64,000 nt of DNA from Halorientalis persicus (GCF_900110215.1 NZ_FOCX01000019.1:1-64000); one strand, 5' to 3'. Positions 1 through 64,000 are shown, counted from the stretch's first letter. Numbers and translations: made by a program. The notes: generated by a model not told the origin, from the letters alone.

Positions 1-692
<692 letters not shown>

Positions 693-703
693 AGGGTGTG
701 ACG

Positions 704-1096
704 ATGACCGCCCTGACACTCCAGTGCTACCGATGCGGGGCCGAGTATGACTATATCGGCACCTCGCCACATCCAGCCCGATGTCCGGCGTGTGCGTCGT
801 CGTGCGTGCCGCCTGCTGGCTCTCTCACTGTCGTGAACAGCGTCCACTGGGAGAGTGCCAACGGACTCTCGAAAGTCTGGGTGCACGCCACTGACGAACG
901 CGACCGACCGTTCGAGTTCGAGGTCGCTGCACACGGTGACTGTGGCAAACTGGTCGCGGTCAAAGTCGACGGCGTGTCGACCGACCCACAGACTGAACCG
1001 TCGCTTGAGAGACTCCCAGAGGCAGTGACGGCCGAAATCGCTGCCCTCGGAATCGACGATGTCGAAACTACCCGAATGAAAAACTCGAAACGATGA
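704..1096 (+). CDS. Small zinc-ribbon protein of unknown function
   Basis: A 130-residue protein with an N-terminal zinc ribbon (Cys8-x2-Cys11 and Cys27-x2-Cys30, plus Cys34), followed by about 90 residues without a motif I recognise. The start is ATG 704, twelve bases after the ferredoxin stop, and the gene runs in the same direction as ferredoxin and korB, so co-transcription is likely. The position suggests a role with the ferredoxin or oxidoreductase, but that is inference only. The function is not known to me. Confidence 0.7.
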   Translation: MTALTLQCYRCGAEYDYIGTSPHPARCPACASSCVPPAGSLTVVNSVHWESANGLSKVWVHATDERDRPFEFEVAAHGDCGKLVAVKVDGVSTDPQTEPSLERLPEAVTAEIAALGIDDVETTRMKNSKR

Positions 1097-1189
1097 TCGT
1101 AGATTCGACCACGAAACCGACGATATCACCGAGTATCGAACCGATGAGCCAGTATGCAATCACGACGATCGGAGGTGTTCACTGAGCCG

Positions 1190-2053
1190 ATGAGCTCCGA
1201 GATCAGATTCACGGACTTCAAATCCGACAAACAGCCCACGTGGTGTCCCGGCTGCGGGGACTTCGGGACGATGAACGGCATGATGAAAGCTCTCGCGAAC
1301 ACCGGCAACGACCCAGACAACACGTTCGTGGTCGCCGGCATCGGGTGTTCCGGGAAGATCGGCACCTATATGCACAGCTACGCGCTCCACGGCGTCCACG
1401 GCCGCGCACTGCCCGTGGGCATCGGGACCAAACTCGCCAATCCCGAACTCGAAGTGATGGTCGCCGGCGGGGACGGCGACGGCTACTCCATCGGCGCGGG
1501 CCACTTCATCCACGCCGTCCGCCGCAACGTCGACATGACCTACGTCGTCATGGACAACCGCATCTACGGTCTCACCAAGGGCCAGGCCTCCCCGACCTCG
1601 CGTGAGGACTTCGAGACCTCGACCTCACCCGACGGGCCCAAACAGCCCCCGGTCAACCCCCTCGCACTCGCGCTGGCCGCGGGCGGCACCTTCATCGCCC
1701 AGTCGTTTAGCTCGGACTCCCAGCGCCACACCGAGATCGTCAAGAAAGCCATCGAACACGACGGCTTCGGCTTCGTCAACGTCTACAGCCCCTGTGTCAC
1801 GTTCAACGACGTCGACACCTACGACTACTTCCGGGACACCATCGTCGACCTCGGCGAGACCGACCACGATCCCACCGACTACGACGACGCCAAGGGGAAG
1901 ATTCTGGACGCCGACAAGGAGTATCAGGGCGTCATCTACCAGAACGACCAGTCGGTACCGTTCGAGGAACGTGAAGGCCTGACCGGTTCCATGGCAGACA
2001 TCCCCGACGGCGCGCCCGACGAGGCGATGGACCTCGTCAGAGAGTTCTACTGA
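1190..2053 (+). CDS. korB: 2-oxoacid:ferredoxin oxidoreductase beta subunit
   Basis: This 287-residue protein is the thiamine-diphosphate-binding beta subunit of a 2-oxoacid (2-oxoglutarate or pyruvate type) ferredoxin oxidoreductase, which makes acyl-CoA, CO2 and reduced ferredoxin. The CPGCGDFG motif (Cys19, Cys22), Cys53 and a later YSPCVTF Cys are the expected cluster ligands. GDGDGYSIG (94-102) with MDNRIYG (Asn123) is the TPP/Mg site. The length is normal. What is odd is the context: the alpha subunit (korA) usually sits directly beside korB in haloarchaea, and here a ferredoxin and a zinc-ribbon gene precede it instead. ATG 1190 was chosen over an upstream ATG at 1154 by the family's usual N-terminus. 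Confidence 0.93.
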   Translation: MSSEIRFTDFKSDKQPTWCPGCGDFGTMNGMMKALANTGNDPDNTFVVAGIGCSGKIGTYMHSYALHGVHGRALPVGIGTKLANPELEVMVAGGDGDGYSIGAGHFIHAVRRNVDMTYVVMDNRIYGLTKGQASPTSREDFETSTSPDGPKQPPVNPLALALAAGGTFIAQSFSSDSQRHTEIVKKAIEHDGFGFVNVYSPCVTFNDVDTYDYFRDTIVDLGETDHDPTDYDDAKGKILDADKEYQGVIYQNDQSVPFEEREGLTGSMADIPDGAPDEAMDLVREFY

Positions 2054-2071
2054 GTCCGACGAGCCACCACA

Positions 2072-2629
2072 ATGTCACTTCAACAGTCTGTCTCCGTCGA
2101 GAACGTCGTCGCGTCGACCGATGTCGGGAGAGAACTCGACCTCGACAGCGTCGCGCTGGACCTGGATGGGGTTGATTACGACCCCGAAGCGTTTCCGGGC
2201 ATCGTCTATCAGACAGACGAACCCGACGCGGTCGCACTCATATTTCGGTCGGGGAAGATCGTCTGTACTGGTGCGGCAAGCGTCGACGCCGCCCGTGATT
2301 GCGTTGATATCCTCTTTACGGAGTTCGAGACACTCGAGATCCCGACACCGGAGGAGCCGTCGATCACGGTTCAGAACATCGTCTCATCCGGAGATCTCGG
2401 AGCGGCACTGAATCTCAACGCCATCGCCATCGGGCTTGGCCTCCAGGCGGTCGAGTACGAACCCGAACAGTTCCCGGGCCTGGTCTACCGACTCGACGAA
2501 CCGGACGTGGTGTTACTGCTATTTGGATCGGGAAAAGTCGTTATTACGGGTGGGACGCATCCGTCGGATGCGTCCACGGCGCTGGAAACTGTCGGTTCGG
2601 AACTCGAATCGCTCGGGTTGCTCGAATGA
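2072..2629 (+). CDS. tbp: TATA-binding protein (TBP)
   Basis: A 185-residue protein built of two direct repeats of the TBP fold (about residues 3-90 and 95-182). Each has the signature YDPEAFPGIVYQ / YEPEQFPGLVYR followed by GKIVCTGA / GKVVITGG. TBP binds the TATA box and recruits TFB and RNA polymerase. Haloarchaea often hold several tbp copies. The start lies 18 bases after the korB stop on the same strand. Whether this is the main or an accessory TBP cannot be judged from the window. Confidence 0.95.
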   Translation: MSLQQSVSVENVVASTDVGRELDLDSVALDLDGVDYDPEAFPGIVYQTDEPDAVALIFRSGKIVCTGAASVDAARDCVDILFTEFETLEIPTPEEPSITVQNIVSSGDLGAALNLNAIAIGLGLQAVEYEPEQFPGLVYRLDEPDVVLLLFGSGKVVITGGTHPSDASTALETVGSELESLGLLE

Positions 2630-3056
2630 CGGGGTGATCGAGAGCCACCGTATTCCGGCGCTGATCGGTGTCCGGGGTTTCGAGACGCAATCCCACGGGT
2701 CCAGTCGTGAGACGACGGCGACAGCCAGGAATGAGTGATCCTCTCGACTGTAAGGGTATGGCCCCTCTGACGACGGGCGTCGGAAATCGCCACGACCTCG
2801 AGAGACCCGTCCTGCTCCATGTGTGAGGGCTCGCAGGGGCAGCGAGAGAATCCGTCACGTTAGAGACGGTCTAGCTGTATCTCCGCACCGTCGAGTCCCT
2901 GGTTCCCTCGTCGACAGCGTTGGCGTCGTATCGGCCGTCACGATTCGGGAGTGGCACCACAGTACGCCAGCCAAGCAGACGTGAGCGGCCCTCTCGTCGG
3001 GAGAGTAGCGGTCGATACGGAGTGGCCGACGAACGTTTGCTCAGCCGCGATAGCGA
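2630..3056. other. Intergenic, 427 bases
   Basis: This lies between the convergent tbp (+) and proA (-) genes. Short open frames exist on both strands but none has a recognisable motif. I see no repeat or RNA gene here. Confidence 0.5.
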
Positions 3057-4388
3057 CTATTCGTCGTCGAGTCGGCCGGGTGTCCACTCCCTGTCGAGGG
3101 GGTCGTGGGAGAACGGTGTACTCTCTGCACCTGCGTAGGTGGCCACGATCTGGCCGTCACCTTCGAGGTAGTACTTGTAGGTCGTCAATCCCGCCAGACC
3201 GACCGGGCCACGAGCGTGGATCTTCCCCGTCGAGATGCCGACCTCCGCGCCGAGACCGTAGCGGTAGCCGTCGGCAAAGCGTGTCGAGGCGTTGTGGAAG
3301 ACGCTCGCGGCGTCGATGCCGGTCATGAACAGCTCGGCGGTCTCGGCGTCTTCGGTGACGATCGACTCCGTGTGCTTCGAGCCGTGGGTGTTGACGTGGT
3401 CGACAGCCTCGTTCACGTCCGAGACGATCTTGATCGACAGTTCGAGGTCGCCGTACTCGCTGTCCCAGTCGTCGTCGGTCGCTTCACCGACGTCGACGAT
3501 CTCGCGAGTCGCCTCGTCCCCGCGGAGTTCGACGCCGGCAGCCTCGTAGCGCTCGACGATGTCCGGGAGGAACGTCTCGGCGACGCGTTCGTCGACCAGG
3601 AGCGTCTCGACGGCGTTACAGACAGCCGGATACTGGACCTTGGCGTCGTAGGCGATCTCTTCGGCCTGTTCGAGGTCGGCGGCTTCGTCGACGTAGACGT
3701 GGCAGATCCCTTCCGTGTGACCCAGCACGGGAATTTGGGTGTTGTTCTGGATGTAGGAGACGAACTCCGAGGAGCCACGGGGCATCAGCAGATCCACTTT
3801 GTCGTCCATCTCCAGCAGGCGGTCGACCTCCTCGTGAGCTTCGATGAGTTGGACCCAGCCGTCGGGCAGCTCGGTGGTCGCCTCGCGGATGATCTCGTAG
3901 AGGACGCGGTTGGACTCGCTCGCTTCGCTGCCGCCTTTGAGGATGACGGCGTTGCCGGATTTGAGGGCGAGGGCGGCGATCTGGACCAGTGCGTCCGGCC
4001 GTGACTCGAAGATGGTGCCGACGACACCGATCGGGACGGCGACCTTGTAGAGTTCGAGATCCTCGTCCAGTTCCCGGGCGTCCAGTGTCTCGCCGAGGGG
4101 ATCCTCCTGTTCGGCGACGCTGTCGACCATCTCGGCGATACTCTCCAGTTTCGCGTCGTCGAGTTTCAGCCGGTCGACGAGCGCCTGGGTGTACTCGCCA
4201 CGTTCGAGCATGGCCTCCGCCTCTTCCACGTCGGTCGCGTTGGCCTCGCGGATCTCCGTCTCGTGGCTGCGAATGGCGTCGGCCATCGATTCGAGCGCCG
4301 CGTTGCGCGTCGCTTCGTCGACGTTTGCCAGCCGCAACGCGGCCTGCTGTGCGTCGGTCACCTGGGATTCGGTGTCGTGTTCAGTCAT
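3057..4388 (-). CDS. proA: Glutamate-5-semialdehyde dehydrogenase (gamma-glutamyl phosphate reductase)
   Basis: This 443-residue enzyme of the aldehyde dehydrogenase superfamily reduces gamma-glutamyl phosphate to glutamate-5-semialdehyde with NADPH, the second step of proline synthesis. Visible family features are [24 protein letters not shown] (about 123-146), [10 protein letters not shown] and the catalytic Cys257 in [13 protein letters not shown]. It is the last gene of a proC-proB-proA operon, and its start overlaps the proB stop by 8 bases, which suggests translational coupling. The length is close to the family norm. Confidence 0.96.
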
Positions 4389-5229
4389 CTTCGGCTCCGT
4401 TTATAGGGACGAATAGCGTGCCCACCGATTTGGCAGTGGCGATCCGTTCTAGCACGTCTCGGGCCGCCGAGTTCGCGATGATGGCGGGCGTGCCGTGCTC
4501 GCTCACGTCGCGTGCACCCTCGACTTTCGTCTGGATGCCGCCGAACTCGGCGGTCGTGCTGTCGTCGACGAGCGACTGGACGGCGTCGTAGTTCGTGCCG
4601 ACTGCCTCGATCAGTGCCGCGTCCTCGTCGTCTTTCGGATTGCCAGTGTAGACGCCGCCAACGTCGGTCAGCGTCACCAGCAGATCGACGTCGACACCGA
4701 TAGCGACCGAGGCCGAGAGCATATCGTTGTCGCCGATCTGGATCTCCTCGGTCGCGATGGCGTCGTTCTCGTTGATGATCGGGACGATCCCCCAGTCGAA
4801 CAGGGTCTCGATGGTGTTGCGGACGTTCGTGAACCGCTCGGGATTGGACAGATCGTGCTCGGTCAGCAGAATCTGTGCCACCGTCTGGTCGTAGCGGTCG
4901 AAACTCTGCGTGTAGTGGCGCATCAGGTGGCTCTGACCGACGGTCGACAGCGCCTGGCTCTCCTCGACGGTCTCGGTCTCCTCGTCGATCAGTCCCTTGC
5001 CGGCACCGACTGCGCCAGACGAGACCAACAGTACGTCTTTTCCACGCTCCCGGAGCGCCATGATGTCGCTGACCAGTTTGTCGAGTTTCACGCGGTCGAG
5101 TTGGGAGTCCGCGTCGGTCAGGGAGTTCGTCCCCGCCTTGACGATCACGCGCTGGGCGTCGGCGGCCTGGTTGCGTGCCCGCTCGACGACCTCCTCGTCG
5201 ATGGCTTCGATCGTCGACTGGTCACTCAT
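4381..5229 (-). CDS. proB: Glutamate 5-kinase
   Basis: A 282-residue amino-acid kinase that phosphorylates glutamate at the gamma position, the first and usually feedback-controlled step of proline synthesis. The N-terminal [11 protein letters not shown] motif carries the phosphate-binding Lys31, and the nucleotide-binding block [14 protein letters not shown] follows. The C-terminal PUA domain of many bacterial ProB proteins is absent, as in other archaea. ATG 5229 lies inside the end of proC, an 8-base overlap. A longer frame upstream is only the antisense-like extension through proC. Confidence 0.94.
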
Positions 5230-5998
5230 CGTCGAACTCCTCGGCGAGTTCGCGGGATCGCTGCTCGGCCGCTTCGACGGCGTCGACGACCGCCGTATCG
5301 GCGTCGCTGTCCCACAGCATCTCCATGCCTTCGATGGTCGTCCCGTTGGGCGAGCAGACGGCGTCGATGAGTTCCGAGACAGTTCGGTCGTCCCGGAGGA
5401 CGGTCTCGGCCGCACCTTTGAACGTCTGCGCGGCCAGCGTCTCGGCCTGCTCGGGTTCGAGACCGCCGTTGACGCCGGCCTCCTTCATCGCGTCGATGAG
5501 GTAGAAGGCGAAGGCCGGGCCGCTCCCGTTGACGGCTGTGGACACGTCCATCAGTTCCTCGTCGATCTCGACGAACTCGCCGAGCGCGTCGAGCAGGTCC
5601 CGCACGTCGTCGTCGATCCCCTCCTGGGTGGCTGCGGCGGCCATGTCGCCGGTCTCGGCCGCCAGGTTCGGCATGATCCGGACGACCGTCGCATCCGTCT
5701 CGCTGGCGACGAACGACCGCGGGACGCCCGCCGCGATGGTGACCAGCGACTGGTCCGGCCGGAGGTCGAGATCCGAGAGCACTGCGGAGACTGCCTTGGG
5801 TTTGACGGCCAGAACGACGATGTCCGCTTCCCGCGCCGCGTCGATGTCGTCGGTCGTCCTGTCCGCGTCGTCGGCGACTGACGCCAGCGCCTCGGGATCG
5901 AGGTCGATAGCTGTCACTTCGTACGCACTGCTCTGGGCGAGCCCCCTCACGAACGCTCCACCCATGTTCCCGCAACCGATAACGCTCACGTGTGTCAT
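5222..5998 (-). CDS. proC: Pyrroline-5-carboxylate reductase
   Basis: A 258-residue enzyme that reduces pyrroline-5-carboxylate to proline with NAD(P)H. The Rossmann motif [11 protein letters not shown] is at residues 4-14, VLAVKPK follows at about 73, and the C-terminal dimer domain contains [15 protein letters not shown] and the conserved SPNGTT. It is the first gene of the proC-proB-proA operon. ATG 5998 is chosen; ATG 6001 directly before it is equally possible. Confidence 0.95.
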
Positions 5999-6238
5999 CA
6001 TATCCTCACTGGGGAGATTGAGGTACATACCAACTACGGCTTCGTCCGAGCAGTGGGCCTGGCGAGGTCGCTGTTCGTTTCACTACCAACGCCGATACAC
6101 ATTCGTATCTATGTGTGTGAAGAACCTCTGAAAATCCAGGATATCGGACTAGCGACGGTTTCGATAAAAACTTCGGGAAGCAGTAGTTGAGACGGACCAT
6201 CTCAATGCATATGCCTCACGCCCTCTGTGCTCGGTCGT

Positions 6239-6512
6239 TCAGAGTTGGTCGACCGGCTTGTTGATAATCTTGAAGACTTCGCTCGCCCGGTCGAACCGAT
6301 TTCGCTCCTTCCCGGTGAGCTCTTCGAGTGCTCCGTCGTCTGCGAGCGGGCCGATCAGTCGGCCGATTGTGCTGTATTCGACATCCAAACAGTCGGCTGC
6401 TGTGTTCACGTCCAAGTACGGATCTTCGACGAGCCCCATCAGCAGTTCGAGGATATTCTCAGACCGCTCGCTCTGACCCTGTTGATAGTCTTCTCGGAGG
6501 TCGACGAGGTAG
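6239..6512 (-). pseudogene. Fic-family protein, C-terminal fragment
   Basis: The minus strand reads HYLVDLREDYQQGQ and continues through ENILELLMGLVEDPYLDV to GALEELTGKERNRF. This matches the C-terminal winged-helix tail of haloarchaeal Fic/DOC proteins. The catalytic HPFxxGNGR core is missing. The frame is lost at about 6512, exactly where an IS6-type transposase relic begins. The likely history is insertion of the element into a fic gene followed by decay. Confidence 0.65.
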
Positions 6513-6515
6513 TGT

Positions 6516-7139
6516 TCAGATTAGTTGCTCCCATGCGTGGGGGAACGACTGGAACCGGTCGTCAGCTGTGTCTCGCTCGGTGTTGTCGAAATAGTTCGAG
6601 AACAAAGAGGTACAGCGTTTTCCTTCAGGAAAGACACGTTTGAGAGCGGTCCAAGTTCCTGGCCTTCGTATCTGAAATCGAGAGCGTGTCGTCGGCAGGC
6701 GTCTTTCAGCGGTGCTGCACCGTAGACGAGAAACCACAGCGTTGTCCACATCGTGTTTCTCGCGGGGCTCGGCAAAGAATGCACGAACGACACCGCTTCA
6801 TCCCGTCGTTTCAAACCTTCTGTAACGTAATGTATTCGTGTCGGGATCGACCGCTACGTACAGACAATATTGCTCGTCGTCGAGTCGGGTCACGGTCTTG
6901 TCGACCGCGATGTGGTCCGGACTGCATCCAGTTTTGGGCTGTAGATCGGCTTTGGAAACCCAATTGTGTACGGTAGGTCGCGCTCGCTCACCATCGGATA
7001 TTTCAAAAATAGCAACTGTATTCGAAACTGTGACTTCAGCGAGATGCAACCGAATATCGATCTTCATCAGCGGTCGCGGTGTCGACTCGGCCCGCGGGGC
7101 GTACAACCGATCACCATCGACGATATCGACGTCTGGCAA
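6516..7139 (-). pseudogene. IS6-family transposase relic, frameshifted
   Basis: Three minus-strand frames together make one degraded transposase. 7139-6839 gives STPRPLMKIDIRLHLAEV, VHNWVSKADLQP and PDHIAVDKTVTRLDDEQY, the start of the DDE domain. 6814-6650 gives MWTTLWFLVYGAAPLKDACRRH. The last frame gives ALKRVFPEGKRCTSLFSNYF and RFQSFPHAWEQLI at the C-terminus. This order is typical of haloarchaeal IS6 elements. At least two frameshifts are present, so it is inactive. The first frame is open upstream to about 7219 (VSAIGVSDEGRDRFVEES), perhaps a piece of another gene. I could not define the terminal inverted repeats. Confidence 0.8.
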
Positions 7140-7408
7140 CGTTGGTTGTAGATCAGACTCCTCGACGAAGCGGTCGCGGCCCTCGTCGGAGACGCCGATA
7201 GCTGATACGTTAGTTGGACAGCCGACAATAACTCCCAGTCAGAAAGCGAACTGGAGCAGTTTCCGCGTCCCGATTCGTCCGAAGTCTCACATTACAGATC
7301 CGTCGTACCCGCTGTGGTCTCAACTTCCACGGCGGACCTGTGTATACAAAGACGCCACCGGCCACCGGCACCGAACGGAATATTTGTTCGCGATGTATAC
7401 AGTGGAAG

Positions 7409-7870
7409 GTGACCGGCATCGATTTCGACGGTTTCGATCACGAGGCGCATATGCGAGCAGCCTTCGACCTGGCCCGGGAGGCCGCGGCACGCGGTGACGA
7501 ACCGTTCGGGAGCGTCCTCGTCCGGGACGACACAGTCGTGATGACCGAGTCGAACAGAGTCAACACGGAGTCCGACATCCGACGCCATCCCGAACTCGAT
7601 CTCGCCTACCGCGCCTGCAACGAGTTCGACCCGGACGAACGCGCCGAAATCGTGATGTACACCAGCACCGAGCCCTGTCCCATGTGTGCCGGTGGGATGG
7701 CGCGAGCAGGGTTCGAAGGCGTCGTGTACAGCGTCGGTGGCGACGAGATCGCGGCGTTCCAGGGGACGGAACCGTCGACTCGTGCGTCCGAGATCCTCGA
7801 CGACACCCGTGTCGTGGGCCCGGTGTTGAACGAGGAGGGCCGGCAGATTCACGACGACTTCGACTGGTGA
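7409..7870 (+). CDS. Nucleoside/cytosine deaminase family zinc enzyme
   Basis: A 153-residue cytidine-deaminase-fold protein of the TadA/guanine deaminase group. The zinc site is visible as HPELD (His ligand and catalytic Glu) and PCPMCAGG (two Cys ligands). GDEPFGSVLV is the substrate-pocket strand. It should hydrolytically deaminate a free base or nucleoside in the cytoplasm; the true substrate cannot be read from sequence. GTG 7409 is chosen because it gives the usual N-terminus (IDFDGFDHEAHMRAAFDLA); an ATG at 7451 is the main alternative. Confidence 0.85.
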   Translation: MTGIDFDGFDHEAHMRAAFDLAREAAARGDEPFGSVLVRDDTVVMTESNRVNTESDIRRHPELDLAYRACNEFDPDERAEIVMYTSTEPCPMCAGGMARAGFEGVVYSVGGDEIAAFQGTEPSTRASEILDDTRVVGPVLNEEGRQIHDDFDW

Positions 7871-7890
7871 CCGGCGGCCACCGCTATCGA

Positions 7891-8022
7891 CTACTCCAGT
7901 TCGACGGTCGGTGGCTCGCCGTTCCAGCCGTACGAGAAGACGACGAACAGAACTGTCAACAGGCCGATTCCCACGAGTCCGAGTTTCAGCAATTTGGTGA
8001 GCGTTCGGATCACGTCACCCAC
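7891..8022 (-). CDS. Small single-span membrane protein
   Basis: A 43-residue frame on the minus strand starts at GTG 8022 (alternatives GTG 8013 and 8034). It has one clear hydrophobic segment, LGLVGIGLLTVLFVVFSYGW, and an acidic tail ending PPTVELE. It is convergent with the deaminase gene. The pattern of one membrane helix plus acidic tail is common among haloarchaeal microproteins. The function is unknown, and the start is uncertain. Confidence 0.55.
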   Translation of the reverse strand: MGDVIRTLTKLLKLGLVGIGLLTVLFVVFSYGWNGEPPTVELE

Positions 8023-8116
8023 TTCGAGTAACACGACCAAGTACTTTCATGTCCGCGACGGCGAGTGTGACTCGCCGTGACTCGCTCGGCTTCGTCTGGG
8101 AGGATGTAGGGGGGAA

Positions 8117-8377
8117 CTACGTCGGGGGTGGCGTCAGGTCCTCGGTTTCGACGTGTTCGCGCCCGTCGGTCGGGTGCGAGCCGAACTGGTCGAGTTCGGC
8201 CTCGAGCGCGTCGATCCGCCGTCCGATGCGATCTTCGACGCCGTTCAGTCTCCGCGCGATTCGTTCCAGTCCGTCGTCGGATACGGAAACGCGATCCGTG
8301 GACGAGCAACACCACTCGACGTGGGTCCCGAGTCGGCGGTGCGAGACGATCTTGTAACACTCCGGGCAGCGTGGCAT
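8117..8377 (-). CDS. Zinc-finger plus coiled-coil small protein (copy 1)
   Basis: An 86-residue protein. The N-terminus MPRCPECYKIVSHRRLGTHV followed by EWC makes a C-x2-C-xn-H-x3-C zinc finger. The middle (about 33-65) is a charged helix with heptad character, ARRLNGVEDRIGRRIDALEAELD, and the tail is polar. The protein at 18686-18934 has the same plan, so the two are paralogues. A role as a small nucleic-acid- or protein-binding adaptor is possible but not shown. Confidence 0.7.
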   Translation of the reverse strand: MPRCPECYKIVSHRRLGTHVEWCCSSTDRVSVSDDGLERIARRLNGVEDRIGRRIDALEAELDQFGSHPTDGREHVETEDLTPPPT

Positions 8378-8534
8378 AGACTATCACGAGCTACTGCAGC
8401 AGGTGTCTTGATCGTTCGGCCGAATCGTTTAGGGCATCGAGGCGCGACCGTGTCGTCGTACCGGCCTCGGGTTTTATCAGCAGGTTCGTGGTACCTCTAG
8501 GCGGTCGGTCGCGTATCGCTGACCGACGGCAATC

Positions 8535-9416
8535 ATGAGTTACCAGGGAAACGATCCGAACCGACGACGGGAGCAACGGCGCACCGGAACGCCACAGCGT
8601 CAGCCACAGTCCGGACAGCCACGAGCCGGGCAGGGGCAGCAGTCACAGTGGCAGGGACAGCCCACACAGACACCCAAACAGCAGCCCCAGACACAGTTGA
8701 CACAGGAACCGAGTGGCGGCCAGCGACAACCAGGTGGTGGCCGACAGCCCGGTAGGCATCAGTCAGGTGTCCCGCAGGGAGGGATGCAACCTGGTAGCGG
8801 CCAACAATCATTGGGGCACCAGCAACAGCGGACACAGCCGCCACAGTCGGGCGCACAGGTCGGAACGCAGGGTGCCGGCCAGCACGGACAGTTCACCCAG
8901 CAGGCCAGCCTGGCTCAGTCGGCACCGGCGGCCGGGGCGAGTGGAATGGGAGCCCCCCCACAGCCTCGTCGGACGCGCCTGTCGCCGTCGAGCGTCGAGG
9001 ATGTCGTCAGTACCGATCTGGTTACCGCGACGCGTGACACGCCGCTCGCGACGGTCGCCGCGATGATGAACGAAAACGACGTGGGCTGTGTGATCGTCGT
9101 CGAGGACGACGAGGAGACGCCGATCGGCGTTCTCACCGACCGCAAAATCGCGCTGGCGGTGGAGTCGGAACCGGAGATCGGCAAGCGGACTGCCGAGGAA
9201 CTCGTCTCGTCGGACCTCCTCACTGGCCGGACCGATATGACCGTCTTCGAGGCGCTGGACAAACTCAAGCAAGCCGGCGTCCGTCGGCTACCGATCGTCG
9301 ACGAGGCGGGCACCCTCACCGGTATCGTCACGCTCGACGACCTGCTCGTCTTGCTCGGCACCAACCTCGGCGACGCGGCCGATATCATCGCCGCCCAGAC
9401 CACCCGGCACTCCTGA
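8535..9416 (+). CDS. CBS-domain pair protein with Gln-rich N-terminal region
   Basis: A 293-residue protein in two parts. Residues 1 to about 145 are low complexity, rich in Gln, Gly, Pro, Ser and Arg, and predicted disordered. Residues about 150-285 are a tandem CBS pair: VEDVVSTDLVTATRDTPLATV and GVLTDRKIAL, then TAEELVSSDLLTG and VRRLPIVDEAGTLTGIVTLD. CBS pairs bind adenosyl ligands and act as energy or salt sensors. The first of four Gln-rich proteins in this 7.5 kb. The join is in one clean frame with no sign of error. Confidence 0.88.
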   Translation: MSYQGNDPNRRREQRRTGTPQRQPQSGQPRAGQGQQSQWQGQPTQTPKQQPQTQLTQEPSGGQRQPGGGRQPGRHQSGVPQGGMQPGSGQQSLGHQQQRTQPPQSGAQVGTQGAGQHGQFTQQASLAQSAPAAGASGMGAPPQPRRTRLSPSSVEDVVSTDLVTATRDTPLATVAAMMNENDVGCVIVVEDDEETPIGVLTDRKIALAVESEPEIGKRTAEELVSSDLLTGRTDMTVFEALDKLKQAGVRRLPIVDEAGTLTGIVTLDDLLVLLGTNLGDAADIIAAQTTRHS

Positions 9417-9622
9417 CCGTCCGGGCCGCGGCTACCGGCCGCGTATCCCTCTCCATCGCGTTCCTGGGAGGCAACCCCTCGATGCTGTCCCCTGCACCGC
9501 GATTATGTTCCGTATCGTTGCAGATCCCGAGGTCGTACGTACCAGTCGATACGGGATAGCGACCATTCTTTACAGTTGTACGTATGTAATTGATACGGTC
9601 GAGTGCGGTGTGGATGCGAGGG

Positions 9623-9922
9623 ATGACAGAAGACCTGCTCCTGCAGGCACCAGTCATTCACTGGCGAGGGTCGTCCGGCCGACGACCCACGATAGAACTC
9701 ACCGACGAGGACGAAGGGAAAGAAGTGGTGCGCAGTGACGATTCCGTCGGCCGCGTCGTCGAAGTCGATCGCGGGACAGCGTACGTCGACCCGGACCCGG
9801 GGATCACCGAGACGATCAAATCGAAGCTGGGCTGGGGTGATCGTGGCGACGAAGACACCGACCCGCTTCAGGAGGCGAGTATCGAGTCGGTCACCGACGA
9901 TCAGATCCGGCTCGAAGAGTAG
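9623..9922 (+). CDS. PRC-barrel domain protein
   Basis: The 99-residue product has a PRC-barrel from about residue 30: EDEGKEVVRSDDSVGRVVEV, GTAYVDPDPGITETIKSKLG and EASIESVTDDQIRL. Haloarchaea have many such stand-alone PRC-barrel proteins, some linked to cell division (CdpB family) and RNA metabolism. The start at ATG 9623 is my choice; the first 28 residues are unlike the family and the true start could be further in. A T-run follows the stop at 9941-9946. Confidence 0.75.
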   Translation: MTEDLLLQAPVIHWRGSSGRRPTIELTDEDEGKEVVRSDDSVGRVVEVDRGTAYVDPDPGITETIKSKLGWGDRGDEDTDPLQEASIESVTDDQIRLEE

Positions 9923-9945
9923 CGCCGACGGCGGGGCGTCGTTTT

Positions 9946-10176
9946 TCAGGCGGTCCAGGCGAGTTCGAGCGACAGTTCAGCCGTACACTCGGGACGCTGG
10001 ATCTGCCGGTCCTCGCCGGTCGTCTCCGTGTGGTTGGCGTCGCGCTGTCCCGAACAGCAGCCGGTCTCGACGATCCGGTGTAACGAGACCGTCGAGCCAC
10101 ACTCCGGACAGTCGATCAGGTACCCCTCCGCCGACTCGTGGAGTCCGTCCGGCAGGAGAGAACACGGATTACTCGC
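9946..10176 (-). CDS. Small zinc-ribbon protein lacking a normal start codon
   Basis: The minus strand has an uninterrupted frame reading ASNPCSLLPDGLHESAEGYL, then CPECGSTVSLHRIVETGCC and TAELSLELAWTA before TGA at 9946. Cys pairs (CPEC, CC, a late Cys) suggest metal binding. Between the upstream in-frame stop near 10193 and the protein there is no ATG, GTG or TTG. The natural start would fall where the codon GCG precedes SNPC (10174-10176). Either the start is mutated, or a CTG within the frame is used, or the gene is decaying. Confidence 0.5.
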   Translation of the reverse strand, partial: ASNPCSLLPDGLHESAEGYLIDCPECGSTVSLHRIVETGCCSGQRDANHTETTGEDRQIQRPECTAELSLELAWTA

Positions 10177-10296
10177 CGTAGTCTCTGATTACCGCCGGGA
10201 AGATCGGGTCTGGGGGTGACGTGTCGCTGTCGCCGACCGCGGCCGTAGGTGGAGAAAAACTTTTGGTAGCAGTCGTATAACTGACCCACGAGACAG

Positions 10297-10647
10297 ATGA
10301 ACAATCGCAACGTGTCACAGCGTGACCGGGCTAGAGTTTCACAGTCGGTCGGTCACCGGACACAACCGTACGTCGTCCACCACGACTTCGACGGGCCAGC
10401 GGAACTGACGACGACACTCGCACACGCCATCGCCGACGTCACCGGCTTCGAGGTCACGGAGACTGGCTTCACGCTGAGTGAGTACGTCGATCCGGACGCA
10501 CTCGACCGCCTGTTCTCCCCCAAATCCGACGGGACACCGCGGACGAACGGCCATCTCAGGTTCACGATCTGGAACTGTCAGGTCACCGTCTACAGCACCG
10601 GGCGGATCGTCATTACGCAGACCCAGCCACAGCCCAGCCACCAGTAA
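10297..10647 (+). CDS. HalOD1 output domain protein
   Basis: A 116-residue protein whose residues about 25-108 match the HalOD1 domain: YVVHHDFDGPAELTTTLAHA, IADVTGFEV, LSEYVDPDALDRLF and a C-terminal strand pair VTVYSTGRIVI. HalOD1 is a haloarchaeal domain often joined to response regulators; alone its role is unknown. The AT-rich stretch 10256-10280 (AAAAACTTTTGG, GTATAACT) probably holds the promoter. Confidence 0.85.
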   Translation: MNNRNVSQRDRARVSQSVGHRTQPYVVHHDFDGPAELTTTLAHAIADVTGFEVTETGFTLSEYVDPDALDRLFSPKSDGTPRTNGHLRFTIWNCQVTVYSTGRIVITQTQPQPSHQ

Positions 10648-10789
10648 GCAGGCCAGCGCTGTGGGCGCATTCGGCAGCCGAACGATCCAGTAGTAGCGAT
10701 CGTCACGCCCGGGGCGTGGCGGACAGAAACCGCTTACCGAAATCGGAGACTCGTCAACCCGGGGCTATCCGGGTAAACGATAGCAGTTG

Positions 10790-10796
10790 TTTATAC
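10790..10796 (+). promoter_or_regulatory. TATA-like element
   Basis: TTTATAC stands out in the GC-rich gap between the HalOD1 gene and the Gln-rich gene at 10894. It would give a leader of roughly 75 bases. Confidence 0.4.
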
Positions 10797-10893
10797 AGGC
10801 GCCGGGGGACGACAGGGACGCAGCGCCGAAAGCGGCGAGCATCTACCCGTACGTACCGGAACGGCAGACCCGGTTCGTTATCCACTGCAACCT

Positions 10894-11613
10894 ATGAGCC
10901 AGCAACAACAGACTCAGCAAGGAACCGGCGAGACGGGCACACAGACGGCACAGCTCCAGCAGACACTGATGGAGAACGGACGCAAAGCAATGCGCCAGTT
11001 CTTCGAGTTACCGATCCAGCAGACGCTACAGTTCCAGCGCAGTGCCGTGGAGCTGTTCGTGAACAGTATGGAGGCACAGCAGTTGGCACAGGATCGGAGG
11101 ATGGAGTTGACCAGGGAGACGATGCACAACTACCTCCGGACGCTCGACTCCGTCGCGCAGAACACCGAAGAGTTGGCCCAGTCGGAAATGGCCACAGCCC
11201 AACAGCAGGGCCAGGCGATGCAACAGGCGACGAGCGGATTGCAGGGCAACGGACAGCAGACATCACAACAGCAACCAGGTCCACAGCAGCCACAGGCGAT
11301 CGGACCGCAGGCGTGGGCCGGCGGGCACCAGAAACCACAGCCGATTCAACAGCCTCAGGGGATGGGCCAGCAGCCTCCCCAGATCGGCCAGCAACCCCAG
11401 GGCATGGGTCCACAACAGCCACCACGGAAACAGGGGATCCAACAGCCACTCGGTCAGCAACCGGCCGCCAGGGCGGAGGGCGAGCAACCGGCACCGAAGC
11501 CCGAACCTGCCGAGACCACACGACCGGAGGGCAGAGGCGAGGGGAGACCGACAGGCGCCAAGAGTGAAGGCGCTGGCAGGCCACAACAGGAGTCACTGAC
11601 AGAGACGCAGTAG
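10894..11613 (+). CDS. Gln-rich protein with phasin-like helical domain
   Basis: A 239-residue protein. Residues about 18-100 form an amphipathic helical region (LMENGRKAMRQFFELPIQQT, QRSAVELFVNSMEAQQLAQD, YLRTLDSVAQNTEELAQSEM) that resembles phasins, the proteins coating polyhydroxyalkanoate granules. The remainder to the C-terminus is Gln, Pro and Gly rich with repeats such as GMGQQPPQIGQQPQGMGPQQ. A granule-surface or condensate role is inferred. No PHA synthase gene is in the window, so the phasin reading rests on the sequence pattern alone. Confidence 0.75.
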   Translation: MSQQQQTQQGTGETGTQTAQLQQTLMENGRKAMRQFFELPIQQTLQFQRSAVELFVNSMEAQQLAQDRRMELTRETMHNYLRTLDSVAQNTEELAQSEMATAQQQGQAMQQATSGLQGNGQQTSQQQPGPQQPQAIGPQAWAGGHQKPQPIQQPQGMGQQPPQIGQQPQGMGPQQPPRKQGIQQPLGQQPAARAEGEQPAPKPEPAETTRPEGRGEGRPTGAKSEGAGRPQQESLTETQ

Positions 11614-11632
11614 TGGGCCGTGGCCGGGTCGA

Positions 11633-11638
11633 TTTTTT
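11633..11638 (+). terminator. T-run terminator after the Gln-rich gene
   Basis: Six T in a row follow the stop at 11613 by about 20 bases in GC-rich surroundings, the usual form of an archaeal terminator. Confidence 0.5.
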
Positions 11639-11654
11639 CTCCCGGGAGCGTCGT

Positions 11655-11973
11655 TCAGTCCTCGGTCCAGTACATCAGGTCCTCTCTGAGAACGTCGCAG
11701 TTGGGACACGTCGAGGGAAGTGGCCGTCGATCTCGCCCATCTCGCCGCAGTTCGTGCACCGCCACATCAGTTCGGCCTGCCCGAAAGAGTGACCGGAACG
11801 GGCGTGTTCGACGCTCAGCGACTCGACGTCTTCCCGGACAGGTAGAGACCGCCATCCTCGACGCCGCGAACGGTACCGACCGCGTGACCGTCTTCGGTGT
11901 AGAGTGTCTGCCCGAACGCGAGGTCGAACTCGGCGGGGTCGATCGTGTGGGGAGTTTCACCTCGTCCGCTCAT
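11655..11973 (-). pseudogene. DUF7130 rubredoxin-like zinc-ribbon protein, frameshifted
   Basis: Starting at ATG 11973 the minus strand reads FDLAFGQTLYTEDGHAVGTV and RGVEDGGLYLSGKTSSR, then stops. In a second frame it continues ESLSVEHARSGHSFGQAELM and WRCTNCGEMGEIDGH, and in a third frame it ends STCPNCDVLREDLMYWTED. Put together, these give a complete DUF7130 protein with two CxxC pairs. Two single-base shifts, near 11838 and 11722, break it. Either the gene died recently or these are assembly errors. Confidence 0.7.
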
Positions 11974-12242
11974 ACCGCGGCTTGCCTGTGGACGCGGAAA
12001 AAGGGACTGTCGGGTCGGTTGCCATCTCCGAAGGAACCCGATCGCTCCCAGCCCTGTAGAGCAGTTGCCGCGCTCTCACTGCCGGCCCCTCACCTGTTCG
12101 AGCGTGGCTGACGAAACTCCTTTGGACTGTGCGGACTGGCCGCTGTGCTGGAGTTGGCTCACTGGCTGACACCAGCTGGGTACTCCAACGACCGGGCCAA
12201 AGAGAGTTCGTGTGGGTCCGAGATACTGGCCGTTCCGGCGGT

Positions 12243-12362
12243 TCAGAACGACTGTTCTTCGTAGCCGAGTTCGGTATCGTTGGTCTCGCGGTCGCTGTAG
12301 AATTTCCGCCCGACGGCCTCGGCGCGTTTCGCCGAGCTTTCGGACCGCTCGACAGGGCGCAC
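12243..12362 (-). CDS. Possible 39-residue conserved-looking microprotein
   Basis: The minus-strand frame starting GTG 12362 gives RPVERSESSAKRAEAVGRKF then YSDRETNDTELGYEEQSF. The charged helical first half and acidic aromatic tail look protein-like rather than random. The frame is open further upstream (AVTPQYRIV), so the start may be earlier, but no ATG is present there. Function unknown. Confidence 0.35.
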   Translation of the reverse strand: MRPVERSESSAKRAEAVGRKFYSDRETNDTELGYEEQSF

Positions 12363-12433
12363 GATTCGGTACTGCGGCGTTACCGCGACTAGCCAGTGAA
12401 TAGTAAAAGCCGCGCCCCGTCTGGACCCCACGC

Positions 12434-13105
12434 ATGGGTACGATCGTGGAGGCACAGATCCCGGCGTCGGAGTTCGCGCTCGGTGACACGGTGGCGGCGG
12501 TTCCGGACGCCTCGTTCGAGACCGTCCGCACGGTTACGACCGGGACGGATCAGCCGATACCGTTCCTGTGGGCCTCGGCACCGGCGTTCGATCGACTGGA
12601 CGAAACACTGCGTGGCGACGACAGTACTGCCGAGGTACGCCGGCTCATCCGGAACGAGAATCACGTCCTCTATCGCGTCCGCTGGCAGGATCGGGTTCGC
12701 GAGCTGGCCGACTTCGTCGCCGCGGAGGACGGCACGCTCTTAGACGCCCGACTTCACGGGAGGACCTGGAAACTTCGCGTCCTCTTCCCGGAGAAGGCGG
12801 CCATGTCGTCGTTCTACGACACCTGCCGGGCCTACGGCGTCACCATCGACGTGAGCCGGGTGAACGGCCTCGAAAGCGTGGTCCGCCACGGGGGCACGCG
12901 GCTCTCAGCCGAGCAGTACGAGGCACTCTCCGAGGCACTCGAAGCGGACTACTACGGGGTGCCGCGAGGGTCGACGCTGGTCGAACTGTCCGACCGCCTC
13001 GACGTATCTCATCAGGCGGTCTCGGAGCGCCTCCGTCGGGCACACCAGTCCCTCATCGAATCGTCGCTCCACGACGGCCTCACGCCGGACGAACCACATC
13101 CGTGA
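12434..13105 (+). CDS. HTH-10 (Bat-type) transcriptional regulator
   Basis: This 223-residue protein has an N-terminal sensor region (about 1-150) and the C-terminal HTH-10 domain of the bacterioopsin-activator family: LSAEQYEALSEALEADYYGV, PRGSTLVELSDRLDVSHQAV and SERLRRAHQSLIES. Such proteins are haloarchaeal DNA-binding regulators. ATG 12434 has an AT-rich element (GAATAGTAAAAG) near 12400, the spacing expected for a leaderless promoter. The target genes are unknown. Confidence 0.9.
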   Translation: MGTIVEAQIPASEFALGDTVAAVPDASFETVRTVTTGTDQPIPFLWASAPAFDRLDETLRGDDSTAEVRRLIRNENHVLYRVRWQDRVRELADFVAAEDGTLLDARLHGRTWKLRVLFPEKAAMSSFYDTCRAYGVTIDVSRVNGLESVVRHGGTRLSAEQYEALSEALEADYYGVPRGSTLVELSDRLDVSHQAVSERLRRAHQSLIESSLHDGLTPDEPHP

Positions 13106-13229
13106 GCGCCTCACGACCCCCGACCGCAGAGAGATTAAAACAGCATCGTCAGGGCAGACAAGCAGGGCCGGGACACCAGCACCACCAGTACTGAGATGCA
13201 CACGAGCGGTAGCCGTCACTGACGGTTCG

Positions 13230-14081
13230 TCAGCCAGGTCTTCCGTCCCTTCCAGTACCTTCGTAGGCAAGTTCGGCTTTCGGGGGGCTACGGCCGGCGA
13301 GAACGACGTTCGCGACGCCGCCGAGCAGGAAGATCAGCGAGGCGAAGTAGAGCCAGGTGATCAACAGGAGAACGCCACCGAGGACACCGTACAGTTCCGC
13401 GGTCGAGGAGATGGAGATGTACACCTGAAAGAGCAGTTGGAGGAGCGTCCAGCCGACGACCGAGACGATTACGCCGGGCACGGCTTCGAGAGGGGCGATG
13501 TCCACGTCCGGGAAGACGTAGTAGACGGGGTAGAATGCGGCCGAGAGCGCCGCGATCAGAAAGAGGACGTTGAGAACGCCCAGAAAAGGGATCTGCGGGA
13601 CCATCGCGAACACGAGTCCAGCGAACAACATCGCGATCATCGCGCCGGCCATCGCGGCGATCACGATCAACGCGTCGGTGAGCTGTTTCCGGAGCGAGCC
13701 GCGACCGTCCGTGCCGTACAGCTGTGCAAAAGCGGTATCGAGCCGTCGAAACAGGGTGAGCGCCCCCCACGAGAGCGCCAGGAAGCCCAGCACGGAGAGT
13801 CCGAACCGGCCACTGGCGTGTGTCAGTGCGTCGAAGACGACGTTCTGTCCGGCCGGCGAGAGGTAGCGTCTGGTGAGCGACAGGACGACCGCGACCAGTT
13901 CCTCGCCGCCGATCCACGAGACTGCGAGGACGACTAGCAACATGAACGGGAGCAGGGAGACGAACGCCGAGTACGCGAGGCTCCCGGCCATGAACGGTAC
14001 GTCGCGCTCACGAAACTCCGCGACGATGTCGCGGACGAGTGTCGTCGCGTCGTCGACGGGCTTGGGCCAGGCGATGCTCAT
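13230..14081 (-). CDS. YihY/BrkB family membrane protein
   Basis: A 283-residue integral membrane protein with about six hydrophobic spans. It has the family pattern near the N-terminus (FRERDVPFMAGSLAYSAFVS, then LLPFMLLVVLAVSWIGG) and GVLLLITWLYFASLIFLLGG near the C-terminus. The family's function is uncertain; transport or envelope roles have been proposed. It stands alone between the HTH-10 gene and the Gln-rich gene. Confidence 0.9.
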   Translation of the reverse strand: MSIAWPKPVDDATTLVRDIVAEFRERDVPFMAGSLAYSAFVSLLPFMLLVVLAVSWIGGEELVAVVLSLTRRYLSPAGQNVVFDALTHASGRFGLSVLGFLALSWGALTLFRRLDTAFAQLYGTDGRGSLRKQLTDALIVIAAMAGAMIAMLFAGLVFAMVPQIPFLGVLNVLFLIAALSAAFYPVYYVFPDVDIAPLEAVPGVIVSVVGWTLLQLLFQVYISISSTAELYGVLGGVLLLITWLYFASLIFLLGGVANVVLAGRSPPKAELAYEGTGRDGRPG

Positions 14082-14374
14082 GCCCTGCCTCGCCCTCGAC
14101 GGAAGCGTGGCTCCCGCTCCATCCGTGCTCGCCTATAGGGCCGGACGCACTTATCGCTCGCGGGGTGTCCCGTCAGTGACACCACGGGAGGGGTCTCCGG
14201 CAACTCGACACGCGAGTTCGTGATCTTTCTGGCGGCCGCGACGTGACGCCGGATCTGGCGGCACGTGACCGACGACGGTCGGCTCCGTCGTGTGAAAACT
14301 GCGAGTGAAGCCCGCCACGGGCTACGGCGGTCCAGGCGCGATTCGGGGGTCGAGATACGGTCAGTCGTCAGAGA

Positions 14375-15298
14375 TCAGCGCTGTTGCTGGAACTGTCCCT
14401 CTTTCTGGCCCTGGTGGCGCTGCTGAGTCCGCTGTTTGTACTGGAGGCCGCCCTGTGACTGCTGTGAACCCTGCTGGCTCTCGATGGGCTGTTGTTGTTG
14501 GTCGCCCTGCTGTTGTTGTTCCTGCTGGCCCAGCTGGGTCCTGAACTGTTCCTGCTTGAATCCCTGCTGGGGCTGTTGTTGCTGGCCCAGCCCGGGCTGT
14601 TGGTGCCGGCTGGCTCGCCGACCCTGGTTCTGGATGCCTTGCTGGCCCTGATTCTGGATGCTTTGCTGTGGCTGTTGCTGGAACGTCTGTGGCTGCTGTT
14701 GCCGCCCCATCTGGCGTCGGGGCTGGTGCTGCTGGATCTCCTGGGGCTGGTGCTGGAACGTCTGTGGCTGCTGTTGCTGCCCCATCTGGCGTCGGGGCTG
14801 GTGTTGTTGGATCTCCTGGGGCTGGTGCTGGGCCCGCTGTCGCTGTTGGCTCTGTTGTTGCGGCTGCACCTGCTGTTGACCCTGTCCGGGTGTTCCGCCA
14901 CCGCCGACGAACTGCCCGCTCTGTCCGTGCTGGGGCATCTGGTGTGATTGCTGGGGCTGGACGGACTCCGTCTGGGGCTGCTGGGAGAGTTGCTGTGGCG
15001 ACATCCCGGCACCCTGGGGTTGCTGGGTCGGCTGTTGCTGTGACGGGCCGATCCGCTGGTGGCTCTGTCGCCCGACCTGTTCACGCTGCTTTCCGTGCTG
15101 CTGTGGTTCCTGCACGAACTGCCCCGTGCGCGGATCGCGGGGCTGCAACTCGGCCTGACTGGCCTCGTCCTCGCGGAACGCCTGACTCCGAGGCCGGTCG
15201 CTAGCTCCCTGCTCAGCACCACGTCCCTGCTGGCCCTGGCGCTGCTGGCGCTGTCCTCGCTGGCTCTGTCCCTGCTGATACGGATTTTGCTGGTTCAT
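14375..15298 (-). CDS. Gln-rich low-complexity protein
   Basis: A 307-residue protein made almost wholly of Gln, Pro, Gly, Arg and Ser, with no hydrophobic core, so it should be disordered. The N-terminus is MNQQNPYQQGQSQRGQRQQR. Around residue 50 is a less simple stretch (AFREDEASQAELQPRDPRTG QFVQ). A 25-residue unit (QPQEIQQHQPRRQMG, then QQQPQTFQ) occurs twice in tandem. That the frame stays open for 307 codons while the repeats vary by substitution argues for selection. It probably promotes self-association. The opposite strand is also open, as a by-product of CAG-rich codons. Confidence 0.75.
   Translation of the reverse strand: MNQQNPYQQGQSQRGQRQQRQGQQGRGAEQGASDRPRSQAFREDEASQAELQPRDPRTGQFVQEPQQHGKQREQVGRQSHQRIGPSQQQPTQQPQGAGMSPQQLSQQPQTESVQPQQSHQMPQHGQSGQFVGGGGTPGQGQQQVQPQQQSQQRQRAQHQPQEIQQHQPRRQMGQQQQPQTFQHQPQEIQQHQPRRQMGRQQQPQTFQQQPQQSIQNQGQQGIQNQGRRASRHQQPGLGQQQQPQQGFKQEQFRTQLGQQEQQQQGDQQQQPIESQQGSQQSQGGLQYKQRTQQRHQGQKEGQFQQQR
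14679..14828. repeat. 75-bp tandem duplication inside the Gln-rich gene
   Basis: Two nearly identical 75-base units, 14679-14753 and 14754-14828, differ at a few positions. Each encodes 25 residues, so the reading frame is kept. Confidence 0.85.
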
Positions 15299-15487
15299 AG
15301 GTGGTCCTGCGCTGCTGTCAGCGTGGTGTCGGTGCCGTGGTATCGCGGCCGAGGAATCGATCTCGGGACCGCGTCACCGTGGTCGGTCACAACACCATCG
15401 GGCCCTGCCATGGCGTCGTCATTAACCGTTTCGTCGGTTCGGATCGCTAAGACGACGTTACTCCGTTTCGTCGGGATTTGGCCCTCG

Positions 15488-15979
15488 CTAGAATCCCTGA
15501 GACATCCCGCCGGACTGGCCGATACGCTGTGTGCCACCGGTCTGCATTCCGCCGCCCTGGGGGGCTCCCATCTCCTGCTGGATGGTCTGGATCGTGTCCC
15601 CGAGAACGCGGGCACACTCCTGGCAGTGGTCCCGGTCGTGCTGGCCACACTCTTGGGCGCAGGCCTGAACGGCCTGCTGGAAGGTCTGGAGGATCGACCG
15701 TCCGAACCGGGAGTTCCGCGGCACCATGGCGAGTGCGGTCTCACCGATCTCGGTCACGTCGTGACAGAGCCGGATGCACTCGGTCATCTGGGGATTGCTC
15801 TCCCGGATGCACTCGTCTGCACACCAGCCACACACCTCGACGGCGCGGGCGATGCTGTCGGCGAGGTGGCGGGACTGGTGGCCCATCTGCTGTTGCTGGC
15901 CGCCTGGGCGGCCGGCGGTCGCGCTCTGCTGGCCGTAGGTCTGTGCGCCTGTCGTCTGCTGGAACTGTCCTGCAGTCAT
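15488..15979 (-). CDS. Four-helix Cys-rich copper-binding (Csp-like, DUF326) protein with Gln-rich ends
   Basis: A 163-residue protein. The core, about residues 33-135, has helices with spaced cysteines: VEVCGWCADECI, MTECIRLCHDV, AVQACAQECG and DHCQECARVLG. This is the pattern of copper storage proteins, in which Cys on the inside of a four-helix bundle bind Cu(I). Both ends are Gln/Gly rich (GGQQQQMGHQS; GAPQGGGMQTGGTQRIGQSG). It lies behind the Gln-rich gene on the same strand, upstream of it in the direction of transcription. Confidence 0.85.
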   Translation of the reverse strand: MTAGQFQQTTGAQTYGQQSATAGRPGGQQQQMGHQSRHLADSIARAVEVCGWCADECIRESNPQMTECIRLCHDVTEIGETALAMVPRNSRFGRSILQTFQQAVQACAQECGQHDRDHCQECARVLGDTIQTIQQEMGAPQGGGMQTGGTQRIGQSGGMSQGF

Positions 15980-16126
15980 TGTTCGACGGGCGGTCGACGC
16001 CCGACGGGGTGTATCACCACCCGGTCAATAGGTATAACACGGTTATCGCCAGTAACGCGGGCGTATTCTGTCGCATGGTCCGGTAGCGTCCATTCCGTGT
16101 CCGGCGGACATCGCGACCACGCCGAG

Positions 16127-16486
16127 TCAGACACCGGGTACCCCGGCCGCGTCGAACGTCGTCACGCCGAGCACCGCGAGGAGACCGACGACGAGAATCG
16201 AGGCGAGCCAGGCGATCAAGGCGATGCCGATCGCGTTCAGCCAGCCGCCGGGGTACCGGTAGTTGATGACGGCGACGTACGCGATCAGGGCGACGATGGG
16301 GCCCAGCAGGGGGATCCAGCCGATCAGGACGGCGACGAGCGTCCAGACGACAGCCCCGATCAGCGCGGTGATCAGGGCGTAGCTGTAGTCGTCGGTGTCC
16401 GTGATCACGCGCGCGCCGGCGTAGATACCGAGGGCACCGATGAGGAGACTCACCGCGAAGACGATCACGGAGTCGATGAGGGCCAT
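16127..16486 (-). CDS. Small four-span membrane protein (copy 1)
   Basis: A 119-residue protein with four hydrophobic segments: SVIVFAVSLLIGALGIYAGA, ALITALIGAVVWTLVAVLIG, IPLLGPIVALIAYVAVINYR and GIALIAWLASILVVGLLAVL. It ends VTTFDAAGVPG. The protein at 38609-38968 has the same length, layout and ending, so the two are paralogues. Function unknown. The start is supported by the element CATAACAA 30 bases upstream. Confidence 0.8.
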   Translation of the reverse strand: MALIDSVIVFAVSLLIGALGIYAGARVITDTDDYSYALITALIGAVVWTLVAVLIGWIPLLGPIVALIAYVAVINYRYPGGWLNAIGIALIAWLASILVVGLLAVLGVTTFDAAGVPGV

Positions 16487-16512
16487 GCGTCCACGTCCGT
16501 TCTGCCGCGTCG

Positions 16513-16520
16513 TTGTTATG
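16513..16520 (-). promoter_or_regulatory. CATAACAA promoter element
   Basis: On the minus strand CATAACAA is centred 30 bases before ATG 16486, the position of a TATA box for a leaderless transcript. Confidence 0.6.
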
Positions 16521-16543
16521 GGTGGATTTCCAGTATCGTGTCG

Positions 16544-17641
16544 TCAGCACTCGATCCACCGACCGTTCGCATCGGCGCGCTGGATCGCGTCGAGCAATCG
16601 CTGGACCGCAAGCCCGGCCTGGAAGTCCGGGTCGTGTGACTCGCCGGCCACGGCCGCGGTCAGGAACTCGGCGTTCTCGTGGACGACGGAGTGTTCCCAG
16701 CCGAGAACGTGCCCCGGCGGCCACCAGTGATCGACGTAGGGGTCGTCGGGGTCGGTGACGAGTTCGCGCTCGAAGCCCCGCGCCCCCGCGCGGCGAACCA
16801 GGAGTTCGTTGGGTCGTTCGAGCGACCAGCGGAGCGCCCCGTCGGTCCCGTCGAGTTCGATCCGATGGTCGTTCTTTCGCCCGGGTGCGACTCGGGAGGC
16901 CTCGACCGTGCCCGTCGCGCCGTTCTCGAACGCGAGTTGCGCCGTAAACGCGTCGTCGACGGTCACGGGCTGGGTCCCATCGCCCTCGGGGTCCGGTCGC
17001 TCGTCAACGAAGGTTCGGGTGTAGCCGCTGACCCGCGCCACGTCGCCGACGAGATACCGCGCGAGGTCGAGCGTATGCGCGCCGAGGTCGCCCAGGGCCC
17101 CGCTCCCCGCCAGGTCGGCGTCGGTCCGCCACGACCACGGTGCGGTCGGATCGGCGAGCCAGTCCTGGAGGTAGCGCCCGCGGAAGGCGCGTATCTCGCC
17201 GAGTTCGCCGGTCTCGACCAGGTACTTCGCGCGAGCCACCGCCGGCAGGAAGCGGTAGTTGAACGCGACGGCCGCCGTGGCGTCGCTGTCGGCCGCAGCG
17301 GCGGCCATCCGTTCGGCGTCGTCGAGCGTGTGTGCGAGGGGTTTCTCACAGAGGACGTGGGCGTCGGCGTCGAGCGCGGCGATCGCGGGATCGGCGTGGA
17401 GGTAGTTCGGTGCGAGATCGTAGAACACGTCTACCTCGTCGACGACCTCGCGCCAGCCGGTCGCGGTCTCGGCGAAACCGAGGCGGTCGGCGGCCTCGGT
17501 GAGGGCCGACTCGTCGCGCCCGATCAACACCTGCCGGCGCGTCTCGGGTGCGTCCGGGAAGAACATGGGAAGCCGCGCCAGCGCGTTGGCGTGGGCGGTG
17601 CCCATGAACCGATAGCCCAGGAAAGCGACGCGGAGCGTCAC
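16544..17641 (-). CDS. Gfo/Idh/MocA oxidoreductase
   Basis: A 365-residue NAD(P)-dependent sugar or polyol dehydrogenase. N-terminal Rossmann strand LRVAFLGYRFMGTAHANALA; the EKP motif with the catalytic-site Lys is in HVLCEKPLAHTLDDAE; DLGAHTLDLARYLVG is the substrate-domain His motif. GTG 17641 overlaps the stop of the upstream gene by 4 bases (GTGA), so the two are coupled. The neighbour is a sugar-phosphate-isomerase-like gene, which suggests a short inositol- or keto-sugar-type catabolic unit. Confidence 0.92.
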   Translation of the reverse strand: MTLRVAFLGYRFMGTAHANALARLPMFFPDAPETRRQVLIGRDESALTEAADRLGFAETATGWREVVDEVDVFYDLAPNYLHADPAIAALDADAHVLCEKPLAHTLDDAERMAAAAADSDATAAVAFNYRFLPAVARAKYLVETGELGEIRAFRGRYLQDWLADPTAPWSWRTDADLAGSGALGDLGAHTLDLARYLVGDVARVSGYTRTFVDERPDPEGDGTQPVTVDDAFTAQLAFENGATGTVEASRVAPGRKNDHRIELDGTDGALRWSLERPNELLVRRAGARGFERELVTDPDDPYVDHWWPPGHVLGWEHSVVHENAEFLTAAVAGESHDPDFQAGLAVQRLLDAIQRADANGRWIEC

Positions 17642-18603
17642 GCCCAGAACGCCTCCCCAGGTTCGGATGCCAGCAGGACCCGGTCCAGTAGCTCGACCGC
17701 CTTTTCGAGCCCTTCCTGGGGACTCGTCAGCGCGTCCTCGTGTTCGATGCTCAGCGTGCCGTCGTACCCGACCAGTCGCAAGGCCGTGACGATGCGTTTC
17801 CAGTGACGCTCGCCGTGTCCGTACCCGACAGTGCGAAAGAGCCAGGACCGCTCGGCCGGTCGGTCGTAGCGCGTGGTGTCGAGGACGCCCCGGGTTCGCT
17901 GTCGGGACTCGTACAGTTCCGTGTCCTTGGCGTGGACGTGGTGGATCGCGGCCCGCGCTCCGAGCCAGCGGATCGCCGCGACCGGATCGATCCCCTGCCA
18001 GTAGAGGTGTGAGGGGTCGAGGTTCGCGCCGATGCGCTCGTTCGTTGCGTCCCTGAGTTTGGCGAGGCCGTGGGGCTCGTGGACCAGCATATTCGGATGC
18101 ATCTCGACCGCCACGTCCACGCCGTGATCGGCGGCGAGGGTGGCCACGTCGTGCCAGTACTCCGTGGCGCGTTGCCACTGGTACTCGAGGGCGTCGGCGT
18201 GTTCGGGCGGCCAGGGGGCGGTGATCCAGTTCGGCGTGGTGTCGTCGGGGCTCCCGCCGGGCAGTCCGGAGAAGCAGGTGACTGCAGGCACGTCGAGTTC
18301 GTCTGCCAGCCGAATCGCCCGCCGGAGTTCGCGGTCGGCGCGGTCGGCCCGCTCGTCGTCCGGGTGGAGCGGGTTGTTGTGCGTCGCGAGAGCGCTGACC
18401 GACAGCTGTCGCTCGTCGAGCGCGGTGCGCAGTGCCTCTCGTCTCTCGGGACCGTCGAGCAGCGCGTCGGGGTCGAGATGGTCACTCCCGGGAAAGCCGC
18501 CACACCCCAACTCCACGGCGTTGACGTCCAGGTCGGCGAGGTAGTCGAATGCGTCCCCCCGCGGGCGCTCCCCGAGAGGGACGGTCAGGACACCGAGGTC
18601 CAT
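17638..18603 (-). CDS. Sugar phosphate isomerase/epimerase (xylose-isomerase-like TIM barrel)
   Basis: A 321-residue protein of the AP-endonuclease-2/xylose isomerase TIM barrel family. Expected metal-site blocks are VAVEMHPNMLVHE (Glu, His), IGANLDPSHLYWQG (Asp, His), IHHVHAKDTELYES (His) and LSIEHEDALT (Glu). Such enzymes isomerise or dehydrate inositol- and keto-sugar intermediates and are often paired with a Gfo/Idh dehydrogenase, as here. ATG 18603 is the family-typical start. The substrate is unknown. Confidence 0.9.
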   Translation of the reverse strand: MDLGVLTVPLGERPRGDAFDYLADLDVNAVELGCGGFPGSDHLDPDALLDGPERREALRTALDERQLSVSALATHNNPLHPDDERADRADRELRRAIRLADELDVPAVTCFSGLPGGSPDDTTPNWITAPWPPEHADALEYQWQRATEYWHDVATLAADHGVDVAVEMHPNMLVHEPHGLAKLRDATNERIGANLDPSHLYWQGIDPVAAIRWLGARAAIHHVHAKDTELYESRQRTRGVLDTTRYDRPAERSWLFRTVGYGHGERHWKRIVTALRLVGYDGTLSIEHEDALTSPQEGLEKAVELLDRVLLASEPGEAFWA

Positions 18604-18685
18604 ACTCGTGATTCGACGCGGGGCGGCTAATAGTTCACCCGCGGGGCCATCGGCATCGACCGGTGGCCCGGTTCGCGGCCCGGCG

Positions 18686-18934
18686 TTACCGCTGTGGCTG
18701 AGATCGGCCGTTAGTGCCGCCCTTCTCGTCTGTCCGGGAACGAGTGATGTCGAGTTCGGCTTCGAGCGCGCGGAGCCGGCGGTACATCCGTCGTTCCGCA
18801 TCTGAGATACGGCGGTCGAGTCGCTCGATTTTCCGAACGTGGCTCGTGTCGGCGCCCAGTTCCGCGCAGTACTGCTCGTGAGTCGCCAGCCTGTCGTACG
18901 GAACCGGCCGTTCACAGCCAGGGCAGATCGGCAT
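18686..18934 (-). CDS. Zinc-finger plus coiled-coil small protein (copy 2)
   Basis: An 82-residue protein. MPICPGCERPVPYDRLATHE then QYC is the same C-x2-C ... H-x3-C finger as in the 8117-8377 protein, followed by a charged helix VRKIERLDRRISDAERRMYR and the shared RLRALEAELD. ATG 18934 is chosen by that match. It is divergent from the Gfo/Idh gene at 19080. No function is known to me. Confidence 0.7.
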   Translation of the reverse strand: MPICPGCERPVPYDRLATHEQYCAELGADTSHVRKIERLDRRISDAERRMYRRLRALEAELDITRSRTDEKGGTNGRSQPQR

Positions 18935-19079
18935 AGGCCCTCCATGGTACAACCCCGCACGACTTCACTCTTTGGTTGCGGTCGTATGGCGCTCGATCCG
19001 GCGGCCACGGCGGATGCGTCGCCGACCGGTAGCGCGGAGCCAGCGTCAGACCTTTCGCCGAGAATCACGCACGACGTGT

Positions 19080-20111
19080 ATGGTCCTGCAGATCGGCGTC
19101 ATCGGAGTCGGTGGACTCGGTTACCTCCAGGCCAAGACGTACGCAGAACACGCAAACGTCGACATCGTCGCGGCCGCCGACGTCACTGCGGACGCTCGCG
19201 ACCTGTTCGAACGGGAGTTCCACGCGCCGGCCTACGAGACGTATCGGGCTCTCTTGCACGAACACGGGGCCGAGCTGGACGCGGTCACCATCGTCACGCC
19301 ACACACACTCCACTACGATCAAACCATGGCCTGTCTGAATCGGGACCTCCACGTCCTCGTCGAGAAGCCGATGGTCACCGACGTGGGGCAGGCGAAGGCG
19401 CTCGTCGAAACGGCCGCCGAACGCAACCTCGTCCTGCAGGTCGGGTATCAGCGGCGGTTCCACGACGGGTTCAGCGAGATCGACAGAGTCCTGCACAGCG
19501 GTCGCGTCGGCCGTCTCCGCGCCGTGGACTGTTACGTCAGTCAGAACTGGATCGACAACCACCGCGGGACCTGGCGGGTCGATCCACAGCTCTCCGGCGG
19601 CGGCCAGCTCTACGACACCGGGTCCCACGTCCTCGACGCGCTCGTCTGGCTCTCACACGGCGACCCCGCGACCGTGACCGCCCAGATCCAGTACGCCAAG
19701 CCCGACGTGGACGTCGACAGCGTGTTGACGATCAGCCTGGAACGCGACACCGCCCCGGTCCTGGCGAGCGTCGCCATCGTCGGCGACGGCGTCGACATCA
19801 CCCCCAGGGAAGGGTACCGGTTCTGGGGAACCGACGGGACGATCTCCTACACGGACGACGAACTCGTGATCGAGGAACAGAACGGAGCCACGTACCGAAC
19901 GGAGATGGCCATCGACGCCGACTTCGACACGCTCAATCGCCGCAAACTGCAGAACTTCCTCGACGCGATCGAGGGCCGCACCGAGTCGGCGGTCCCCGGG
20001 ACCGTCGGTCTCACCATCACCGCGCTCACCGAAGCAGCTTACCAGGCCGACGCGACCGGCTCGGCCGTCTCGGTCCAGTCGATCGTCGAGAGTGCGACCG
20101 TCGAACAGTGA
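19080..20111 (+). CDS. Gfo/Idh/MocA oxidoreductase, inositol dehydrogenase-like
   Basis: A 343-residue NAD(P)-dependent dehydrogenase. LQIGVIGVGGLGYLQAKTYA is the Rossmann start, LHVLVEKPMVTD has the EKP motif, and GGGQLYDTGSHVLDALVWLS is the active-site Asp/His block. ATG 19080 is the natural start; the frame is open further upstream, but that part overlaps the divergent promoter region. Nearby genes act on sugars or polyols. The exact substrate is not readable. Confidence 0.92.
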   Translation: MVLQIGVIGVGGLGYLQAKTYAEHANVDIVAAADVTADARDLFEREFHAPAYETYRALLHEHGAELDAVTIVTPHTLHYDQTMACLNRDLHVLVEKPMVTDVGQAKALVETAAERNLVLQVGYQRRFHDGFSEIDRVLHSGRVGRLRAVDCYVSQNWIDNHRGTWRVDPQLSGGGQLYDTGSHVLDALVWLSHGDPATVTAQIQYAKPDVDVDSVLTISLERDTAPVLASVAIVGDGVDITPREGYRFWGTDGTISYTDDELVIEEQNGATYRTEMAIDADFDTLNRRKLQNFLDAIEGRTESAVPGTVGLTITALTEAAYQADATGSAVSVQSIVESATVEQ

Positions 20112-20141
20112 CGAGCGCCCGGTCGGACAGCCCGGGCGCGG

Positions 20142-21164
20142 TCACACGCCCGTGGTAACGCGGCGGCCGAGCCAGTCGAGAAAGGGAGCGACCCCGCGTT
20201 GGTACCTGAGGCGATATCGGGCGGCAGTATCACGTCTCCCCACGTGAACGCCGACATCTCCAGCCCGGAGAGTCCGAAAGACGTCTTCGTCGGTCGTATC
20301 GTCACCGAGATAGACGGCACGGTACCCGTCGGGAAGCGTCGTCCGGAGCCACTGGAGCGCCTGGCCCTTGTCCCAGTCGATGTCAGGCCGTATCTCGACG
20401 GACTTTCGCCCGGAGACGAGGCACAACCCATCGTCCAGCCGTGGGGCGAGTGCATCGATCCGTTCGACCACGCCGCGCTGGAGCGCTGGCGGGACCTGTC
20501 GATAGTGGACCGTCAGCGAGAGCGTCTTGTCTTCGATCAGACAGCCGGGAACGTCACCGAGCGTCTGTCCGACGAGGTCCACGGCGTGGTCGAGGGCAGG
20601 TCTGTAGCGTCGCGCTGCTGGATGGATCACGCTGTCTGGCCCACGCGCCAGTTCCAGCCCGTGATTGCCGGCGTAGACCGCACCCGCGACCTCGGCCCGC
20701 GGCCGAAGATCGGCGATTTCACGCCCGCTCACGACGGCGACGACAGTGTCGACGCTCGCCGCGAGCCTGGCGAGCGCGACTGCATTGGCCGGTGTGATGT
20801 GGGGATCGTCGGGGTCCGGTGCGATGGGGGCGAGAGTCCCGTCGAAATCGACACCGACCAGCAGCCCCGACCCCCGTTCCAGCCGGCCCGCGATTTCGCC
20901 AAGGTTCGTGGCCGCCGGTTTCGTCCGGGCATCGGTCGGTGGAGCCGAGGACGCCGCTCGTTTCGGCACCCGCTCGTTTTCCGGCCCGTTCGTCTGTCCC
21001 GGTTCGTTCGTCCGTCGCTCGTGATTCGGTGTGTACATTCGTCGTTCGTGGTCGGAGTGATGTCGGGGATCGATGTCGTGTTCGGGATCGGTGTCGTGTG
21101 TTACGTCGGCTGGTGTCGGACTCGTGGCTGCTTCCCGTCCTGTCGGAGACACTGGCTGACCCAC
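20142..21164 (-). CDS. otsB: Trehalose-6-phosphate phosphatase
   Basis: A HAD-superfamily phosphatase of up to 340 residues that removes the phosphate of trehalose-6-phosphate. The DxD nucleophile motif is GVDFDGTLAPIAPDPDD (Asp106, Asp108). VVSGREIADL, YAGNHGLELARG, KGQALQWLR and YLGDDTTDEDVF follow in the family order. About 90 N-terminal residues are low-complexity and polar, unlike the usual enzyme. ATG 21164 overlaps otsA by 64 bases; ATG 21038 inside the tail is an alternative. Trehalose is a compatible solute in several haloarchaea. Confidence 0.92.
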   Translation of the reverse strand: MGQPVSPTGREAATSPTPADVTHDTDPEHDIDPRHHSDHERRMYTPNHERRTNEPGQTNGPENERVPKRAASSAPPTDARTKPAATNLGEIAGRLERGSGLLVGVDFDGTLAPIAPDPDDPHITPANAVALARLAASVDTVVAVVSGREIADLRPRAEVAGAVYAGNHGLELARGPDSVIHPAARRYRPALDHAVDLVGQTLGDVPGCLIEDKTLSLTVHYRQVPPALQRGVVERIDALAPRLDDGLCLVSGRKSVEIRPDIDWDKGQALQWLRTTLPDGYRAVYLGDDTTDEDVFRTLRAGDVGVHVGRRDTAARYRLRYQRGVAPFLDWLGRRVTTGV

Positions 21165-22822
21165 GAGTCGAGGTCCCGCTCGGACACGGCCCGGGAAAGG
21201 CCGTCCATCCGCCGTCGGCGCTCGTCGTCCGGCATCGCGAGCGCGTCCTCGATCGTCGTGGCGAAGTCGGACACGTCACAGGGATTGAGCGCGAGCGCGT
21301 GTTCACCGAACTCGTCGTACGCACCAGTCCCCCGACTCAGCAGGAGGACGCCCGGATCGGAACCCTGCGCGGCGACGTACTCCTGGGCGACGAGGTTCAT
21401 CCCGTCCCTGAGCGGACTGACGATGCCGAGATCGGCCTCGCGGTAGAGCCCGAACAGTTCTGCCTGGGAGAGGTGGGCTGTCGTGTAGACGACCGGTTGC
21501 CAGTCGTCGGTGCCGAACCGGTCGTTCAGTCGCTCAACACAGTCGGCGACCTCCTCCTGGATCGCTCTGTACGCCGGGATCGTCTCCCGGGTGACGCTCC
21601 CGACCTGGATGTACGTGAGGTCGCCACGGAGGTCGGGCGTATCGTCCAGCAGGGATTCGAGCGCGCGAAGCCGTTCCGGAATGCCCTTCGAGTAGTCGAG
21701 CCGGTCGACGCCGACGGCCAGCGTCGTGCCCGCTTCGATACCGTGTTGGGCCCGAAGCCGAGCGGGGAACGCGGTCGCCTCCGCCGTCGTCGCGGTCTCG
21801 GCGACGTCGTCGACCGGGACACCCATCGGGATAGCACGGATAGAGATCTCTCGGTCGCGATAGCGAACGCGACGATCGGACCAGTCGACGGCCGCGTCGT
21901 CGACGGCGGTCGAAACACACTCGAGGAAGTTCTCGGCGTACCGATTCGTGTGGAATCCGATCCGGTCAGCGCCGAGCAAGCCCCGGACGAGGTCCTGGCG
22001 TCGTGGACAGGCGCGGAACGTGTTCCAGTCCGGCCACGGGATATGCCAGAACTGCGCCACGTCGACCGCGGAGCCGAGCTGGCGACGGATCGCACGCGGG
22101 GCGAGCGCGAGGTGGTAGTCGTGAATCCAGATCGTCGTGTCGGCGAGGACGTCGTCGGACGCGCTCGTCGCGGCGTTCGCGGCGAATCGCTGATTCACCG
22201 TTCGGTAGGCGTCCCAGAACGCCCCGTCACAGTGTACGTGACCCAGAAACGAGTGGCAAAGCGGCCACAGCACCTGGTTGCTGAACCCGTAGTAGTAGTT
22301 CTGGACCTCGGCATCGGAGAGCCAGACGCGACGCAACGTGTACTCACCCTGCTCGCGGTCGTCGGTGCGGGATCGATCCGACGACACGGCGTTACTGGAC
22401 GAGTCCTCGGACGGGGGGACCGTCACGCGACCAACATCGTCGACGACCGCCCGATCTGCATCGCCGTCCCCCCAGGCGATCCACGTGCCGCCGAGTTCAC
22501 GCATCACCGGATCGAGACCGGCGGTGACACCCCCAGTTGGCCGGTCCACGGTGACCGTCTCGCCGTCGTACTCGTGGCTGTAGGGCTGCCGATTCGAGAC
22601 CACGATCAGGTTTCGACCACCGTTCCGTTCGCCCGGGGTGTCGACCCCGGAGTCGGGATCGAGATCGGCGTCGGTCCCGAGTGCCTTAGCGTGCCGGTTA
22701 CCTGGGTCCAAATCTCGCCCCGACATCGCTCCGCGTATGGGTTTTCGTTCCGATTTGCGATTCGTCGATCCGTGGACACCGGTCTCGTACCCGTTCGGCC
22801 GTGGTAGCGTATGGTCGTGCAT
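21101..22822 (-). CDS. otsA: Trehalose-6-phosphate synthase
   Basis: A GT20 glycosyltransferase that joins glucose from a nucleotide sugar to glucose-6-phosphate. Visible blocks are LIVVSNRQPYSHEY, PTGGVTAGLDPVM, YYYGFSNQVLWPLCH, IWIHDYHLALAP, GVDRLDYSKGIPERL and SPLRDGMNLVAQEYVAAQ. The start is uncertain: ATG 22822 gives 573 residues with a polar N-terminal extension, ATG 22726 gives 541, and the catalytic part begins about 40 residues after the latter. It is followed by otsB with overlap, so the pair is one operon. Confidence 0.93.
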   Translation of the reverse strand: MHDHTLPRPNGYETGVHGSTNRKSERKPIRGAMSGRDLDPGNRHAKALGTDADLDPDSGVDTPGERNGGRNLIVVSNRQPYSHEYDGETVTVDRPTGGVTAGLDPVMRELGGTWIAWGDGDADRAVVDDVGRVTVPPSEDSSSNAVSSDRSRTDDREQGEYTLRRVWLSDAEVQNYYYGFSNQVLWPLCHSFLGHVHCDGAFWDAYRTVNQRFAANAATSASDDVLADTTIWIHDYHLALAPRAIRRQLGSAVDVAQFWHIPWPDWNTFRACPRRQDLVRGLLGADRIGFHTNRYAENFLECVSTAVDDAAVDWSDRRVRYRDREISIRAIPMGVPVDDVAETATTAEATAFPARLRAQHGIEAGTTLAVGVDRLDYSKGIPERLRALESLLDDTPDLRGDLTYIQVGSVTRETIPAYRAIQEEVADCVERLNDRFGTDDWQPVVYTTAHLSQAELFGLYREADLGIVSPLRDGMNLVAQEYVAAQGSDPGVLLLSRGTGAYDEFGEHALALNPCDVSDFATTIEDALAMPDDERRRRMDGLSRAVSERDLDSWVSQCLRQDGKQPRVRHQPT

Positions 22823-23305
22823 GATCCCGAGGGTAACCGCAGTCCTGATGCGATGGCAGGCGTTGCCTCGACAAGGCGGTGATGCCTGCATCTGAAAGGA
22901 CGCGGACGATCTCACATCGCCCTGTGACCCACATCAGTCTGCGGCCCCACACCGCCCTGTCTTCTCTGGGCGATCTACACCACGGAAGGGACTGCGCTCA
23001 CGCTCGGCCTCGACGAAGTACACCGATTCACCGGGCCGACTGCATCCCACTTCGATCCGTGAGCCCCACATTTACAGACGTATGGTTGTAAAAATATATC
23101 GCACGAGTGATTATCGTTGCGCGAGCGGCCACGCAGTCCCTGCTGGGGGTTCGTAGTCCCGACCGATAGTGCACAGTCTTGGCTGGTGGGACGAAACCGT
23201 GATCGCCAATCTTAACCAACACCAGATTTCAGAAACACTAATCCCCCGCAATCCTCTCCAACCCCGGAGGTTTGAAGTCAGCGGGGACAACAGTGTTGGT
23301 TAAAC
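22823..23305. other. Intergenic, about 480 bases
   Basis: This lies between the divergent otsA (-) and the 23306 gene (+). It holds an AT-rich patch at 23075-23110 (TGGTTGTAAAAATATAT) and an 11-base inverted repeat ending at the 23306 start. I see no gene. Confidence 0.5.
23212..23303. repeat. Inverted repeat TTAACCAACAC / GTGTTGGTTAA
   Basis: Perfect 11-base arms at 23212-23222 and 23293-23303, the second ending two bases before ATG 23306. The same word occurs twice near 39.9 kb (39924, 39954). Confidence 0.6.
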
Positions 23306-23704
23306 ATGAGTGAAGAGCAGCATAGCGCTGTCGGGAACGATTCGGACCTGGTCGAGAGCGTCCCCGACGAAGTGCGTGACGTGATAGACGAGTCGAGCGA
23401 AGCGGAGTTGCGAGCATTGCTGCGATACGTGCGCGAAGCGTTGGAGTCGGCAGACGGCGATACGGATACTCCCGGACGAGTCGCAGTGAGCGAGCTATCC
23501 GCGGCGGAATCGAACACGGCAGGGTCGACAACCACCAGCGAAGTGGATTCACAGGCCGAATCCACTGACGAACAACCCGAAGGGGTGCCATCGAAGGCGA
23601 CGAGAGTCGTCAAAGAGATCAACGACAACCGGTATTACTACTGGCAGTGGCGAGACGGGGATTCGGTCAAATCGAAGTACGATCGCCCGGCCGACCCGGA
23701 GTGA
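23306..23704 (+). CDS. Acidic protein of unknown function beside the orphan origin
   Basis: A 132-residue acidic protein. The N-terminal half has a predicted helix (VRDVIDESSEAELRALLRYV then REALESA), the middle is low complexity Ser/Thr/Glu, and the C-terminus KEINDNRYYYWQWRDGDSVK then SKYDRP resembles the short aromatic YYW-x-RDG module of DUF6788-like proteins from mobile and plasmid contexts. It borders the ORB-repeat region. A replication or partition role is possible but unproved. Confidence 0.6.
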   Translation: MSEEQHSAVGNDSDLVESVPDEVRDVIDESSEAELRALLRYVREALESADGDTDTPGRVAVSELSAAESNTAGSTTTSEVDSQAESTDEQPEGVPSKATRVVKEINDNRYYYWQWRDGDSVKSKYDRPADPE

Positions 23705-23756
23705 GCCACAGTGAATCGGGAGTCTCGTCGACTCGATCGAGAAGTCGGCGGCGCGC

Positions 23757-23779
23757 GCACACCGGGTTTCCGGTGAAAC
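23757..23779 (-). repeat. ORB-like repeat A
   Basis: Core ACACCGGGTTTCCGGTGAAA; on the minus strand TTTCACCGGAAACCCGGTGT. Confidence 0.7.
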
Positions 23780-23860
23780 GGGTGGTAGCGGTGGGTGGGG
23801 GAGAGCAGAACGGCGAGCGAGTGGGGACAGGATTCGACCAACAGGAATCGACCGTATATT

Positions 23861-23900
23861 CGAGCGTTCGCACACCGGATCGAGCGTTCGCACACCGAAG
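23861..23900 (+). repeat. Tandem 20-base iteron-like repeat
   Basis: CGAGCGTTCGCACACCGGAT is followed directly by CGAGCGTTCGCACACCGAAG. A third related unit, CGAGCGCGCGCACACCG, at 23908-23924 runs into ORB-like repeat B. Confidence 0.7.
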
Positions 23901-23916
23901 TTTCTTCGAGCGCGCG

Positions 23917-23939
23917 CACACCGTGTTTCCGGTGAAACC
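23917..23939 (-). repeat. ORB-like repeat B
   Basis: Core ACACCGTGTTTCCGGTGAAA, same orientation as A, merged with the end of the 20-base tandem repeats. Confidence 0.7.
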
Positions 23940-24003
23940 AGGTCAGAGAGGGGCTGGGGGGGACGACGAGTGGAGAAGCCGGATGGAACCACCCTAGAAA
24001 TAG

Positions 24004-24027
24004 ACACACCGGATTTCCGGTGAAACC
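24004..24027 (-). repeat. ORB-like repeat C
   Basis: Core ACACCGGATTTCCGGTGAAA, same orientation as A and B, closest to the AT-rich core. Confidence 0.7.
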
Positions 24028-24090
24028 GTTCGGTAGAGCGGACGATGACGGCAGTTTAGCGTACTTTCTCCACAGCATCTACAGCAGTAG

Positions 24091-24285
24091 GATGGTCTCA
24101 GTTGCTAGCACGTCACAGTCATACAAACCTAGCTACACAAATCTAGCTGTGAGCAATACAAAACTACCTGCACGAATCTGCAAGTATTTAAAACAGATTA
24201 AATAGAACACCAGAGTTAAATACATGAGTAGCGTATAGCTCATTGAGTATATCACGATACAAGAGTGATAGCTAGATGCTATCAC
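24091..24285. other. AT-rich core, candidate duplex-unwinding element
   Basis: A stretch much richer in A and T than the rest of the window (for example AAGTATTTAAAACAGATTAA). It contains short inverted words such as AGCTA/TAGCT and no plausible gene. It lies between the two sets of oppositely oriented ORB-like repeats. Confidence 0.55.
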
Positions 24286-24575
24286 GTGGGGTCAAGCTGT
24301 TCACCCGAAACGGAAACGAAGTCACTCCGGACAATCGCCGAGAAAGGGTTTCTTCCGGTCGGCAATCGTGTTTGGTGGATTTACACTCGGTGGGTCTCGC
24401 TCACGGCTTTCCGTTCTCTGTTCAGTACGACGGCAACGAACACTCGCTAGAGTAGCTTGTGAACGCTAACTGCGGCCACACAGGGTCAGCGGTCGTTCAC
24501 GATCTCCAATCGACGAACGCCACCACAGAGACCACAACCCCCGTTTCGACTGCACCCCACCCCCCGTTCCCTCCC

Positions 24576-24599
24576 GTTTCACCGGAAATCCGGTGTGTG
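24576..24599 (+). repeat. ORB-like repeat D
   Basis: Core TTTCACCGGAAATCCGGTGT, opposite in direction to A-C. Confidence 0.7.
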
Positions 24600-24624
24600 T
24601 CTCTACCCCGGTTCTTTATAAACC

Positions 24625-24648
24625 ATTTCACCGGAAACCCGGTGTCCG
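24625..24648 (+). repeat. ORB-like repeat E
   Basis: Core TTTCACCGGAAACCCGGTGT, same direction as D and 49 bases from it. Confidence 0.7.
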
Positions 24649-24829
24649 ATTTCGAAATTTTATATAATTATAGATCAAACAATTCAGTTACACTCTGGTA
24701 CTCCTTCAGATCGGAGGGGGTCTCGAGTTCGTTCGGCCAGGTATCGATTCTCGGACGTGACCGTACACCGTTCGGTCCCTGACGGTCACACCTCGTATAC
24801 TCGATCTCAGTTGGATCCCCCGGTCGGTA

Positions 24830-24864
24830 TACACCTCACGTCGTAGCTACACCTCACGTCGTAG
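24830..24864 (+). repeat. Tandem 17-base repeat upstream of padR
   Basis: TACACCTCACGTCGTAG occurs at 24830-24846 and 24848-24864, with a weaker relative (CACACCTCGTATAC) at 24787. The pair lies about 45 bases before the TATA-like GTATAACTAT of the PadR gene, so an operator is likely. Confidence 0.5.
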
Positions 24865-24947
24865 TTGTTAATACGGTCGTACGGGGGAATAGCTCGGGTA
24901 ACTGGTGTATAACTATAGACGAAAATTCATAACGAGAATACGGACCC

Positions 24948-25241
24948 ATGTTCGACCTGACTGGTTTCCAACGAGACATCATGTACCTGGTCGCGGGGCT
25001 CGACGATCCACACGGCCTCGCTGTCAAAGACGAACTCGAGAAGTACTACGAATCGGAGATTCACCACGGCCGACTGTATCCCAACCTCGACGAACTGGTC
25101 AAGAAAGGCCTCATCAAAAAAGGAAAGAAGGATCGACGAACGAACGTCTACAAACTGACCGATCGGGGCGTCCGTGAACTGGAAGACCGGCGGGACTGGG
25201 AAGACCAGTACCTGCAAGACAAACAGGCGATCCCGACGTAA
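24948..25241 (+). CDS. PadR-family transcriptional regulator
   Basis: A 97-residue winged-helix protein. FDLTGFQRDIMYLVAGLDDP, HGLAVKDELEKYYESEIHHG and RLYPNLDELVKKGLIKKGKK match the PadR DNA-binding fold, with NVYKLTDRGVRELEDR as the wing and final helix. PadR proteins usually repress nearby genes and themselves. The tandem repeat at 24830-24864 could be its operator. A TATA-like element at 24907-24916 is 36 bases before ATG. It is the first gene after the orphan origin. Confidence 0.93.
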   Translation: MFDLTGFQRDIMYLVAGLDDPHGLAVKDELEKYYESEIHHGRLYPNLDELVKKGLIKKGKKDRRTNVYKLTDRGVRELEDRRDWEDQYLQDKQAIPT

Positions 25242-25256
25242 CCGTTCCCCACCTCG

Positions 25257-25262
25257 TTTTTT
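25257..25262 (+). terminator. T-run terminator after padR
   Basis: Six T follow the padR stop by 16 bases. Confidence 0.5.
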
Positions 25263-25397
25263 GGACTTCAGTGCCTGACGCTATCCGGTCGCGAGCCACG
25301 ACTTTGCCACGCCGTTCACATCTCACGGCCGATCGGTAACAGAACCGCCGGACATGGACCGGGTAACAAACCGTTCGTCACCCGTCGTCTGGGCTCG

Positions 25398-25802
25398 ATG
25401 CTTCGCTCCCGTGAGGCGCTCGCCACGGTACCCACGAACCCGCTCTCGTGGTACCGATCCGCTTCGGTTCCCTGGATACTGGCACTGGTCGCGAGCAAGG
25501 CGGGTGATCTCGCGACGACCATCGTCGGCCTGACCATCGTGGACGGGCTTTCCGAACGCAACCCCGTCGCAGGGACGGTCTTTCACCAGTTCGGCGTCGC
25601 CGGTCTGTGTGTGGTGAGTGTGTTCGTTCTCGTGGTCGTCGTCCTCGTCGTCGAGTTTGCCGGGACCGTCCTCGAACGCGACGACCGGACCGAACTGAGT
25701 CCCGACACTGCCTACTTCATCGGGTACTTCCCCTTGGTCACCGTGTTCGGTGGAGCGACTGTGTATAACGCCGTATTAATATGTATACGCGTCTGGCCGT
25801 GA
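25398..25802 (+). CDS. Membrane protein of unknown function
   Basis: A 134-residue protein with three or four hydrophobic stretches: VPWILALVASKAGDLATTIV, VAGLCVVSVFVLVVVVLVVE and FIGYFPLVTVFGGATVYNAV. The motif KAGDLATT inside a membrane helix with the later NPVAG resembles DUF5658-type haloarchaeal membrane proteins, but the match is weak. It stands alone on the plus strand. Confidence 0.65.
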   Translation: MLRSREALATVPTNPLSWYRSASVPWILALVASKAGDLATTIVGLTIVDGLSERNPVAGTVFHQFGVAGLCVVSVFVLVVVVLVVEFAGTVLERDDRTELSPDTAYFIGYFPLVTVFGGATVYNAVLICIRVWP

Positions 25803-25854
25803 TCGCGATAGTGAGCCCGAGCGATTCGGCCGTGCGCTCGTCTGCCGTAACCAC

Positions 25855-25862
25855 TCTATAAC
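25855..25862 (+). promoter_or_regulatory. TATA box of the 25892 gene
   Basis: TCTATAAC in a GC-rich surround, centred about 33 bases before ATG 25892, supports that start and a near-leaderless transcript. Confidence 0.55.
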
Positions 25863-25891
25863 TATCCCAGCGGCGCGCCAGGGCTCGCTCG

Positions 25892-26125
25892 ATGGCACGC
25901 TGGCTGCGTTCAGCGGACGAGGATAGTATGAACGAGGATGAGACGCTCGACGACCTGGCCGACGGTACACCGGCGGATCCGGAACTGGTCTCGGTCGTCG
26001 TCGAGGACGACGACGCCCCGGACCGGTGTACGATCTACCATCCGGAGTCGTCCGGGATCGACCGAATGTCACGGTGGATCACTACCGAGACGGACCTGCT
26101 CGTCGATCTCGAACGTATCCGGTAA
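25892..26125 (+). CDS. DUF7511-like small haloarchaeal protein
   Basis: A 77-residue protein. The conserved part is LVSVVVEDDDAPDRCTIYHP, then GIDRMSRWITTETDLLVDLE near the C-terminus, a layout I associate with the haloarchaeal DUF7511 family. ATG 25892 is supported by the TATA box 33 bases before it; ATG 25928 is an alternative. The function is unknown. Confidence 0.7.
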   Translation: MARWLRSADEDSMNEDETLDDLADGTPADPELVSVVVEDDDAPDRCTIYHPESSGIDRMSRWITTETDLLVDLERIR

Positions 26126-26314
26126 GTGTTTCGAAGCTGGCGACTCCACACGTGCTGACCGGTTGTTCCAGTACTCGATGCGCAGCTGTCCTGGCACCCC
26201 ACGATCAGCTGTTCCGGCATTCGAGGACCAACGCGATCGATTCTCGTGTGCCGATGCGACGGTATCAGCGCGGAACGGACAGAATCGAAATCGGTCGCGG
26301 TACGGGCCGCTCGG

Positions 26315-26914
26315 TCAGTCGTCTTGATCGGCCCCGATTTCGATCGCGTGGAACGCCGAACAGCCACCGACGGCCAGACAGAGCACGCCGAGGGCGGCTA
26401 TCGACACCGTGCCGCCCGCAATCAGGCTAACCAGAAACAGCACGCCACCGACACCGCTCAGCCCGAGGTAGTACTCGTGCCAGGGTCGCGTGTCCGGTGA
26501 CTGGTTGTCCAGATACTCGTAGAGCTGGGGGGCGTTCTCACCGAGGGAGACGATCCCGCGGTTCTGGTTGAACTGTACGATGCCCATGTCGGCCATCTTC
26601 GGCAGGTGGCACTGGTACAGGCCGACGTAGACCCGTTTTCGCTGGCTGGAGGTGATCGACGCGATGTCCGTATCGTTCTCCAGGGCAGCGATGTGTTCGG
26701 CCAGATCACTGAGTGTGACCTGCTGTTCGTGTTCGCGTAGGTATCTGATCACTTCACGACGACGCTCGTTTTTCAAAATCTCGAAAATGAGATCTAGTGA
26801 CAGCTCTTCGGCGGGCGACCCCTCGCCCCCCTCTGCGCTCGTCGTCGGTTCGGTTGACGATTCGTCGATCTGTCGTGTCGTAGGTCCCGTTGACCCCGTT
26901 TCCTGTGTACTCAT
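26315..26914 (-). CDS. DUF7344 winged-helix protein with C-terminal membrane spans (copy 1)
   Basis: A 199-residue protein. After a disordered N-terminus, residues about 40-130 are a winged helix: LIFEILKNERRREVIRYLRE, VTLSDLAEHIAALEND and QRKRVYVGLYQCHLPKMADM. Two membrane spans follow (GLSGVGGVLFLVSLIAGG; IAALGVLCLAVGGCSAFHA). It is probably a membrane-anchored regulator. The protein at 31208-31756 has the same plan, and the pair flanks the 27-31 kb sugar cassette. Confidence 0.88.
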   Translation of the reverse strand: MSTQETGSTGPTTRQIDESSTEPTTSAEGGEGSPAEELSLDLIFEILKNERRREVIRYLREHEQQVTLSDLAEHIAALENDTDIASITSSQRKRVYVGLYQCHLPKMADMGIVQFNQNRGIVSLGENAPQLYEYLDNQSPDTRPWHEYYLGLSGVGGVLFLVSLIAGGTVSIAALGVLCLAVGGCSAFHAIEIGADQDD

Positions 26915-27266
26915 TCACTAATCACCCGTCTCTCGGATCGCAGCTCGTTCCCCCTCCCAGGCGGTCGTGTGTCTCCTACCGGAGCGCGTCTCCATTCGCT
27001 CCATTACTGCGAGTAGGTCTCTCCCAATGACCGACGCCACGTGGGAACGCGTTGATTTATGCGTGGCATCTACACGCACGACAAGCAGACACTTAATTGT
27101 TATTTGTCGTATAGGAAATAAATATAGCCACATTCGATGCGTCCGTGGTAAGGATCTGTTCTTGGACTTGGAAGCGATCGGGAACAGTCCGGTAGTGAAT
27201 AATCCGGTTATGAATAGTCCGGTAGTGTAGTATCAAAAATATATTCGAAAATGAGGGGATGTGAGA
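26915..27266. other. Intergenic, 352 bases, AT-rich right half
   Basis: This lies upstream of the DUF7344 gene and beyond the end of the dehydrogenase gene. From about 27085 it is AT-rich (TTAATTGTTATTTGTCGTAT; CAAAAATATATTCGAAAATG) and holds a 15-base tandem repeat at 27188-27232. No gene is seen. Confidence 0.5.
27188..27232 (+). repeat. Three tandem 15-base repeats
   Basis: GTCCGGTAGTGAATA, ATCCGGTTATGAATA and GTCCGGTAGTGTAGT follow each other without spacers, just past the stop of the convergent dehydrogenase gene. Confidence 0.75.
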
Positions 27267-28640
27267 TCAGTCCCGCGCACGCTCGCCGATCCCGATGGTC
27301 ATGACTGCGTCCGCGACACCGGCGGCGTCGTCGAGTGCGTTCCGACCGTCGACGAGAATTGGACTCTCGAACACGCTCCAGTCGATGTCGTCGAACTCCT
27401 CGTGCGCGGTCGCGAGGATCAGCGCATCGAGGTCCATCCCGGTGAGGTCCTCGATCGGCACCGACCGAACGTCCGCGGTATCGAGGTCGACGACCGGATC
27501 GACCCCGACGACGGCAGCGCCGGCGTCCCGGAGCAGGGACGCGATGGCAACGCCTGGTGATTCGCGTGTCTCGTCGACGCCGGGACGGTAAGCAAAGCCC
27601 AGGACGGCGACCGTGGCGTCGGACAGTGCCAGTCCCCTTTCGCCCAGACCTTCGCACAACTTCCCGACCGTGTAAGCCGGCATCGCGTCGTTGATGCGTC
27701 TCGCACGCCTCAGAAGCGGCGTCCCGGTGTCGCAGGTGTCGATGAGGAAGTACGGGTAGTAGGGGATACAGTGGCCGCCGACCCCGGAACCGGGCCGGTG
27801 GAGGTCACAGTACGGCTGTGCGTTGGCGGTCTCGATGGCCTCGAACACGTCGATCCCCAGTTCCTCGGCCAGCGTGGCGAGTTCGTTGGCCAGCGCGATG
27901 TTCACGTCCCGATAGACCCCCTCGAAGATTTTGACGCACTCGGCGGTCGTGGCGTCGCCGACCGTGTGGACCTCGTTGTCGGTGACCACGTCATACAGCG
28001 CCTCGGCGGCCTGGGTGCTCTCGTCGTCGACGCCGCCGACGACTTTCGGATACGCCCCCCGGACGTCCCGCAGTGCACGCCCGCTTGCGGTCCGCTCCGG
28101 ACAGAACGCGACCCCGAACTCCCCGCGCTCGCAGTCGCTCTCCGCGATCAGCTGTTGGAGCACCACACCGTCGCAGGTTCCCGGCGGGACGGTCGACTCG
28201 ATGCAGACGAGATCGCCGGGGTCGAGGCCACTCGCGACGGCCGAGACGGCCGCCCGGAGCGTCGTGAGGTCGGGACTGCCATCTTCGACGAGAGTGGGGA
28301 CGATCACGACGTGGACAGTCGCGCTGTCGGCGGCCGCGTCCCCCTCGGTCGTCGCGACCAGCGATCCGTCGGCGACGACGGTTCGGAGCACGTCGGGGAG
28401 CCCCGGTTCGCCGGTGACGGGACAGTCTCCATCGTTGACCGCCCCGACGACGGACGGGTCCACGTCGACCCCGATGGTGTTCCCGGTGACCTCGGCGAGG
28501 ACCGTCGCGAGCGGGAGCCCCATCTTGCCCAGACCGTAAACCGTCACGGGAACCTGGCCGGCGCGGATCGCGGTGTCCTGCCCGGCAGCCGGACTCGAAC
28601 CACCGTACAGCGAGACGCTCGATTCTGGTTCCTGGTGCAT
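27267..28640 (-). CDS. Nucleotide-sugar 6-dehydrogenase (WecC/WbpA type)
   Basis: This 457-residue UDP-sugar dehydrogenase oxidises C6 of a UDP-HexNAc to the uronic acid with NAD. The Rossmann motif is YGLGKMGLPLATVLAE (35-50). ECVKIFEGVYRDVNIALANE is the substrate and dimer helix. The catalytic Cys291 is in GSGVGGHCIPYYPYFL, which favours UDP-GlcNAc/ManNAc dehydrogenases over UDP-glucose dehydrogenase. An N-terminal extension of about 30 residues is unusual. It ends a three-gene run with the Gfo/Idh gene (1 base away) and an aminotransferase. Confidence 0.93.
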   Translation of the reverse strand: MHQEPESSVSLYGGSSPAAGQDTAIRAGQVPVTVYGLGKMGLPLATVLAEVTGNTIGVDVDPSVVGAVNDGDCPVTGEPGLPDVLRTVVADGSLVATTEGDAAADSATVHVVIVPTLVEDGSPDLTTLRAAVSAVASGLDPGDLVCIESTVPPGTCDGVVLQQLIAESDCERGEFGVAFCPERTASGRALRDVRGAYPKVVGGVDDESTQAAEALYDVVTDNEVHTVGDATTAECVKIFEGVYRDVNIALANELATLAEELGIDVFEAIETANAQPYCDLHRPGSGVGGHCIPYYPYFLIDTCDTGTPLLRRARRINDAMPAYTVGKLCEGLGERGLALSDATVAVLGFAYRPGVDETRESPGVAIASLLRDAGAAVVGVDPVVDLDTADVRSVPIEDLTGMDLDALILATAHEEFDDIDWSVFESPILVDGRNALDDAAGVADAVMTIGIGERARD

Positions 28641-28641
28641 A

Positions 28642-29613
28642 CTAGTTCTCGATGGTGGGTGGCTCGCCGGTCGCGTGGTCGTCGATCCGGCGCGCCACGT
28701 CGAGCGCCGCCAGCGCGTCCTCGCCGGTCACGGGTGGCCGGGAGCCGGTGGTGGCCGCCTCCACGAACGCTTCGAGTTCGGCCCGGAGGGGCTCGCCGTT
28801 CTCGATGGTGGGCCGCTCGATGATGCTCTCGTGGCGGTACCGGAGGTCGCCGCCGGACTCGTAGTACTCCGGCACCGAGTGGCGGTGGATCTGGACGCTC
28901 TGGGACTCGTAGTCGACGTTGACGCGACACTCCTCGGCCGTTATGGCGAGTCGGCGGACCTTCTCCTGGGTCACCCGACTGGCGGTCAGATCGACGACGA
29001 CACCGTTCGCCAGTTTCAGTTGCGCGGTGACGTGGTCACTGTCCCGAGCGCCCATGGCCGAGACGTTGGTGACCTGCGATCCGAGAGCCGACAGGACGAT
29101 GTCGATGTCGTGGATCATCAGGTCGAGGACGACGCCGTCCCTGCTGTCGCGGTCGACGGGCGGCCCCAGTCGCTGGACGTCGACGGCGATCACGTCCAGG
29201 TCGGGGACGATGTCGGCCAGTGCCCTGACGGCAGGGTTGAACCGCTCGACGTACCCGACCTGTAACGCGACGCCCTGGTCTCGTGCCATCTGTGTGAGTT
29301 CTTGGCCGCGGGTGAGATCGGAAACGAACGGCTTCTCGACCAGGACGTTTACACCGCGGTCGATGGCTTCGGTGGCCACGCCGTAGTGATATCGCGTCGG
29401 CACGGCCACCGATACCAGGTCACAGCGGTCCAGCAACGTCGTCTGGCTCGCCACGTCGGCCCCGTACTTGACCGCTACGTCGGCGGCACGATCCTCGTCG
29501 GCGTCGGCGACACCCGCGAGTTCGACACCAGGGACTTCGTTGTACACGCGCGCGTGATGTTGCCCCATCGACCCGACGCCGACGACGCCGGCCTTCGGTT
29601 GCTCGTTACTCAT
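28642..29613 (-). CDS. Gfo/Idh/MocA oxidoreductase (WbpB/WlbA-like candidate)
   Basis: A 323-residue dehydrogenase with Rossmann start GVVGVGSMGQHHARVYNEVP and the EKP motif in VNVLVEKPFVSDL. LDLMIHDIDIVLSALG is the active-site His region. Between a UDP-HexNAc 6-dehydrogenase and a DegT aminotransferase, the likely job is oxidation of C3 of the UDP-HexNAc uronic acid, as in WbpB/WlbA. That is inference from order and family. One base separates it from the next gene, so it is in an operon. Confidence 0.9.
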   Translation of the reverse strand: MSNEQPKAGVVGVGSMGQHHARVYNEVPGVELAGVADADEDRAADVAVKYGADVASQTTLLDRCDLVSVAVPTRYHYGVATEAIDRGVNVLVEKPFVSDLTRGQELTQMARDQGVALQVGYVERFNPAVRALADIVPDLDVIAVDVQRLGPPVDRDSRDGVVLDLMIHDIDIVLSALGSQVTNVSAMGARDSDHVTAQLKLANGVVVDLTASRVTQEKVRRLAITAEECRVNVDYESQSVQIHRHSVPEYYESGGDLRYRHESIIERPTIENGEPLRAELEAFVEAATTGSRPPVTGEDALAALDVARRIDDHATGEPPTIEN

Positions 29614-29668
29614 ATCTGGGCTGTCGGTTCGTCGTTCGTCGGACTGATCCGGATCGGTCGCGATTCTG

Positions 29669-30772
29669 TCACTCGTGGCTCACCTCGCCGATCGTCCGGG
29701 CGATGGTACGGCGGTCGGCATCGGTCGTCTCGGGGTGGATCGGCAGGGACAGTACCTCTCCGGCCGCACGGCTGGCGACGGGGGCCGACGCATCGGTCCC
29801 GCTGTAGGCTGGTTGCTCGTGGATCGGCGTCGGGTAGTAGACGCCGGTGTCGACGCCGGCCGCAGACAACTCCTCGCGGAGTCTATCGCGTTCCTGCGTC
29901 CGGACGGTGTACTGGTGGTAGACGTGCCGGCGCTCGACAGGCTCGACGGGCGGGATGACCGACGTGTCTTCGAGCAGGTCGGTCAGTTCGGCGGCGTTGG
30001 CCCGGCGCGCCCGGTTGAACTGGGGCAACTTCTCCAGTTGAACGAGTCCGATGGCGGCCGCGAGATTCGTCATCCGGAAGTTGTGGCCCAGCTCAACGTG
30101 CCGGTAGCTGTCGTCCCGGCCGTGGTTGACGAACCGGGCCGCCCGCTCGGCCACGTCCTCACGGTCGGTCACCAGCGCGCCCCCCTCTCCAGTCGTCATG
30201 TTCTTGGTCGGGTAGAAGCTGAACGCACCCACGTCGCCGATGGAGCCGACGGGGCGGCCATCGTGGCGTGCGTCGTGGGCCTGTGCGGCGTCCTCGATCA
30301 GTGCGAGGTCGTACGTGTCGGCGATGTCGCCGAGGTGGTCCATGTCCGCGGGCAGTCCGTAGAGGTGGACGGCCAGGATGGCGTCGACGTCCTGATTCTG
30401 CACGACGGACTCCACGGCGTGCGGGTCGAGGTTGTACGTCTCGGGGTCGATGTCGGCGAACACCGGCTGGGCACCGCAAAACCGGATGGCGTTTGCCGAG
30501 GCGACGAAGGAAAACGGCGTCGTCACGACTCGATCGCCGTCGCTGATGCCCAGCGCGTGCAAGGCGGTGTGGAGCGCGGTCGTCCCGTTGCTCGTTGCGA
30601 CGGCGTGCTCGGTGTCACAGAACTCGGCGAACGCGGTCTCGAACTCCGAGACGGTCTTACCAGCCGCCAGACGGCCGGATTCGACCACCTCAGTCACACG
30701 GGCGGACTCCCGTTCGTCCAGTTGCGGGTCGGCGATGTCGACCGACCGGACGCGCTCGTCACCGGTGACCAT
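29669..30772 (-). CDS. DegT/DnrJ/EryC1/StrS aminotransferase (WbpE-like candidate)
   Basis: A 367-residue PLP-dependent sugar aminotransferase. SNGTTALHTALHALGI and VHLYGLPADMDHL are phosphate and cofactor contacts, EDAAQAHDA precedes the PLP Lys190 in AFSFYPTKNMTTGEGGALVT. It is the first gene of the minus-strand cassette, and I predict it aminates the C3-keto UDP-sugar made by the 28642 and 27267 enzymes. A CATAACAA element lies about 150 bases upstream (30919-30926), implying a leader if used. Confidence 0.93.
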   Translation of the reverse strand: MVTGDERVRSVDIADPQLDERESARVTEVVESGRLAAGKTVSEFETAFAEFCDTEHAVATSNGTTALHTALHALGISDGDRVVTTPFSFVASANAIRFCGAQPVFADIDPETYNLDPHAVESVVQNQDVDAILAVHLYGLPADMDHLGDIADTYDLALIEDAAQAHDARHDGRPVGSIGDVGAFSFYPTKNMTTGEGGALVTDREDVAERAARFVNHGRDDSYRHVELGHNFRMTNLAAAIGLVQLEKLPQFNRARRANAAELTDLLEDTSVIPPVEPVERRHVYHQYTVRTQERDRLREELSAAGVDTGVYYPTPIHEQPAYSGTDASAPVASRAAGEVLSLPIHPETTDADRRTIARTIGEVSHE

Positions 30773-31207
30773 CGTCGCCCTCCCGTCGCCCGACGCGTCT
30801 GGTGTCGCTCGACAGCACAGTTGTACCGACAGACAGTGTTCGTGTTGGGGACCTCATGGTTCGAATTCGCCAGCGGACGAAACCCCTGGCACGGCTGGAT
30901 GCAGTCGGTAATTAGCCTTTGTTATGCGGCCCATTTAGCCGGCGTATCGGCCGCCTCACGGCTGTATCCGCCCGACACTGAGTAGTCGGCCAGGGACCCG
31001 GGCCAACTCGCGGTCGGCCCGGCCGTCCAGGTAACACAGTGAGCCGCTGTCGCTGGTCGGTGACGACGGTGGTACCAGCGCGCTACCGTTTATAAGCTGG
31101 GTGTAACAAAGGGACGACGCAGAAATGCAGAGGTACGTCACTCCGACATGAGCGTGCCAGGCGTCCAGTCTCGTCGAGAGAGCTAATCACGAGGGACGAA
31201 CTCCTTG
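30773..31207. other. Intergenic, 435 bases, divergent promoters
   Basis: Between the aminotransferase (-) and DUF7344 gene (+). It contains CATAACAA on the minus strand at 30919-30926 and a TATA-like TTTATAAG on the plus strand near 31088. Only very short frames are present. Confidence 0.5.
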
Positions 31208-31756
31208 ATGGCATACGATCAGGAAGAACTGACCCAGGACCTCGTTTTCGACATCCTGAGCAGTCCGCGCCGCCGGTACGTGCTGTACTATCTGCGGACT
31301 GTCGGGGAGCCGGTCGCGCTGAACGACCTGGCCGAACAGGTCGCGGCATGGGAAAACGAGACGGAAGTCGACGAACTGTCCGACCAGGAGCGAAAGCGCG
31401 TGTACGTCTCGCTGTACCAGACCCACATTCCGAAACTGGACTCGGTCGGAATCGTCGAGTACGATCAACAGAGCGGGATGGTCGAGCTGACCGACCGCGT
31501 CCACCGGATCGACGACTACCTCACCGAGACGAGCGAGCCGATCCCCTGGCAGGGATTCTACATGGGGCTGGCCGCCGTCAGCGGCGTCTTGCTCCTGCTG
31601 GTGTGGCTCGGCGTCGGACCGTTCGGCCAGGTCCCGGCGCTGGTGGTCGGTGTCATCATCACTGCCGGCCTCGCGATCTCGGCCTCGGCGCACTACCTCT
31701 ACTGGCGGTCACAGCGAAAACAGGTGCCCCAGGAGCTCAGTGACCGAGGTGGCTGA
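31208..31756 (+). CDS. DUF7344 winged-helix protein with C-terminal membrane spans (copy 2)
   Basis: A 182-residue protein with winged helix LVFDILSSPRRRYVLYYLRT, VALNDLAEQVAAWEN and ERKRVYVSLYQTHIPKLDSV, then two spans (GLAAVSGVLLLLVWLGVGPF; VPALVVGVIITAGLAISASA). It is clearly related to the 26315-26914 protein. The two copies flank the dehydrogenase-Gfo/Idh-aminotransferase cassette and transcribe away from or alongside it, so control of that cassette is a fair guess. A TTG at 31205 directly precedes the chosen ATG. Confidence 0.88.
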   Translation: MAYDQEELTQDLVFDILSSPRRRYVLYYLRTVGEPVALNDLAEQVAAWENETEVDELSDQERKRVYVSLYQTHIPKLDSVGIVEYDQQSGMVELTDRVHRIDDYLTETSEPIPWQGFYMGLAAVSGVLLLLVWLGVGPFGQVPALVVGVIITAGLAISASAHYLYWRSQRKQVPQELSDRGG

Positions 31757-31772
31757 GCTGACCGCCGTCGTC

Positions 31773-31964
31773 TCACTCGTGAACGACACCGCTACCGGTT
31801 CTGAGTGACCGCATCGTCGAACACTCTAGACACGCGTACACGTGGTCCTCGTTGTCGCCGAAGACGCGGGCGAACGCGCTCGTGACGTAACTGCCGCAGT
31901 TTCGACACCGGGTAGATGTCTCGTTCGTCGTGTCGTCGGTCACCGTCGTAAGTTCCGCTGTCAT
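31773..31964 (-). CDS. DUF7563-like zinc-ribbon microprotein
   Basis: A 63-residue protein with CRNCGSYVTSAFARVFGDNE and YACLECSTMRSL: two CxxC pairs 22 residues apart form a zinc ribbon. This is the layout of haloarchaeal DUF7563 proteins, whose function is unknown. It is convergent with the DUF7344 gene. Confidence 0.75.
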   Translation of the reverse strand: MTAELTTVTDDTTNETSTRCRNCGSYVTSAFARVFGDNEDHVYACLECSTMRSLRTGSGVVHE

Positions 31965-32399
31965 GTGCGGTCGGCACGTGGTGTGGGGGGTGCTTTGTTA
32001 TACTCGGACTATTGACCCGTATTTGGGTTGTTACGAGCTTACTGGCTGGCGCTGTGACGCTGCCGGGCGCTCGCGCCGAGCGTGGAGACAGGCGGGGCGT
32101 AAGTTACACTGAAACTCTCTCCTCGACAGGGACTGGCCGATCGATCCTGAACGGTCGGTGGGCGGGGCAGCGAACGCCTGAGAACGTGTCGCTGAGGTCG
32201 CAATAAGGGGGACAAAATTATTGGGGGTGACGACGAACACATGGCAAGTCACCGAAGGACGGACGACGAGTCGTCGACGCCGTGAGCGGCGAGTCGTGTC
32301 GTCGAGTCAGTCGCGGCGGGGTGACGAAGACGGTAGCGACGGGGCTGAGTACGCCAAGGAACGCGGTACGGATGGCGCGATAGGAGGACGATCAACCAA
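31965..32399. other. Intergenic, 435 bases
   Basis: Upstream of the winged-helix gene at 32400. AAAATTATTGG at 32213-32223 is TATA-like, and a 14-codon frame (MASHRRTDDESSTP) starts at 32240. The remaining sequence shows nothing I can name. Confidence 0.45.
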
Positions 32400-32675
32400 A
32401 TGAACTCAGACTGGGACGACGTAAGCTTCGTTATCAGTTCGCAGTACCGCATCGCGGTCCTCAGGCGGCTCGCCGACGGGCCAGCGACCCCGTCGCGCAT
32501 CGCGAACGACGCCGATCTCGGCATCGCCCACATCTCGCGGGCCCTCCAGGGGCTCCGCGAGCGAAATCTCGTCGAACTGCTCGTGTCCGAGGACAGACGG
32601 AAGGGTCGCGTGTACGGGATCACCGAGAAGGGCGGCAACGTCTGGCAGAAGATCGAGGCTGAGAACATGGTGTGA
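32400..32675 (+). CDS. Winged-helix (ArsR/MarR-like) DNA-binding protein
   Basis: A 91-residue protein: FVISSQYRIAVLRRLADGPA, TPSRIANDADLGIAHISRAL, QGLRERNLVELLVSEDRRKG and RVYGITEKGGNVWQKI are the four parts of a winged helix with recognition helix and wing. No ligand domain is present. Proteins of this size are common haloarchaeal local regulators. Its target is unknown. A leader of about 150 bases is likely if the TATA-like site near 32216 is used. Confidence 0.88.
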   Translation: MNSDWDDVSFVISSQYRIAVLRRLADGPATPSRIANDADLGIAHISRALQGLRERNLVELLVSEDRRKGRVYGITEKGGNVWQKIEAENMV

Positions 32676-32812
32676 TCGGCCAGTGACCGTGCTGCCACGA
32701 TCGGTCGGCAGCCACGAACGAGTGTCCCCCCGACACGCCGGCACCGCTCGGTCCGCTGGCCAACGCTATCTTGATACAGCGAGAGGACCCCGCGTTCACG
32801 GCACGGAGGCTG

Positions 32813-32947
32813 TTATTCGTCTTCGCCCGGTGCGTTCCCCACGTCTGTGTCCTCCGGAACGAGCTGTTCCGGTGTTCGCTCGTGCATCGGTGTCCGAGCG
32901 AACTCTGTAATCCGTTCCCACTCACTATCTGTCAGCCGTCCTTGCAT
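32813..32947 (-). CDS. 44-residue microprotein
   Basis: The minus strand reads MQGRLTDSEWERITEFARTP, MHERTPEQLVPEDTDVGNAP and GEDE. The pattern LTDSEWERI..FA..P..ER.PEQL.P recurs, as far as I remember, in short haloarchaeal proteins of unknown function. An AT-rich GGTTATTACTAAG lies about 35 bases upstream, consistent with a leaderless promoter. The acidic composition fits a halophile protein. Confidence 0.6.
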   Translation of the reverse strand: MQGRLTDSEWERITEFARTPMHERTPEQLVPEDTDVGNAPGEDE

Positions 32948-33299
32948 ACGCACCTTCGTTCGGCGTGTCGTGTCTTAGTAATAACCTTCTTAGTTCACAG
33001 GTAAACGACTCGTAAAACTCGGACACCCATACCGTCTGGCACATAACTAGTGACTTCTCGCTGATAGTATGGCCGTTTTGTTCCTGCAAGCAGTCGGCAT
33101 CCAAGGAGGAGACACTCACGAGCGACGTGCAATCCACCCGCCACTGACTGGGAGGGTCGCCGACCGGACACGGATTACACTGGGATTCGACCACGACGCG
33201 CCGTCGTGTCCGACCGGCAGGGTCGAGATACCGGGTCCCACGGACGGGCGTGTCCGGAACGTTTAGTGGAAACCGATACCTACGGTTCGCTCATCGCAC
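32948..33299. other. Intergenic, 352 bases
   Basis: Divergent space between the microprotein (-) and rdfA (+). It has AT-rich GTTATTAC (minus strand) near 32985 and GTTTAGTGGA near 33265 as promoter candidates. A minus-strand open frame here (32925-33194) lacks any motif. Confidence 0.5.
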
Positions 33300-33911
33300 A
33301 TGACCGAGACGGACTGTCAGTGTAAGGTCGGGCGGGGCGTCGACGCGTTCGGTCTCGAGGGGATTCACGACGAGCTGGCGCGAGGCTGGTGTGGCGACGG
33401 GCGAGAGCGACAGAGTCTGCGGGAACTGGCGGACCACTTCAACCGACGGCTGTTGCGCTCGGCCGTCGAATCGGCCGACGAGGCACCGCTGTCCGGCGAA
33501 GTCTCGAACCTCTACCGACTGCTGACGGCCGACGACGTGAGCAGTGGGGTCCGGACCCAGACCCGTGGCCGGCTCGAGACGGCGGGCGTCCCCGTCGACG
33601 AAGTCGAATCGGCGTTCGTCTCCCACCAGACCGTTCACACGCACCTGACGGAGTGTCTCGGTATCTCACGGGAGACGTCCGAGGACGATCCGGACGCTCG
33701 CCGGCGGGCAGACCGGGATCGAATTCGGGCGCTCCAGAGCCGCACGGAAGCCGTCACGACCGACGCGCTCGAACGCCTCCGGGAGTCGGACGCACTGGCG
33801 ATCGAGGGTTTCGACGTGCTCGTCGACGTGAACGTTCTCTGTGACGAGTGTGGCCGCCAGCACGACGTGGGCGCGCTACTCGACGACGGCGGCTGTGACT
33901 GCAAAGTGTGA
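33300..33911 (+). CDS. rdfA: Rod-determining factor RdfA
   Basis: A 203-residue protein matching RdfA, required for rod shape in Haloferax volcanii. The N-terminus CQCKVGRGVDAFGLEGIHDE and a helical core (LRELADHFNRRLLRSAVESA; LYRLLTADDVSSG) are typical. The C-terminus has CDECGRQHDVGALLDDGG followed by CDCKV, so both ends carry a CxCKV motif that may bind metal. The promoter-like GTTTAGTGG is about 34 bases before ATG. The next gene is the SMC-related gene usually found beside it. Confidence 0.85.
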   Translation: MTETDCQCKVGRGVDAFGLEGIHDELARGWCGDGRERQSLRELADHFNRRLLRSAVESADEAPLSGEVSNLYRLLTADDVSSGVRTQTRGRLETAGVPVDEVESAFVSHQTVHTHLTECLGISRETSEDDPDARRRADRDRIRALQSRTEAVTTDALERLRESDALAIEGFDVLVDVNVLCDECGRQHDVGALLDDGGCDCKV

Positions 33912-34097
33912 CCGTCCCTGCTTGGGCCGTTCCCGCCAGGCCCTGTGTACTTTCCACCCGTACAGCTGTAAAGCATTGTGTCCGTCCGTTAGGACGCTCT
34001 TACTGGCCGGACGCGTCTGACGTGTGGCTGACGCGTCGGGTCGCCGCGTCCAGGTGGTAACAAAACGTTATGTGCGAGTAGCCGTAGCCTTCAAGAC

Positions 34098-36032
34098 ATG
34101 AATACGGTCGAGTCGGGTGGTGGTGTCGAGGTCGACGTGCGGAACGTCGGCGGCATCGACCGAACGCGGTGTACGTTCGAGCCGGGGATCACGGTACTGA
34201 CAGGGGAGAACGCGACCAACCGAACGTCGTTTCTCACGTCGCTGATGGCGGCGCTGGGCAGCGACGAGGCGACGCTGAAAAGCGATGCCGACGAAGGCGA
34301 GGTGCGACTCTCACTGAACGGCGAGACGTACACCCGGACCTTCGAGCGGACGGACGGTGGGGTCACGATGGGGGGCGACCCGTACCTGAAGGATCCGACC
34401 GTCGCGGATCTCTTCGCCTTCCTGCTGGAGTCAAACGAGGCGCGGCGGGCGGTTCGATCGGCGTCGGACCTGCGCCAACTGGTGATGCGGCCGGTCGACA
34501 CCGACGAGATCCACGCCGAGATCGACCGGCTGGAAGCGGAGAAACGGCGGCTCGACGACGAACTCGAACAGCTGGACGACCTCGAGGCCGAACGGGCCGA
34601 CCTCGTGGACGAACGTGCGCAGTTGGCCGACGAGATCGAGGACGTAGAGCGCGAACTCGAGACCCGGCGGGCGGAACTGTCGGACCTGGACGCCTCGATC
34701 GAGGAGAGCAAATCCCACCGCGAACAGCGCCAGGCGGAGTTCGCGGAACTGGAATCGGCTCGCGAGGACCTGGAGCGGACGCGTCGGCAGCTGGAGACCG
34801 AACGCGAGAGCCTCGACTCCCTGCACGAGGAACGTGCGGAACTGGAACGGCGACGCGAGGCGTTGCCCGACGACACCGGCGACCGACTGACCGAGATCGA
34901 GTCGGAACTCGACCGGCTCAGGGAACACAAGCGGTCGTTGGAGTCGACGATCAACCGGCTCGGACAGATCGTCCAGTTCAACGAGTCGATGGTCGACGGT
35001 GACGACGCGCCCGTCGAGGGCCTGACCGAGCGTGACGACGACGTGACGGCGCAGCTCCTGCCCGACGACGAGGTCGTCTGCTGGACCTGTGGCTCCGAGG
35101 TCGAGGAGGCGGCCATCGAGAACACGCTGGACCGACTCCGGGATCTCCGTCAGGAGACCGTCTCTCAGCGGCGCGAGATCAGTGCCGAGATCGACGACCT
35201 GCAAAGCGAGAAACGCGATCTGGAGTCGACCCGTGAAGAGCGTGAGCGAGTCGACCGACGGCTGTCGGACCTGGACGCCGAGATCGAGCGCCGGACGGAG
35301 AACGTCGACGAACTGGAGTCCTCGATCGACGACCTCGAAGTGCGTGTCGAGGACCTCGAAGACGCCGTTCGCGAGCGGGACGAGCGCGAGTACGAGGAAG
35401 TCATCGAGCGCCACCGAGCGGTCAACGAACTCGAGTTCGAGCTCGAAGCGCTCCGGGACGACCGCGACGCCGCCGCCGACGAAATCGAAGAGATCGACGC
35501 GCGACTCGACGAGCGCGAGGAACTCGAAGCCAGGCGGGAGTCGGTCGCCGAGGAGTTGCAGGTCCAGCGCACGCGGATCGAACGGCTGGAAGCCGAGATG
35601 GTCGAGACGTTCAACGACCGGATGGCCGAGGTCCTCTCGCTTCTGGATTACGACGGGATCGACCGGATCTGGATCGAAGCCCGAGAGCGTGAGACACGTG
35701 AGGGTCGTCGAAAGGTGACCGAACGGGTGTTCGACCTGCATATCGTCCGCCGTGGTGACGAGGACGGCGTCTACGAGGACACCGTCGACACGCTCAGCGA
35801 GAGCGAGCGGGAGGTCGCGGGGCTCGTGTTCGCGCTGGCGGGGTATCTCGCCCACGACCTCGACGAGACGGTGCCGTTCGTCGTGCTCGATTCGCTCGAA
35901 GCTATCGACGGCGACCGGATCGGTCGACTGCTGGAGTACTTCGCCGACCACACGCGGTACCTGGTGGTCGCACTGCTGGACGCCGATGCGGCGGCCGTCG
36001 ACGACAGCCACGAGCGTATCCAGATGGGCTGA
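34098..36032 (+). CDS. Archaea-specific SMC-related protein (Sph-type)
   Basis: A 644-residue ATPase-like coiled-coil protein. The N-terminal nucleotide site is unusual: VLTGENATNRTSFLTSLM (33-50), as in archaeal SMC-related proteins. Two long coiled coils (about 130-300 and 345-510) surround VVCWTCGSE with Cys328 and Cys331, a Rad50-like zinc-hook CxxC. The C-terminal part has the signature LSESEREVAGLVFALAGYLA and the Walker B-like VPFVVLDSLEAIDG. The adjacent rdfA suggests a joint cell-shape role. The neighbouring sph3 of Haloferax is, to my memory, the counterpart. Confidence 0.88.
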   Translation: MNTVESGGGVEVDVRNVGGIDRTRCTFEPGITVLTGENATNRTSFLTSLMAALGSDEATLKSDADEGEVRLSLNGETYTRTFERTDGGVTMGGDPYLKDPTVADLFAFLLESNEARRAVRSASDLRQLVMRPVDTDEIHAEIDRLEAEKRRLDDELEQLDDLEAERADLVDERAQLADEIEDVERELETRRAELSDLDASIEESKSHREQRQAEFAELESAREDLERTRRQLETERESLDSLHEERAELERRREALPDDTGDRLTEIESELDRLREHKRSLESTINRLGQIVQFNESMVDGDDAPVEGLTERDDDVTAQLLPDDEVVCWTCGSEVEEAAIENTLDRLRDLRQETVSQRREISAEIDDLQSEKRDLESTREERERVDRRLSDLDAEIERRTENVDELESSIDDLEVRVEDLEDAVRERDEREYEEVIERHRAVNELEFELEALRDDRDAAADEIEEIDARLDEREELEARRESVAEELQVQRTRIERLEAEMVETFNDRMAEVLSLLDYDGIDRIWIEARERETREGRRKVTERVFDLHIVRRGDEDGVYEDTVDTLSESEREVAGLVFALAGYLAHDLDETVPFVVLDSLEAIDGDRIGRLLEYFADHTRYLVVALLDADAAAVDDSHERIQMG

Positions 36033-36391
36033 GTGGGGTCGTCGCGGACTGTCGAGGCAGTAGCCTCGGCCGTCAGTGACCCGAAAAGTGGGGGCAGGGG
36101 AATGTCCTGGGCCCTGTCCGTGGGGGCAGGGCTGGCACCCCGGCACGGGTGGGGGCGGTGTCGGTTGCCGGGGCGCACGCTCACGTACCGGAGTCCGGTC
36201 TAAAGTTATCGGCCGGATGCGATCGGTGGCGACCGATCCAGCCGACAGTAACCTCCCTGTACTCGCTCGCACCGGGAACTGCCGGACTCGACGCTCGTGC
36301 GCTCGGCTCCGTCGGCCGTAGCAGCGGCTTTCCGAGCCCGACGGGGGATACGGCCGCCATAACAAACTGCCGGAACTCACCACCCAGAGGT
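36033..36391. other. Intergenic, 359 bases
   Basis: After the SMC-related gene comes a G-rich stretch with GTGGGGGCAGGG twice (near 36090 and 36120), then GC-rich sequence up to the CATAACAA element. No gene seen. Confidence 0.5.
36358..36365 (+). promoter_or_regulatory. CATAACAA promoter element
   Basis: Centred 30 bases before ATG 36392 of the aminotransferase. Confidence 0.6.
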
Positions 36392-37495
36392 ATGGACGAG
36401 CCCGTGGAGTTTACGGACATCTACGTCGACGAGGCGATGGTCGACCGGGCCACCGAGGTGCTCCGGAGCGGTCGGTACGTCAAGGGGCCGATGGTCGAGC
36501 GGTTCGAGACCGCGTTCGCCGAGTTCTGTGGCACGGACTACGCCGTCGGGGTCGCCAGCGGCACGGACGCGATCTACCTGTCGCTGAAAGCGGCCGGCGT
36601 CGAGGCAGGCGACGACGTGTTCGTGCCGGCACACACCTTTTTCGCGACGGTGAGCCCGGTGCTCGAACTCGGGGCGAACCCGGTCTTCGTCGACCACGAC
36701 CCGGTGATCTACACGATGGACGCGCTGGACCTCGGGGAACGAGTCAGGGCGGCCGACGATCCGGCGGCGGTCGTCCCGGTCCACATCTACGGCCACCCGG
36801 CCGATATGGGGGCGATCCGGGAGGTGGCCGACGCACACGACCTCGCGGTGATCGAGGACGCCTGTCAGGCCCACGGCGCGACCTTCGAGGGCGACCGCGC
36901 CGGTAGTCTCGGGGACGCCGGCGCGTTCAGCTTCTATCCCTCGAAGAACATGACCGTCGCCGGTGACGGCGGGATGCTCACGACCGACGACCCGGACCTG
37001 GCTCGTGAGGCGCGGCTGCTCCGGAACCACGGACGCAACGAGGACGGCGAACACGTCCGCTTGGGGCTGAACCACCGACTCGGCGAACTCCACGCGGCGC
37101 TGGGCCTCGAACAACTCGACCACATCGACGACTGGAACGAGAAGCGCCGCGCGGCGGCGGCACGGTACACCGACCGACTGGGGCACGTGGACGCGGTGAC
37201 GACCCCGCAGTCCCGCTCCGAGGCCGAACACGTCTATCACCTCTACGTGATCCAGGTCCCGGACCGGGCGGACCTCCGGGATTCGCTCGACGCCGCGAGC
37301 GTGCAGACGGGGATCCACTATCCGGATCCCGCCCACGAGCATCCAGCCGTCGAACGCCGACTCGACGAGCCACCCAACGTTCCACGGACGGAGACGCTGA
37401 CCGACCGCATCCTCTCGCTCCCGATGCACCCCCGAATCACCGAGACGGAGATCGACCGGGTGTGTGCCGCCATCGAGCGGCATTACGATCGATGA
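36392..37495 (+). CDS. DegT/DnrJ/EryC1/StrS aminotransferase, second copy
   Basis: A 367-residue PLP sugar aminotransferase. VASGTDAIYLSLKAAGV and VPVHIYGHPADMGAI mark the cofactor site, and Lys185 in AFSFYPSKNMTVAGDGGM is the PLP lysine. It resembles the 29669 enzyme but is clearly divergent. Its stop overlaps the start of the Gfo/Idh gene by 4 bases (ATGA), so it has its own partner dehydrogenase. A different amino sugar from the first cassette is likely. Confidence 0.93.
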   Translation: MDEPVEFTDIYVDEAMVDRATEVLRSGRYVKGPMVERFETAFAEFCGTDYAVGVASGTDAIYLSLKAAGVEAGDDVFVPAHTFFATVSPVLELGANPVFVDHDPVIYTMDALDLGERVRAADDPAAVVPVHIYGHPADMGAIREVADAHDLAVIEDACQAHGATFEGDRAGSLGDAGAFSFYPSKNMTVAGDGGMLTTDDPDLAREARLLRNHGRNEDGEHVRLGLNHRLGELHAALGLEQLDHIDDWNEKRRAAAARYTDRLGHVDAVTTPQSRSEAEHVYHLYVIQVPDRADLRDSLDAASVQTGIHYPDPAHEHPAVERRLDEPPNVPRTETLTDRILSLPMHPRITETEIDRVCAAIERHYDR

Positions 37496-38508
37496 GGTAC
37501 GGTATCGTCGGGACGGGCTACTGGGGGAAAAATCACGTCCGCGTCGCGACGGAACTCCGGGACGCGGGAGCCATCGACGAGGTGGTGATCTGTGACGCGG
37601 ACGGCGAGCGGGCGGCCGACCTGGCGTCGACCTACGACGTGGCGTACACCACGCGCCACGACCGGCTGGCGGTCGACGCCGCGTCGGTGGCGACGCCGTC
37701 GCCCACCCACGAGGACATCGCGACCGACCTGCTCCGGTCAGGGACGGACCTGTTGGTCGAGAAGCCGCTGGCGCTGTCGGCCGACGCCGCCTGGAACGTC
37801 GTGGAGACGGCCCGCGAGGAGGGGCGGACGCTCGGCGTGGGCCACATCTTCCGGTACCACCCTGGACTCAGGGAGCTGAAGCGGCTGATCGACGCCGGCG
37901 AACTCGGCGAGGTCGAGTATCTCCACACCGCCCGCTTCGCGTTCCGGGTCCCTCGGGATACGACGGGCGTCCTCTACTCCCTCGCCGTGCACGATGTGGA
38001 CGCGTACGACTACCTCCTCGGGGAGCGCCCGGATCGAGTCCACTGTACGATGAATTCCACCCACAGGGACGACATCGACGAGACGACGACACTCACGCTG
38101 GAGTACGGCGACCGGACGGGCGTGATCCACTCCTCTTGGCAGATTCCGGTGTTCGGGAAGCGCCGGGACCTCGCGGTCGTCGGCACCGACGGCGCGGCGT
38201 ACCTCGACTACCTCGCGGACACCGAGGTCGAGGTGTACGACGCGAGCATCGTCGCCGACGCCAGCGGCGACCTGCGCAAGCGTGACGAGGGCAAGACCGT
38301 CCACGAGGCCGCGGACGCGGAACCGCTGAAGACGGAACTGCGTGAGTTCGTCGCGGCCGTGGAGGGCGGCCGTGACCCACCGGCGAGCGGTCGCGTCGGC
38401 GCACGGACGGTCGAACTGCTCGAACGGGCTGCGACCGCGGCCGACGCCGGACAGATCCTCGAGGTTCCCGTTCGAACTCGATCCGTAGAACGGATGAATA
38501 CGGATTAA
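37492..38508 (+). CDS. Gfo/Idh/MocA oxidoreductase paired with aminotransferase
   Basis: A 338-residue dehydrogenase: MRYGIVGTGYWGKNHVRVAT is the Rossmann start, TDLLVEKPLALSADAAW carries EKP, and VLYSLAVHDVDAYDYLLGE holds the active-site His/Asp. The ATG shares four bases with the aminotransferase stop. The pair would make a keto sugar and aminate it. TTAATACGACGC after the stop is the only AT-rich sequence before the convergent membrane protein. Confidence 0.92.
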   Translation: MRYGIVGTGYWGKNHVRVATELRDAGAIDEVVICDADGERAADLASTYDVAYTTRHDRLAVDAASVATPSPTHEDIATDLLRSGTDLLVEKPLALSADAAWNVVETAREEGRTLGVGHIFRYHPGLRELKRLIDAGELGEVEYLHTARFAFRVPRDTTGVLYSLAVHDVDAYDYLLGERPDRVHCTMNSTHRDDIDETTTLTLEYGDRTGVIHSSWQIPVFGKRRDLAVVGTDGAAYLDYLADTEVEVYDASIVADASGDLRKRDEGKTVHEAADAEPLKTELREFVAAVEGGRDPPASGRVGARTVELLERAATAADAGQILEVPVRTRSVERMNTD

Positions 38509-38608
38509 TACGACGCATACGCTAGCTCAGTAGCGGTCGACACCGACGCCGAACCGTTCGAAGTCGGCCACGTTGCGGGTGACGGCGGTGGCATCGGCTG
38601 TGTTCCGT

Positions 38609-38968
38609 TCAGATCCCCGGCACGCCGAACGCGTCGAATTCGGTGACGCCGGCCGAGGCGAGGACCGAGAGGACGACTACGGCTGCGACCCACGCGACGA
38701 GCGCGATCGCGGCGGCCGAGAGCCAGCCGCCGGCGTAGCGGCGCTTGATGACCCAGAGATACGACAGGAAGACGAGCACTGGGCCCAGACCCGGAATACC
38801 GCCGAACAGCCAGCCGACGATCCCCCAGACGAGCGCTCCGATCAGCGCCGTCCAGACAGCGTGTTCGTAGTTGCTTTCACCCGTCACGATCAGCGCGCCC
38901 ACGTGGATCCCCAGCGCGCCGATCAACAGGCTCACCAGGAAAACCACCAGACTGTCGACGAGTCCCAT
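38609..38968 (-). CDS. Small four-span membrane protein (copy 2)
   Basis: A 119-residue protein with spans SLVVFLVSLLIGALGIHVGA, VWTALIGALVWGIVGWLFGG, GLGPVLVFLSYLWVIKRRYA and IALVAWVAAVVVLSVLASAG, ending VTEFDAFGVPG. It aligns along its whole length with the 16127-16486 protein. TTTTTTACC about 25 bases upstream is the likely TATA element, so this copy does not use CATAACAA. The function is unknown. Confidence 0.8.
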   Translation of the reverse strand: MGLVDSLVVFLVSLLIGALGIHVGALIVTGESNYEHAVWTALIGALVWGIVGWLFGGIPGLGPVLVFLSYLWVIKRRYAGGWLSAAAIALVAWVAAVVVLSVLASAGVTEFDAFGVPGI

Positions 38969-39032
38969 ATCTTAACTGTCGGCGCGGCGGTAAAAAAGGC
39001 GACGGCCGCGGCGTGTGGTCTCGACTCTCGAG

Positions 39033-39830
39033 TCACTCCGCCAGCACGCTCTCGTAGTCGGACTTGGTGAGGTAGAGTTTGCGGTCGCCCACCCGCGTCC
39101 AGGCGGGTTCGTGCGGTGGGAAGTCGAGCGCCCGAACGCGGTCGTAGAGCGCGAGCTGACTCGCCTCGTCGGTGGCGGTCAGTTTCTCGGGCGGAATCTC
39201 CTTCAGGTCGTCGAGGCTGTCCTTCGCGTAGAAGTACCGCGTCCCGTCGTAGGCCGACTGTGGCGTCGCCAGGTCCTCGATCTCGCGGGCGGCGATGGCC
39301 GGTAACTGTGCTTCGAACAGGTCGATGGAGGCGTCGCGGACGCGCTCGTAGAGGGTGCGGGCGGTGTCGTGCTCGGTGATCGGGGCGAACTTCCGGTCGA
39401 TCACGTCGCCGGCGTCGACGTCCTCGGCCATGACGTGCAGCGTCGTCCCGTGTCGCCAGTGGTCGTCCTCGCGGGCGTTCATGATCGAGTGGCTGAACAC
39501 GTTGCTCCCGCGGTAGCGCGGGAGTTCGGCCTGATGGAGGTTCAGCGCGGCCTCGCGTGGCGTCTCCAGCAGGTCCGGACCGAGGATGTTCGGGTAGTAG
39601 ACCGAGAGCAGGTAGTCGATGTCCGCACCGACCACGGCGTCCTCCTCGTCGGTCGTCAGCACCGGGAGGTCGTGGTCGAGCGCTCGTTCGTGGACCGACC
39701 CCTCCCACCAGGAGTCGTAGTTTCGGGGGTAGGTCACCACGGTGTCGACGGTGAGCTCGTCGTGGGCGACGAGGCGCTCCAGACACGCCTCGCCCAGCGG
39801 ATGGCTGCCGAAGAAGGCGACGGATACCAT
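39033..39830 (-). CDS. Formyltransferase-family protein, candidate sugar N-formyltransferase
   Basis: A 265-residue protein of the methionyl-tRNA formyltransferase fold. The catalytic triad is present as Asn97 and His99 in ALNLHQAELPRYRGSNVFSH and Asp139 in HVMAEDVDAGDVI. It lacks the tRNA-binding C-terminal domain of true Fmt. Close to two sugar aminotransferases, it probably moves a formyl group from N10-formyl-tetrahydrofolate, or an archaeal formyl donor, to an amino sugar. The CATAACAA element 30 bases upstream supports ATG 39830. Confidence 0.85.
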   Translation of the reverse strand: MVSVAFFGSHPLGEACLERLVAHDELTVDTVVTYPRNYDSWWEGSVHERALDHDLPVLTTDEEDAVVGADIDYLLSVYYPNILGPDLLETPREAALNLHQAELPRYRGSNVFSHSIMNAREDDHWRHGTTLHVMAEDVDAGDVIDRKFAPITEHDTARTLYERVRDASIDLFEAQLPAIAAREIEDLATPQSAYDGTRYFYAKDSLDDLKEIPPEKLTATDEASQLALYDRVRALDFPPHEPAWTRVGDRKLYLTKSDYESVLAE

Positions 39831-39856
39831 GCCTGCGGTGACGCCGCTGGGCGGGT

Positions 39857-39864
39857 TTGTTATG
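39857..39864 (-). promoter_or_regulatory. CATAACAA promoter element
   Basis: On the minus strand, centred 30 bases before ATG 39830. Confidence 0.6.
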
Positions 39865-39953
39865 GACCCCTTTGGGATCGCCGATCGGCGATTCGGCCGA
39901 CGGTGCGGTGTCGCGAGCCTGTCTTAACCAACAGATGTGCCGAATCGGGATTC

Positions 39954-40787
39954 TTAACCAACACCGCTCGATCGCCGGTCTCGCCCTCCCCCGTCGCTGG
40001 TGCCGCCGAGTCGTTCGCGCAGCTGCCCAACCGCGTTCCGCACGGCGAACTCGAACACGGGGCGACCGCTCGGGAGGGTGTACACGTCGCCCAGTCGCTC
40101 GGGTTCGCGGGCGCGGCCGTCGCGGACGGCACGCAGGGCCGGCAGGAGCAGGTCGCCCGATTCGGCGTAGAGTCGTCGTCTGACGGCTTCCCAGGCGTGA
40201 CAGTCCCCGATATCGACCGTCCGGAGGGCGGCGATCTCGCCGGCGTCGATATCCGGGGTCAGTCGCTGGACGGTGATCCCGGCCGTGTCGGCGTCGTGGA
40301 CGAACTCCCAGAACCCCGCGGGCTGGCCGCGGTACTCCCGGAGGTCGCCGTGGTGGTAACTGAGGACGCCGTACTCGAAGGCGGTGAGGACGGGACCGAC
40401 GATAAAGTTGAAACCGAAGCGGACCGCCACGTCGGCCTCGGCCGCGATGGCGTCGACCACCTCACCGGGGATCTCCTGTTTCCAGCCGTCGACGACGCGT
40501 GGCCGGACCGCGCGCTCGGTGATTCCGTCGCGGTCGAGTACGCGGTCGACGGGGACGCGCTCGGTCCCGACGCCGCGGGGCCGGAGCCACGCGTTCAGCG
40601 CGTTCACGACCGCCCACTCCCGGACTTCGAGGCCGCGCCGGAGCGTGTCCCCGAGCGAGCGGTCCGATTCCGCGGCGCTGTAGAGGATCGAGGTGATCGT
40701 CACGTCGTCGGCCGCCACGACCCGTTCGAGCGCCTCGGCTTGCCAGTCCCGGACCGTCGTCCCACTCAGGAACAGACAGACGTCCAT
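39954..40787 (-). CDS. Formyltransferase-fold protein with altered active site
   Basis: A 277-residue protein. GVLSYHHGDLREYRGQPAGF and VQRLTPDIDAGEIAALRTVD match the formyltransferase core, but the usual catalytic Asn of N-x-H is replaced by Ser (SYH). His and the later Asp remain. It could be a divergent formyltransferase or another one-carbon or acyl enzyme. ATG 40787 is chosen over an ATG 15 bases earlier. It lies 123 bases upstream of the other formyltransferase gene on the same strand. Confidence 0.75.
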   Translation of the reverse strand: MDVCLFLSGTTVRDWQAEALERVVAADDVTITSILYSAAESDRSLGDTLRRGLEVREWAVVNALNAWLRPRGVGTERVPVDRVLDRDGITERAVRPRVVDGWKQEIPGEVVDAIAAEADVAVRFGFNFIVGPVLTAFEYGVLSYHHGDLREYRGQPAGFWEFVHDADTAGITVQRLTPDIDAGEIAALRTVDIGDCHAWEAVRRRLYAESGDLLLPALRAVRDGRAREPERLGDVYTLPSGRPVFEFAVRNAVGQLRERLGGTSDGGGRDRRSSGVG

Positions 40788-40948
40788 CGTGGCTGGCTTC
40801 ACCAGCGGGTCACTTCACGCATCGGTGGATTGGGTGCTGTCCCTTGATTTCGGGGGTACGTTACGCCTCCCGTTCGACACGTTGAACCAGTGTTCGTTTC
40901 GTCTCGCTGTCGAGTGGAATATCGTTACATCGGTCGCCTGAAGCCGAA

Positions 40949-40973
40949 TTTTCATCTGAAATCCGGTGTGGGT
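40949..40973 (+). repeat. ORB-like repeat F
   Basis: TTTCATCTGAAATCCGGTGT then GGGT; identical in its right half to the repeat at 56844. Confidence 0.65.
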
Positions 40974-40996
40974 GTCCTGTGCTAGTGACCGCTCAC

Positions 40997-41020
40997 TTTC
41001 ATCTGAAACGTGGTGTGGGT
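40997..41020 (+). repeat. ORB-like repeat G
   Basis: TTTCATCTGAAACGTGGTGT then GGGT, a direct repeat of F at 48 bases. Confidence 0.65.
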
Positions 41021-41165
41021 CTCCCATTATGCTCCTCTGTCAGTAACACGAAAATCGCGCAGGTGTGGATAACTCCACCGTCGCCGCTTCAGGCGCTGAT
41101 CTTAACTTGCATCAGTGGTGTGTATGTGTCCATGCTTCGACACACCCGGTCTCGTTCTATACGCC

Positions 41166-42635
41166 TCACGCCAGCAACCCGCGAACCTCGCCGGGGTCGA
41201 GCAGGCCGCTCGCCACGGACAGCACGGACCAGACGGTCGCGCCCAGGAGGACGACGGCGGCGAGCGAGAGGATGCCCGAGATTCCGGGACGTGCGAGCCA
41301 GACGACACCGCCCATCGCCAGCGCGATGACGCCGATCCGGAGGGTGCGCTCGGCCAGATACCCCATCCCGAGGTCGAGTTCGCGGTGGATGTAGAAGACG
41401 TTGACCGCGGTGTACGCCGAGTAGGTCGTGACGGTCGCGACGGCGGCCCCCATCACGCCGTAGGGTGGGATCAGCAGGAGGTTCAGGACGACGTTGCTCC
41501 CGGCGGCGGTCCCGCGAGCGAGCGCGCGGATGCGGGCGAGCCCGAGGTAGTCGAGGCCGTTGCCGGTGATCTTGTGGACGGCGCGGACGACGACGAAGAG
41601 ACTGAACAGCTGGAGGACGGGGACGGCCCCGAGGTAGTCGGTGCCGACGACGAACCGGATGGCGGGGTCGGCGACCAGCGCCAGGCCGACGGCGGCGGGG
41701 ACGTACAGCAGGAGGACGTTCTCCATCGAGCGCTCGTAGAGGGTCGCGGCGGTCCCCGTGTGATCGTCGGCGTGCTGGTCGCCGAGCGCCGGCGAGATGG
41801 TGAACCCGAGCGCCGTCGCGGGGACGATACAGAAGTCCGCGATCTGTTTCGCGAGCGTGTAGAACCCGACGGCGACGGGGCCGACCAGCACCCCGAGCAA
41901 CACCTTGTCGATCCGGCTGTCGAGGACGACCGAGAGCCGGGTCGCCGCCGTCGGGACGCTATACTCCAGAATCCGGCGCGTGAGGCCGGCGGCCGGCTCC
42001 GTGGCCGCGTCCAGGTCCGCGAGAAAGTGGGTTCGGAGGGCGACGAGACCGACGACGGCCCCGGCGGCGTACCCCGCGACGTAGCCCGCGAAGGCCCCGA
42101 GAGCGCCGAATCCCAGTAGTACGAGCCCGATGGCACCGACCACGCGCGTCAGGGAGTTCACGACGCTGATCGCGGCCGTGTACTCGACCCGGTTGAACCC
42201 CTGGAAGACGTTCGTCAGGTACGAGAAGAACGACCGGGCGATCACGAAGACGGCACCGAGCAGGAGGAACGGGGTCAGCGTCGGATCGTCGAGCAGGCGG
42301 GAAAGCGGTCGGTGGAGCAGGACCATGCCGCCGGCGACGACGAATGCGAGGATCGTCAGGTACCGCACGGAGATCGACAGGACGTGTGGGACCTGTCCCT
42401 CGTCGGTCGCGAGGAACTCGGTCACGTAGCGGCCGGTCGATTTGGGGAGGCCCAGCGTCGCGAGCATCGCGCCGACGCTCACGACGGAGATGGCGAAGTA
42501 CAGCAGGCCGTACGCTCCGGGTTCGAGGAGGTACCGCGTCAGCGCGAACAGGAGGACGGCGTTCGCCAGCGCGTACACGACCCGTGCGCCGAAGAAGGCT
42601 TTCGCGCCGCGGACGAGACGAGTGGTGAGGTCCAT
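41166..42635 (-). CDS. Polysaccharide flippase (MATE/Wzx-type)
   Basis: A 489-residue membrane protein with about 14 hydrophobic segments and the N-terminal pattern RLVRGAKAFFGARVVYALAN then AVLLFALTRYLL, typical of oligosaccharide flippases (Wzx, AglR group). It should move lipid-linked glycans across the cell membrane. It is the last of a run of minus-strand glycan genes, nine bases after the 604-residue membrane protein. Confidence 0.9.
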   Translation of the reverse strand: MDLTTRLVRGAKAFFGARVVYALANAVLLFALTRYLLEPGAYGLLYFAISVVSVGAMLATLGLPKSTGRYVTEFLATDEGQVPHVLSISVRYLTILAFVVAGGMVLLHRPLSRLLDDPTLTPFLLLGAVFVIARSFFSYLTNVFQGFNRVEYTAAISVVNSLTRVVGAIGLVLLGFGALGAFAGYVAGYAAGAVVGLVALRTHFLADLDAATEPAAGLTRRILEYSVPTAATRLSVVLDSRIDKVLLGVLVGPVAVGFYTLAKQIADFCIVPATALGFTISPALGDQHADDHTGTAATLYERSMENVLLLYVPAAVGLALVADPAIRFVVGTDYLGAVPVLQLFSLFVVVRAVHKITGNGLDYLGLARIRALARGTAAGSNVVLNLLLIPPYGVMGAAVATVTTYSAYTAVNVFYIHRELDLGMGYLAERTLRIGVIALAMGGVVWLARPGISGILSLAAVVLLGATVWSVLSVASGLLDPGEVRGLLA

Positions 42636-42644
42636 GCTGTGTGG

Positions 42645-44459
42645 TCAGGAAACCGAACCGTTGCGCTGGTCGACGTAGTAGAGTCGGAAGTCACCGTTCG
42701 ATCGGACGCGGTGGATGCCGGGCGTCGTTCGCAGGTCGCGAAAGCCCGAGAGGGGGTACCGGAACCCCTGGTAGAGCCTGACCTCCTGTGCGAGGTCCCG
42801 GTCGGTGATCGGGACGTACCGGTCGCTGTCGTAGTGCGTCGAGACGTTCGTCCCGAACACCCGGTCGGGAATCCCCTCCTCTTTGCCCTCGAACAGCCTG
42901 CCGTCCGGGGTCCGGTCGGTGAACGTGGTGCCGAAGACGGCGTCGACGTAGCGGCGCGGACCGCCCCTGACACCCGCGTACTCGACGCTGGGATCGCGGT
43001 GCTCGAAGGAGTTCTCGTAGCCCTCCATACTCGTCAGCGTGACCTGGTTGGACGGCTGGAAGATGTACGGCGAACTGTGGACGTGGGCGACCTGTGCGGC
43101 CAGCAGCGCCGTGAAGGCGACGACGGCGAAAAAGCGCATCGTCCGCCAGGAGGGCCAGGGGGCCGAAACTGGAACGCCGTCGACGAGGCCGACCGCGGCG
43201 AGCACGGTGACGACGACCATCGCCGCGCCGAGATACCGGAAGGGCAGGACGGAGACGCTCCCCGCGAAGAAGACGAGGAAGGTGCCCGAGAGCAGGGCGA
43301 GTCCGACCGCCAGATACCGCAGGCGAGTCCCCCGGCGGGCGGGGTCGTCCATGCGACCCAGCCAGCCGGCCAGGACGACGAATCCAGCCACGGCCGAGAG
43401 CAACAGGCTCACGCCGAAGAGCTTGAGGAACAGTTCGGGGACGCTCCCCCCGAGGATCTCCAGCGAACTGGCTCGTCGAGTCACCTCGTCGCCGGGCGGT
43501 TCGGCACCCAGCAATCCCTGGATCAGGCCCCCCATCGCACCGTGGAACCGTTCGAACCGCGGGGTCCACAGGAGAAAGGCCGCCGTCGCGACGGCGAAGG
43601 GCGCGTAGAACGGGCGCTGTCGGCTGATCGGGTGGTCGCGGCCCCAGCGGCGGAACAGCCACTGGACGGCGACGATAGCCCCGAACAGAAGCAGGACGCT
43701 GCCGGCCTGCTGGGGGTGTAAGAGGACGACCGTGGCCGACGCGAGTGCCAACAGGACGCCCAGTCCGCTCGCCGCCCGCGGGAAGCCCGAATCCGGCAGA
43801 TCGAGGTATCTGAAGGCCAGGTAGAGGACGAAGGGGACGAAGAAGATCGCCTGACTCGTCGGGTACGGTTCGAGAAAGACGCTGACGTTGTTGATCGGGA
43901 GCAAGAGCGCGCCCGCGACGGTGCCGGTCACGAGCGCCCACCGCGAGTCGGCGACCTCGCGAACACAGAGGGGAACGAACGCGAGAAAGAGGGCGGTGAA
44001 GACGACGACCACGTACAGCATCGCCCGCGTGAGATCGACGCCCAGCACGCGGGAGACGAACACTGACACCGAGTGGATGCCGGGGTAGAGAAAGCCGACG
44101 GGGCTGAGCCGGTTCTCGGCCAGCAGGCGGGCGAATCCGAGGTGGGACAGCGAGTCACCGGGACCCCAGAAGTAGTAGTTGCGGAGGAGTGGCAGGGCCG
44201 CGACGGCGAGGACGCTCGCGGCCAGCAGGAGGAGCGCCCCCCGGCGGACGCCGCGGGTCACCGCGGGGTTGTACGCGACGAACAGCGCGAGGACCACGGC
44301 CAGCCCGAGGCCGGCCCAGAAGGCGACCGGGGTCGCGGCGTACACGTCGAGTTCGTAGCGGCGACCGGGGTCGAGCCAGGCGGCGACGGTCGCCGTCGCG
44401 AAGGCGAGATAGCCGAGTGCGAGCGACAGCCGCGCCGACCGCACGGGCTCAGTCCCCAT
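42645..44459 (-). CDS. Large membrane protein, probable glycan polymerase or GT-C enzyme
   Basis: A 604-residue protein with a dozen or so hydrophobic segments over about residues 1-450 and a soluble C-terminal tail. NYYFWGPGDSLSHLGFARLL followed by FLYPGIHSVSVFVSRVLG in an external loop is an acidic motif like those of GT-C transferases and haloarchaeal surface-glycan membrane proteins. The position between a GT4 gene and a flippase supports polymerisation or transfer of the glycan. No firm family is assigned. Confidence 0.75.
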   Translation of the reverse strand: MGTEPVRSARLSLALGYLAFATATVAAWLDPGRRYELDVYAATPVAFWAGLGLAVVLALFVAYNPAVTRGVRRGALLLLAASVLAVAALPLLRNYYFWGPGDSLSHLGFARLLAENRLSPVGFLYPGIHSVSVFVSRVLGVDLTRAMLYVVVVFTALFLAFVPLCVREVADSRWALVTGTVAGALLLPINNVSVFLEPYPTSQAIFFVPFVLYLAFRYLDLPDSGFPRAASGLGVLLALASATVVLLHPQQAGSVLLLFGAIVAVQWLFRRWGRDHPISRQRPFYAPFAVATAAFLLWTPRFERFHGAMGGLIQGLLGAEPPGDEVTRRASSLEILGGSVPELFLKLFGVSLLLSAVAGFVVLAGWLGRMDDPARRGTRLRYLAVGLALLSGTFLVFFAGSVSVLPFRYLGAAMVVVTVLAAVGLVDGVPVSAPWPSWRTMRFFAVVAFTALLAAQVAHVHSSPYIFQPSNQVTLTSMEGYENSFEHRDPSVEYAGVRGGPRRYVDAVFGTTFTDRTPDGRLFEGKEEGIPDRVFGTNVSTHYDSDRYVPITDRDLAQEVRLYQGFRYPLSGFRDLRTTPGIHRVRSNGDFRLYYVDQRNGSVS

Positions 44460-44648
44460 CCGTCACCCCTGTCCCGTCGATGCTTGGGCGTTCGTGCGGC
44501 GTTGGGTGTGTCCATACAGTCATGTCGAGTCGTAGCGTCGGTCGGGTGGGCCGAACCCCTCGCGGGGCGTTGTAATGGGGCGCTTTGCGGGCTCGACCAC
44601 GACGTTCGGCACTCGCTACGGGGCCAGCCGATCGCCCGAGACTCACGC

Positions 44649-45656
44649 TCACGCTCGGTCGTCCAGTACCTCGTCGTAGACGGCCCGGATGCGCTGGCCC
44701 ATCCGTTCGAGGCTGAGGTCGCGGGCGTGGTCACGACCGTTCGAGGGCCCGCCGGCGCGCAGGACCTCGACGAGACCGTCGATCAGTTCGGGATCGGTTC
44801 GGCCGACACCCGACGGTGTCACGCCGTCGAGTCGTTCGGGCACGTCGCCGACCGCCGTAGCCACGACCGGCGTGTTACAGGCCATCGCTTCCTTGACGGT
44901 GTTGGGCGAGCCTTCCCGTTTCGAAGTCAACAACAACACGTCGGCCGCGTTCATGTAGGTCGGCATCTTCGAGTGGGGCACGTCCGAGATCGTCTGGAGC
45001 GTGACCGACTCGTCGAGGCGCTCGCGAGCGCGCTCGACCACCCGCTCGGCGCGGGGGAAGTCCTTGACCTCCCGTTTGGGCGGGTAGGGGAACAGGACGT
45101 GTCGCGCCGAGTCGTTCCAGCCGAGTTCGGCGCGGGCGTCGGCCTGTGGCCGCGGGACGAACGTGTCCAGGTCGACGCCGTGGGGGATGACGTGGCAGTC
45201 CCGGTCGAGTTCGGCGGCCATCCGGTCGGACATGACGATCACCGCGTCGACGTGGGGGACGAGCCGTCTGGTCACCCAGCCGTACTCGCCGAGCAGGTCC
45301 GAGCCCCACAGCGAGAGGACGACCGGCAGTCGCGGCTGGACGACCGCGGGCGGCGCGGTCAGCCCGTAGTTGGCGTGCAAGAGATCGTAGTCGCCAAGCG
45401 AGTGCCGGAGCGCCCGGGTCCCGAAACGCGCGTAATCGAACAGGGAGCGTTGCCCCGTCGTCCCGGCCTCGACCGACGCGCTGTGGCTCTTGCCGGGCAC
45501 GGACACGGTCGTCGAGGCGATGCCGAAGGACGCGATCGTGCGCAACTGGCGCTCGTAGAACTGCGCCTCCTGGTTGGTGACGAAGTTCAGCACGTCGAGC
45601 GGGCGCGCGCCGGTGTCGGTCCGGGTGTCGTCCCGGTGGCGGCTACTGAGCGTCAC
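44649..45656 (-). CDS. Glycosyltransferase family 4
   Basis: A 335-residue GT-B retaining glycosyltransferase. LNFVTNQEAQFYERQLRTIA starts the N-terminal domain, VLFPYPPKREVKDFPRAERV is the linker and donor-site region, and the E-x7-E motif is EGSPNTVKEAMACNTPVVAT. It should add a sugar to the lipid-linked glycan in the cytoplasm. Its start overlaps the upstream gene's stop by 4 bases. Confidence 0.92.
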   Translation of the reverse strand: MTLSSRHRDDTRTDTGARPLDVLNFVTNQEAQFYERQLRTIASFGIASTTVSVPGKSHSASVEAGTTGQRSLFDYARFGTRALRHSLGDYDLLHANYGLTAPPAVVQPRLPVVLSLWGSDLLGEYGWVTRRLVPHVDAVIVMSDRMAAELDRDCHVIPHGVDLDTFVPRPQADARAELGWNDSARHVLFPYPPKREVKDFPRAERVVERARERLDESVTLQTISDVPHSKMPTYMNAADVLLLTSKREGSPNTVKEAMACNTPVVATAVGDVPERLDGVTPSGVGRTDPELIDGLVEVLRAGGPSNGRDHARDLSLERMGQRIRAVYDEVLDDRA

Positions 45657-46663
45657 CGAACTAGGGCCTGGTAGGTCTTTTTCGCCAGCGCCATCGTTCG
45701 GCCGCCCGATTCGACGACGTAGTACGGCACCAGTTCCGCGCCGAACTTGCTCTTGTACTGGCAGAGTCGTTCGGTGTTGGCCCCCATCAGGTCGTAGGTC
45801 GTCACCGACTCACGGGGCGGATCGTCGATGATGTCCTCGATGATGCGCCAGTGGAGCAGGCTGTTGAGGCCGACGCCATCGTGGACGGTGCGGGTGCCGC
45901 CCTGCCAGAAGTAGGCGGCGTCGTTGGAGTAGAGGACGGTGATCCCGGTGAGGAACTGCCCGGACGCGTCTCGGGCGACGTAGATCCGGGCGCGGCCGGT
46001 CTCCAGAAGCGAGGCCACCAGATCCGAGACGTAGGCCCACGAGAGGGGATAGTTCCGGCCCTGTTCCTCGTAGCGGGCGCGGGTCTGCTCGTAGATGGCG
46101 CGGGCGTCGTTGCGGTCGCCCCGTTCGACGGTCACGTCCAGATCCTCGGCGTCCCGCACGTCTCGCCGCAGACTCTTGCTGAAGTCCTTCCGGACGGACT
46201 CGGGGTCCCGTCCCGCCAGGTCGAGCTGGTAGGTGAACTGCGTCCCGAGATCGAAGTCCTGCCACCGGAACGGCCGGGGGTCCGCGTAAGTCGTGTTACA
46301 GATCATCCGGAACAGTTCCAGCGGGGAGTCGCTCTCGATCTCCTCGAGGACCGCCTCGGTGAACCGCCGGTTCACCTTCTCCTGTTTGCGGCGTTTCGGG
46401 CTCTGGGGCATCAGGACGGGGCCGAGCCGGGAAACGCTCATGCCGGGGGGCGGCGAGAACACGAGCGTGCTGAACAGCCGCTCGGCGACCACGACCGGCA
46501 TCAACCCGACCGGTTGATCGCCCTTGTACCCCGCGAACAGTCGGAGGTCGCCGTCCACGTGTTCGCCGAGCACTTCGAGCGCCGCCGGCGCGTGGAAGAC
46601 CTCGAAGCCCGCGTCGGGGAGGACCGACTCCCACTCGTCGATCTCGATGGGTTCGACTCGCAT
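45653..46663 (-). CDS. FemAB/GNAT-like acyltransferase (copy 1)
   Basis: A 336-residue protein of the FemAB-like GNAT group. It has FEVFHAPAALEVLGEHVDGD, DPESVRKDFSKSLRRDVRDA and, near the end, TYDLMGANTERLCQYKSKFG, all shared in pattern with the protein at 62317-63288. Bacterial relatives add amino acids to peptidoglycan; here an acyl or aminoacyl transfer to glycan is probable. A TATA-like CGATAACAA is 39 bases upstream. First gene of the run 46663-41166. Confidence 0.85.
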   Translation of the reverse strand: MRVEPIEIDEWESVLPDAGFEVFHAPAALEVLGEHVDGDLRLFAGYKGDQPVGLMPVVVAERLFSTLVFSPPPGMSVSRLGPVLMPQSPKRRKQEKVNRRFTEAVLEEIESDSPLELFRMICNTTYADPRPFRWQDFDLGTQFTYQLDLAGRDPESVRKDFSKSLRRDVRDAEDLDVTVERGDRNDARAIYEQTRARYEEQGRNYPLSWAYVSDLVASLLETGRARIYVARDASGQFLTGITVLYSNDAAYFWQGGTRTVHDGVGLNSLLHWRIIEDIIDDPPRESVTTYDLMGANTERLCQYKSKFGAELVPYYVVESGGRTMALAKKTYQALVR

Positions 46664-46758
46664 CGCTGAATCTGCCGACGAAACGCTCAGTCACACCTTT
46701 GTTATCGTGGGCCTACCGGACCCACGTGGTGGCTGTCACCGCTCGTCCCGCGAACCCA

Positions 46759-47676
46759 TCACTGTCGCTGTGGCGTCGACTGCGGATCGACCGCAGTCGG
46801 GTGATCCATGCTCGCGTAGAGGTCGCCCAGCGGCCCGATCCAGGCACCCATGTCGAGCGCTCGCTCGATCAGCCGGCGGTAGAGCCGCTCGTAGCCCGCG
46901 TAGTCGTCGCTGAAGTACCGCGGGTGCCACAGGACCGACATCGCCGCCTCGTTCTCGCGGGCCTCGCCCAGGAGCGATTCACAGACGTTCCAGGCGCGGT
47001 CCCACTCGGTCTCGGGATCGGGGAGGGTCTGTTCCATGACGGTCACGGGGAAGACGACGAAGGCGTCGTCGAACGGGCGGAACGGTTCGTACCGGTCCCG
47101 GAAGCCGTACGCGTCCCGAGAGCCGGGTGTCGCGTCGTAACGCAACCCGACGGCGCGCTGGCGGATCCAGGTGTCGGGGCGCTCGCAATTCAGGTAGTGT
47201 TGGCGGCCGCCGAGGATGCCGTGGCCCAGGATCTCCTCGATGCGGGACTTCTCGGTGGCGAGCATCGCCGTGTCCCGGTAGGACTCGAAGGAGCCGTGGA
47301 GGCCGACCTCCCAGCCGTCGCGGTCGAGTTTTCGGATCACGTCGCGGACGGCCTCGTCCGACAGCGAGTAGCGGCCGGCGTAGAGCCGCCAGGCCGACGG
47401 GTCGGCCAGGTCCGCGGTCGGGCGGTCGCCGAACAGCGACTGTTCGTCGAGGAAGTACCAGCTCGACCGGACGCCGTGGTTCGATTCGATGTCCATCACG
47501 CGCTCGAAGGTCCAGTAGGGGTTCCGATCCGGCAGGAGGTCGAGCAGGTGCCGCGGGTCCCGATCCGTGAGCGCGTAGTACAGCGACTGGTAGGTCTTGT
47601 ACGGGCGGTCTACGTCGTGGGAGAGACAGAGCGCGAACGCGGCGTCGTCGGCGACGGTCCCGTCCAGCCAGCTCAT
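46759..47676 (-). CDS. Polysaccharide deacetylase-like protein
   Basis: The 305-residue product has LCLSHDVDRPYKTYQSLYYA, with the HDVDRP metal motif of haloarchaeal deacetylase relatives, GWEVGLHGSFESYRD as the second motif and AMSVLWHPRYFSDD near the end. It probably removes acyl groups from a glycan amino sugar. ATG 47676 overlaps the stop of the next-upstream gene by 4 bases. Some catalytic positions differ from NodB, so activity is not certain. Confidence 0.82.
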   Translation of the reverse strand: MSWLDGTVADDAAFALCLSHDVDRPYKTYQSLYYALTDRDPRHLLDLLPDRNPYWTFERVMDIESNHGVRSSWYFLDEQSLFGDRPTADLADPSAWRLYAGRYSLSDEAVRDVIRKLDRDGWEVGLHGSFESYRDTAMLATEKSRIEEILGHGILGGRQHYLNCERPDTWIRQRAVGLRYDATPGSRDAYGFRDRYEPFRPFDDAFVVFPVTVMEQTLPDPETEWDRAWNVCESLLGEARENEAAMSVLWHPRYFSDDYAGYERLYRRLIERALDMGAWIGPLGDLYASMDHPTAVDPQSTPQRQ

Positions 47677-48530
47677 GAAGAGACCAGTGTGAGCCCGCGT
47701 TTGACGGCGTTGATTGCCGCGTCCTTGGCCCCTTCGACGAGCCATTCGGGGCGGCTCCCGGCCCAGCGGTTTGGATGGGAGAGCAGACAGACGCGGTCGA
47801 CACCCCCCGACAACAGGAGCCCGGCTAGTTCCGGCGTCGTGTCGACCTGCACCCGTTTGTCACCTTCGCCCATCGTGTGATCTTTGACCTTGAGGTCGCC
47901 GTCCCGCCAGGTGCGGCCAGTATCGGAGAAGTAGGTTACGTCGGTGAAGTCCAACGAGAGGTAGGCCTCGCCCAGTAGATCGTAGTCCGCGGGGTCGGCG
48001 TGCTCCCAGAGGTCGCGATTGTCGTGGGGCGAGAGGGGATTGCCGTGCATACAGACGGTCTCCACGTCGACGAGCCCCCGGAGCCGGCCGAGTTCGCGCT
48101 CGAAGGAGGCGAGTGCGGCCCGGGGGTCGCCGTCGGCCCGGTCGAGGTCCTCGTAGTGATAGCCGATTTCGTGGCCGAGCGCGGCGATGCGTTCGATCAG
48201 GGTCGGGCGGAAGGTCTTGTCGATGGTCCTGACGTAGTAGGTGCTCTCCACGCCGCGTTCGGCCTCGATCCGCGCCATCGCGAGGGCGTTGCGCGGCTTC
48301 CGATCCATGTCGTGGCGCAGGACGGCGAGCCGCTCGGGGAGTCCCGTTCCGCCGTCGGGCGTTGGATCCGACGTTTTATCACTGGGTCGCTCGGGGGGCG
48401 ATTCGGTCCCGGTCGCGTCGGCGCGACGGGTGAGGTACTCCCGGACCGGGAGGAACTCGTAGCCGGCCGCCAGTCCCGCGTCGAGGAGTCGGCCGTACAT
48501 CGGATAGGTGAAATCAACGTATCGGGACAT
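47673..48530 (-). CDS. Polysaccharide deacetylase-like protein, second of a pair
   Basis: A 285-residue protein with LAVLRHDMDRKPRNALAMAR (metal Asp and His region), ALGHEIGYHYEDLDRADGDP and VCMHGNPLSPHDNRDLWEHA. This is the carbohydrate esterase 4-like barrel seen in glycan loci. A low-complexity insertion lies at about residues 40-65. Translationally coupled to the deacetylase gene after it. A CATAACTA element lies about 108 bases before the start. Confidence 0.82.
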   Translation of the reverse strand: MSRYVDFTYPMYGRLLDAGLAAGYEFLPVREYLTRRADATGTESPPERPSDKTSDPTPDGGTGLPERLAVLRHDMDRKPRNALAMARIEAERGVESTYYVRTIDKTFRPTLIERIAALGHEIGYHYEDLDRADGDPRAALASFERELGRLRGLVDVETVCMHGNPLSPHDNRDLWEHADPADYDLLGEAYLSLDFTDVTYFSDTGRTWRDGDLKVKDHTMGEGDKRVQVDTTPELAGLLLSGGVDRVCLLSHPNRWAGSRPEWLVEGAKDAAINAVKRGLTLVSS

Positions 48531-48839
48531 CTAGATGGGCCTCCGTTGTGGGCTGACCGGACGGCGACGGCGGGTGCAGGTCGCCACCGTCGGCCGCGGT
48601 CCGTCGTTCGTCACCCGCTGCCCACGCTGGCGGCTTAGTTATGCCCGACCTGTCCGGCGGTAGGAGCGTGGTGTCCGGTGAAACGATCCGATGGGCGAGA
48701 GGTCACTTCGAGCGGGCGTCGACACCGTCGCTCGCGTCCTGATCCGGGACCCGACGGGGGGCCGTCGACGCCGGTCGTCACGCTCGGGGTGGGTCCTAAT
48801 CCCACGATAACTTAGGCGAGTGAAACGGTCGGTTGCCCC
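48531..48839. other. Intergenic, 309 bases, divergent promoters
   Basis: It contains CATAACTA on the minus strand (48636-48643) and CGATAACT on the plus strand. A single partial ORB-like word, TCCGGTGAAAC, at 48674 has no partner. Confidence 0.5.
48805..48812 (+). promoter_or_regulatory. CATAACAA-like element (CGATAACT)
   Basis: Centred about 31 bases before ATG 48840. Confidence 0.45.
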
Positions 48840-49946
48840 ATGACCGGGGACCGACGACGGGTGCTATTCGACATCAACCACCCCGCACAGGTGCACCTGT
48901 TTCGGCCGCTCGTTCGCGACCTGGCGGGACGGGGCCACGAGACGCTGGTCACTTCACGTGACAAGGAGATCACGACGGAACTGCTGGACGCGTACGACAT
49001 CCCACACGAGTGTCTCTCGACCGAGGGCGGCGGCCTGTTCGCGACGGCTGCCGAGATGGGCGTCAAGGGTATCCGGCTCTACCGCATCGCCCGGTCGTTC
49101 GATCCCGATGTCGTAGTCGCGCGGCCGAATCCGCCCGCAATCTACGTCGCGAATCTGCTCGGTGCCCGGAGTGTAATGTTGCGGGACACCGTGATCCCCT
49201 CCCGGCTCCTGCGCGCGTGTTATCGCGGACTGATGCTCCCGTTCGTCGACGATCTCTGTGCGCCGGCGGGGTTCGAGACGAGCCTGACCGGCGGGCAGAA
49301 CCACACGCTCGGGTTCCAGGAACTGACCTACCTCCACCCCGACCGGTTCGAACCGGACCGCGAGCGCCTGGAGACACACGGCGTCGCGACCGACGACCCG
49401 TACTTCGTCCTCCGCTTTGCGGCGTGGGACGCCTACCACGACGTGGGCGGTGGCGGCTGGTCCGCCGCGGGCAAGCGCGAACTGGTCGATGCCCTCTCGG
49501 AATACGGGACGGTGTATATCACGAGCGAGGCCGACCTGCCCGCCGAGTTCGCCGAGTACGAACTGACGGTGCCGCCACACCTGATCCACGACCTGCTCTA
49601 CTTCGCGGACCTCTACGCCGGTGACTCCCAGACGATGGCGACGGAAGCCGCACTGCTGGGGACGCCGGTGATCCGGGTCAACTCGAAGGTCGGTACCCAC
49701 GAGATGCACAATTTCGAGGATCTAGAGCGGCGGGGCCTGCTCTACTCGTTCCGCGACGAAAAGCGGGCGCTGGCGAAGGCCCGCGAACTGGTCGCCGAGG
49801 GCGACGAGGCCGACTGGCAACGCCGCCGTCGCGAGTTGATCGCCGACAAACCCGACGTGGGTGCCTATCTGCGAGATCTGATCCTCGATCCCGACGCGGC
49901 GGGGCGGGACCGCGAGGATCGGCGGCTGACCGCCCCGTCGAGCTGA
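48840..49946 (+). CDS. DUF354 protein, GT-B/UDP-GlcNAc 2-epimerase-like
   Basis: A 368-residue protein of the DUF354 family. RVLFDINHPAQVHLFRPLVR is the characteristic N-terminus, VVVARPNPPAIYVANLLGAR follows, and YAGDSQTMATEAALLGTPVI is the nucleotide-sugar site of the GT-B fold. The family resembles UDP-GlcNAc 2-epimerases and glycosyltransferases; either activity is possible here. It stands among glycan genes and begins a plus-strand run with the Gfo/Idh gene at 50040. Confidence 0.88.
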   Translation: MTGDRRRVLFDINHPAQVHLFRPLVRDLAGRGHETLVTSRDKEITTELLDAYDIPHECLSTEGGGLFATAAEMGVKGIRLYRIARSFDPDVVVARPNPPAIYVANLLGARSVMLRDTVIPSRLLRACYRGLMLPFVDDLCAPAGFETSLTGGQNHTLGFQELTYLHPDRFEPDRERLETHGVATDDPYFVLRFAAWDAYHDVGGGGWSAAGKRELVDALSEYGTVYITSEADLPAEFAEYELTVPPHLIHDLLYFADLYAGDSQTMATEAALLGTPVIRVNSKVGTHEMHNFEDLERRGLLYSFRDEKRALAKARELVAEGDEADWQRRRRELIADKPDVGAYLRDLILDPDAAGRDREDRRLTAPSS

Positions 49947-50004
49947 GCGGCCGATCCAGCGACTATCACCATCGGTTGAGACTGCTTATCGGCCGTTGGC
50001 CGGG

Positions 50005-50012
50005 AATAACAA
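50005..50012 (+). promoter_or_regulatory. CATAACAA-like element (AATAACAA)
   Basis: Centred about 31 bases before ATG 50040. Confidence 0.5.
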
Positions 50013-50039
50013 TGAGTGCCCGGCACCCGAGCAAAGCCC

Positions 50040-51143
50040 ATGTCGTTACGCACAGCCGTCGTCGGCGGCGGGACGGTTTCTGACAACCACCTCGACGGGC
50101 TCGAATCACTCCCGTTGACGACGCTCGCCGCGTTCTGTGACATCGACAGCGACCGCGTCCGGGCGGTCGCCGCCGAGTACGGCATCACCGGCTACACCGA
50201 CCCCGAGACGATGTTCGCCGAAGCCGATCTCGACTGGGTCCATCTCTGTACGCCGGTCGGGACGCACCTGGACCTGGCGACGAGCGCCATCGCGGCCGGG
50301 ATTCCGGTGTTGATCCAGAAACCGATCACGGAGACTGCCGCGGAGTACGAGCAACTCGCCGAGACCGCGCGTGACCACGGCGTGCACGTCTCGGCGGTCC
50401 ACAACCACGTCTTCGACCCGGCGATGCGAGAGTTGACGACGGCGCTCCAGCAGGACGCGGTGGGCGAGGTCCGGGCCGTCGACGTGCGGTACACCGGGCA
50501 AACCTACCCCGACGACGTGCGCCGGGGCGAGTGGGCCTTCGACCTCCCCGGCGGCGAGTTCGAGGAGGGGCTGCCACACCCGCTGTACCTGTTGCTCCGC
50601 GTGGGCGGGTATCCCCGTGCGGAGGGCGACGTGCAAGTCGTCACGCACTGCCGCGGCGAGTACGAGCGGCCGTTCACCTACGACGGGGCGAAGCTTCAGT
50701 ACTGCAGTCGGGAGGACCTGCTCTGCAGTGCGACGTTGACGCCCGGTCGTGTCCCCGACAAGAGCGTGACCGTCCACGGCGAGGACGGCGTGTTGATCGC
50801 CGACCTGATCTCACAGACGCTGGTCCGGCTGGATCGGGACTATCAGGCTTCCCCTATCGCCCGTGCGCGAAGCAACGTCGACCGCGCAGTCGCTCGTCTG
50901 CGTGGGAACGCGGCGAATCTCAGGCGTGTGATCGCACGCCGGCGCAACGACGACTGGGAGACGAAGACGGAACTCGACGCCCACGCCTACCAGTTCGAGG
51001 CCGAAGCGCTGGCGCTCACCGGCGACCGCGAGCCCCCCGTCCCGCTGGCGGAGGCCGGCTGGACCATCCGGCTGATGGAGGCCATCCGCGACGCCGCGGC
51101 CGACCGGACGGAGGCCACCCAGGACGTGTCGGTCTCGAACTGA
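50040..51143 (+). CDS. Gfo/Idh/MocA oxidoreductase with QKP motif
   Basis: A 367-residue dehydrogenase. LRTAVVGGGTVSDNHLDGLE is the Rossmann start. The usual EKP is QKP in IPVLIQKPITETAAEYE, keeping the catalytic Lys. HPLYLLLRVGGYPRAEGDVQ is in the substrate domain. Close to an acyltransferase gene that is convergent with it. It is the third sugar-nucleotide-type Gfo/Idh of the glycan region; the substrate is unknown. Confidence 0.9.
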   Translation: MSLRTAVVGGGTVSDNHLDGLESLPLTTLAAFCDIDSDRVRAVAAEYGITGYTDPETMFAEADLDWVHLCTPVGTHLDLATSAIAAGIPVLIQKPITETAAEYEQLAETARDHGVHVSAVHNHVFDPAMRELTTALQQDAVGEVRAVDVRYTGQTYPDDVRRGEWAFDLPGGEFEEGLPHPLYLLLRVGGYPRAEGDVQVVTHCRGEYERPFTYDGAKLQYCSREDLLCSATLTPGRVPDKSVTVHGEDGVLIADLISQTLVRLDRDYQASPIARARSNVDRAVARLRGNAANLRRVIARRRNDDWETKTELDAHAYQFEAEALALTGDREPPVPLAEAGWTIRLMEAIRDAAADRTEATQDVSVSN

Positions 51144-51168
51144 TCCGTACTGACTCTCTCGTGACTCC

Positions 51169-51747
51169 TCAGCGCTCGTTTTCGCCCTCCAATGTCTCGG
51201 GTAGTGGGTGGTGTTCGGCGGGCACGCCCGCCGCGAGTGTCTCCGGCGGCACGTCCTCGGTGACGACCGCGCCAGCGGCGACGAAGGCCCGCTCGCCGAC
51301 GGTCACACCTGGCAGGATCGTGGCGTTCGCGCCGACCGAGGCGTGTGCCGAGATCGTCGGACCGGTCAGCCCCACGTCCGTCCTGAGGGGGTAAGGATCG
51401 TTGGTCAGCACGGCGTGTGGGCCGAGGAAGACGCCGTCGCCGACCGTCGTCTCGGGGGGCACGTAGACCCCGGTCTGCATACTCACGGCGTCGCCGACGG
51501 TGCAGGTCCCGTCGAGGACGGCGTTGGTCCCGAGAACCACGTCGTCGCCCACGGTCGTGTCCTCCCGCACGATGGCGTTGTGGCCGGTCGTGAAGTTCCG
51601 ACCGATCCACACGTCGGGATAGACGATGGTGCCCGACCTGATGGTCGCGCCGTCGCCGACCCGTGGTGCGCGCTCGTCCGCACCCGGCGACAGGAACTCG
51701 ACCGACGATGCGATCTCACAGTGCTGGCCGATCCGTGTCTCGGTCAC
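51169..51747 (-). CDS. Left-handed beta-helix acyltransferase (WbpD-like)
   Basis: A 192-residue hexapeptide-repeat protein: repeats such as VGDGATIRSGTIVYPDVWIG, VGDGVFLGPHAVLTNDPYPL and VGANATILPGVTVGERAFVA build the left-handed helix. The layout and length match N-acetyltransferases of the WbpD/WlbB group, which acetylate the 3-amino group of a UDP-HexNAc uronic acid. It would supply the missing step of the 27-31 kb cassette. CATAACAA lies about 96 bases upstream (51839-51846). Confidence 0.88.
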   Translation of the reverse strand: MTETRIGQHCEIASSVEFLSPGADERAPRVGDGATIRSGTIVYPDVWIGRNFTTGHNAIVREDTTVGDDVVLGTNAVLDGTCTVGDAVSMQTGVYVPPETTVGDGVFLGPHAVLTNDPYPLRTDVGLTGPTISAHASVGANATILPGVTVGERAFVAAGAVVTEDVPPETLAAGVPAEHHPLPETLEGENER

Positions 51748-52060
51748 GTTTTCCCCCCGGGGACGCTCGTTCCCGCGACGGTGCCGTCACCGTCTCGGCA
51801 CGCCCCCGGTGAGTCGTGGCTTACCACGAGTAACGGCTTTGTTATGGCGCTCCTGTCCGGGTTCCCGGTATGTCGTGGCGACACGGCTCTCGGGTCCGCC
51901 CACGACCGCCAGCGTTGCATCGGCTGACCGACCGCGATACACGCGTTTCACCGCGAGCCGTGCTATCGCCCGAACACAGCCGGGAGGTAAACGGTATCTT
52001 CGGCGTATCACGATTTCCCTGATCGTAACGAAGTGGCCGGCTACGGTAGCTGGGCGGACA

Positions 52061-53032
52061 ATGGGGACCGTCGTCCTCTCCGTCGACGCCGAACTCGGAT
52101 GGGGGTTTCACGACTTCGCGGAACCGCCTCGCGACCGCCTCGCGAACGCACGGCGCGGGTGGCGAACCCTGCTCGACCTCTGTGAGGAGTACCGCGTCCC
52201 GGCGACGTGGGCCGTGGTCGGCCACCTGTTCCTGGAGGCGTGTGACGGTCGACACGAGGACCACCCCGCGCCGCCGGGCTGGTTCGAACACGAGCGCGGA
52301 ACCGACCGGATGTCCTCGTCGCGACGGTTCGCCGACGGACTGATCGAGCGCATCGACGGGGCCGAGGTCGATCACGAGATCGGGCTGCACACGTTCTCAC
52401 ACGTCGAGCTGGGGGCGGGCGGAACGACCGCGCGGCTGGCCGACGCGGAGCTGGCGGCGGCCGTCGAGGCGGCTCGTGAGTGGGGTCTCGACCGGCAACC
52501 GCGGTCGTTCGTCTTCCCGCGGAACAAGGTCGGCAACCTGCAGGCGCTGGCCGATCACGGCATCACCTGCTACCGCGGGACGGCACCGACCGACCGGCCG
52601 ACGGACGGCTACGGCGGTGCTGGGCGGCTCGTGCGGGCCGCAGTCGGGAGCGCGAGCCCACCGCTGGTCGAGCCACGACAGGACTCGCTCGGGCTCGTCG
52701 ATCTGCCGGCCTCGCTGTTCCTGTTTTCCGTCGAGGGGCTGGCCCGGTCGGTCGCCGAACCGTTTGTCGGCGACCCGGTCGCGATACTGGCCAGACGCGG
52801 CATCGACGAGGCTGCCGCGAGCGACGGGGTGTTCCATATGTGGCTCCACCCGAACAATCTCGTCACGCCCCGGGACGTGGTGCGCATGGAGGCGATCCTC
52901 GAACACCTCGCCCGGGTCCGTGCTCGGACCGATCTGCGCGTCCGAACGATGGGGGCGGTCGCGGCCACGGCCCGAGAAGGTGGTGAGACGGTGGCGAAAG
53001 CCGTCGCGACCGACGGATCGGCACCGGAGTAG
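52061..53032 (+). CDS. Polysaccharide deacetylase (NodB-type)
   Basis: A 323-residue carbohydrate esterase 4 protein: VVLSVDAELGWGFHDF gives the first metal motif, EIGLHTFSHVELG the HxxxH motif, and FPRNKVGNLQALADHGITCY the later core. It should deacetylate GlcNAc-type residues. The frame is open upstream to 51626, but ATG 52061 matches the family start and has GTAACG about 33 bases before it. It overlaps no other gene. Confidence 0.88.
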   Translation: MGTVVLSVDAELGWGFHDFAEPPRDRLANARRGWRTLLDLCEEYRVPATWAVVGHLFLEACDGRHEDHPAPPGWFEHERGTDRMSSSRRFADGLIERIDGAEVDHEIGLHTFSHVELGAGGTTARLADAELAAAVEAAREWGLDRQPRSFVFPRNKVGNLQALADHGITCYRGTAPTDRPTDGYGGAGRLVRAAVGSASPPLVEPRQDSLGLVDLPASLFLFSVEGLARSVAEPFVGDPVAILARRGIDEAAASDGVFHMWLHPNNLVTPRDVVRMEAILEHLARVRARTDLRVRTMGAVAATAREGGETVAKAVATDGSAPE

Positions 53033-53053
53033 TTGGATCGGGATCGAGGAGAC

Positions 53054-54232
53054 TCAACCCGTGTTGTGTTCACAGAACGGCAGGTCCCAGCTGTCCGGGT
53101 CGGCGAGGTCCCGGCCCTCGACGGTCCAGGAATTGGGCGTATCGTCGGCCGTGAGTGGCATCGTGATGAGGACCGTCGAGTTCGCGAGCGGCGACAGTGC
53201 CGGCCCGTCGTCGGGCCGGAAGCCGAAGGAGCGCAACAGCGAGGCCGGGAGCCCCGACCCGGCGACCGCGAACACGTCGGTCTCGGGCTGGGTCCGGAGC
53301 AGTCGCTCGAACAGCGCCGAGATCGCGGGCAGGCGGGTCTCGCCGGCCAGCGGCACCACGTCGGCGATCCGGGTTTCGGTTCGCCCCTCGAACTGACGGG
53401 TGCCCGCGACGAGGCCGGCCACGGGATCGCCGTCCCGGCGTGCGACGTAGCTGTCGTACGCCCAGTTGGGATTCTCGAAGCGCCAGTCGTAGAACGCCCG
53501 GTCACGGCGGACGTGAAGCACGTCGGGCTGGGGGAGGGCGGCGATGTCGGCCAGCGTCTCGCTCGGGACGGCGGCGTGACGCTCGACCTCGATGTCGGCG
53601 TGGTCGTGGCCGTTTCGGCGGCGATCCCGGAGCCGGTGGTAGCCGTCGCTGAGGCCGTCGATCGCGGTGGCGGCGCGCTCGGAGGGCCAATCGCCGAGTT
53701 TCTCGTCGAGATACGTGGATGGGCGTTCGATGCGGAGCCACGTCCGGATCGGGCCGACGATCCGGGCACCCACGTCCAGGTAGGCCGGCCGCGAGCGGGC
53801 GTTGGGGATCGCGAACAGTAACCCGGGTTCGCGTTGCCGGTAGTAGGCGAAGGCGAGGTCGTTCATCCGCGAGAGCAGGCCACGTCCGCGATGGTCGGGG
53901 TGGACCACGGTATCCGCGGTCTGCAAGCCGACCATCGTCCGGGGGCCAACCCGGAGCCGGAAGGGGACGAAGGGACGCGCCCCGACCACCTCGTCCTCCT
54001 GGTCGGCCACGAACACCGGCGTGTGGACGAGATACGGCTGACGCTCGAACTTCCAGGCGAACCACTCGCGGCTCCCGCCGAGTTCGAGTTCCGTGTCGCG
54101 GTGGAGTTCGAGGTAGTCGGTCACGTCCTCGGGCTCGATCCGGCGGATACGGTAGGTCTCGCCCTCCGCCTCGTGTTCGATAGTCGGGTCGGGGTCGGTC
54201 GCGGCCTCCGCGGGGTCGAGTTGCTGGCTCAT
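53054..54232 (-). CDS. GNAT N-acetyltransferase
   Basis: A 392-residue GNAT protein. TYRIRRIEPEDVTDYLELHR begins the first domain, and the acetyl-CoA motif is VVHPDHRGRGLLSRMNDLAF. A second GNAT-like half follows with a large insertion (about 170-260), giving an Eis-like two-domain layout. It may acetylate an amino sugar or a protein N-terminus; the glycan setting favours a sugar. The gap to the nucleotidyltransferase gene is 7 bases, so the two share an operon. Confidence 0.85.
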   Translation of the reverse strand: MSQQLDPAEAATDPDPTIEHEAEGETYRIRRIEPEDVTDYLELHRDTELELGGSREWFAWKFERQPYLVHTPVFVADQEDEVVGARPFVPFRLRVGPRTMVGLQTADTVVHPDHRGRGLLSRMNDLAFAYYRQREPGLLFAIPNARSRPAYLDVGARIVGPIRTWLRIERPSTYLDEKLGDWPSERAATAIDGLSDGYHRLRDRRRNGHDHADIEVERHAAVPSETLADIAALPQPDVLHVRRDRAFYDWRFENPNWAYDSYVARRDGDPVAGLVAGTRQFEGRTETRIADVVPLAGETRLPAISALFERLLRTQPETDVFAVAGSGLPASLLRSFGFRPDDGPALSPLANSTVLITMPLTADDTPNSWTVEGRDLADPDSWDLPFCEHNTG

Positions 54233-54239
54233 GCGTCGG

Positions 54240-54971
54240 TCACTGACTGATTTCGGGCTGCTCGGCTCGGAGGCGCTGTTCGGCCTCGTCGCGGTCCTCG
54301 GGGTAGCCGATGTCCAGCCGCCACCCCTCCAGCGGGATGGCGTCGATGGTCCGGCCGCTCTGGAGCAGGAGGTTCACCGCGTCGGTGATCTCGAACTCGC
54401 TGCGATCCGAGGGCTGGACGAGGTGGCAGGCGTGGAAGATGGCAGGCGTGAACGTGTAGAAGCCCGTCATCACGAGGTTCGACGGGGGCGCGTCGGGTTT
54501 CTCGACGACCTCGACGATCTCGCCGTAGTCGTTGGTGTCACAGACGCCGTACCGGCTGGCCTCTTCGTGGGGCACTTCCTCGACCAGGAAGGCGGCGTCG
54601 GCGCGGTCTTCCTGCTGGCGGCGGACGGCGTCCCGGAGGTTGGCCTCGAAGACGTTGTCGCCCATCATCAGCATGAAGTCGTCGTCGATCTCCTCCTCGA
54701 CCGTGAGGAGGGCGTGGGCCAGCCCCTGCTGGCGGCGCTGGTGGGCGTACGTGATCGGGACGCCCCGGAACTCGTCGCCGTAGTAGCTGATGATGTCCTC
54801 TTTCCGGTAGCCCACGACCACGAGCAGTTCGTCGGCGTCCAGCTCGACCAGGCGCTCGAAACAGTGAGTCAGGATCGGCCGCCCGTCGATCTCGACCATG
54901 CCCTTGGGTTTGTCCTCGGTCAACGGGCGGAGCCGCGTGCCTTCCCCGGCCGCGAGTACGACGGCTTTCAT
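54240..54971 (-). CDS. Sugar-1-phosphate nucleotidyltransferase (AglF-like)
   Basis: A 243-residue nucleotidyltransferase: MKAVVLAAGEGTRLRPLTED then KPKGMVEIDG is the nucleotide-binding start, and MLMMGDNVF the metal Asp region. EVVEKPDAPPSNLVMTGFYT is the sugar-binding part. It makes a UDP- or dTDP-sugar from a sugar 1-phosphate. AglF in Haloferax does this for its N-glycan. It lacks the acyltransferase domain of GlmU. First gene of the 54971-53054 pair. Confidence 0.93.
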   Translation of the reverse strand: MKAVVLAAGEGTRLRPLTEDKPKGMVEIDGRPILTHCFERLVELDADELLVVVGYRKEDIISYYGDEFRGVPITYAHQRRQQGLAHALLTVEEEIDDDFMLMMGDNVFEANLRDAVRRQQEDRADAAFLVEEVPHEEASRYGVCDTNDYGEIVEVVEKPDAPPSNLVMTGFYTFTPAIFHACHLVQPSDRSEFEITDAVNLLLQSGRTIDAIPLEGWRLDIGYPEDRDEAEQRLRAEQPEISQ

Positions 54972-55090
54972 GTGACGGGCGTCACCGTGTTCCGAAAAAA
55001 GTATGGGCGCGTTATGCTGGATACGGGACGTATACTCGCGTCTTGTCTATTGAATTTCGATAGAGCAGCTATCATTCCGTGAGGGGAGAC

Positions 55091-55112
55091 ACACACCTAG
55101 TTTCGAGTTATA
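55091..55112 (-). repeat. ORB-like repeat H
   Basis: ACACACCTAGTTTCGAGTTA; on the minus strand TAACTCGAAACTAGGTGTGT. Inverted relative to the others at this origin. Confidence 0.8.
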
Positions 55113-55181
55113 GCGAATACGAGGGTGGTTGCTTCAGAGGAGAGTGACTGAAATGTGGGTTCTCGAAGGAAGAGGCAATTT

Positions 55182-55203
55182 TTAACTCGAAACTAGGTGT
55201 CCA
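55182..55203 (+). repeat. ORB-like repeat I
   Basis: TTAACTCGAAACTAGGTGTC, 70 bases from the inverted copy H. Confidence 0.8.
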
Positions 55204-55315
55204 CTCTCTAACTAGGTACGGATACATCTAGTCTAGGTAGAACGATAGAGAATGTAATCACAGATATATTGATAGATATAGCAGAGCTGCCAGAGCGTAC
55301 ATCCATCTACTGGCT

Positions 55316-55337
55316 ATAACTCGAAACACGGTGTCCC
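55316..55337 (+). repeat. ORB-like repeat J
   Basis: ATAACTCGAAACACGGTGTC. Confidence 0.8.
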
Positions 55338-55373
55338 TCTGCTGGACATAACTACGTCTCGACTGATCACTCC

Positions 55374-55394
55374 TTAACTCGAAACTAGGTGTGT
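55374..55394 (+). repeat. ORB-like repeat K
   Basis: TTAACTCGAAACTAGGTGTG. Confidence 0.8.
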
Positions 55395-55460
55395 GTGAGT
55401 AGAGGCGGGCACACGCTTCTAATTTCACATTCGGAAGACTGAACCACACGAAACGTCGGA

Positions 55461-55480
55461 TATAACTCGAAATCCAGTCC
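55461..55480 (+). repeat. ORB-like repeat L, next to the orc1 promoter
   Basis: TATAACTCGAAATCCAGTCC. It is degenerate at its right end and lies directly before the TATA box of the initiator gene, so Orc1 may repress its own transcription. Confidence 0.65.
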
Positions 55481-55481
55481 A

Positions 55482-55489
55482 AATATACT
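55482..55489 (+). promoter_or_regulatory. TATA box of orc1/cdc6
   Basis: AATATACT centred about 30 bases before ATG 55516. Confidence 0.6.
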
Positions 55490-55515
55490 TAAGAAGGGCG
55501 GGTGCAACTAACCCC

Positions 55516-56739
55516 ATGCCCGCTGACGACGGTTTCGACCGTGAACCGGATCCACTCTTCGAATCCGTAGAGCCCTCCGGAGGGGATCGAATCTTCGAGC
55601 GTCGGGAGCTCGTGACCATCGACCACTTGCCGACAGAGGACCGGATCGTGGGTCGCGATGAACAAATTCGGATGATAGCGGGTGAGATCGGACCAGCTGT
55701 ATCCGGTGCACCCCCGAATTCCGTGATGATCTATGGCAAGACTGGATCGGGTAAATCGCTCGTCGCTAAGCATGTAGTACAGCGGAGTGAACGGGAAGCG
55801 ACGCGTCGAGGCAACGCATTGGCAACCGGCTATGCGAACTGCTCCCAGGCGAAAGGGAATTCGGACACGTTACAACAACTGGGTGAGCAAATCACTCCTG
55901 CCGATAGTTCCGTAACTTTCCCGGAGCGTGGAATCTCCGAAAACGAGTATTTCAATCGGTTATGGACTGTTCTGGACGAACAATACGATGCTGCAGTCTT
56001 CATTCTTGACGAGATCGATCGTCTCAAGAATGATGATATACTCATGATTCTATCGCGAGCGGCCGAATCCGGATCTGTTAGTACACCTATCGGTGTAATC
56101 GCCATATCGAACAAAATAAATTACCGGGAGCAGATGAGCGAGCGGACGAAAAGTTCGTTCGGGCATACTGAATACGTCTTTGACCCGTACGATGCTACAC
56201 AACTCCGTGAAATATTGGCAAACAGAACTGACGCATTCAAAAATGGAACACTAGAGGATGGAGTGATCCCAAGAGCAGCGGCACTCGGAGCCAAAGAGCA
56301 CGGCGATGCACGGAAGGCGATGCGATTGTTGCGATACGCAGGCGACTACGCGAAAAACAACGGCGCAGATACGGTCCGTGAAGAGCATCTCCTTGAAGTT
56401 CGGGCGTCCGCTGAGGCTGAGCGTCTCCGTGACTTGGTTTCTGGGTTGCCGAGTCACTCTAGACACGTCCTCAACGGGTTGGCTGCACTCACGAAACAGA
56501 ACGAGGAACGACAGTGGTTCCGGACGACACAAATTATCGACGCGTACGAGCGGGTTTGTCGAAAAGAAGGCGTGGACACGCTCACGAAAGACCGTGTACG
56601 GCAGCTACTCAAGGAGTTGGCATTTCTGGAAGTGACTGAAAACCGGTCCAATCACGGGGGGAAAGGCACGGGATCGTACAAGGAACACCGATTGATGTGG
56701 GATGCAGAAACGGTGTCCAGAATGCATTCGCGAAGCTGA
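55516..56739 (+). CDS. orc1: Orc1/Cdc6 replication initiator
   Basis: A 407-residue AAA+ protein. Walker A is GKTGSGKS (74-81), Walker B and sensor region is VFILDEIDRL (161-170), and sensor 2 GDARKAMRLLRYAGDYA follows. A winged-helix DNA-binding domain fills about residues 310-400 (LNGLAALTKQNEERQWFRTT; GKGTGSYKEHRLMWD). It binds ORB repeats and recruits the replicative helicase. Its gene is flanked by ORB repeats on both sides. It has lower GC than its neighbours, as origin-linked genes of this type often do. Confidence 0.95.
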   Translation: MPADDGFDREPDPLFESVEPSGGDRIFERRELVTIDHLPTEDRIVGRDEQIRMIAGEIGPAVSGAPPNSVMIYGKTGSGKSLVAKHVVQRSEREATRRGNALATGYANCSQAKGNSDTLQQLGEQITPADSSVTFPERGISENEYFNRLWTVLDEQYDAAVFILDEIDRLKNDDILMILSRAAESGSVSTPIGVIAISNKINYREQMSERTKSSFGHTEYVFDPYDATQLREILANRTDAFKNGTLEDGVIPRAAALGAKEHGDARKAMRLLRYAGDYAKNNGADTVREEHLLEVRASAEAERLRDLVSGLPSHSRHVLNGLAALTKQNEERQWFRTTQIIDAYERVCRKEGVDTLTKDRVRQLLKELAFLEVTENRSNHGGKGTGSYKEHRLMWDAETVSRMHSRS

Positions 56740-56843
56740 ACGGCCCGGGTACCTGTTAGTAATCCAACCTCAGTTGATACAGCAGGGTTTTCGGAGCACT
56801 GGATTTCGATCTAACCGGACTGTTTAGCCCCTCAGATTGGATA

Positions 56844-56866
56844 TTTAACTCGAAATCCGGTGTGGG
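56844..56866 (+). repeat. ORB-like repeat M, downstream of orc1/cdc6
   Basis: TTAACTCGAAATCCGGTGTG then GGT, 105 bases after the initiator stop. Confidence 0.8.
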
Positions 56867-56879
56867 TATCGTAATTTTC

Positions 56880-57092
56880 TCAATCGTCGTCGGCTGGCGC
56901 TTCCCCGACGACTTCTTCGACGTGTTCCTTGTACAGCTCACAGTCACACTCGTGGTCGAACTCGAAGCGGTCGTTACAGATGTCGGCTTTCATCGGGGAG
57001 ACGAACTCCTCGGTGACGCCGCAGTAGGGTCGTTCGTGGTCGAACTCCGTGTCGCCGTCCGAGCGGCGGTACTCCAGATACGGACACGTCAT
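56880..57092 (-). CDS. Small Cys-rich protein
   Basis: A 70-residue protein: MTCPYLEYRRSDGDTEFDHE, RPYCGVTEEFVSPMKADICN and DRFEFDHECDCELYKEHVEE. Four or five Cys (CPY, PYC, DIC, HECDC) suggest a metal or Fe-S site. I recall this as a conserved haloarchaeal microprotein with no assigned role. ATG 57092 is supported by CATAACAT 30 bases upstream; a start at 57119 would remove that leader. Confidence 0.7.
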   Translation of the reverse strand: MTCPYLEYRRSDGDTEFDHERPYCGVTEEFVSPMKADICNDRFEFDHECDCELYKEHVEEVVGEAPADDD

Positions 57093-57118
57093 GGATTGGT
57101 CTGTCGTGGACCGATACA

Positions 57119-57126
57119 ATGTTATG
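57119..57126 (-). promoter_or_regulatory. CATAACAA-like element (CATAACAT)
   Basis: On the minus strand, centred about 30 bases before ATG 57092. Confidence 0.5.
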
Positions 57127-57192
57127 TAGGTCTTTGACGCGGTAACACGCCGCTACCGGCGTGTCGCCGGAACGCCCGAACCACCCTCCAAA

Positions 57193-58029
57193 TCACTCCA
57201 TCCCGAGCATCTCGCGGGCCTCGTCGGGCGTCGCGAGGTCCCGGTCGAGGCGGTCGATGATCTCGGTGGATCGCTCGACGAGCTGGGCGTTGCTCTGGGC
57301 CGGTTCGCCGCGCTCGAAGTAGAGGTTGTCCTCCATGCCGACGCGGACGTGGCCGCCCAGGAGCGCGCCCATCGTCGTCAGCGGCAGCTGGTGAGGGCCG
57401 GTCGCGAGGACGTTGAAGTGGCTCTCGGCGGGGAGGTTCTCGACCATATTGAGGAGGTTCTTCGGTCGCGGCATGGTGAACGTTCCCGGCCCGAGGATGA
57501 CGTTGATGTAGTAGGGTGGATCGAGGATGTCCTTCTCGATGAGCCGGTAGGTCTCGTTGAGGTGGCCGTTGTTGAAGACTTCCAGTTCGGGCTTGACGCC
57601 TTTCTCGTGCATCTCGCGGGCCAGCGATTCGATGTTGTTGCGGGTGTGTTCGGTGATGATGTGCTGGCCGCGATTGAACGGGCCCATATCGAGGGAGGCC
57701 ATCTCCGGCGGCGGATCAGTTCGAATACCCGCGACACGGTTCTCGTAGGGGCTCTGGCCGCCGGTAGTGTTCTGGATGATGATGTCGTCACAGCGGTCGC
57801 GGATGGCGTCGTTGACGGCCTGGAGCCGTTCGGGGTCGTTCTCGCCGTGTTCGTCGCGACCGTGGACGTGGACGATGGCCGCACCCAGCTTCTCACACTC
57901 CCTGACCTGGCGTGCGATCTCCGCGGGCTGTTCCGGGAGGTTGGGATTCGCGTCTTTGCCGTGCACGCCGCCCGTCGTCGCCACGGTCAGTATCAGTTTT
58001 CGCTGATCGATGTAGTGGTCGTAGCTCAT
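57193..58029 (-). CDS. BKACE family beta-keto acid cleavage enzyme (DUF849)
   Basis: A 278-residue TIM-barrel zinc enzyme of the beta-keto acid cleavage family, which condenses a beta-keto acid with acetyl-CoA or another CoA ester and cleaves it. KLILTVATTGGVHGKDANPN is the N-terminus, AAIVHVHGRDEHGENDPERL holds the zinc His pair, and GGHVRVGMEDNLYFERG carries the catalytic Glu region. The substrate differs by clade and is not readable. It is a single gene, unrelated to the glycan cluster. Confidence 0.9.
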   Translation of the reverse strand: MSYDHYIDQRKLILTVATTGGVHGKDANPNLPEQPAEIARQVRECEKLGAAIVHVHGRDEHGENDPERLQAVNDAIRDRCDDIIIQNTTGGQSPYENRVAGIRTDPPPEMASLDMGPFNRGQHIITEHTRNNIESLAREMHEKGVKPELEVFNNGHLNETYRLIEKDILDPPYYINVILGPGTFTMPRPKNLLNMVENLPAESHFNVLATGPHQLPLTTMGALLGGHVRVGMEDNLYFERGEPAQSNAQLVERSTEIIDRLDRDLATPDEAREMLGME

Positions 58030-58238
58030 AGTTGTCGACTCCGGGTGAGCGCCGCCGGGGCGGTGTGCCGACGGAACCCGCCGGGAGACGCCGTGTCGCC
58101 CGACTGCCCGGCTGTCGGCTCAGTCACCCTCGTATCTACTTTGTTTTTGCACGCTTACCGGGCGCGTGAGCGACGACACGTCAAACACTGCCCCAGAAAG
58201 AGGAAACAACCGAACGTCAGCGGGACCGAACCCGGGCG

Positions 58239-58451
58239 TCAGATCCGGTCGTCGAGCGAGACGACGGCGTCTTCCTCGGCGACGATGAAGGCGTCGTCTC
58301 GGAGGAACTCCTCGTCGTGAGGGAGGATGACGTAGTGGCCCCCGTCCGCCGAGGACTCGGTGATGTCGAGTTCGAGCGGGTCGTACCCCAGGTCGTCCGG
58401 GTCGGGATCGGCGGGCATGGAGCGCCAGTCGACTGTGTCAGATTCGCTCAT
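58239..58451 (-). CDS. Small acidic protein of unknown function
   Basis: A 70-residue acidic protein (YDPLELDITESSADGGHYVI; FLRDDAFIVAEEDAVVSLDD). Its ATG comes directly after the stop of the beta-helix gene, one base apart, so both are one transcript. I recognise no motif; the content is typical of haloarchaeal conserved small proteins. Confidence 0.65.
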   Translation of the reverse strand: MSESDTVDWRSMPADPDPDDLGYDPLELDITESSADGGHYVILPHDEEFLRDDAFIVAEEDAVVSLDDRI

Positions 58452-58452
58452 T

Positions 58453-60312
58453 TCAGACCTCCAGAATCGTCACGCCGGCGTTCCCGTCGACAGTGACCCC
58501 TTCGAGATCGCCGGTGAACCGGAAGGCGTCTTTGCCGTTCCCGACGACACCGACGACACGTCCCTCGCTGACGTAATCGGTCATCTTGTCCCAGGGGAGG
58601 CCCGAACTGGACTCAGAACGGCCGGCGTCACGTTCGACACTGCCCGTCACATTGAACTCGTACTTGGCGACGCTCTGAGTGTCTCCGGTCCCGTCGATTA
58701 CGATGATTCTGTGCGGGGGTTCCTCGCTATCGCCGTCGGAACCGCTCTCGTCGTTGCCGGATTCGTCGTTGCCGGATTCGTCGTCGCCGACGATCTCGGC
58801 GAAGGTCGTCTCCTCGCCGTCGAGTTCGACGGAGACGTCGTACCCGCTGGTGACTTCGTAACTCTTGATCTCGCCGTCGAAGGTGTAGGTGTCCACCGCG
58901 GCGGGGTTCATCTCGATGCTCGTCGCGGTGTAGGTGCCGTTCTCGTTCTCGGTGATCTCGTCGGTGTTGGGTTCTGCTTCCTCGGCGTACTGGATCGGTC
59001 CCGAGGTGGTGAACCGGGCGTTACAGTTCCTGTCGGGGTTGTCTTCGCTCGCCCGCAGGCGGATGTGGTGTTCGAGGTCCGCCTGCTCGCCGTCGCTCTC
59101 GCTGTCCTCGCCGTCCTCGCTTCCCCCGTCCTCGGACGCGGAGCCGGCACCCGCGCCGGGACCGCTGGGTTCGACGTCGTCCCCGAGTGGCTTCCAGATC
59201 GAGTACTCCGTGTTCGGGCGCTCGGCGTTGCTCCCGGTGACGGTCTCGAAGTGACTCGGTGCGCTGTGATCGGCGTCGCCGGTGAGGTGGATCTGCTCGC
59301 CGGTCCAGTTGCCGTCGGTGTCCCAGCCGGAGACGAAGGTGGTGCCGCCGTCGTTGTAGACCCGAACGTTCCGCACGACGCCCTCACCGCCTTCGCCGTC
59401 CTCGTCGAACTTGATCGCCATCGCGCCGGTGTCCGACCAGTTGAAGTCACAGTCCTCGATAACGGCCTCGCCGGGGTCGTCGATCTTGATGCCGCGCTGG
59501 TTCCAGCCGGTGTTGCCGGCCGGGGCCTTCTCGGTGGCCTCGAAATAACAGTTTCGGCAGACACTGCCGTCGGAGGCGAAGCGAAGCGCGGACATCCCAG
59601 TGTTGACGAAGTCGCAGTTCTCGACGACGACTGGGCCGTTGCCGCCCTTGTAGGGGTCCGAGACGTAGCAGGCCACGTTCCCGAACATCGAGAAGTAGCA
59701 GTTACGGATCCACAGCGTGCCCGCGTGGTCGTCGCCGGCGAACAGGCCCGTCGAGTCCGACCCGTCGACGGTCCCGTCGGGCTGGTTGAAGTTGACACAC
59801 TCCATCCGCGCGCCCTCGGCCGCACCGACGCGCCAGCGGGACTGCTCTGCCCCCTTCTTGCCTTTGACCGTGATGTTCTCGATCCGCACCGTCCCGCTTT
59901 CGGCGAAGATGTCGGGGCGGACGAGTTCCTCGGGGGCCGGGCGGCTGAAGACGACGCCGTCCGTAGAGCCGACGACTGCGGCGTTCTCGTAGTCGCCGGC
60001 GATGCCCTCGCCCTCGAACTCGTATTCGCCGGCCGGGATCTTGACCAGTGTGCCCGACTGGAGGTGTTCGTCGAGGTAGGGATCGATCAGATCGCCGTTG
60101 CCGAGTCCTTTCTGTGCCAGGTCGACGGTGGTGTTCGTGAAGTCGACACTGGTTCCGCCACCGTTCCCCTGGCCGCTCTCCTGAGCCCCGACTGCGCCGA
60201 GGAAACTCGACGCACCGAGGGCCGCGGTCGTCCCACCGACAGCCTTCAGCAGCGACCGTCTCTCGATAAGCCGTTCCTTCCGACAATCACTGTCGTCCTG
60301 GCGACGTGCCAT
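58453..60312 (-). CDS. Tat-exported right-handed parallel beta-helix protein
   Basis: A 619-residue protein. It starts with a twin-arginine signal (ERRSLLKAVGGTTAALGASS then FLGAVGAQ). Residues about 50-370 are parallel beta-helix repeats with many N/D-C-x-F turns (RNCYFSMFGNVACYVSD; VVVENCDFVNTGMSALRFAS). An acidic Ser/Glu/Asp linker separates two C-terminal beta domains; one repeat, GNDESGNDESG, is within the linker. Probably a surface glycan-binding or lyase-like protein. Expression starts from a normal TATA box. Confidence 0.87.
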   Translation of the reverse strand: MARRQDDSDCRKERLIERRSLLKAVGGTTAALGASSFLGAVGAQESGQGNGGGTSVDFTNTTVDLAQKGLGNGDLIDPYLDEHLQSGTLVKIPAGEYEFEGEGIAGDYENAAVVGSTDGVVFSRPAPEELVRPDIFAESGTVRIENITVKGKKGAEQSRWRVGAAEGARMECVNFNQPDGTVDGSDSTGLFAGDDHAGTLWIRNCYFSMFGNVACYVSDPYKGGNGPVVVENCDFVNTGMSALRFASDGSVCRNCYFEATEKAPAGNTGWNQRGIKIDDPGEAVIEDCDFNWSDTGAMAIKFDEDGEGGEGVVRNVRVYNDGGTTFVSGWDTDGNWTGEQIHLTGDADHSAPSHFETVTGSNAERPNTEYSIWKPLGDDVEPSGPGAGAGSASEDGGSEDGEDSESDGEQADLEHHIRLRASEDNPDRNCNARFTTSGPIQYAEEAEPNTDEITENENGTYTATSIEMNPAAVDTYTFDGEIKSYEVTSGYDVSVELDGEETTFAEIVGDDESGNDESGNDESGSDGDSEEPPHRIIVIDGTGDTQSVAKYEFNVTGSVERDAGRSESSSGLPWDKMTDYVSEGRVVGVVGNGKDAFRFTGDLEGVTVDGNAGVTILEV

Positions 60313-60333
60313 GTCCGGGTAGGCAGACAGTAA

Positions 60334-60342
60334 ACATATAGT
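60334..60342 (-). promoter_or_regulatory. TATA box of the beta-helix gene
   Basis: ACTATATGT on the minus strand, centred 26 bases before ATG 60312. Confidence 0.6.
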
Positions 60343-60613
60343 GGTTCTGACCAGTACAGGGCCACAACGTCTCGTCTGTGCTGCAATTCGCTATTGATGG
60401 GCCCGCTTCGGTGGCGGAGTACTTGCGGGTTGGTTCCCCACACGAGTAGGTACTTGCTACTACGCGGTCGGACTCAGAACTCGACACACGTGGGTTTTGG
60501 TGCCAATTCACACTCGTGGCGGGCTATCGACAGTGAGGGGCGATTCGTGGGTAAGTGTTCCTTACACGGCCTGATCGCCGGTTCGACGACCGCTCGGGGG
60601 TGACAAAACGTCC

Positions 60614-60621
60614 CATAACAA
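60614..60621 (+). promoter_or_regulatory. CATAACAA promoter element
   Basis: Centred 30 bases before ATG 60648. Confidence 0.6.
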
Positions 60622-60647
60622 TACCGCCGGTGGCACAAGAGTGACCG

Positions 60648-62285
60648 ATGACAGCAGGCCGTTCGTCAGGGATGCGGACGCTGTTGCTGGGGCTGGATGG
60701 TGCCTGTCTGCCGGTGCTGGAACCGCTCGTCGACGACGGGGCGGTTCCGACACTGGCGTCGCTGTGCAGGCGGGGGTACGCCGGTGGACTCACCTCACAG
60801 CTCCCCCCGTGGACGCCCAGCGCCTGGCCGTCGCTCTACACCGGTGTCAATCCGGGCAAACACGGCGTCTACGGGTTTCTCACCTTCGACGGCTACGACT
60901 GGACGGTCGTCGACCGGTCGAACGTCGACGAGTTCGCGATCTGGGAACTGCTCGACCACGAGGGCCGCGAGTCGGTCGTCGTGAACGTTCCCGTCACCCA
61001 TCCGGCCCGCCCGATCGACGGCGCGGTCGTGCCAGGGTACGTCGCGCCGGAGAACCCGACCTGTGTGCCCGACGACGCTCTCGAACGGGCCAACGCCGAG
61101 GACTACCAGATCTATCCGCCCAAGGCCAGTGAGGCCTCCCGGGACGAACAGGTCGACGCGTTCGAGCGACTCGCGCGGTCTCGCGGCCGCGTCTTCGAGA
61201 ACCTGGTCGCGAAACACGACCCGGAGTTTGGCTTCCTCCAGTTCCAGGTGACGGATACGGTCTTTCACGAACGCCCCGGAGATCAGGAAGCCGTCGACCG
61301 CGTCTACGCCGCCGTCGACGACGCTGTCGGGCGAGTGCTGGAGACCTGTGACCCCCGGAACGTCATCGTCGTCAGCGATCACGGGATGGGTGAGTACGGC
61401 GGCTACGAGTTCCGGGTCAACGACTTCCTCCGCGAACGAGGGGACGTGACAGCGACGGCCGGTGGCGAGGGGATGCCCTCCTGGGACGCTATCGCGCGCA
61501 ACCATCTCCGAAACGGTGACGACCCGGACGAGCGCGACCGGACTCCGCTCGAACGCGTGGCCTCGGCGGCCGCCCGCGTCGGGATTACCAGCCAGCGTGT
61601 CCAGCGGGTGCTGGAACCGCTGGGGCTGGCCGACGCCGTGACCGCCATCGCGCCGACGGACGCCATCAGGGCCGGTACCGAACGCGTCGATTTCCCCGCC
61701 TCGAAAGCGTATATGCGATCGCGGATCGAACTCGGCGTCCGCATCAACCTCGCCGGCCGGGAGCCCGAGGGCGTCGTCGACCCCGGCGACTACGACCGGG
61801 TTCGCGACGAGTTGATCGAGGCGCTGTCGGCCGTCGAAACCCCGCAGGGGCGGCCGGTGTTTCAGGCCGTCCGGCCCCGTGAGGACGTGTACGAGGGCCC
61901 CCATCTCGAAGCCGCGCCGGACATCGTGGTCGTGCCCGCCGGGTTCGAGCACTTCCTGGCGGGCTCGCTCCGCGGGACGCAGTTCGACACGCCGCGTGAG
62001 CCCTGGAACCACAAGCGGACCGGGCTCTTGATCGCCGCAGGCGAGGACGTGACCCCGGCGGCCATGGAGACCGCGGACCGCCCGCACATCTTCGACGTGG
62101 CACCGACCGTACTCTCGACGCTCGGTGTCCCGCCCAGCGATCGCATGGACGGGCGGACGCTTCCGCTGGTCGAACGGCTCGACAGCCAGACCTATCCCGA
62201 ATTCAATGCACGAGACATCCAACAGCGCGACAGCACCACCGTCGAACAGCACCTCGCCAACCTCGGGTACCTCGAAGACGTCTGA
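60648..62285 (+). CDS. Alkaline-phosphatase superfamily phosphodiesterase/pyrophosphatase
   Basis: A 545-residue protein of the type I phosphodiesterase/nucleotide pyrophosphatase family. RTLLLGLDGACLPVLEPLVD has the first metal Asp, LPPWTPSAWPSLYTGVNPGK the nucleophile region, and VIVVSDHGMGEYGGYEFRVN the Asp-His metal pair. It should hydrolyse a phosphodiester or phosphate of a nucleotide- or lipid-linked sugar. The promoter position favours ATG 60648; an ATG at 60672 follows. It overlaps no gene; a FemAB gene follows 31 bases later. Confidence 0.88.
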   Translation: MTAGRSSGMRTLLLGLDGACLPVLEPLVDDGAVPTLASLCRRGYAGGLTSQLPPWTPSAWPSLYTGVNPGKHGVYGFLTFDGYDWTVVDRSNVDEFAIWELLDHEGRESVVVNVPVTHPARPIDGAVVPGYVAPENPTCVPDDALERANAEDYQIYPPKASEASRDEQVDAFERLARSRGRVFENLVAKHDPEFGFLQFQVTDTVFHERPGDQEAVDRVYAAVDDAVGRVLETCDPRNVIVVSDHGMGEYGGYEFRVNDFLRERGDVTATAGGEGMPSWDAIARNHLRNGDDPDERDRTPLERVASAAARVGITSQRVQRVLEPLGLADAVTAIAPTDAIRAGTERVDFPASKAYMRSRIELGVRINLAGREPEGVVDPGDYDRVRDELIEALSAVETPQGRPVFQAVRPREDVYEGPHLEAAPDIVVVPAGFEHFLAGSLRGTQFDTPREPWNHKRTGLLIAAGEDVTPAAMETADRPHIFDVAPTVLSTLGVPPSDRMDGRTLPLVERLDSQTYPEFNARDIQQRDSTTVEQHLANLGYLEDV

Positions 62286-62316
62286 GTCTCCCGTTCGGAC
62301 GCGGCTGACGCGGACG

Positions 62317-63288
62317 GTGCCGGCGGCCCGGTGGAACGATCTCTGTGCCCAGTCTCCGGCGGCGACACCGTTTCACCGATACGAGTGTCTACGGGTGCTC
62401 GCCGACCGATCCGACGCGACCCTCCACCCGTTCGTCGGCTACCAGGACGGGCGACCGGTGGGCCTCTTTCCGATCTTCGAGCGGTCCCGCCGGCCCGTGA
62501 CGACGCTGTTCTCACCGGTGCCCGACCACAAGGTCCCGTACCTCGGTCCGTTGCTGCTGGATCGGGACGAGTGGTCACAGGCCGAACGCGACCGGCGGCG
62601 GCGGTCGTTTCTCGACGCCTCGCTATCCTGTTTTTACGACCGGTTCGCGCCCAGCTACGTCAACGTCCGGACGACGCCCCGGTTCGCCGATCCTCGACAG
62701 TTCGCCTGGCAGGGATTCGAGGTCGTCCCCCGGTACTCCTACGTGGTGGATCTGACGCCCGGCACCGACGAGTTGCTCGACGCGTTCAGCAACGACGCCC
62801 GCCGGAACGTCCGGGATCCACCCGACGAGGTCGAGATTCGGGAGGGTGAACACGACGCCATCGAGCGGATCATCGACCAGGTAATCGCCCGCCACGAACA
62901 GCAGGGTGAGACCTACCTCGTCACACCCGAGTACGTCCGGGCGCTGTACGATGCGCTCCCCGAGGGTGTCCTTCGGCCCCACGAGGTGCGACTCGACGGG
63001 ACCTTCGCCGGTGGGCTGATCACGCTTGAGTCCGGCGACACGATCTACCGGTGGCAGGGCGGGGCCAAACCCGACGCCGACGCGCCGGTCAACGACCTGC
63101 TCGACTGGCACGTGATGTGCGCGGCCCGGGACCGCGGTCGGGACACGTACGACCTCGTCGGGGCGAACAACCAGCGGATCGCCGACTACAAGGCGAAGTT
63201 CGCGCCGGAACTCGTGACGTTCTACAGCATGGAGGTCAGTACCCGCCCGATGTCGCTGGTCTCGACGCTGTACAAGCGATTGCGCTGA
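62317..63288 (+). CDS. FemAB/GNAT-like acyltransferase (copy 2)
   Basis: A 323-residue protein. RWNDLCAQSPAATPFHRYEC begins it, GTDELLDAFSNDARRNVRDP is the first GNAT half, and DTYDLVGANNQRIADYKAKF near the end matches copy 1 (45653-46663) in pattern. GTG 62317 is my start because it gives the usual N-terminus; an ATG at 62206 would overlap the phosphatase gene. Probably adds an acyl or aminoacyl group to the glycan. The two copies belong to different operons. Confidence 0.85.
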   Translation: MPAARWNDLCAQSPAATPFHRYECLRVLADRSDATLHPFVGYQDGRPVGLFPIFERSRRPVTTLFSPVPDHKVPYLGPLLLDRDEWSQAERDRRRRSFLDASLSCFYDRFAPSYVNVRTTPRFADPRQFAWQGFEVVPRYSYVVDLTPGTDELLDAFSNDARRNVRDPPDEVEIREGEHDAIERIIDQVIARHEQQGETYLVTPEYVRALYDALPEGVLRPHEVRLDGTFAGGLITLESGDTIYRWQGGAKPDADAPVNDLLDWHVMCAARDRGRDTYDLVGANNQRIADYKAKFAPELVTFYSMEVSTRPMSLVSTLYKRLR

Positions 63289-63389
63289 GAGCCATCACTT
63301 CTCCCGCCGACGCCGATTCACAGGCCGTGATCGCGGAAGCGCTCGATCGAGACTACGAGGTAGTAGATTCATGGCTCCGGCGATCGGTT

Positions 63390-64000
63390 TCACAGACACT
63401 GGGGCAGCGCCGCGACGGTGTCGAAGCCGCGGCGTTGGGTCGTCGCGTTTTCGAGGACGAGCGGGTCCCCCGTCACGTCGAGGACGCTGTCGGTCACGAC
63501 GTGGCCCGTCGAGTCCGTCAGGCGGATGCCGTTGCGTTGGCGGCCGCCCTGGTGGATACAGAGACGGTCGAAGCGACAGCCGTCGCGGCCGGCGATCGTA
63601 ATCGCGGCCTCGCCGCTGGCTGCGCCGACGACGCGGACGCTCTCGACGGTGAGCGATTCAGCACCGGTCGCCTGCCGGGCTTCCTCACCGGGCTGTTTCG
63701 CGTTGATCGCCGGCACGTCGTCCACGTCGGTCCGGAGCCGTGAGTTACGGACCGTCGCCGACTGCAACCACTCGGCCATGGTGATCGCGCCGTCGCTCCC
63801 GGTGACCGACCGGATCTCGACCCGGACGTCGTCCACGAGCACGTCGCCGCCCTCCCGTAACCTGATTCCGCGCATATTCTCGAGTCCCTCGCGGGTGGAG
63901 TTACAGGTGACCCGGACGTTCCGCACGACGCTGTCGCCGCTGACGCGGACGCTCGCGATGCCGTTGTTCCGGTAGTGGCCGCCGAGCACGTTCACCGGAC
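63390..64000 (-). CDS. Right-handed parallel beta-helix protein, fragment
   Basis: The last 203 or so residues of a protein whose start lies beyond the window. It repeats short strands and turns as in the 58453 protein: GHYRNNGIASVRVSGDSVVR, IRLREGGDVLVDDVRVEIRS and NGIRLTDSTGHVVTDSVLDV. Together with that protein it flanks the phosphatase and FemAB genes. No signal peptide can be judged. Confidence 0.75.
   Translation of the reverse strand, partial: PVNVLGGHYRNNGIASVRVSGDSVVRNVRVTCNSTREGLENMRGIRLREGGDVLVDDVRVEIRSVTGSDGAITMAEWLQSATVRNSRLRTDVDDVPAINAKQPGEEARQATGAESLTVESVRVVGAASGEAAITIAGRDGCRFDRLCIHQGGRQRNGIRLTDSTGHVVTDSVLDVTGDPLVLENATTQRRGFDTVAALPQCL

Follow-up and report, generated by a model that had tools for sequence, protein, structure and literature searches.

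A conserved island of glutamine-rich (Q-rich) proteins was observed in Halorientalis persicus, in which four genes with Q-rich segments lie within a 7.5-kb part of the window (the whole 64,000-nucleotide stretch analysed, NZ_FOCX01000019.1:1-64000) and recur together in related haloarchaea. The island may serve storage and stress, with the Q-rich segments acting as stickers that gather their carriers into one assembly, a reading that we hold tentatively and regard as possible, slightly short of probable. The first-pass annotation had reported the four genes as a cluster, and all four open reading frames are present:

8535–9416, + strand: CBS-Q, a CBS-pair protein with a Q/P/G-rich N-terminal half (Pfam CBS, E = 5e-24).
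10894–11613, + strand: phasin-Q, a PhaP-like phasin domain (about residues 1–105) with a Q/P-rich C-terminal tail (hhalign 98.9%, E = 2.6e-17 against the PhaP alignment).
14375–15298, − strand: pure-Q, an almost pure Q-rich protein and candidate scaffold, adjoining Csp-Q (40% Q, GRAVY −2.05).
15488–15979, − strand: Csp-Q, a Csp3-fold protein with Q/G/M-rich ends and 9 Cys (AF2, Foldseek, and a profile against PDB 5fig).

Glutamine accounts for 14% of CBS-Q, 24% of phasin-Q, 40% of pure-Q and 17% of Csp-Q, against a background of about 2.6%, the mean of 784 genes called by a simple purpose-made gene caller in 800 kb, sampled evenly, of a chromosome from the same genus (G075). A gene was counted as Q-rich if any 40 consecutive residues contained 25% Q or more; four such genes of the window sit within the 7.5 kb, and 87 of the 790 genes in the fetched neighbourhoods reached the threshold, versus 4 of the 784 in G075. 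One of the latter four is a probable false antisense ORF and another a solitary pure-Q protein (L135), which shows that such proteins occur outside the island too. The Q/P region of phasin-Q occupies its C-terminal half and both ends of Csp-Q are Q-rich, as previously described, whereas the Q/P/G region of CBS-Q, described as a tail, is in fact the N-terminal half (about residues 1–150, 39 Q), the CBS pair itself being upheld. The tails display a fraction of charged residues (FCR) of 0.113 and a net charge per residue (NCPR) of +0.007, while neighbouring proteins are about 25% charged with an NCPR of −0.081, so that the tails are nearly uncharged within an acidic proteome. The clustered Q enrichment is thus genuine and stronger than first claimed, and its conservation across rearranged neighbourhoods is a stronger argument than chance statistics.

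Csp and phasin were searched separately through the whole genomes of 146 related members of the family, and from relatives picked by a Csp or phasin match 37 stretches were fetched, in which the 790 genes were called and clustered with mechanical, purpose-made calls and family labels. Co-occurrence in related genomes, which the first-pass annotation had proposed as a check, proved strongly favourable: Csp-Q was detected in 18 genomes and phasin-Q in 20, with both in 16 of the 146, Csp-Q alone in 2 and phasin-Q alone in 4. The two share one contig in 15 of the 16 genomes and are 3–23 kb apart in 14; in G065 they sit at either end of a contig of 260 kb, a distance of 22 kb should it be circular, and in G107 on separate small MAG contigs. 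Genera differ widely in how the genes are ordered and oriented, which argues that the linkage is maintained by selection and not merely inherited. The pure-Q gene adjoins Csp-Q on the same strand, or is one gene away, in 12 of the 18 Csp-Q genomes. Several carriers are small replicons or plasmids, such as plasmid unnamed1 of Haloarcula rara (G023), and further carriers include Halosimplex carlsbadense (G089), Halosimplex salinum (G094) and Halorarius litoreus (G067). Among the 87 Q-rich neighbourhood genes, 85 encode Csp, CBS, phasin, pure-Q, Dps or F9, a small protein; the remaining two are PhaP and its neighbour at the PHA locus of the own genome, which was fetched for comparison. The group of phasin-Q, pure-Q and HalOD1 protein recurs in another family (G392), and the tails can do without the full set, since Q-tailed phasins occur alone in G152 and G178 and a Q-tailed Csp without the cluster (Haladaptatus, G064). 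The cluster did not turn up in the open-access literature, which was searched for hydrophilins, for condensates and Q-rich proteins of haloarchaea, and for Dps together with phasin.

The window also contains companion genes of the island, as follows:

9590–9922, + strand: fam10, a small PRC-barrel-like protein without a Q tail, start probably at 9623 (companion in 9 genomes).
10297–10647, + strand: HalOD1-domain protein (Pfam HalOD1, 3.5e-21; 21 genomes).
11655–11973, − strand: DUF7130 companion gene, disrupted by two frameshifts (Pfam DUF7130, 1.2e-39, for an intact relative).
12434–13105, + strand: BAT/HTH_10 regulator (Pfam HTH_10, 2e-11, and BAT, 5e-11; 12 genomes).
13230–14081, − strand: YihY/BrkB membrane protein (Pfam, 5.6e-36; 9 genomes).
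16127–16486, − strand: fam12, a companion conserved in 9 genomes, small, hydrophobic and probably membrane-bound.
20142–22726, − strand: a trehalose-phosphatase and trehalose-phosphate synthase-like pair (near the island in 6 genomes).

The HalOD1 protein is the most widespread companion and adjoins the phasin gene in most neighbourhoods; it scored 51.9 bits against NCBIfam DdfA, under the cutoff of 70, and together with the HTH_10 protein it is a candidate regulator of the island. Neither fam10 nor fam12 matched Pfam, and the PRC-barrel-like label of fam10 is a reading from its sequence. The DUF7130 gene is intact in relatives and frameshifted twice in Halorientalis persicus. The trehalose pair scored above the cutoff for TIGR00685 and below that for OtsA (416 vs 565 bits). 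For CBS-Q, Pfam CBS matched in two stretches (5.2e-24), indicating two CBS domains, and relatives with an equivalent N-terminal region occur in 13 genomes; its second CBS domain carries GIVTLDD, which resembles the usual ligand motif. Adenylate sensing, as proposed at first pass, is a prediction from the presence of the CBS domains.

Csp-Q exhibits the four-helix bundle of the Csp fold, with AF2 helices at residues 34–60, 63–88, 93–111 and 117–138. The AF2 core reaches a pLDDT of 84–99 and the tails, disordered in the model, about 53–61; the model matched BsCsp3 (6wkt) in Foldseek with a TMt of 0.90 and an rmsd of 1.3, and the family profile matched PDB 5fig in hmmsearch at 2.4e-10. Against Csp1 (TIGR04401) the protein scored 25.1 bits, under the cutoff of 100, and Pfam was uninformative on Csp. 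Characterised Csp3s carry 16–19 Cys, form tetramers and take in Cu(I) through an α3-loop-α4 mouth (PMC10155185). The 80 named Csp loci fall into two groups, tailed (Haloarculaceae, Halorarius and Haladaptatus, and Haloarchaeobius with short ends) with 8–9 Cys, and untailed, of 108–125 aa, with 13–17 Cys; the nine Cys of the window's protein thus lie below the high core count of its haloarchaeal paralogues. Six Cys positions, at 39/43, 100/104 and 129/133 of the window's protein, are lost in all 15 aligned Q-tailed Csps and present in 26–31 of the 31 untailed members, while H114 and H118, the His residues of the mouth, are invariant in all aligned members. Deduced from the up-down topology of the model and not from coordinates, the lost Cys would line the half of the bundle where both tails emerge, and the nine kept Cys with H114/H118 would lie in the half holding the mouth. 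Compared with BsCsp3, MtCsp3 and SlCsp3, Csp-Q shares the four-helix bundle, the His mouth and nine core Cys, but has the six Cys opposite the mouth replaced and bears long Q/G-rich disordered ends. In the core-only tree one branch parts tailed from untailed Csps (support 100/99), and another Q-rich gene lies within about 10 kb of 10 of 14 tailed loci versus 1 of 51 untailed loci (Fisher p = 6e-8, kinship ignored). In two of the five Haladaptatus loci the tailed Csp has as its neighbour another Csp-like protein, poor in Cys and Q-rich at the N-terminus. Csp-Q can be regarded as a distinct Csp3 subfamily whose copper core is half emptied beside the tails, with the mouth retained. The copper link drawn at first pass consequently stands as to fold, and bulk storage is doubtful because the protein has lost six of some 15 Cys; copper binding may persist.

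The proposed link of phasin-Q to a lipid polymer is supported by homology to the PhaP of the own genome's phaEC locus. The phasin-Q profile matched this PhaP (G000 C50), which adjoins PhaE and PhaC, at E = 5e-12, and the PhaC of the locus scored above the cutoff of TIGR01836; no Pfam model of bacterial phasins reached its cutoff in the 19 members, the sole hit being Phasin_2 in one of them (E = 0.12). Phasin-Q shares the homologous N-terminal helical region with the haloarchaeal PhaP encoded beside phaEC, and by sequence differs from it in being encoded away from phaEC and in its Q/P-rich C-terminal half. A further PhaP homologue occurs in 14 of 15 phasin-Q genomes versus 128 of 377 others (p = 4e-6, phylogeny ignored), a co-occurrence that fits a putative role in PHA. 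The AF2 model of the phasin, built on six sequences, was of low confidence (pLDDT 50) and was set aside. Phasin-Q defines a PhaP family with predicted disordered tails which, like the Csp-Q subfamily, lends itself to direct tests in Halosimplex and Haloarcula strains that can be cultured.

The islands of relatives harbor two further Q-rich members, Dps-Q and F9, both absent from the Halorientalis persicus island. Dps-Q matched Pfam Ferritin (1.2e-27) and, with 146.8 bits, exceeded the NCBIfam Dps cutoff of 114; it shares the ferritin domain of the Dps/DpsA mini-ferritins and differs from them in being extended at both termini by nearly uncharged, Q-rich segments. In the own genome the best Dps match is an ordinary DpsA that lacks a Q tail. 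F9 combines an unassigned domain (MQIICKDGTTIQC...) with a Q-rich tail. The Dps-Q profile gave 12 matches in the 146 genomes, 11 of them inside islands; nine of these had gone into building the profile, which makes the result a confirmation and not an unbiased test. The remaining match (G088) has degenerate Csp fragments about 4 kb away. Dps proteins are dodecamers, and with Csp3 tetramers this would render the tails multivalent.

Uncharged tails, multimeric carriers and a pure-Q gene near Csp-Q together favour a shared assembly, so the scaffold, granule or condensate suggested at first pass is plausible and better motivated than before. The mechanism would be that unrelated, mostly oligomer-forming domains each bear a nearly uncharged, disordered Q-rich extension, with one or two proteins of almost pure Q encoded alongside them, and that these segments act as weak homotypic stickers, active in molar KCl where charge contacts are screened and made multivalent by their multimeric carriers. 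The pure-Q protein would bridge the tailed carriers as a scaffold, the phasin domain would anchor the assembly to PHA granules, and a single protective granule would retain iron- and copper-binding proteins during stress or stationary phase; self-association, granule location, timing and function of the Q-rich set are what we infer. Largely uncharged disordered proteins display re-entrant phase separation near 3 M salt (PMC13269793), and archaeal occupancy by Q-rich low-complexity sequence is reported to be lower than eukaryotic (PMC11132505). The tails share with eukaryotic Q-rich prion-like and condensate domains the low-complexity, uncharged, disordered character, but are archaeal, P- and G-mixed, and known by composition; likewise, the carbonosome has a phasin-type member, to which the island, as judged from its genes, would add metal-storage proteins, the CBS protein and pure-Q. 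Tail composition differs between P-rich phasin and CBS and G/M-rich Csp, so the tails need not bind each other. The stronger version, a dedicated archaeal membraneless storage organelle in which proteins that handle iron, copper and polyester granules are drawn to a pure-Q scaffold by a shared uncharged Q tail code, would suit molar salt where charge-driven condensates would dissolve, and we consider it unlikely. If the tails do assemble, the island would offer a portable, genetically defined example of protein condensation in a cytoplasm of multi-molar salt; its tail code would be a ready toolkit, and the untailed paralogues would provide a natural control.

Many non-Q stress proteins also populate the neighbourhoods (a mechanosensitive-channel-like protein, YihY, PRC-like proteins and the trehalose-phosphate pair in 6 genomes, besides Dps and CBS), so linkage alone may reflect co-regulation. 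These genes would fit hydrophilin-like desiccation or osmotic protectants, water-retaining chains that keep stress proteins soluble in salt crystals with no shared assembly, an explanation that we rate as rather unlikely. Hydrophilins are strongly hydrophilic and contain more than 6% Gly, and the pure-Q proteins (Gly 7.5–24%, GRAVY −2.0 to −2.6; 11.4% and −2.05 in the window) fall within such criteria. Protection of this kind leaves unexplained, however, why tails are confined to a handful of particular families while other stress proteins of the island have none, and why pure-Q lies beside Csp in most genomes. The tails could also be entropic bristles or solubility tags serving each carrier separately (PHA surface, Dps cage, Csp), with linkage through shared stress regulation; the variable length and order of the tails, the solitary Q-tailed phasins and Csps and the candidate regulators HTH_10 and HalOD1 agree with this. 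Against it, no fewer than five unrelated folds of a single island have acquired Q, a residue rare in these proteomes, and paralogues encoded elsewhere are without it; we consider separate tags quite improbable. Functionless stretches arising by neutral repeat expansion or hitch-hiking, through CAG-type slippage on a plasmid-borne island, are very improbable. In their favour, the pure-Q gene contains an in-frame duplication of 75 bp, indicating growth partly by repeats, length changes rapidly between relatives, and several genomes carry the island on plasmids or small replicons. Against them, CAG and CAA are mixed, tails are kept on the same folds across genera and at least two families, and they are missing from 705 other neighbourhood genes.

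Three narrower candidates were rejected. The codon mixture of the pure-Q gene (CAG:CAA = 98:25) rules out a simple CAG slippage artefact as the main cause of the tails. A secreted or surface matrix was ruled out because none of the Q-rich proteins begins with a clear hydrophobic signal and the Csp belongs to the Csp3s, which are cytosolic. A C-terminal aromatic cap, seen in 13 of 17 Csp-Q and 10 of 23 pure-Q proteins, fails as a universal tag across all tailed proteins (p = 0.18). Across the own genome the poly-Q DNA pattern CARCARCARCAR, a weakly informative marker, had 38 matches, six of them in the island, and the reversed control pattern was commoner.

Compared with two same-genus islands (L062 and L064), the conserved neighbourhood of Q-tailed genes at window 8535-16486 lacks several companions, namely DUF5789, a second PRC-like gene, a mechanosensitive-channel-like gene and an FAD/Rieske oxidoreductase, and the island of Halorientalis persicus looks as if it had been eroded. 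The DUF7130 companion gene is unbroken in G080 and in the same-genus genome G075, unlike the window copy, whose frameshifts represent either decay or assembly errors.

Window 11655-11973, minus strand: DUF7130 companion gene, with two frameshifts and its reading split over three frames

Several genomes (L062, L064, L066, L068 and L061) have ParA-like or Orc1/Cdc6-like genes near the island, in agreement with carriage on plasmids or secondary replicons.

Further proteins were found among the relatives:

F9, at L066:5395-5742 and in relatives (alignment A4): small conserved domain with an acidic linker and Q-rich terminus
L277:8170-8568 (G392), L089:17847-18134 and L159:5482-5739: small family with a Q-containing N-terminus
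L151:10603-11190 and L153:10589-11158 (Haladaptatus): second Csp-like protein, adjoining the tailed Csp

The conserved domain of F9 (MQIICKDGTTIQC...GFVPITEL.FV.PDE) has no match in Pfam, and PhaP genes lie 20-40 kb from chromosomal F9 relatives in several genomes. The second family carries an acidic, conserved C-terminal domain (about V.EHP....D.Y.L...FNP..D.WE), with tailed Csp or phasin genes near its members at all three loci. The Haladaptatus protein, Q-rich at its N-terminus and with most Cys gone, is possibly a degenerate partner.

A chromosomal pure-Q protein of 344 aa in G075 (C1, L135:225-1259) lies away from the island. Solitary long Q-tailed PhaP-like phasins (L278:9898-11088 and L279:9133-10131) occur in genomes of other families (G152 and G178).
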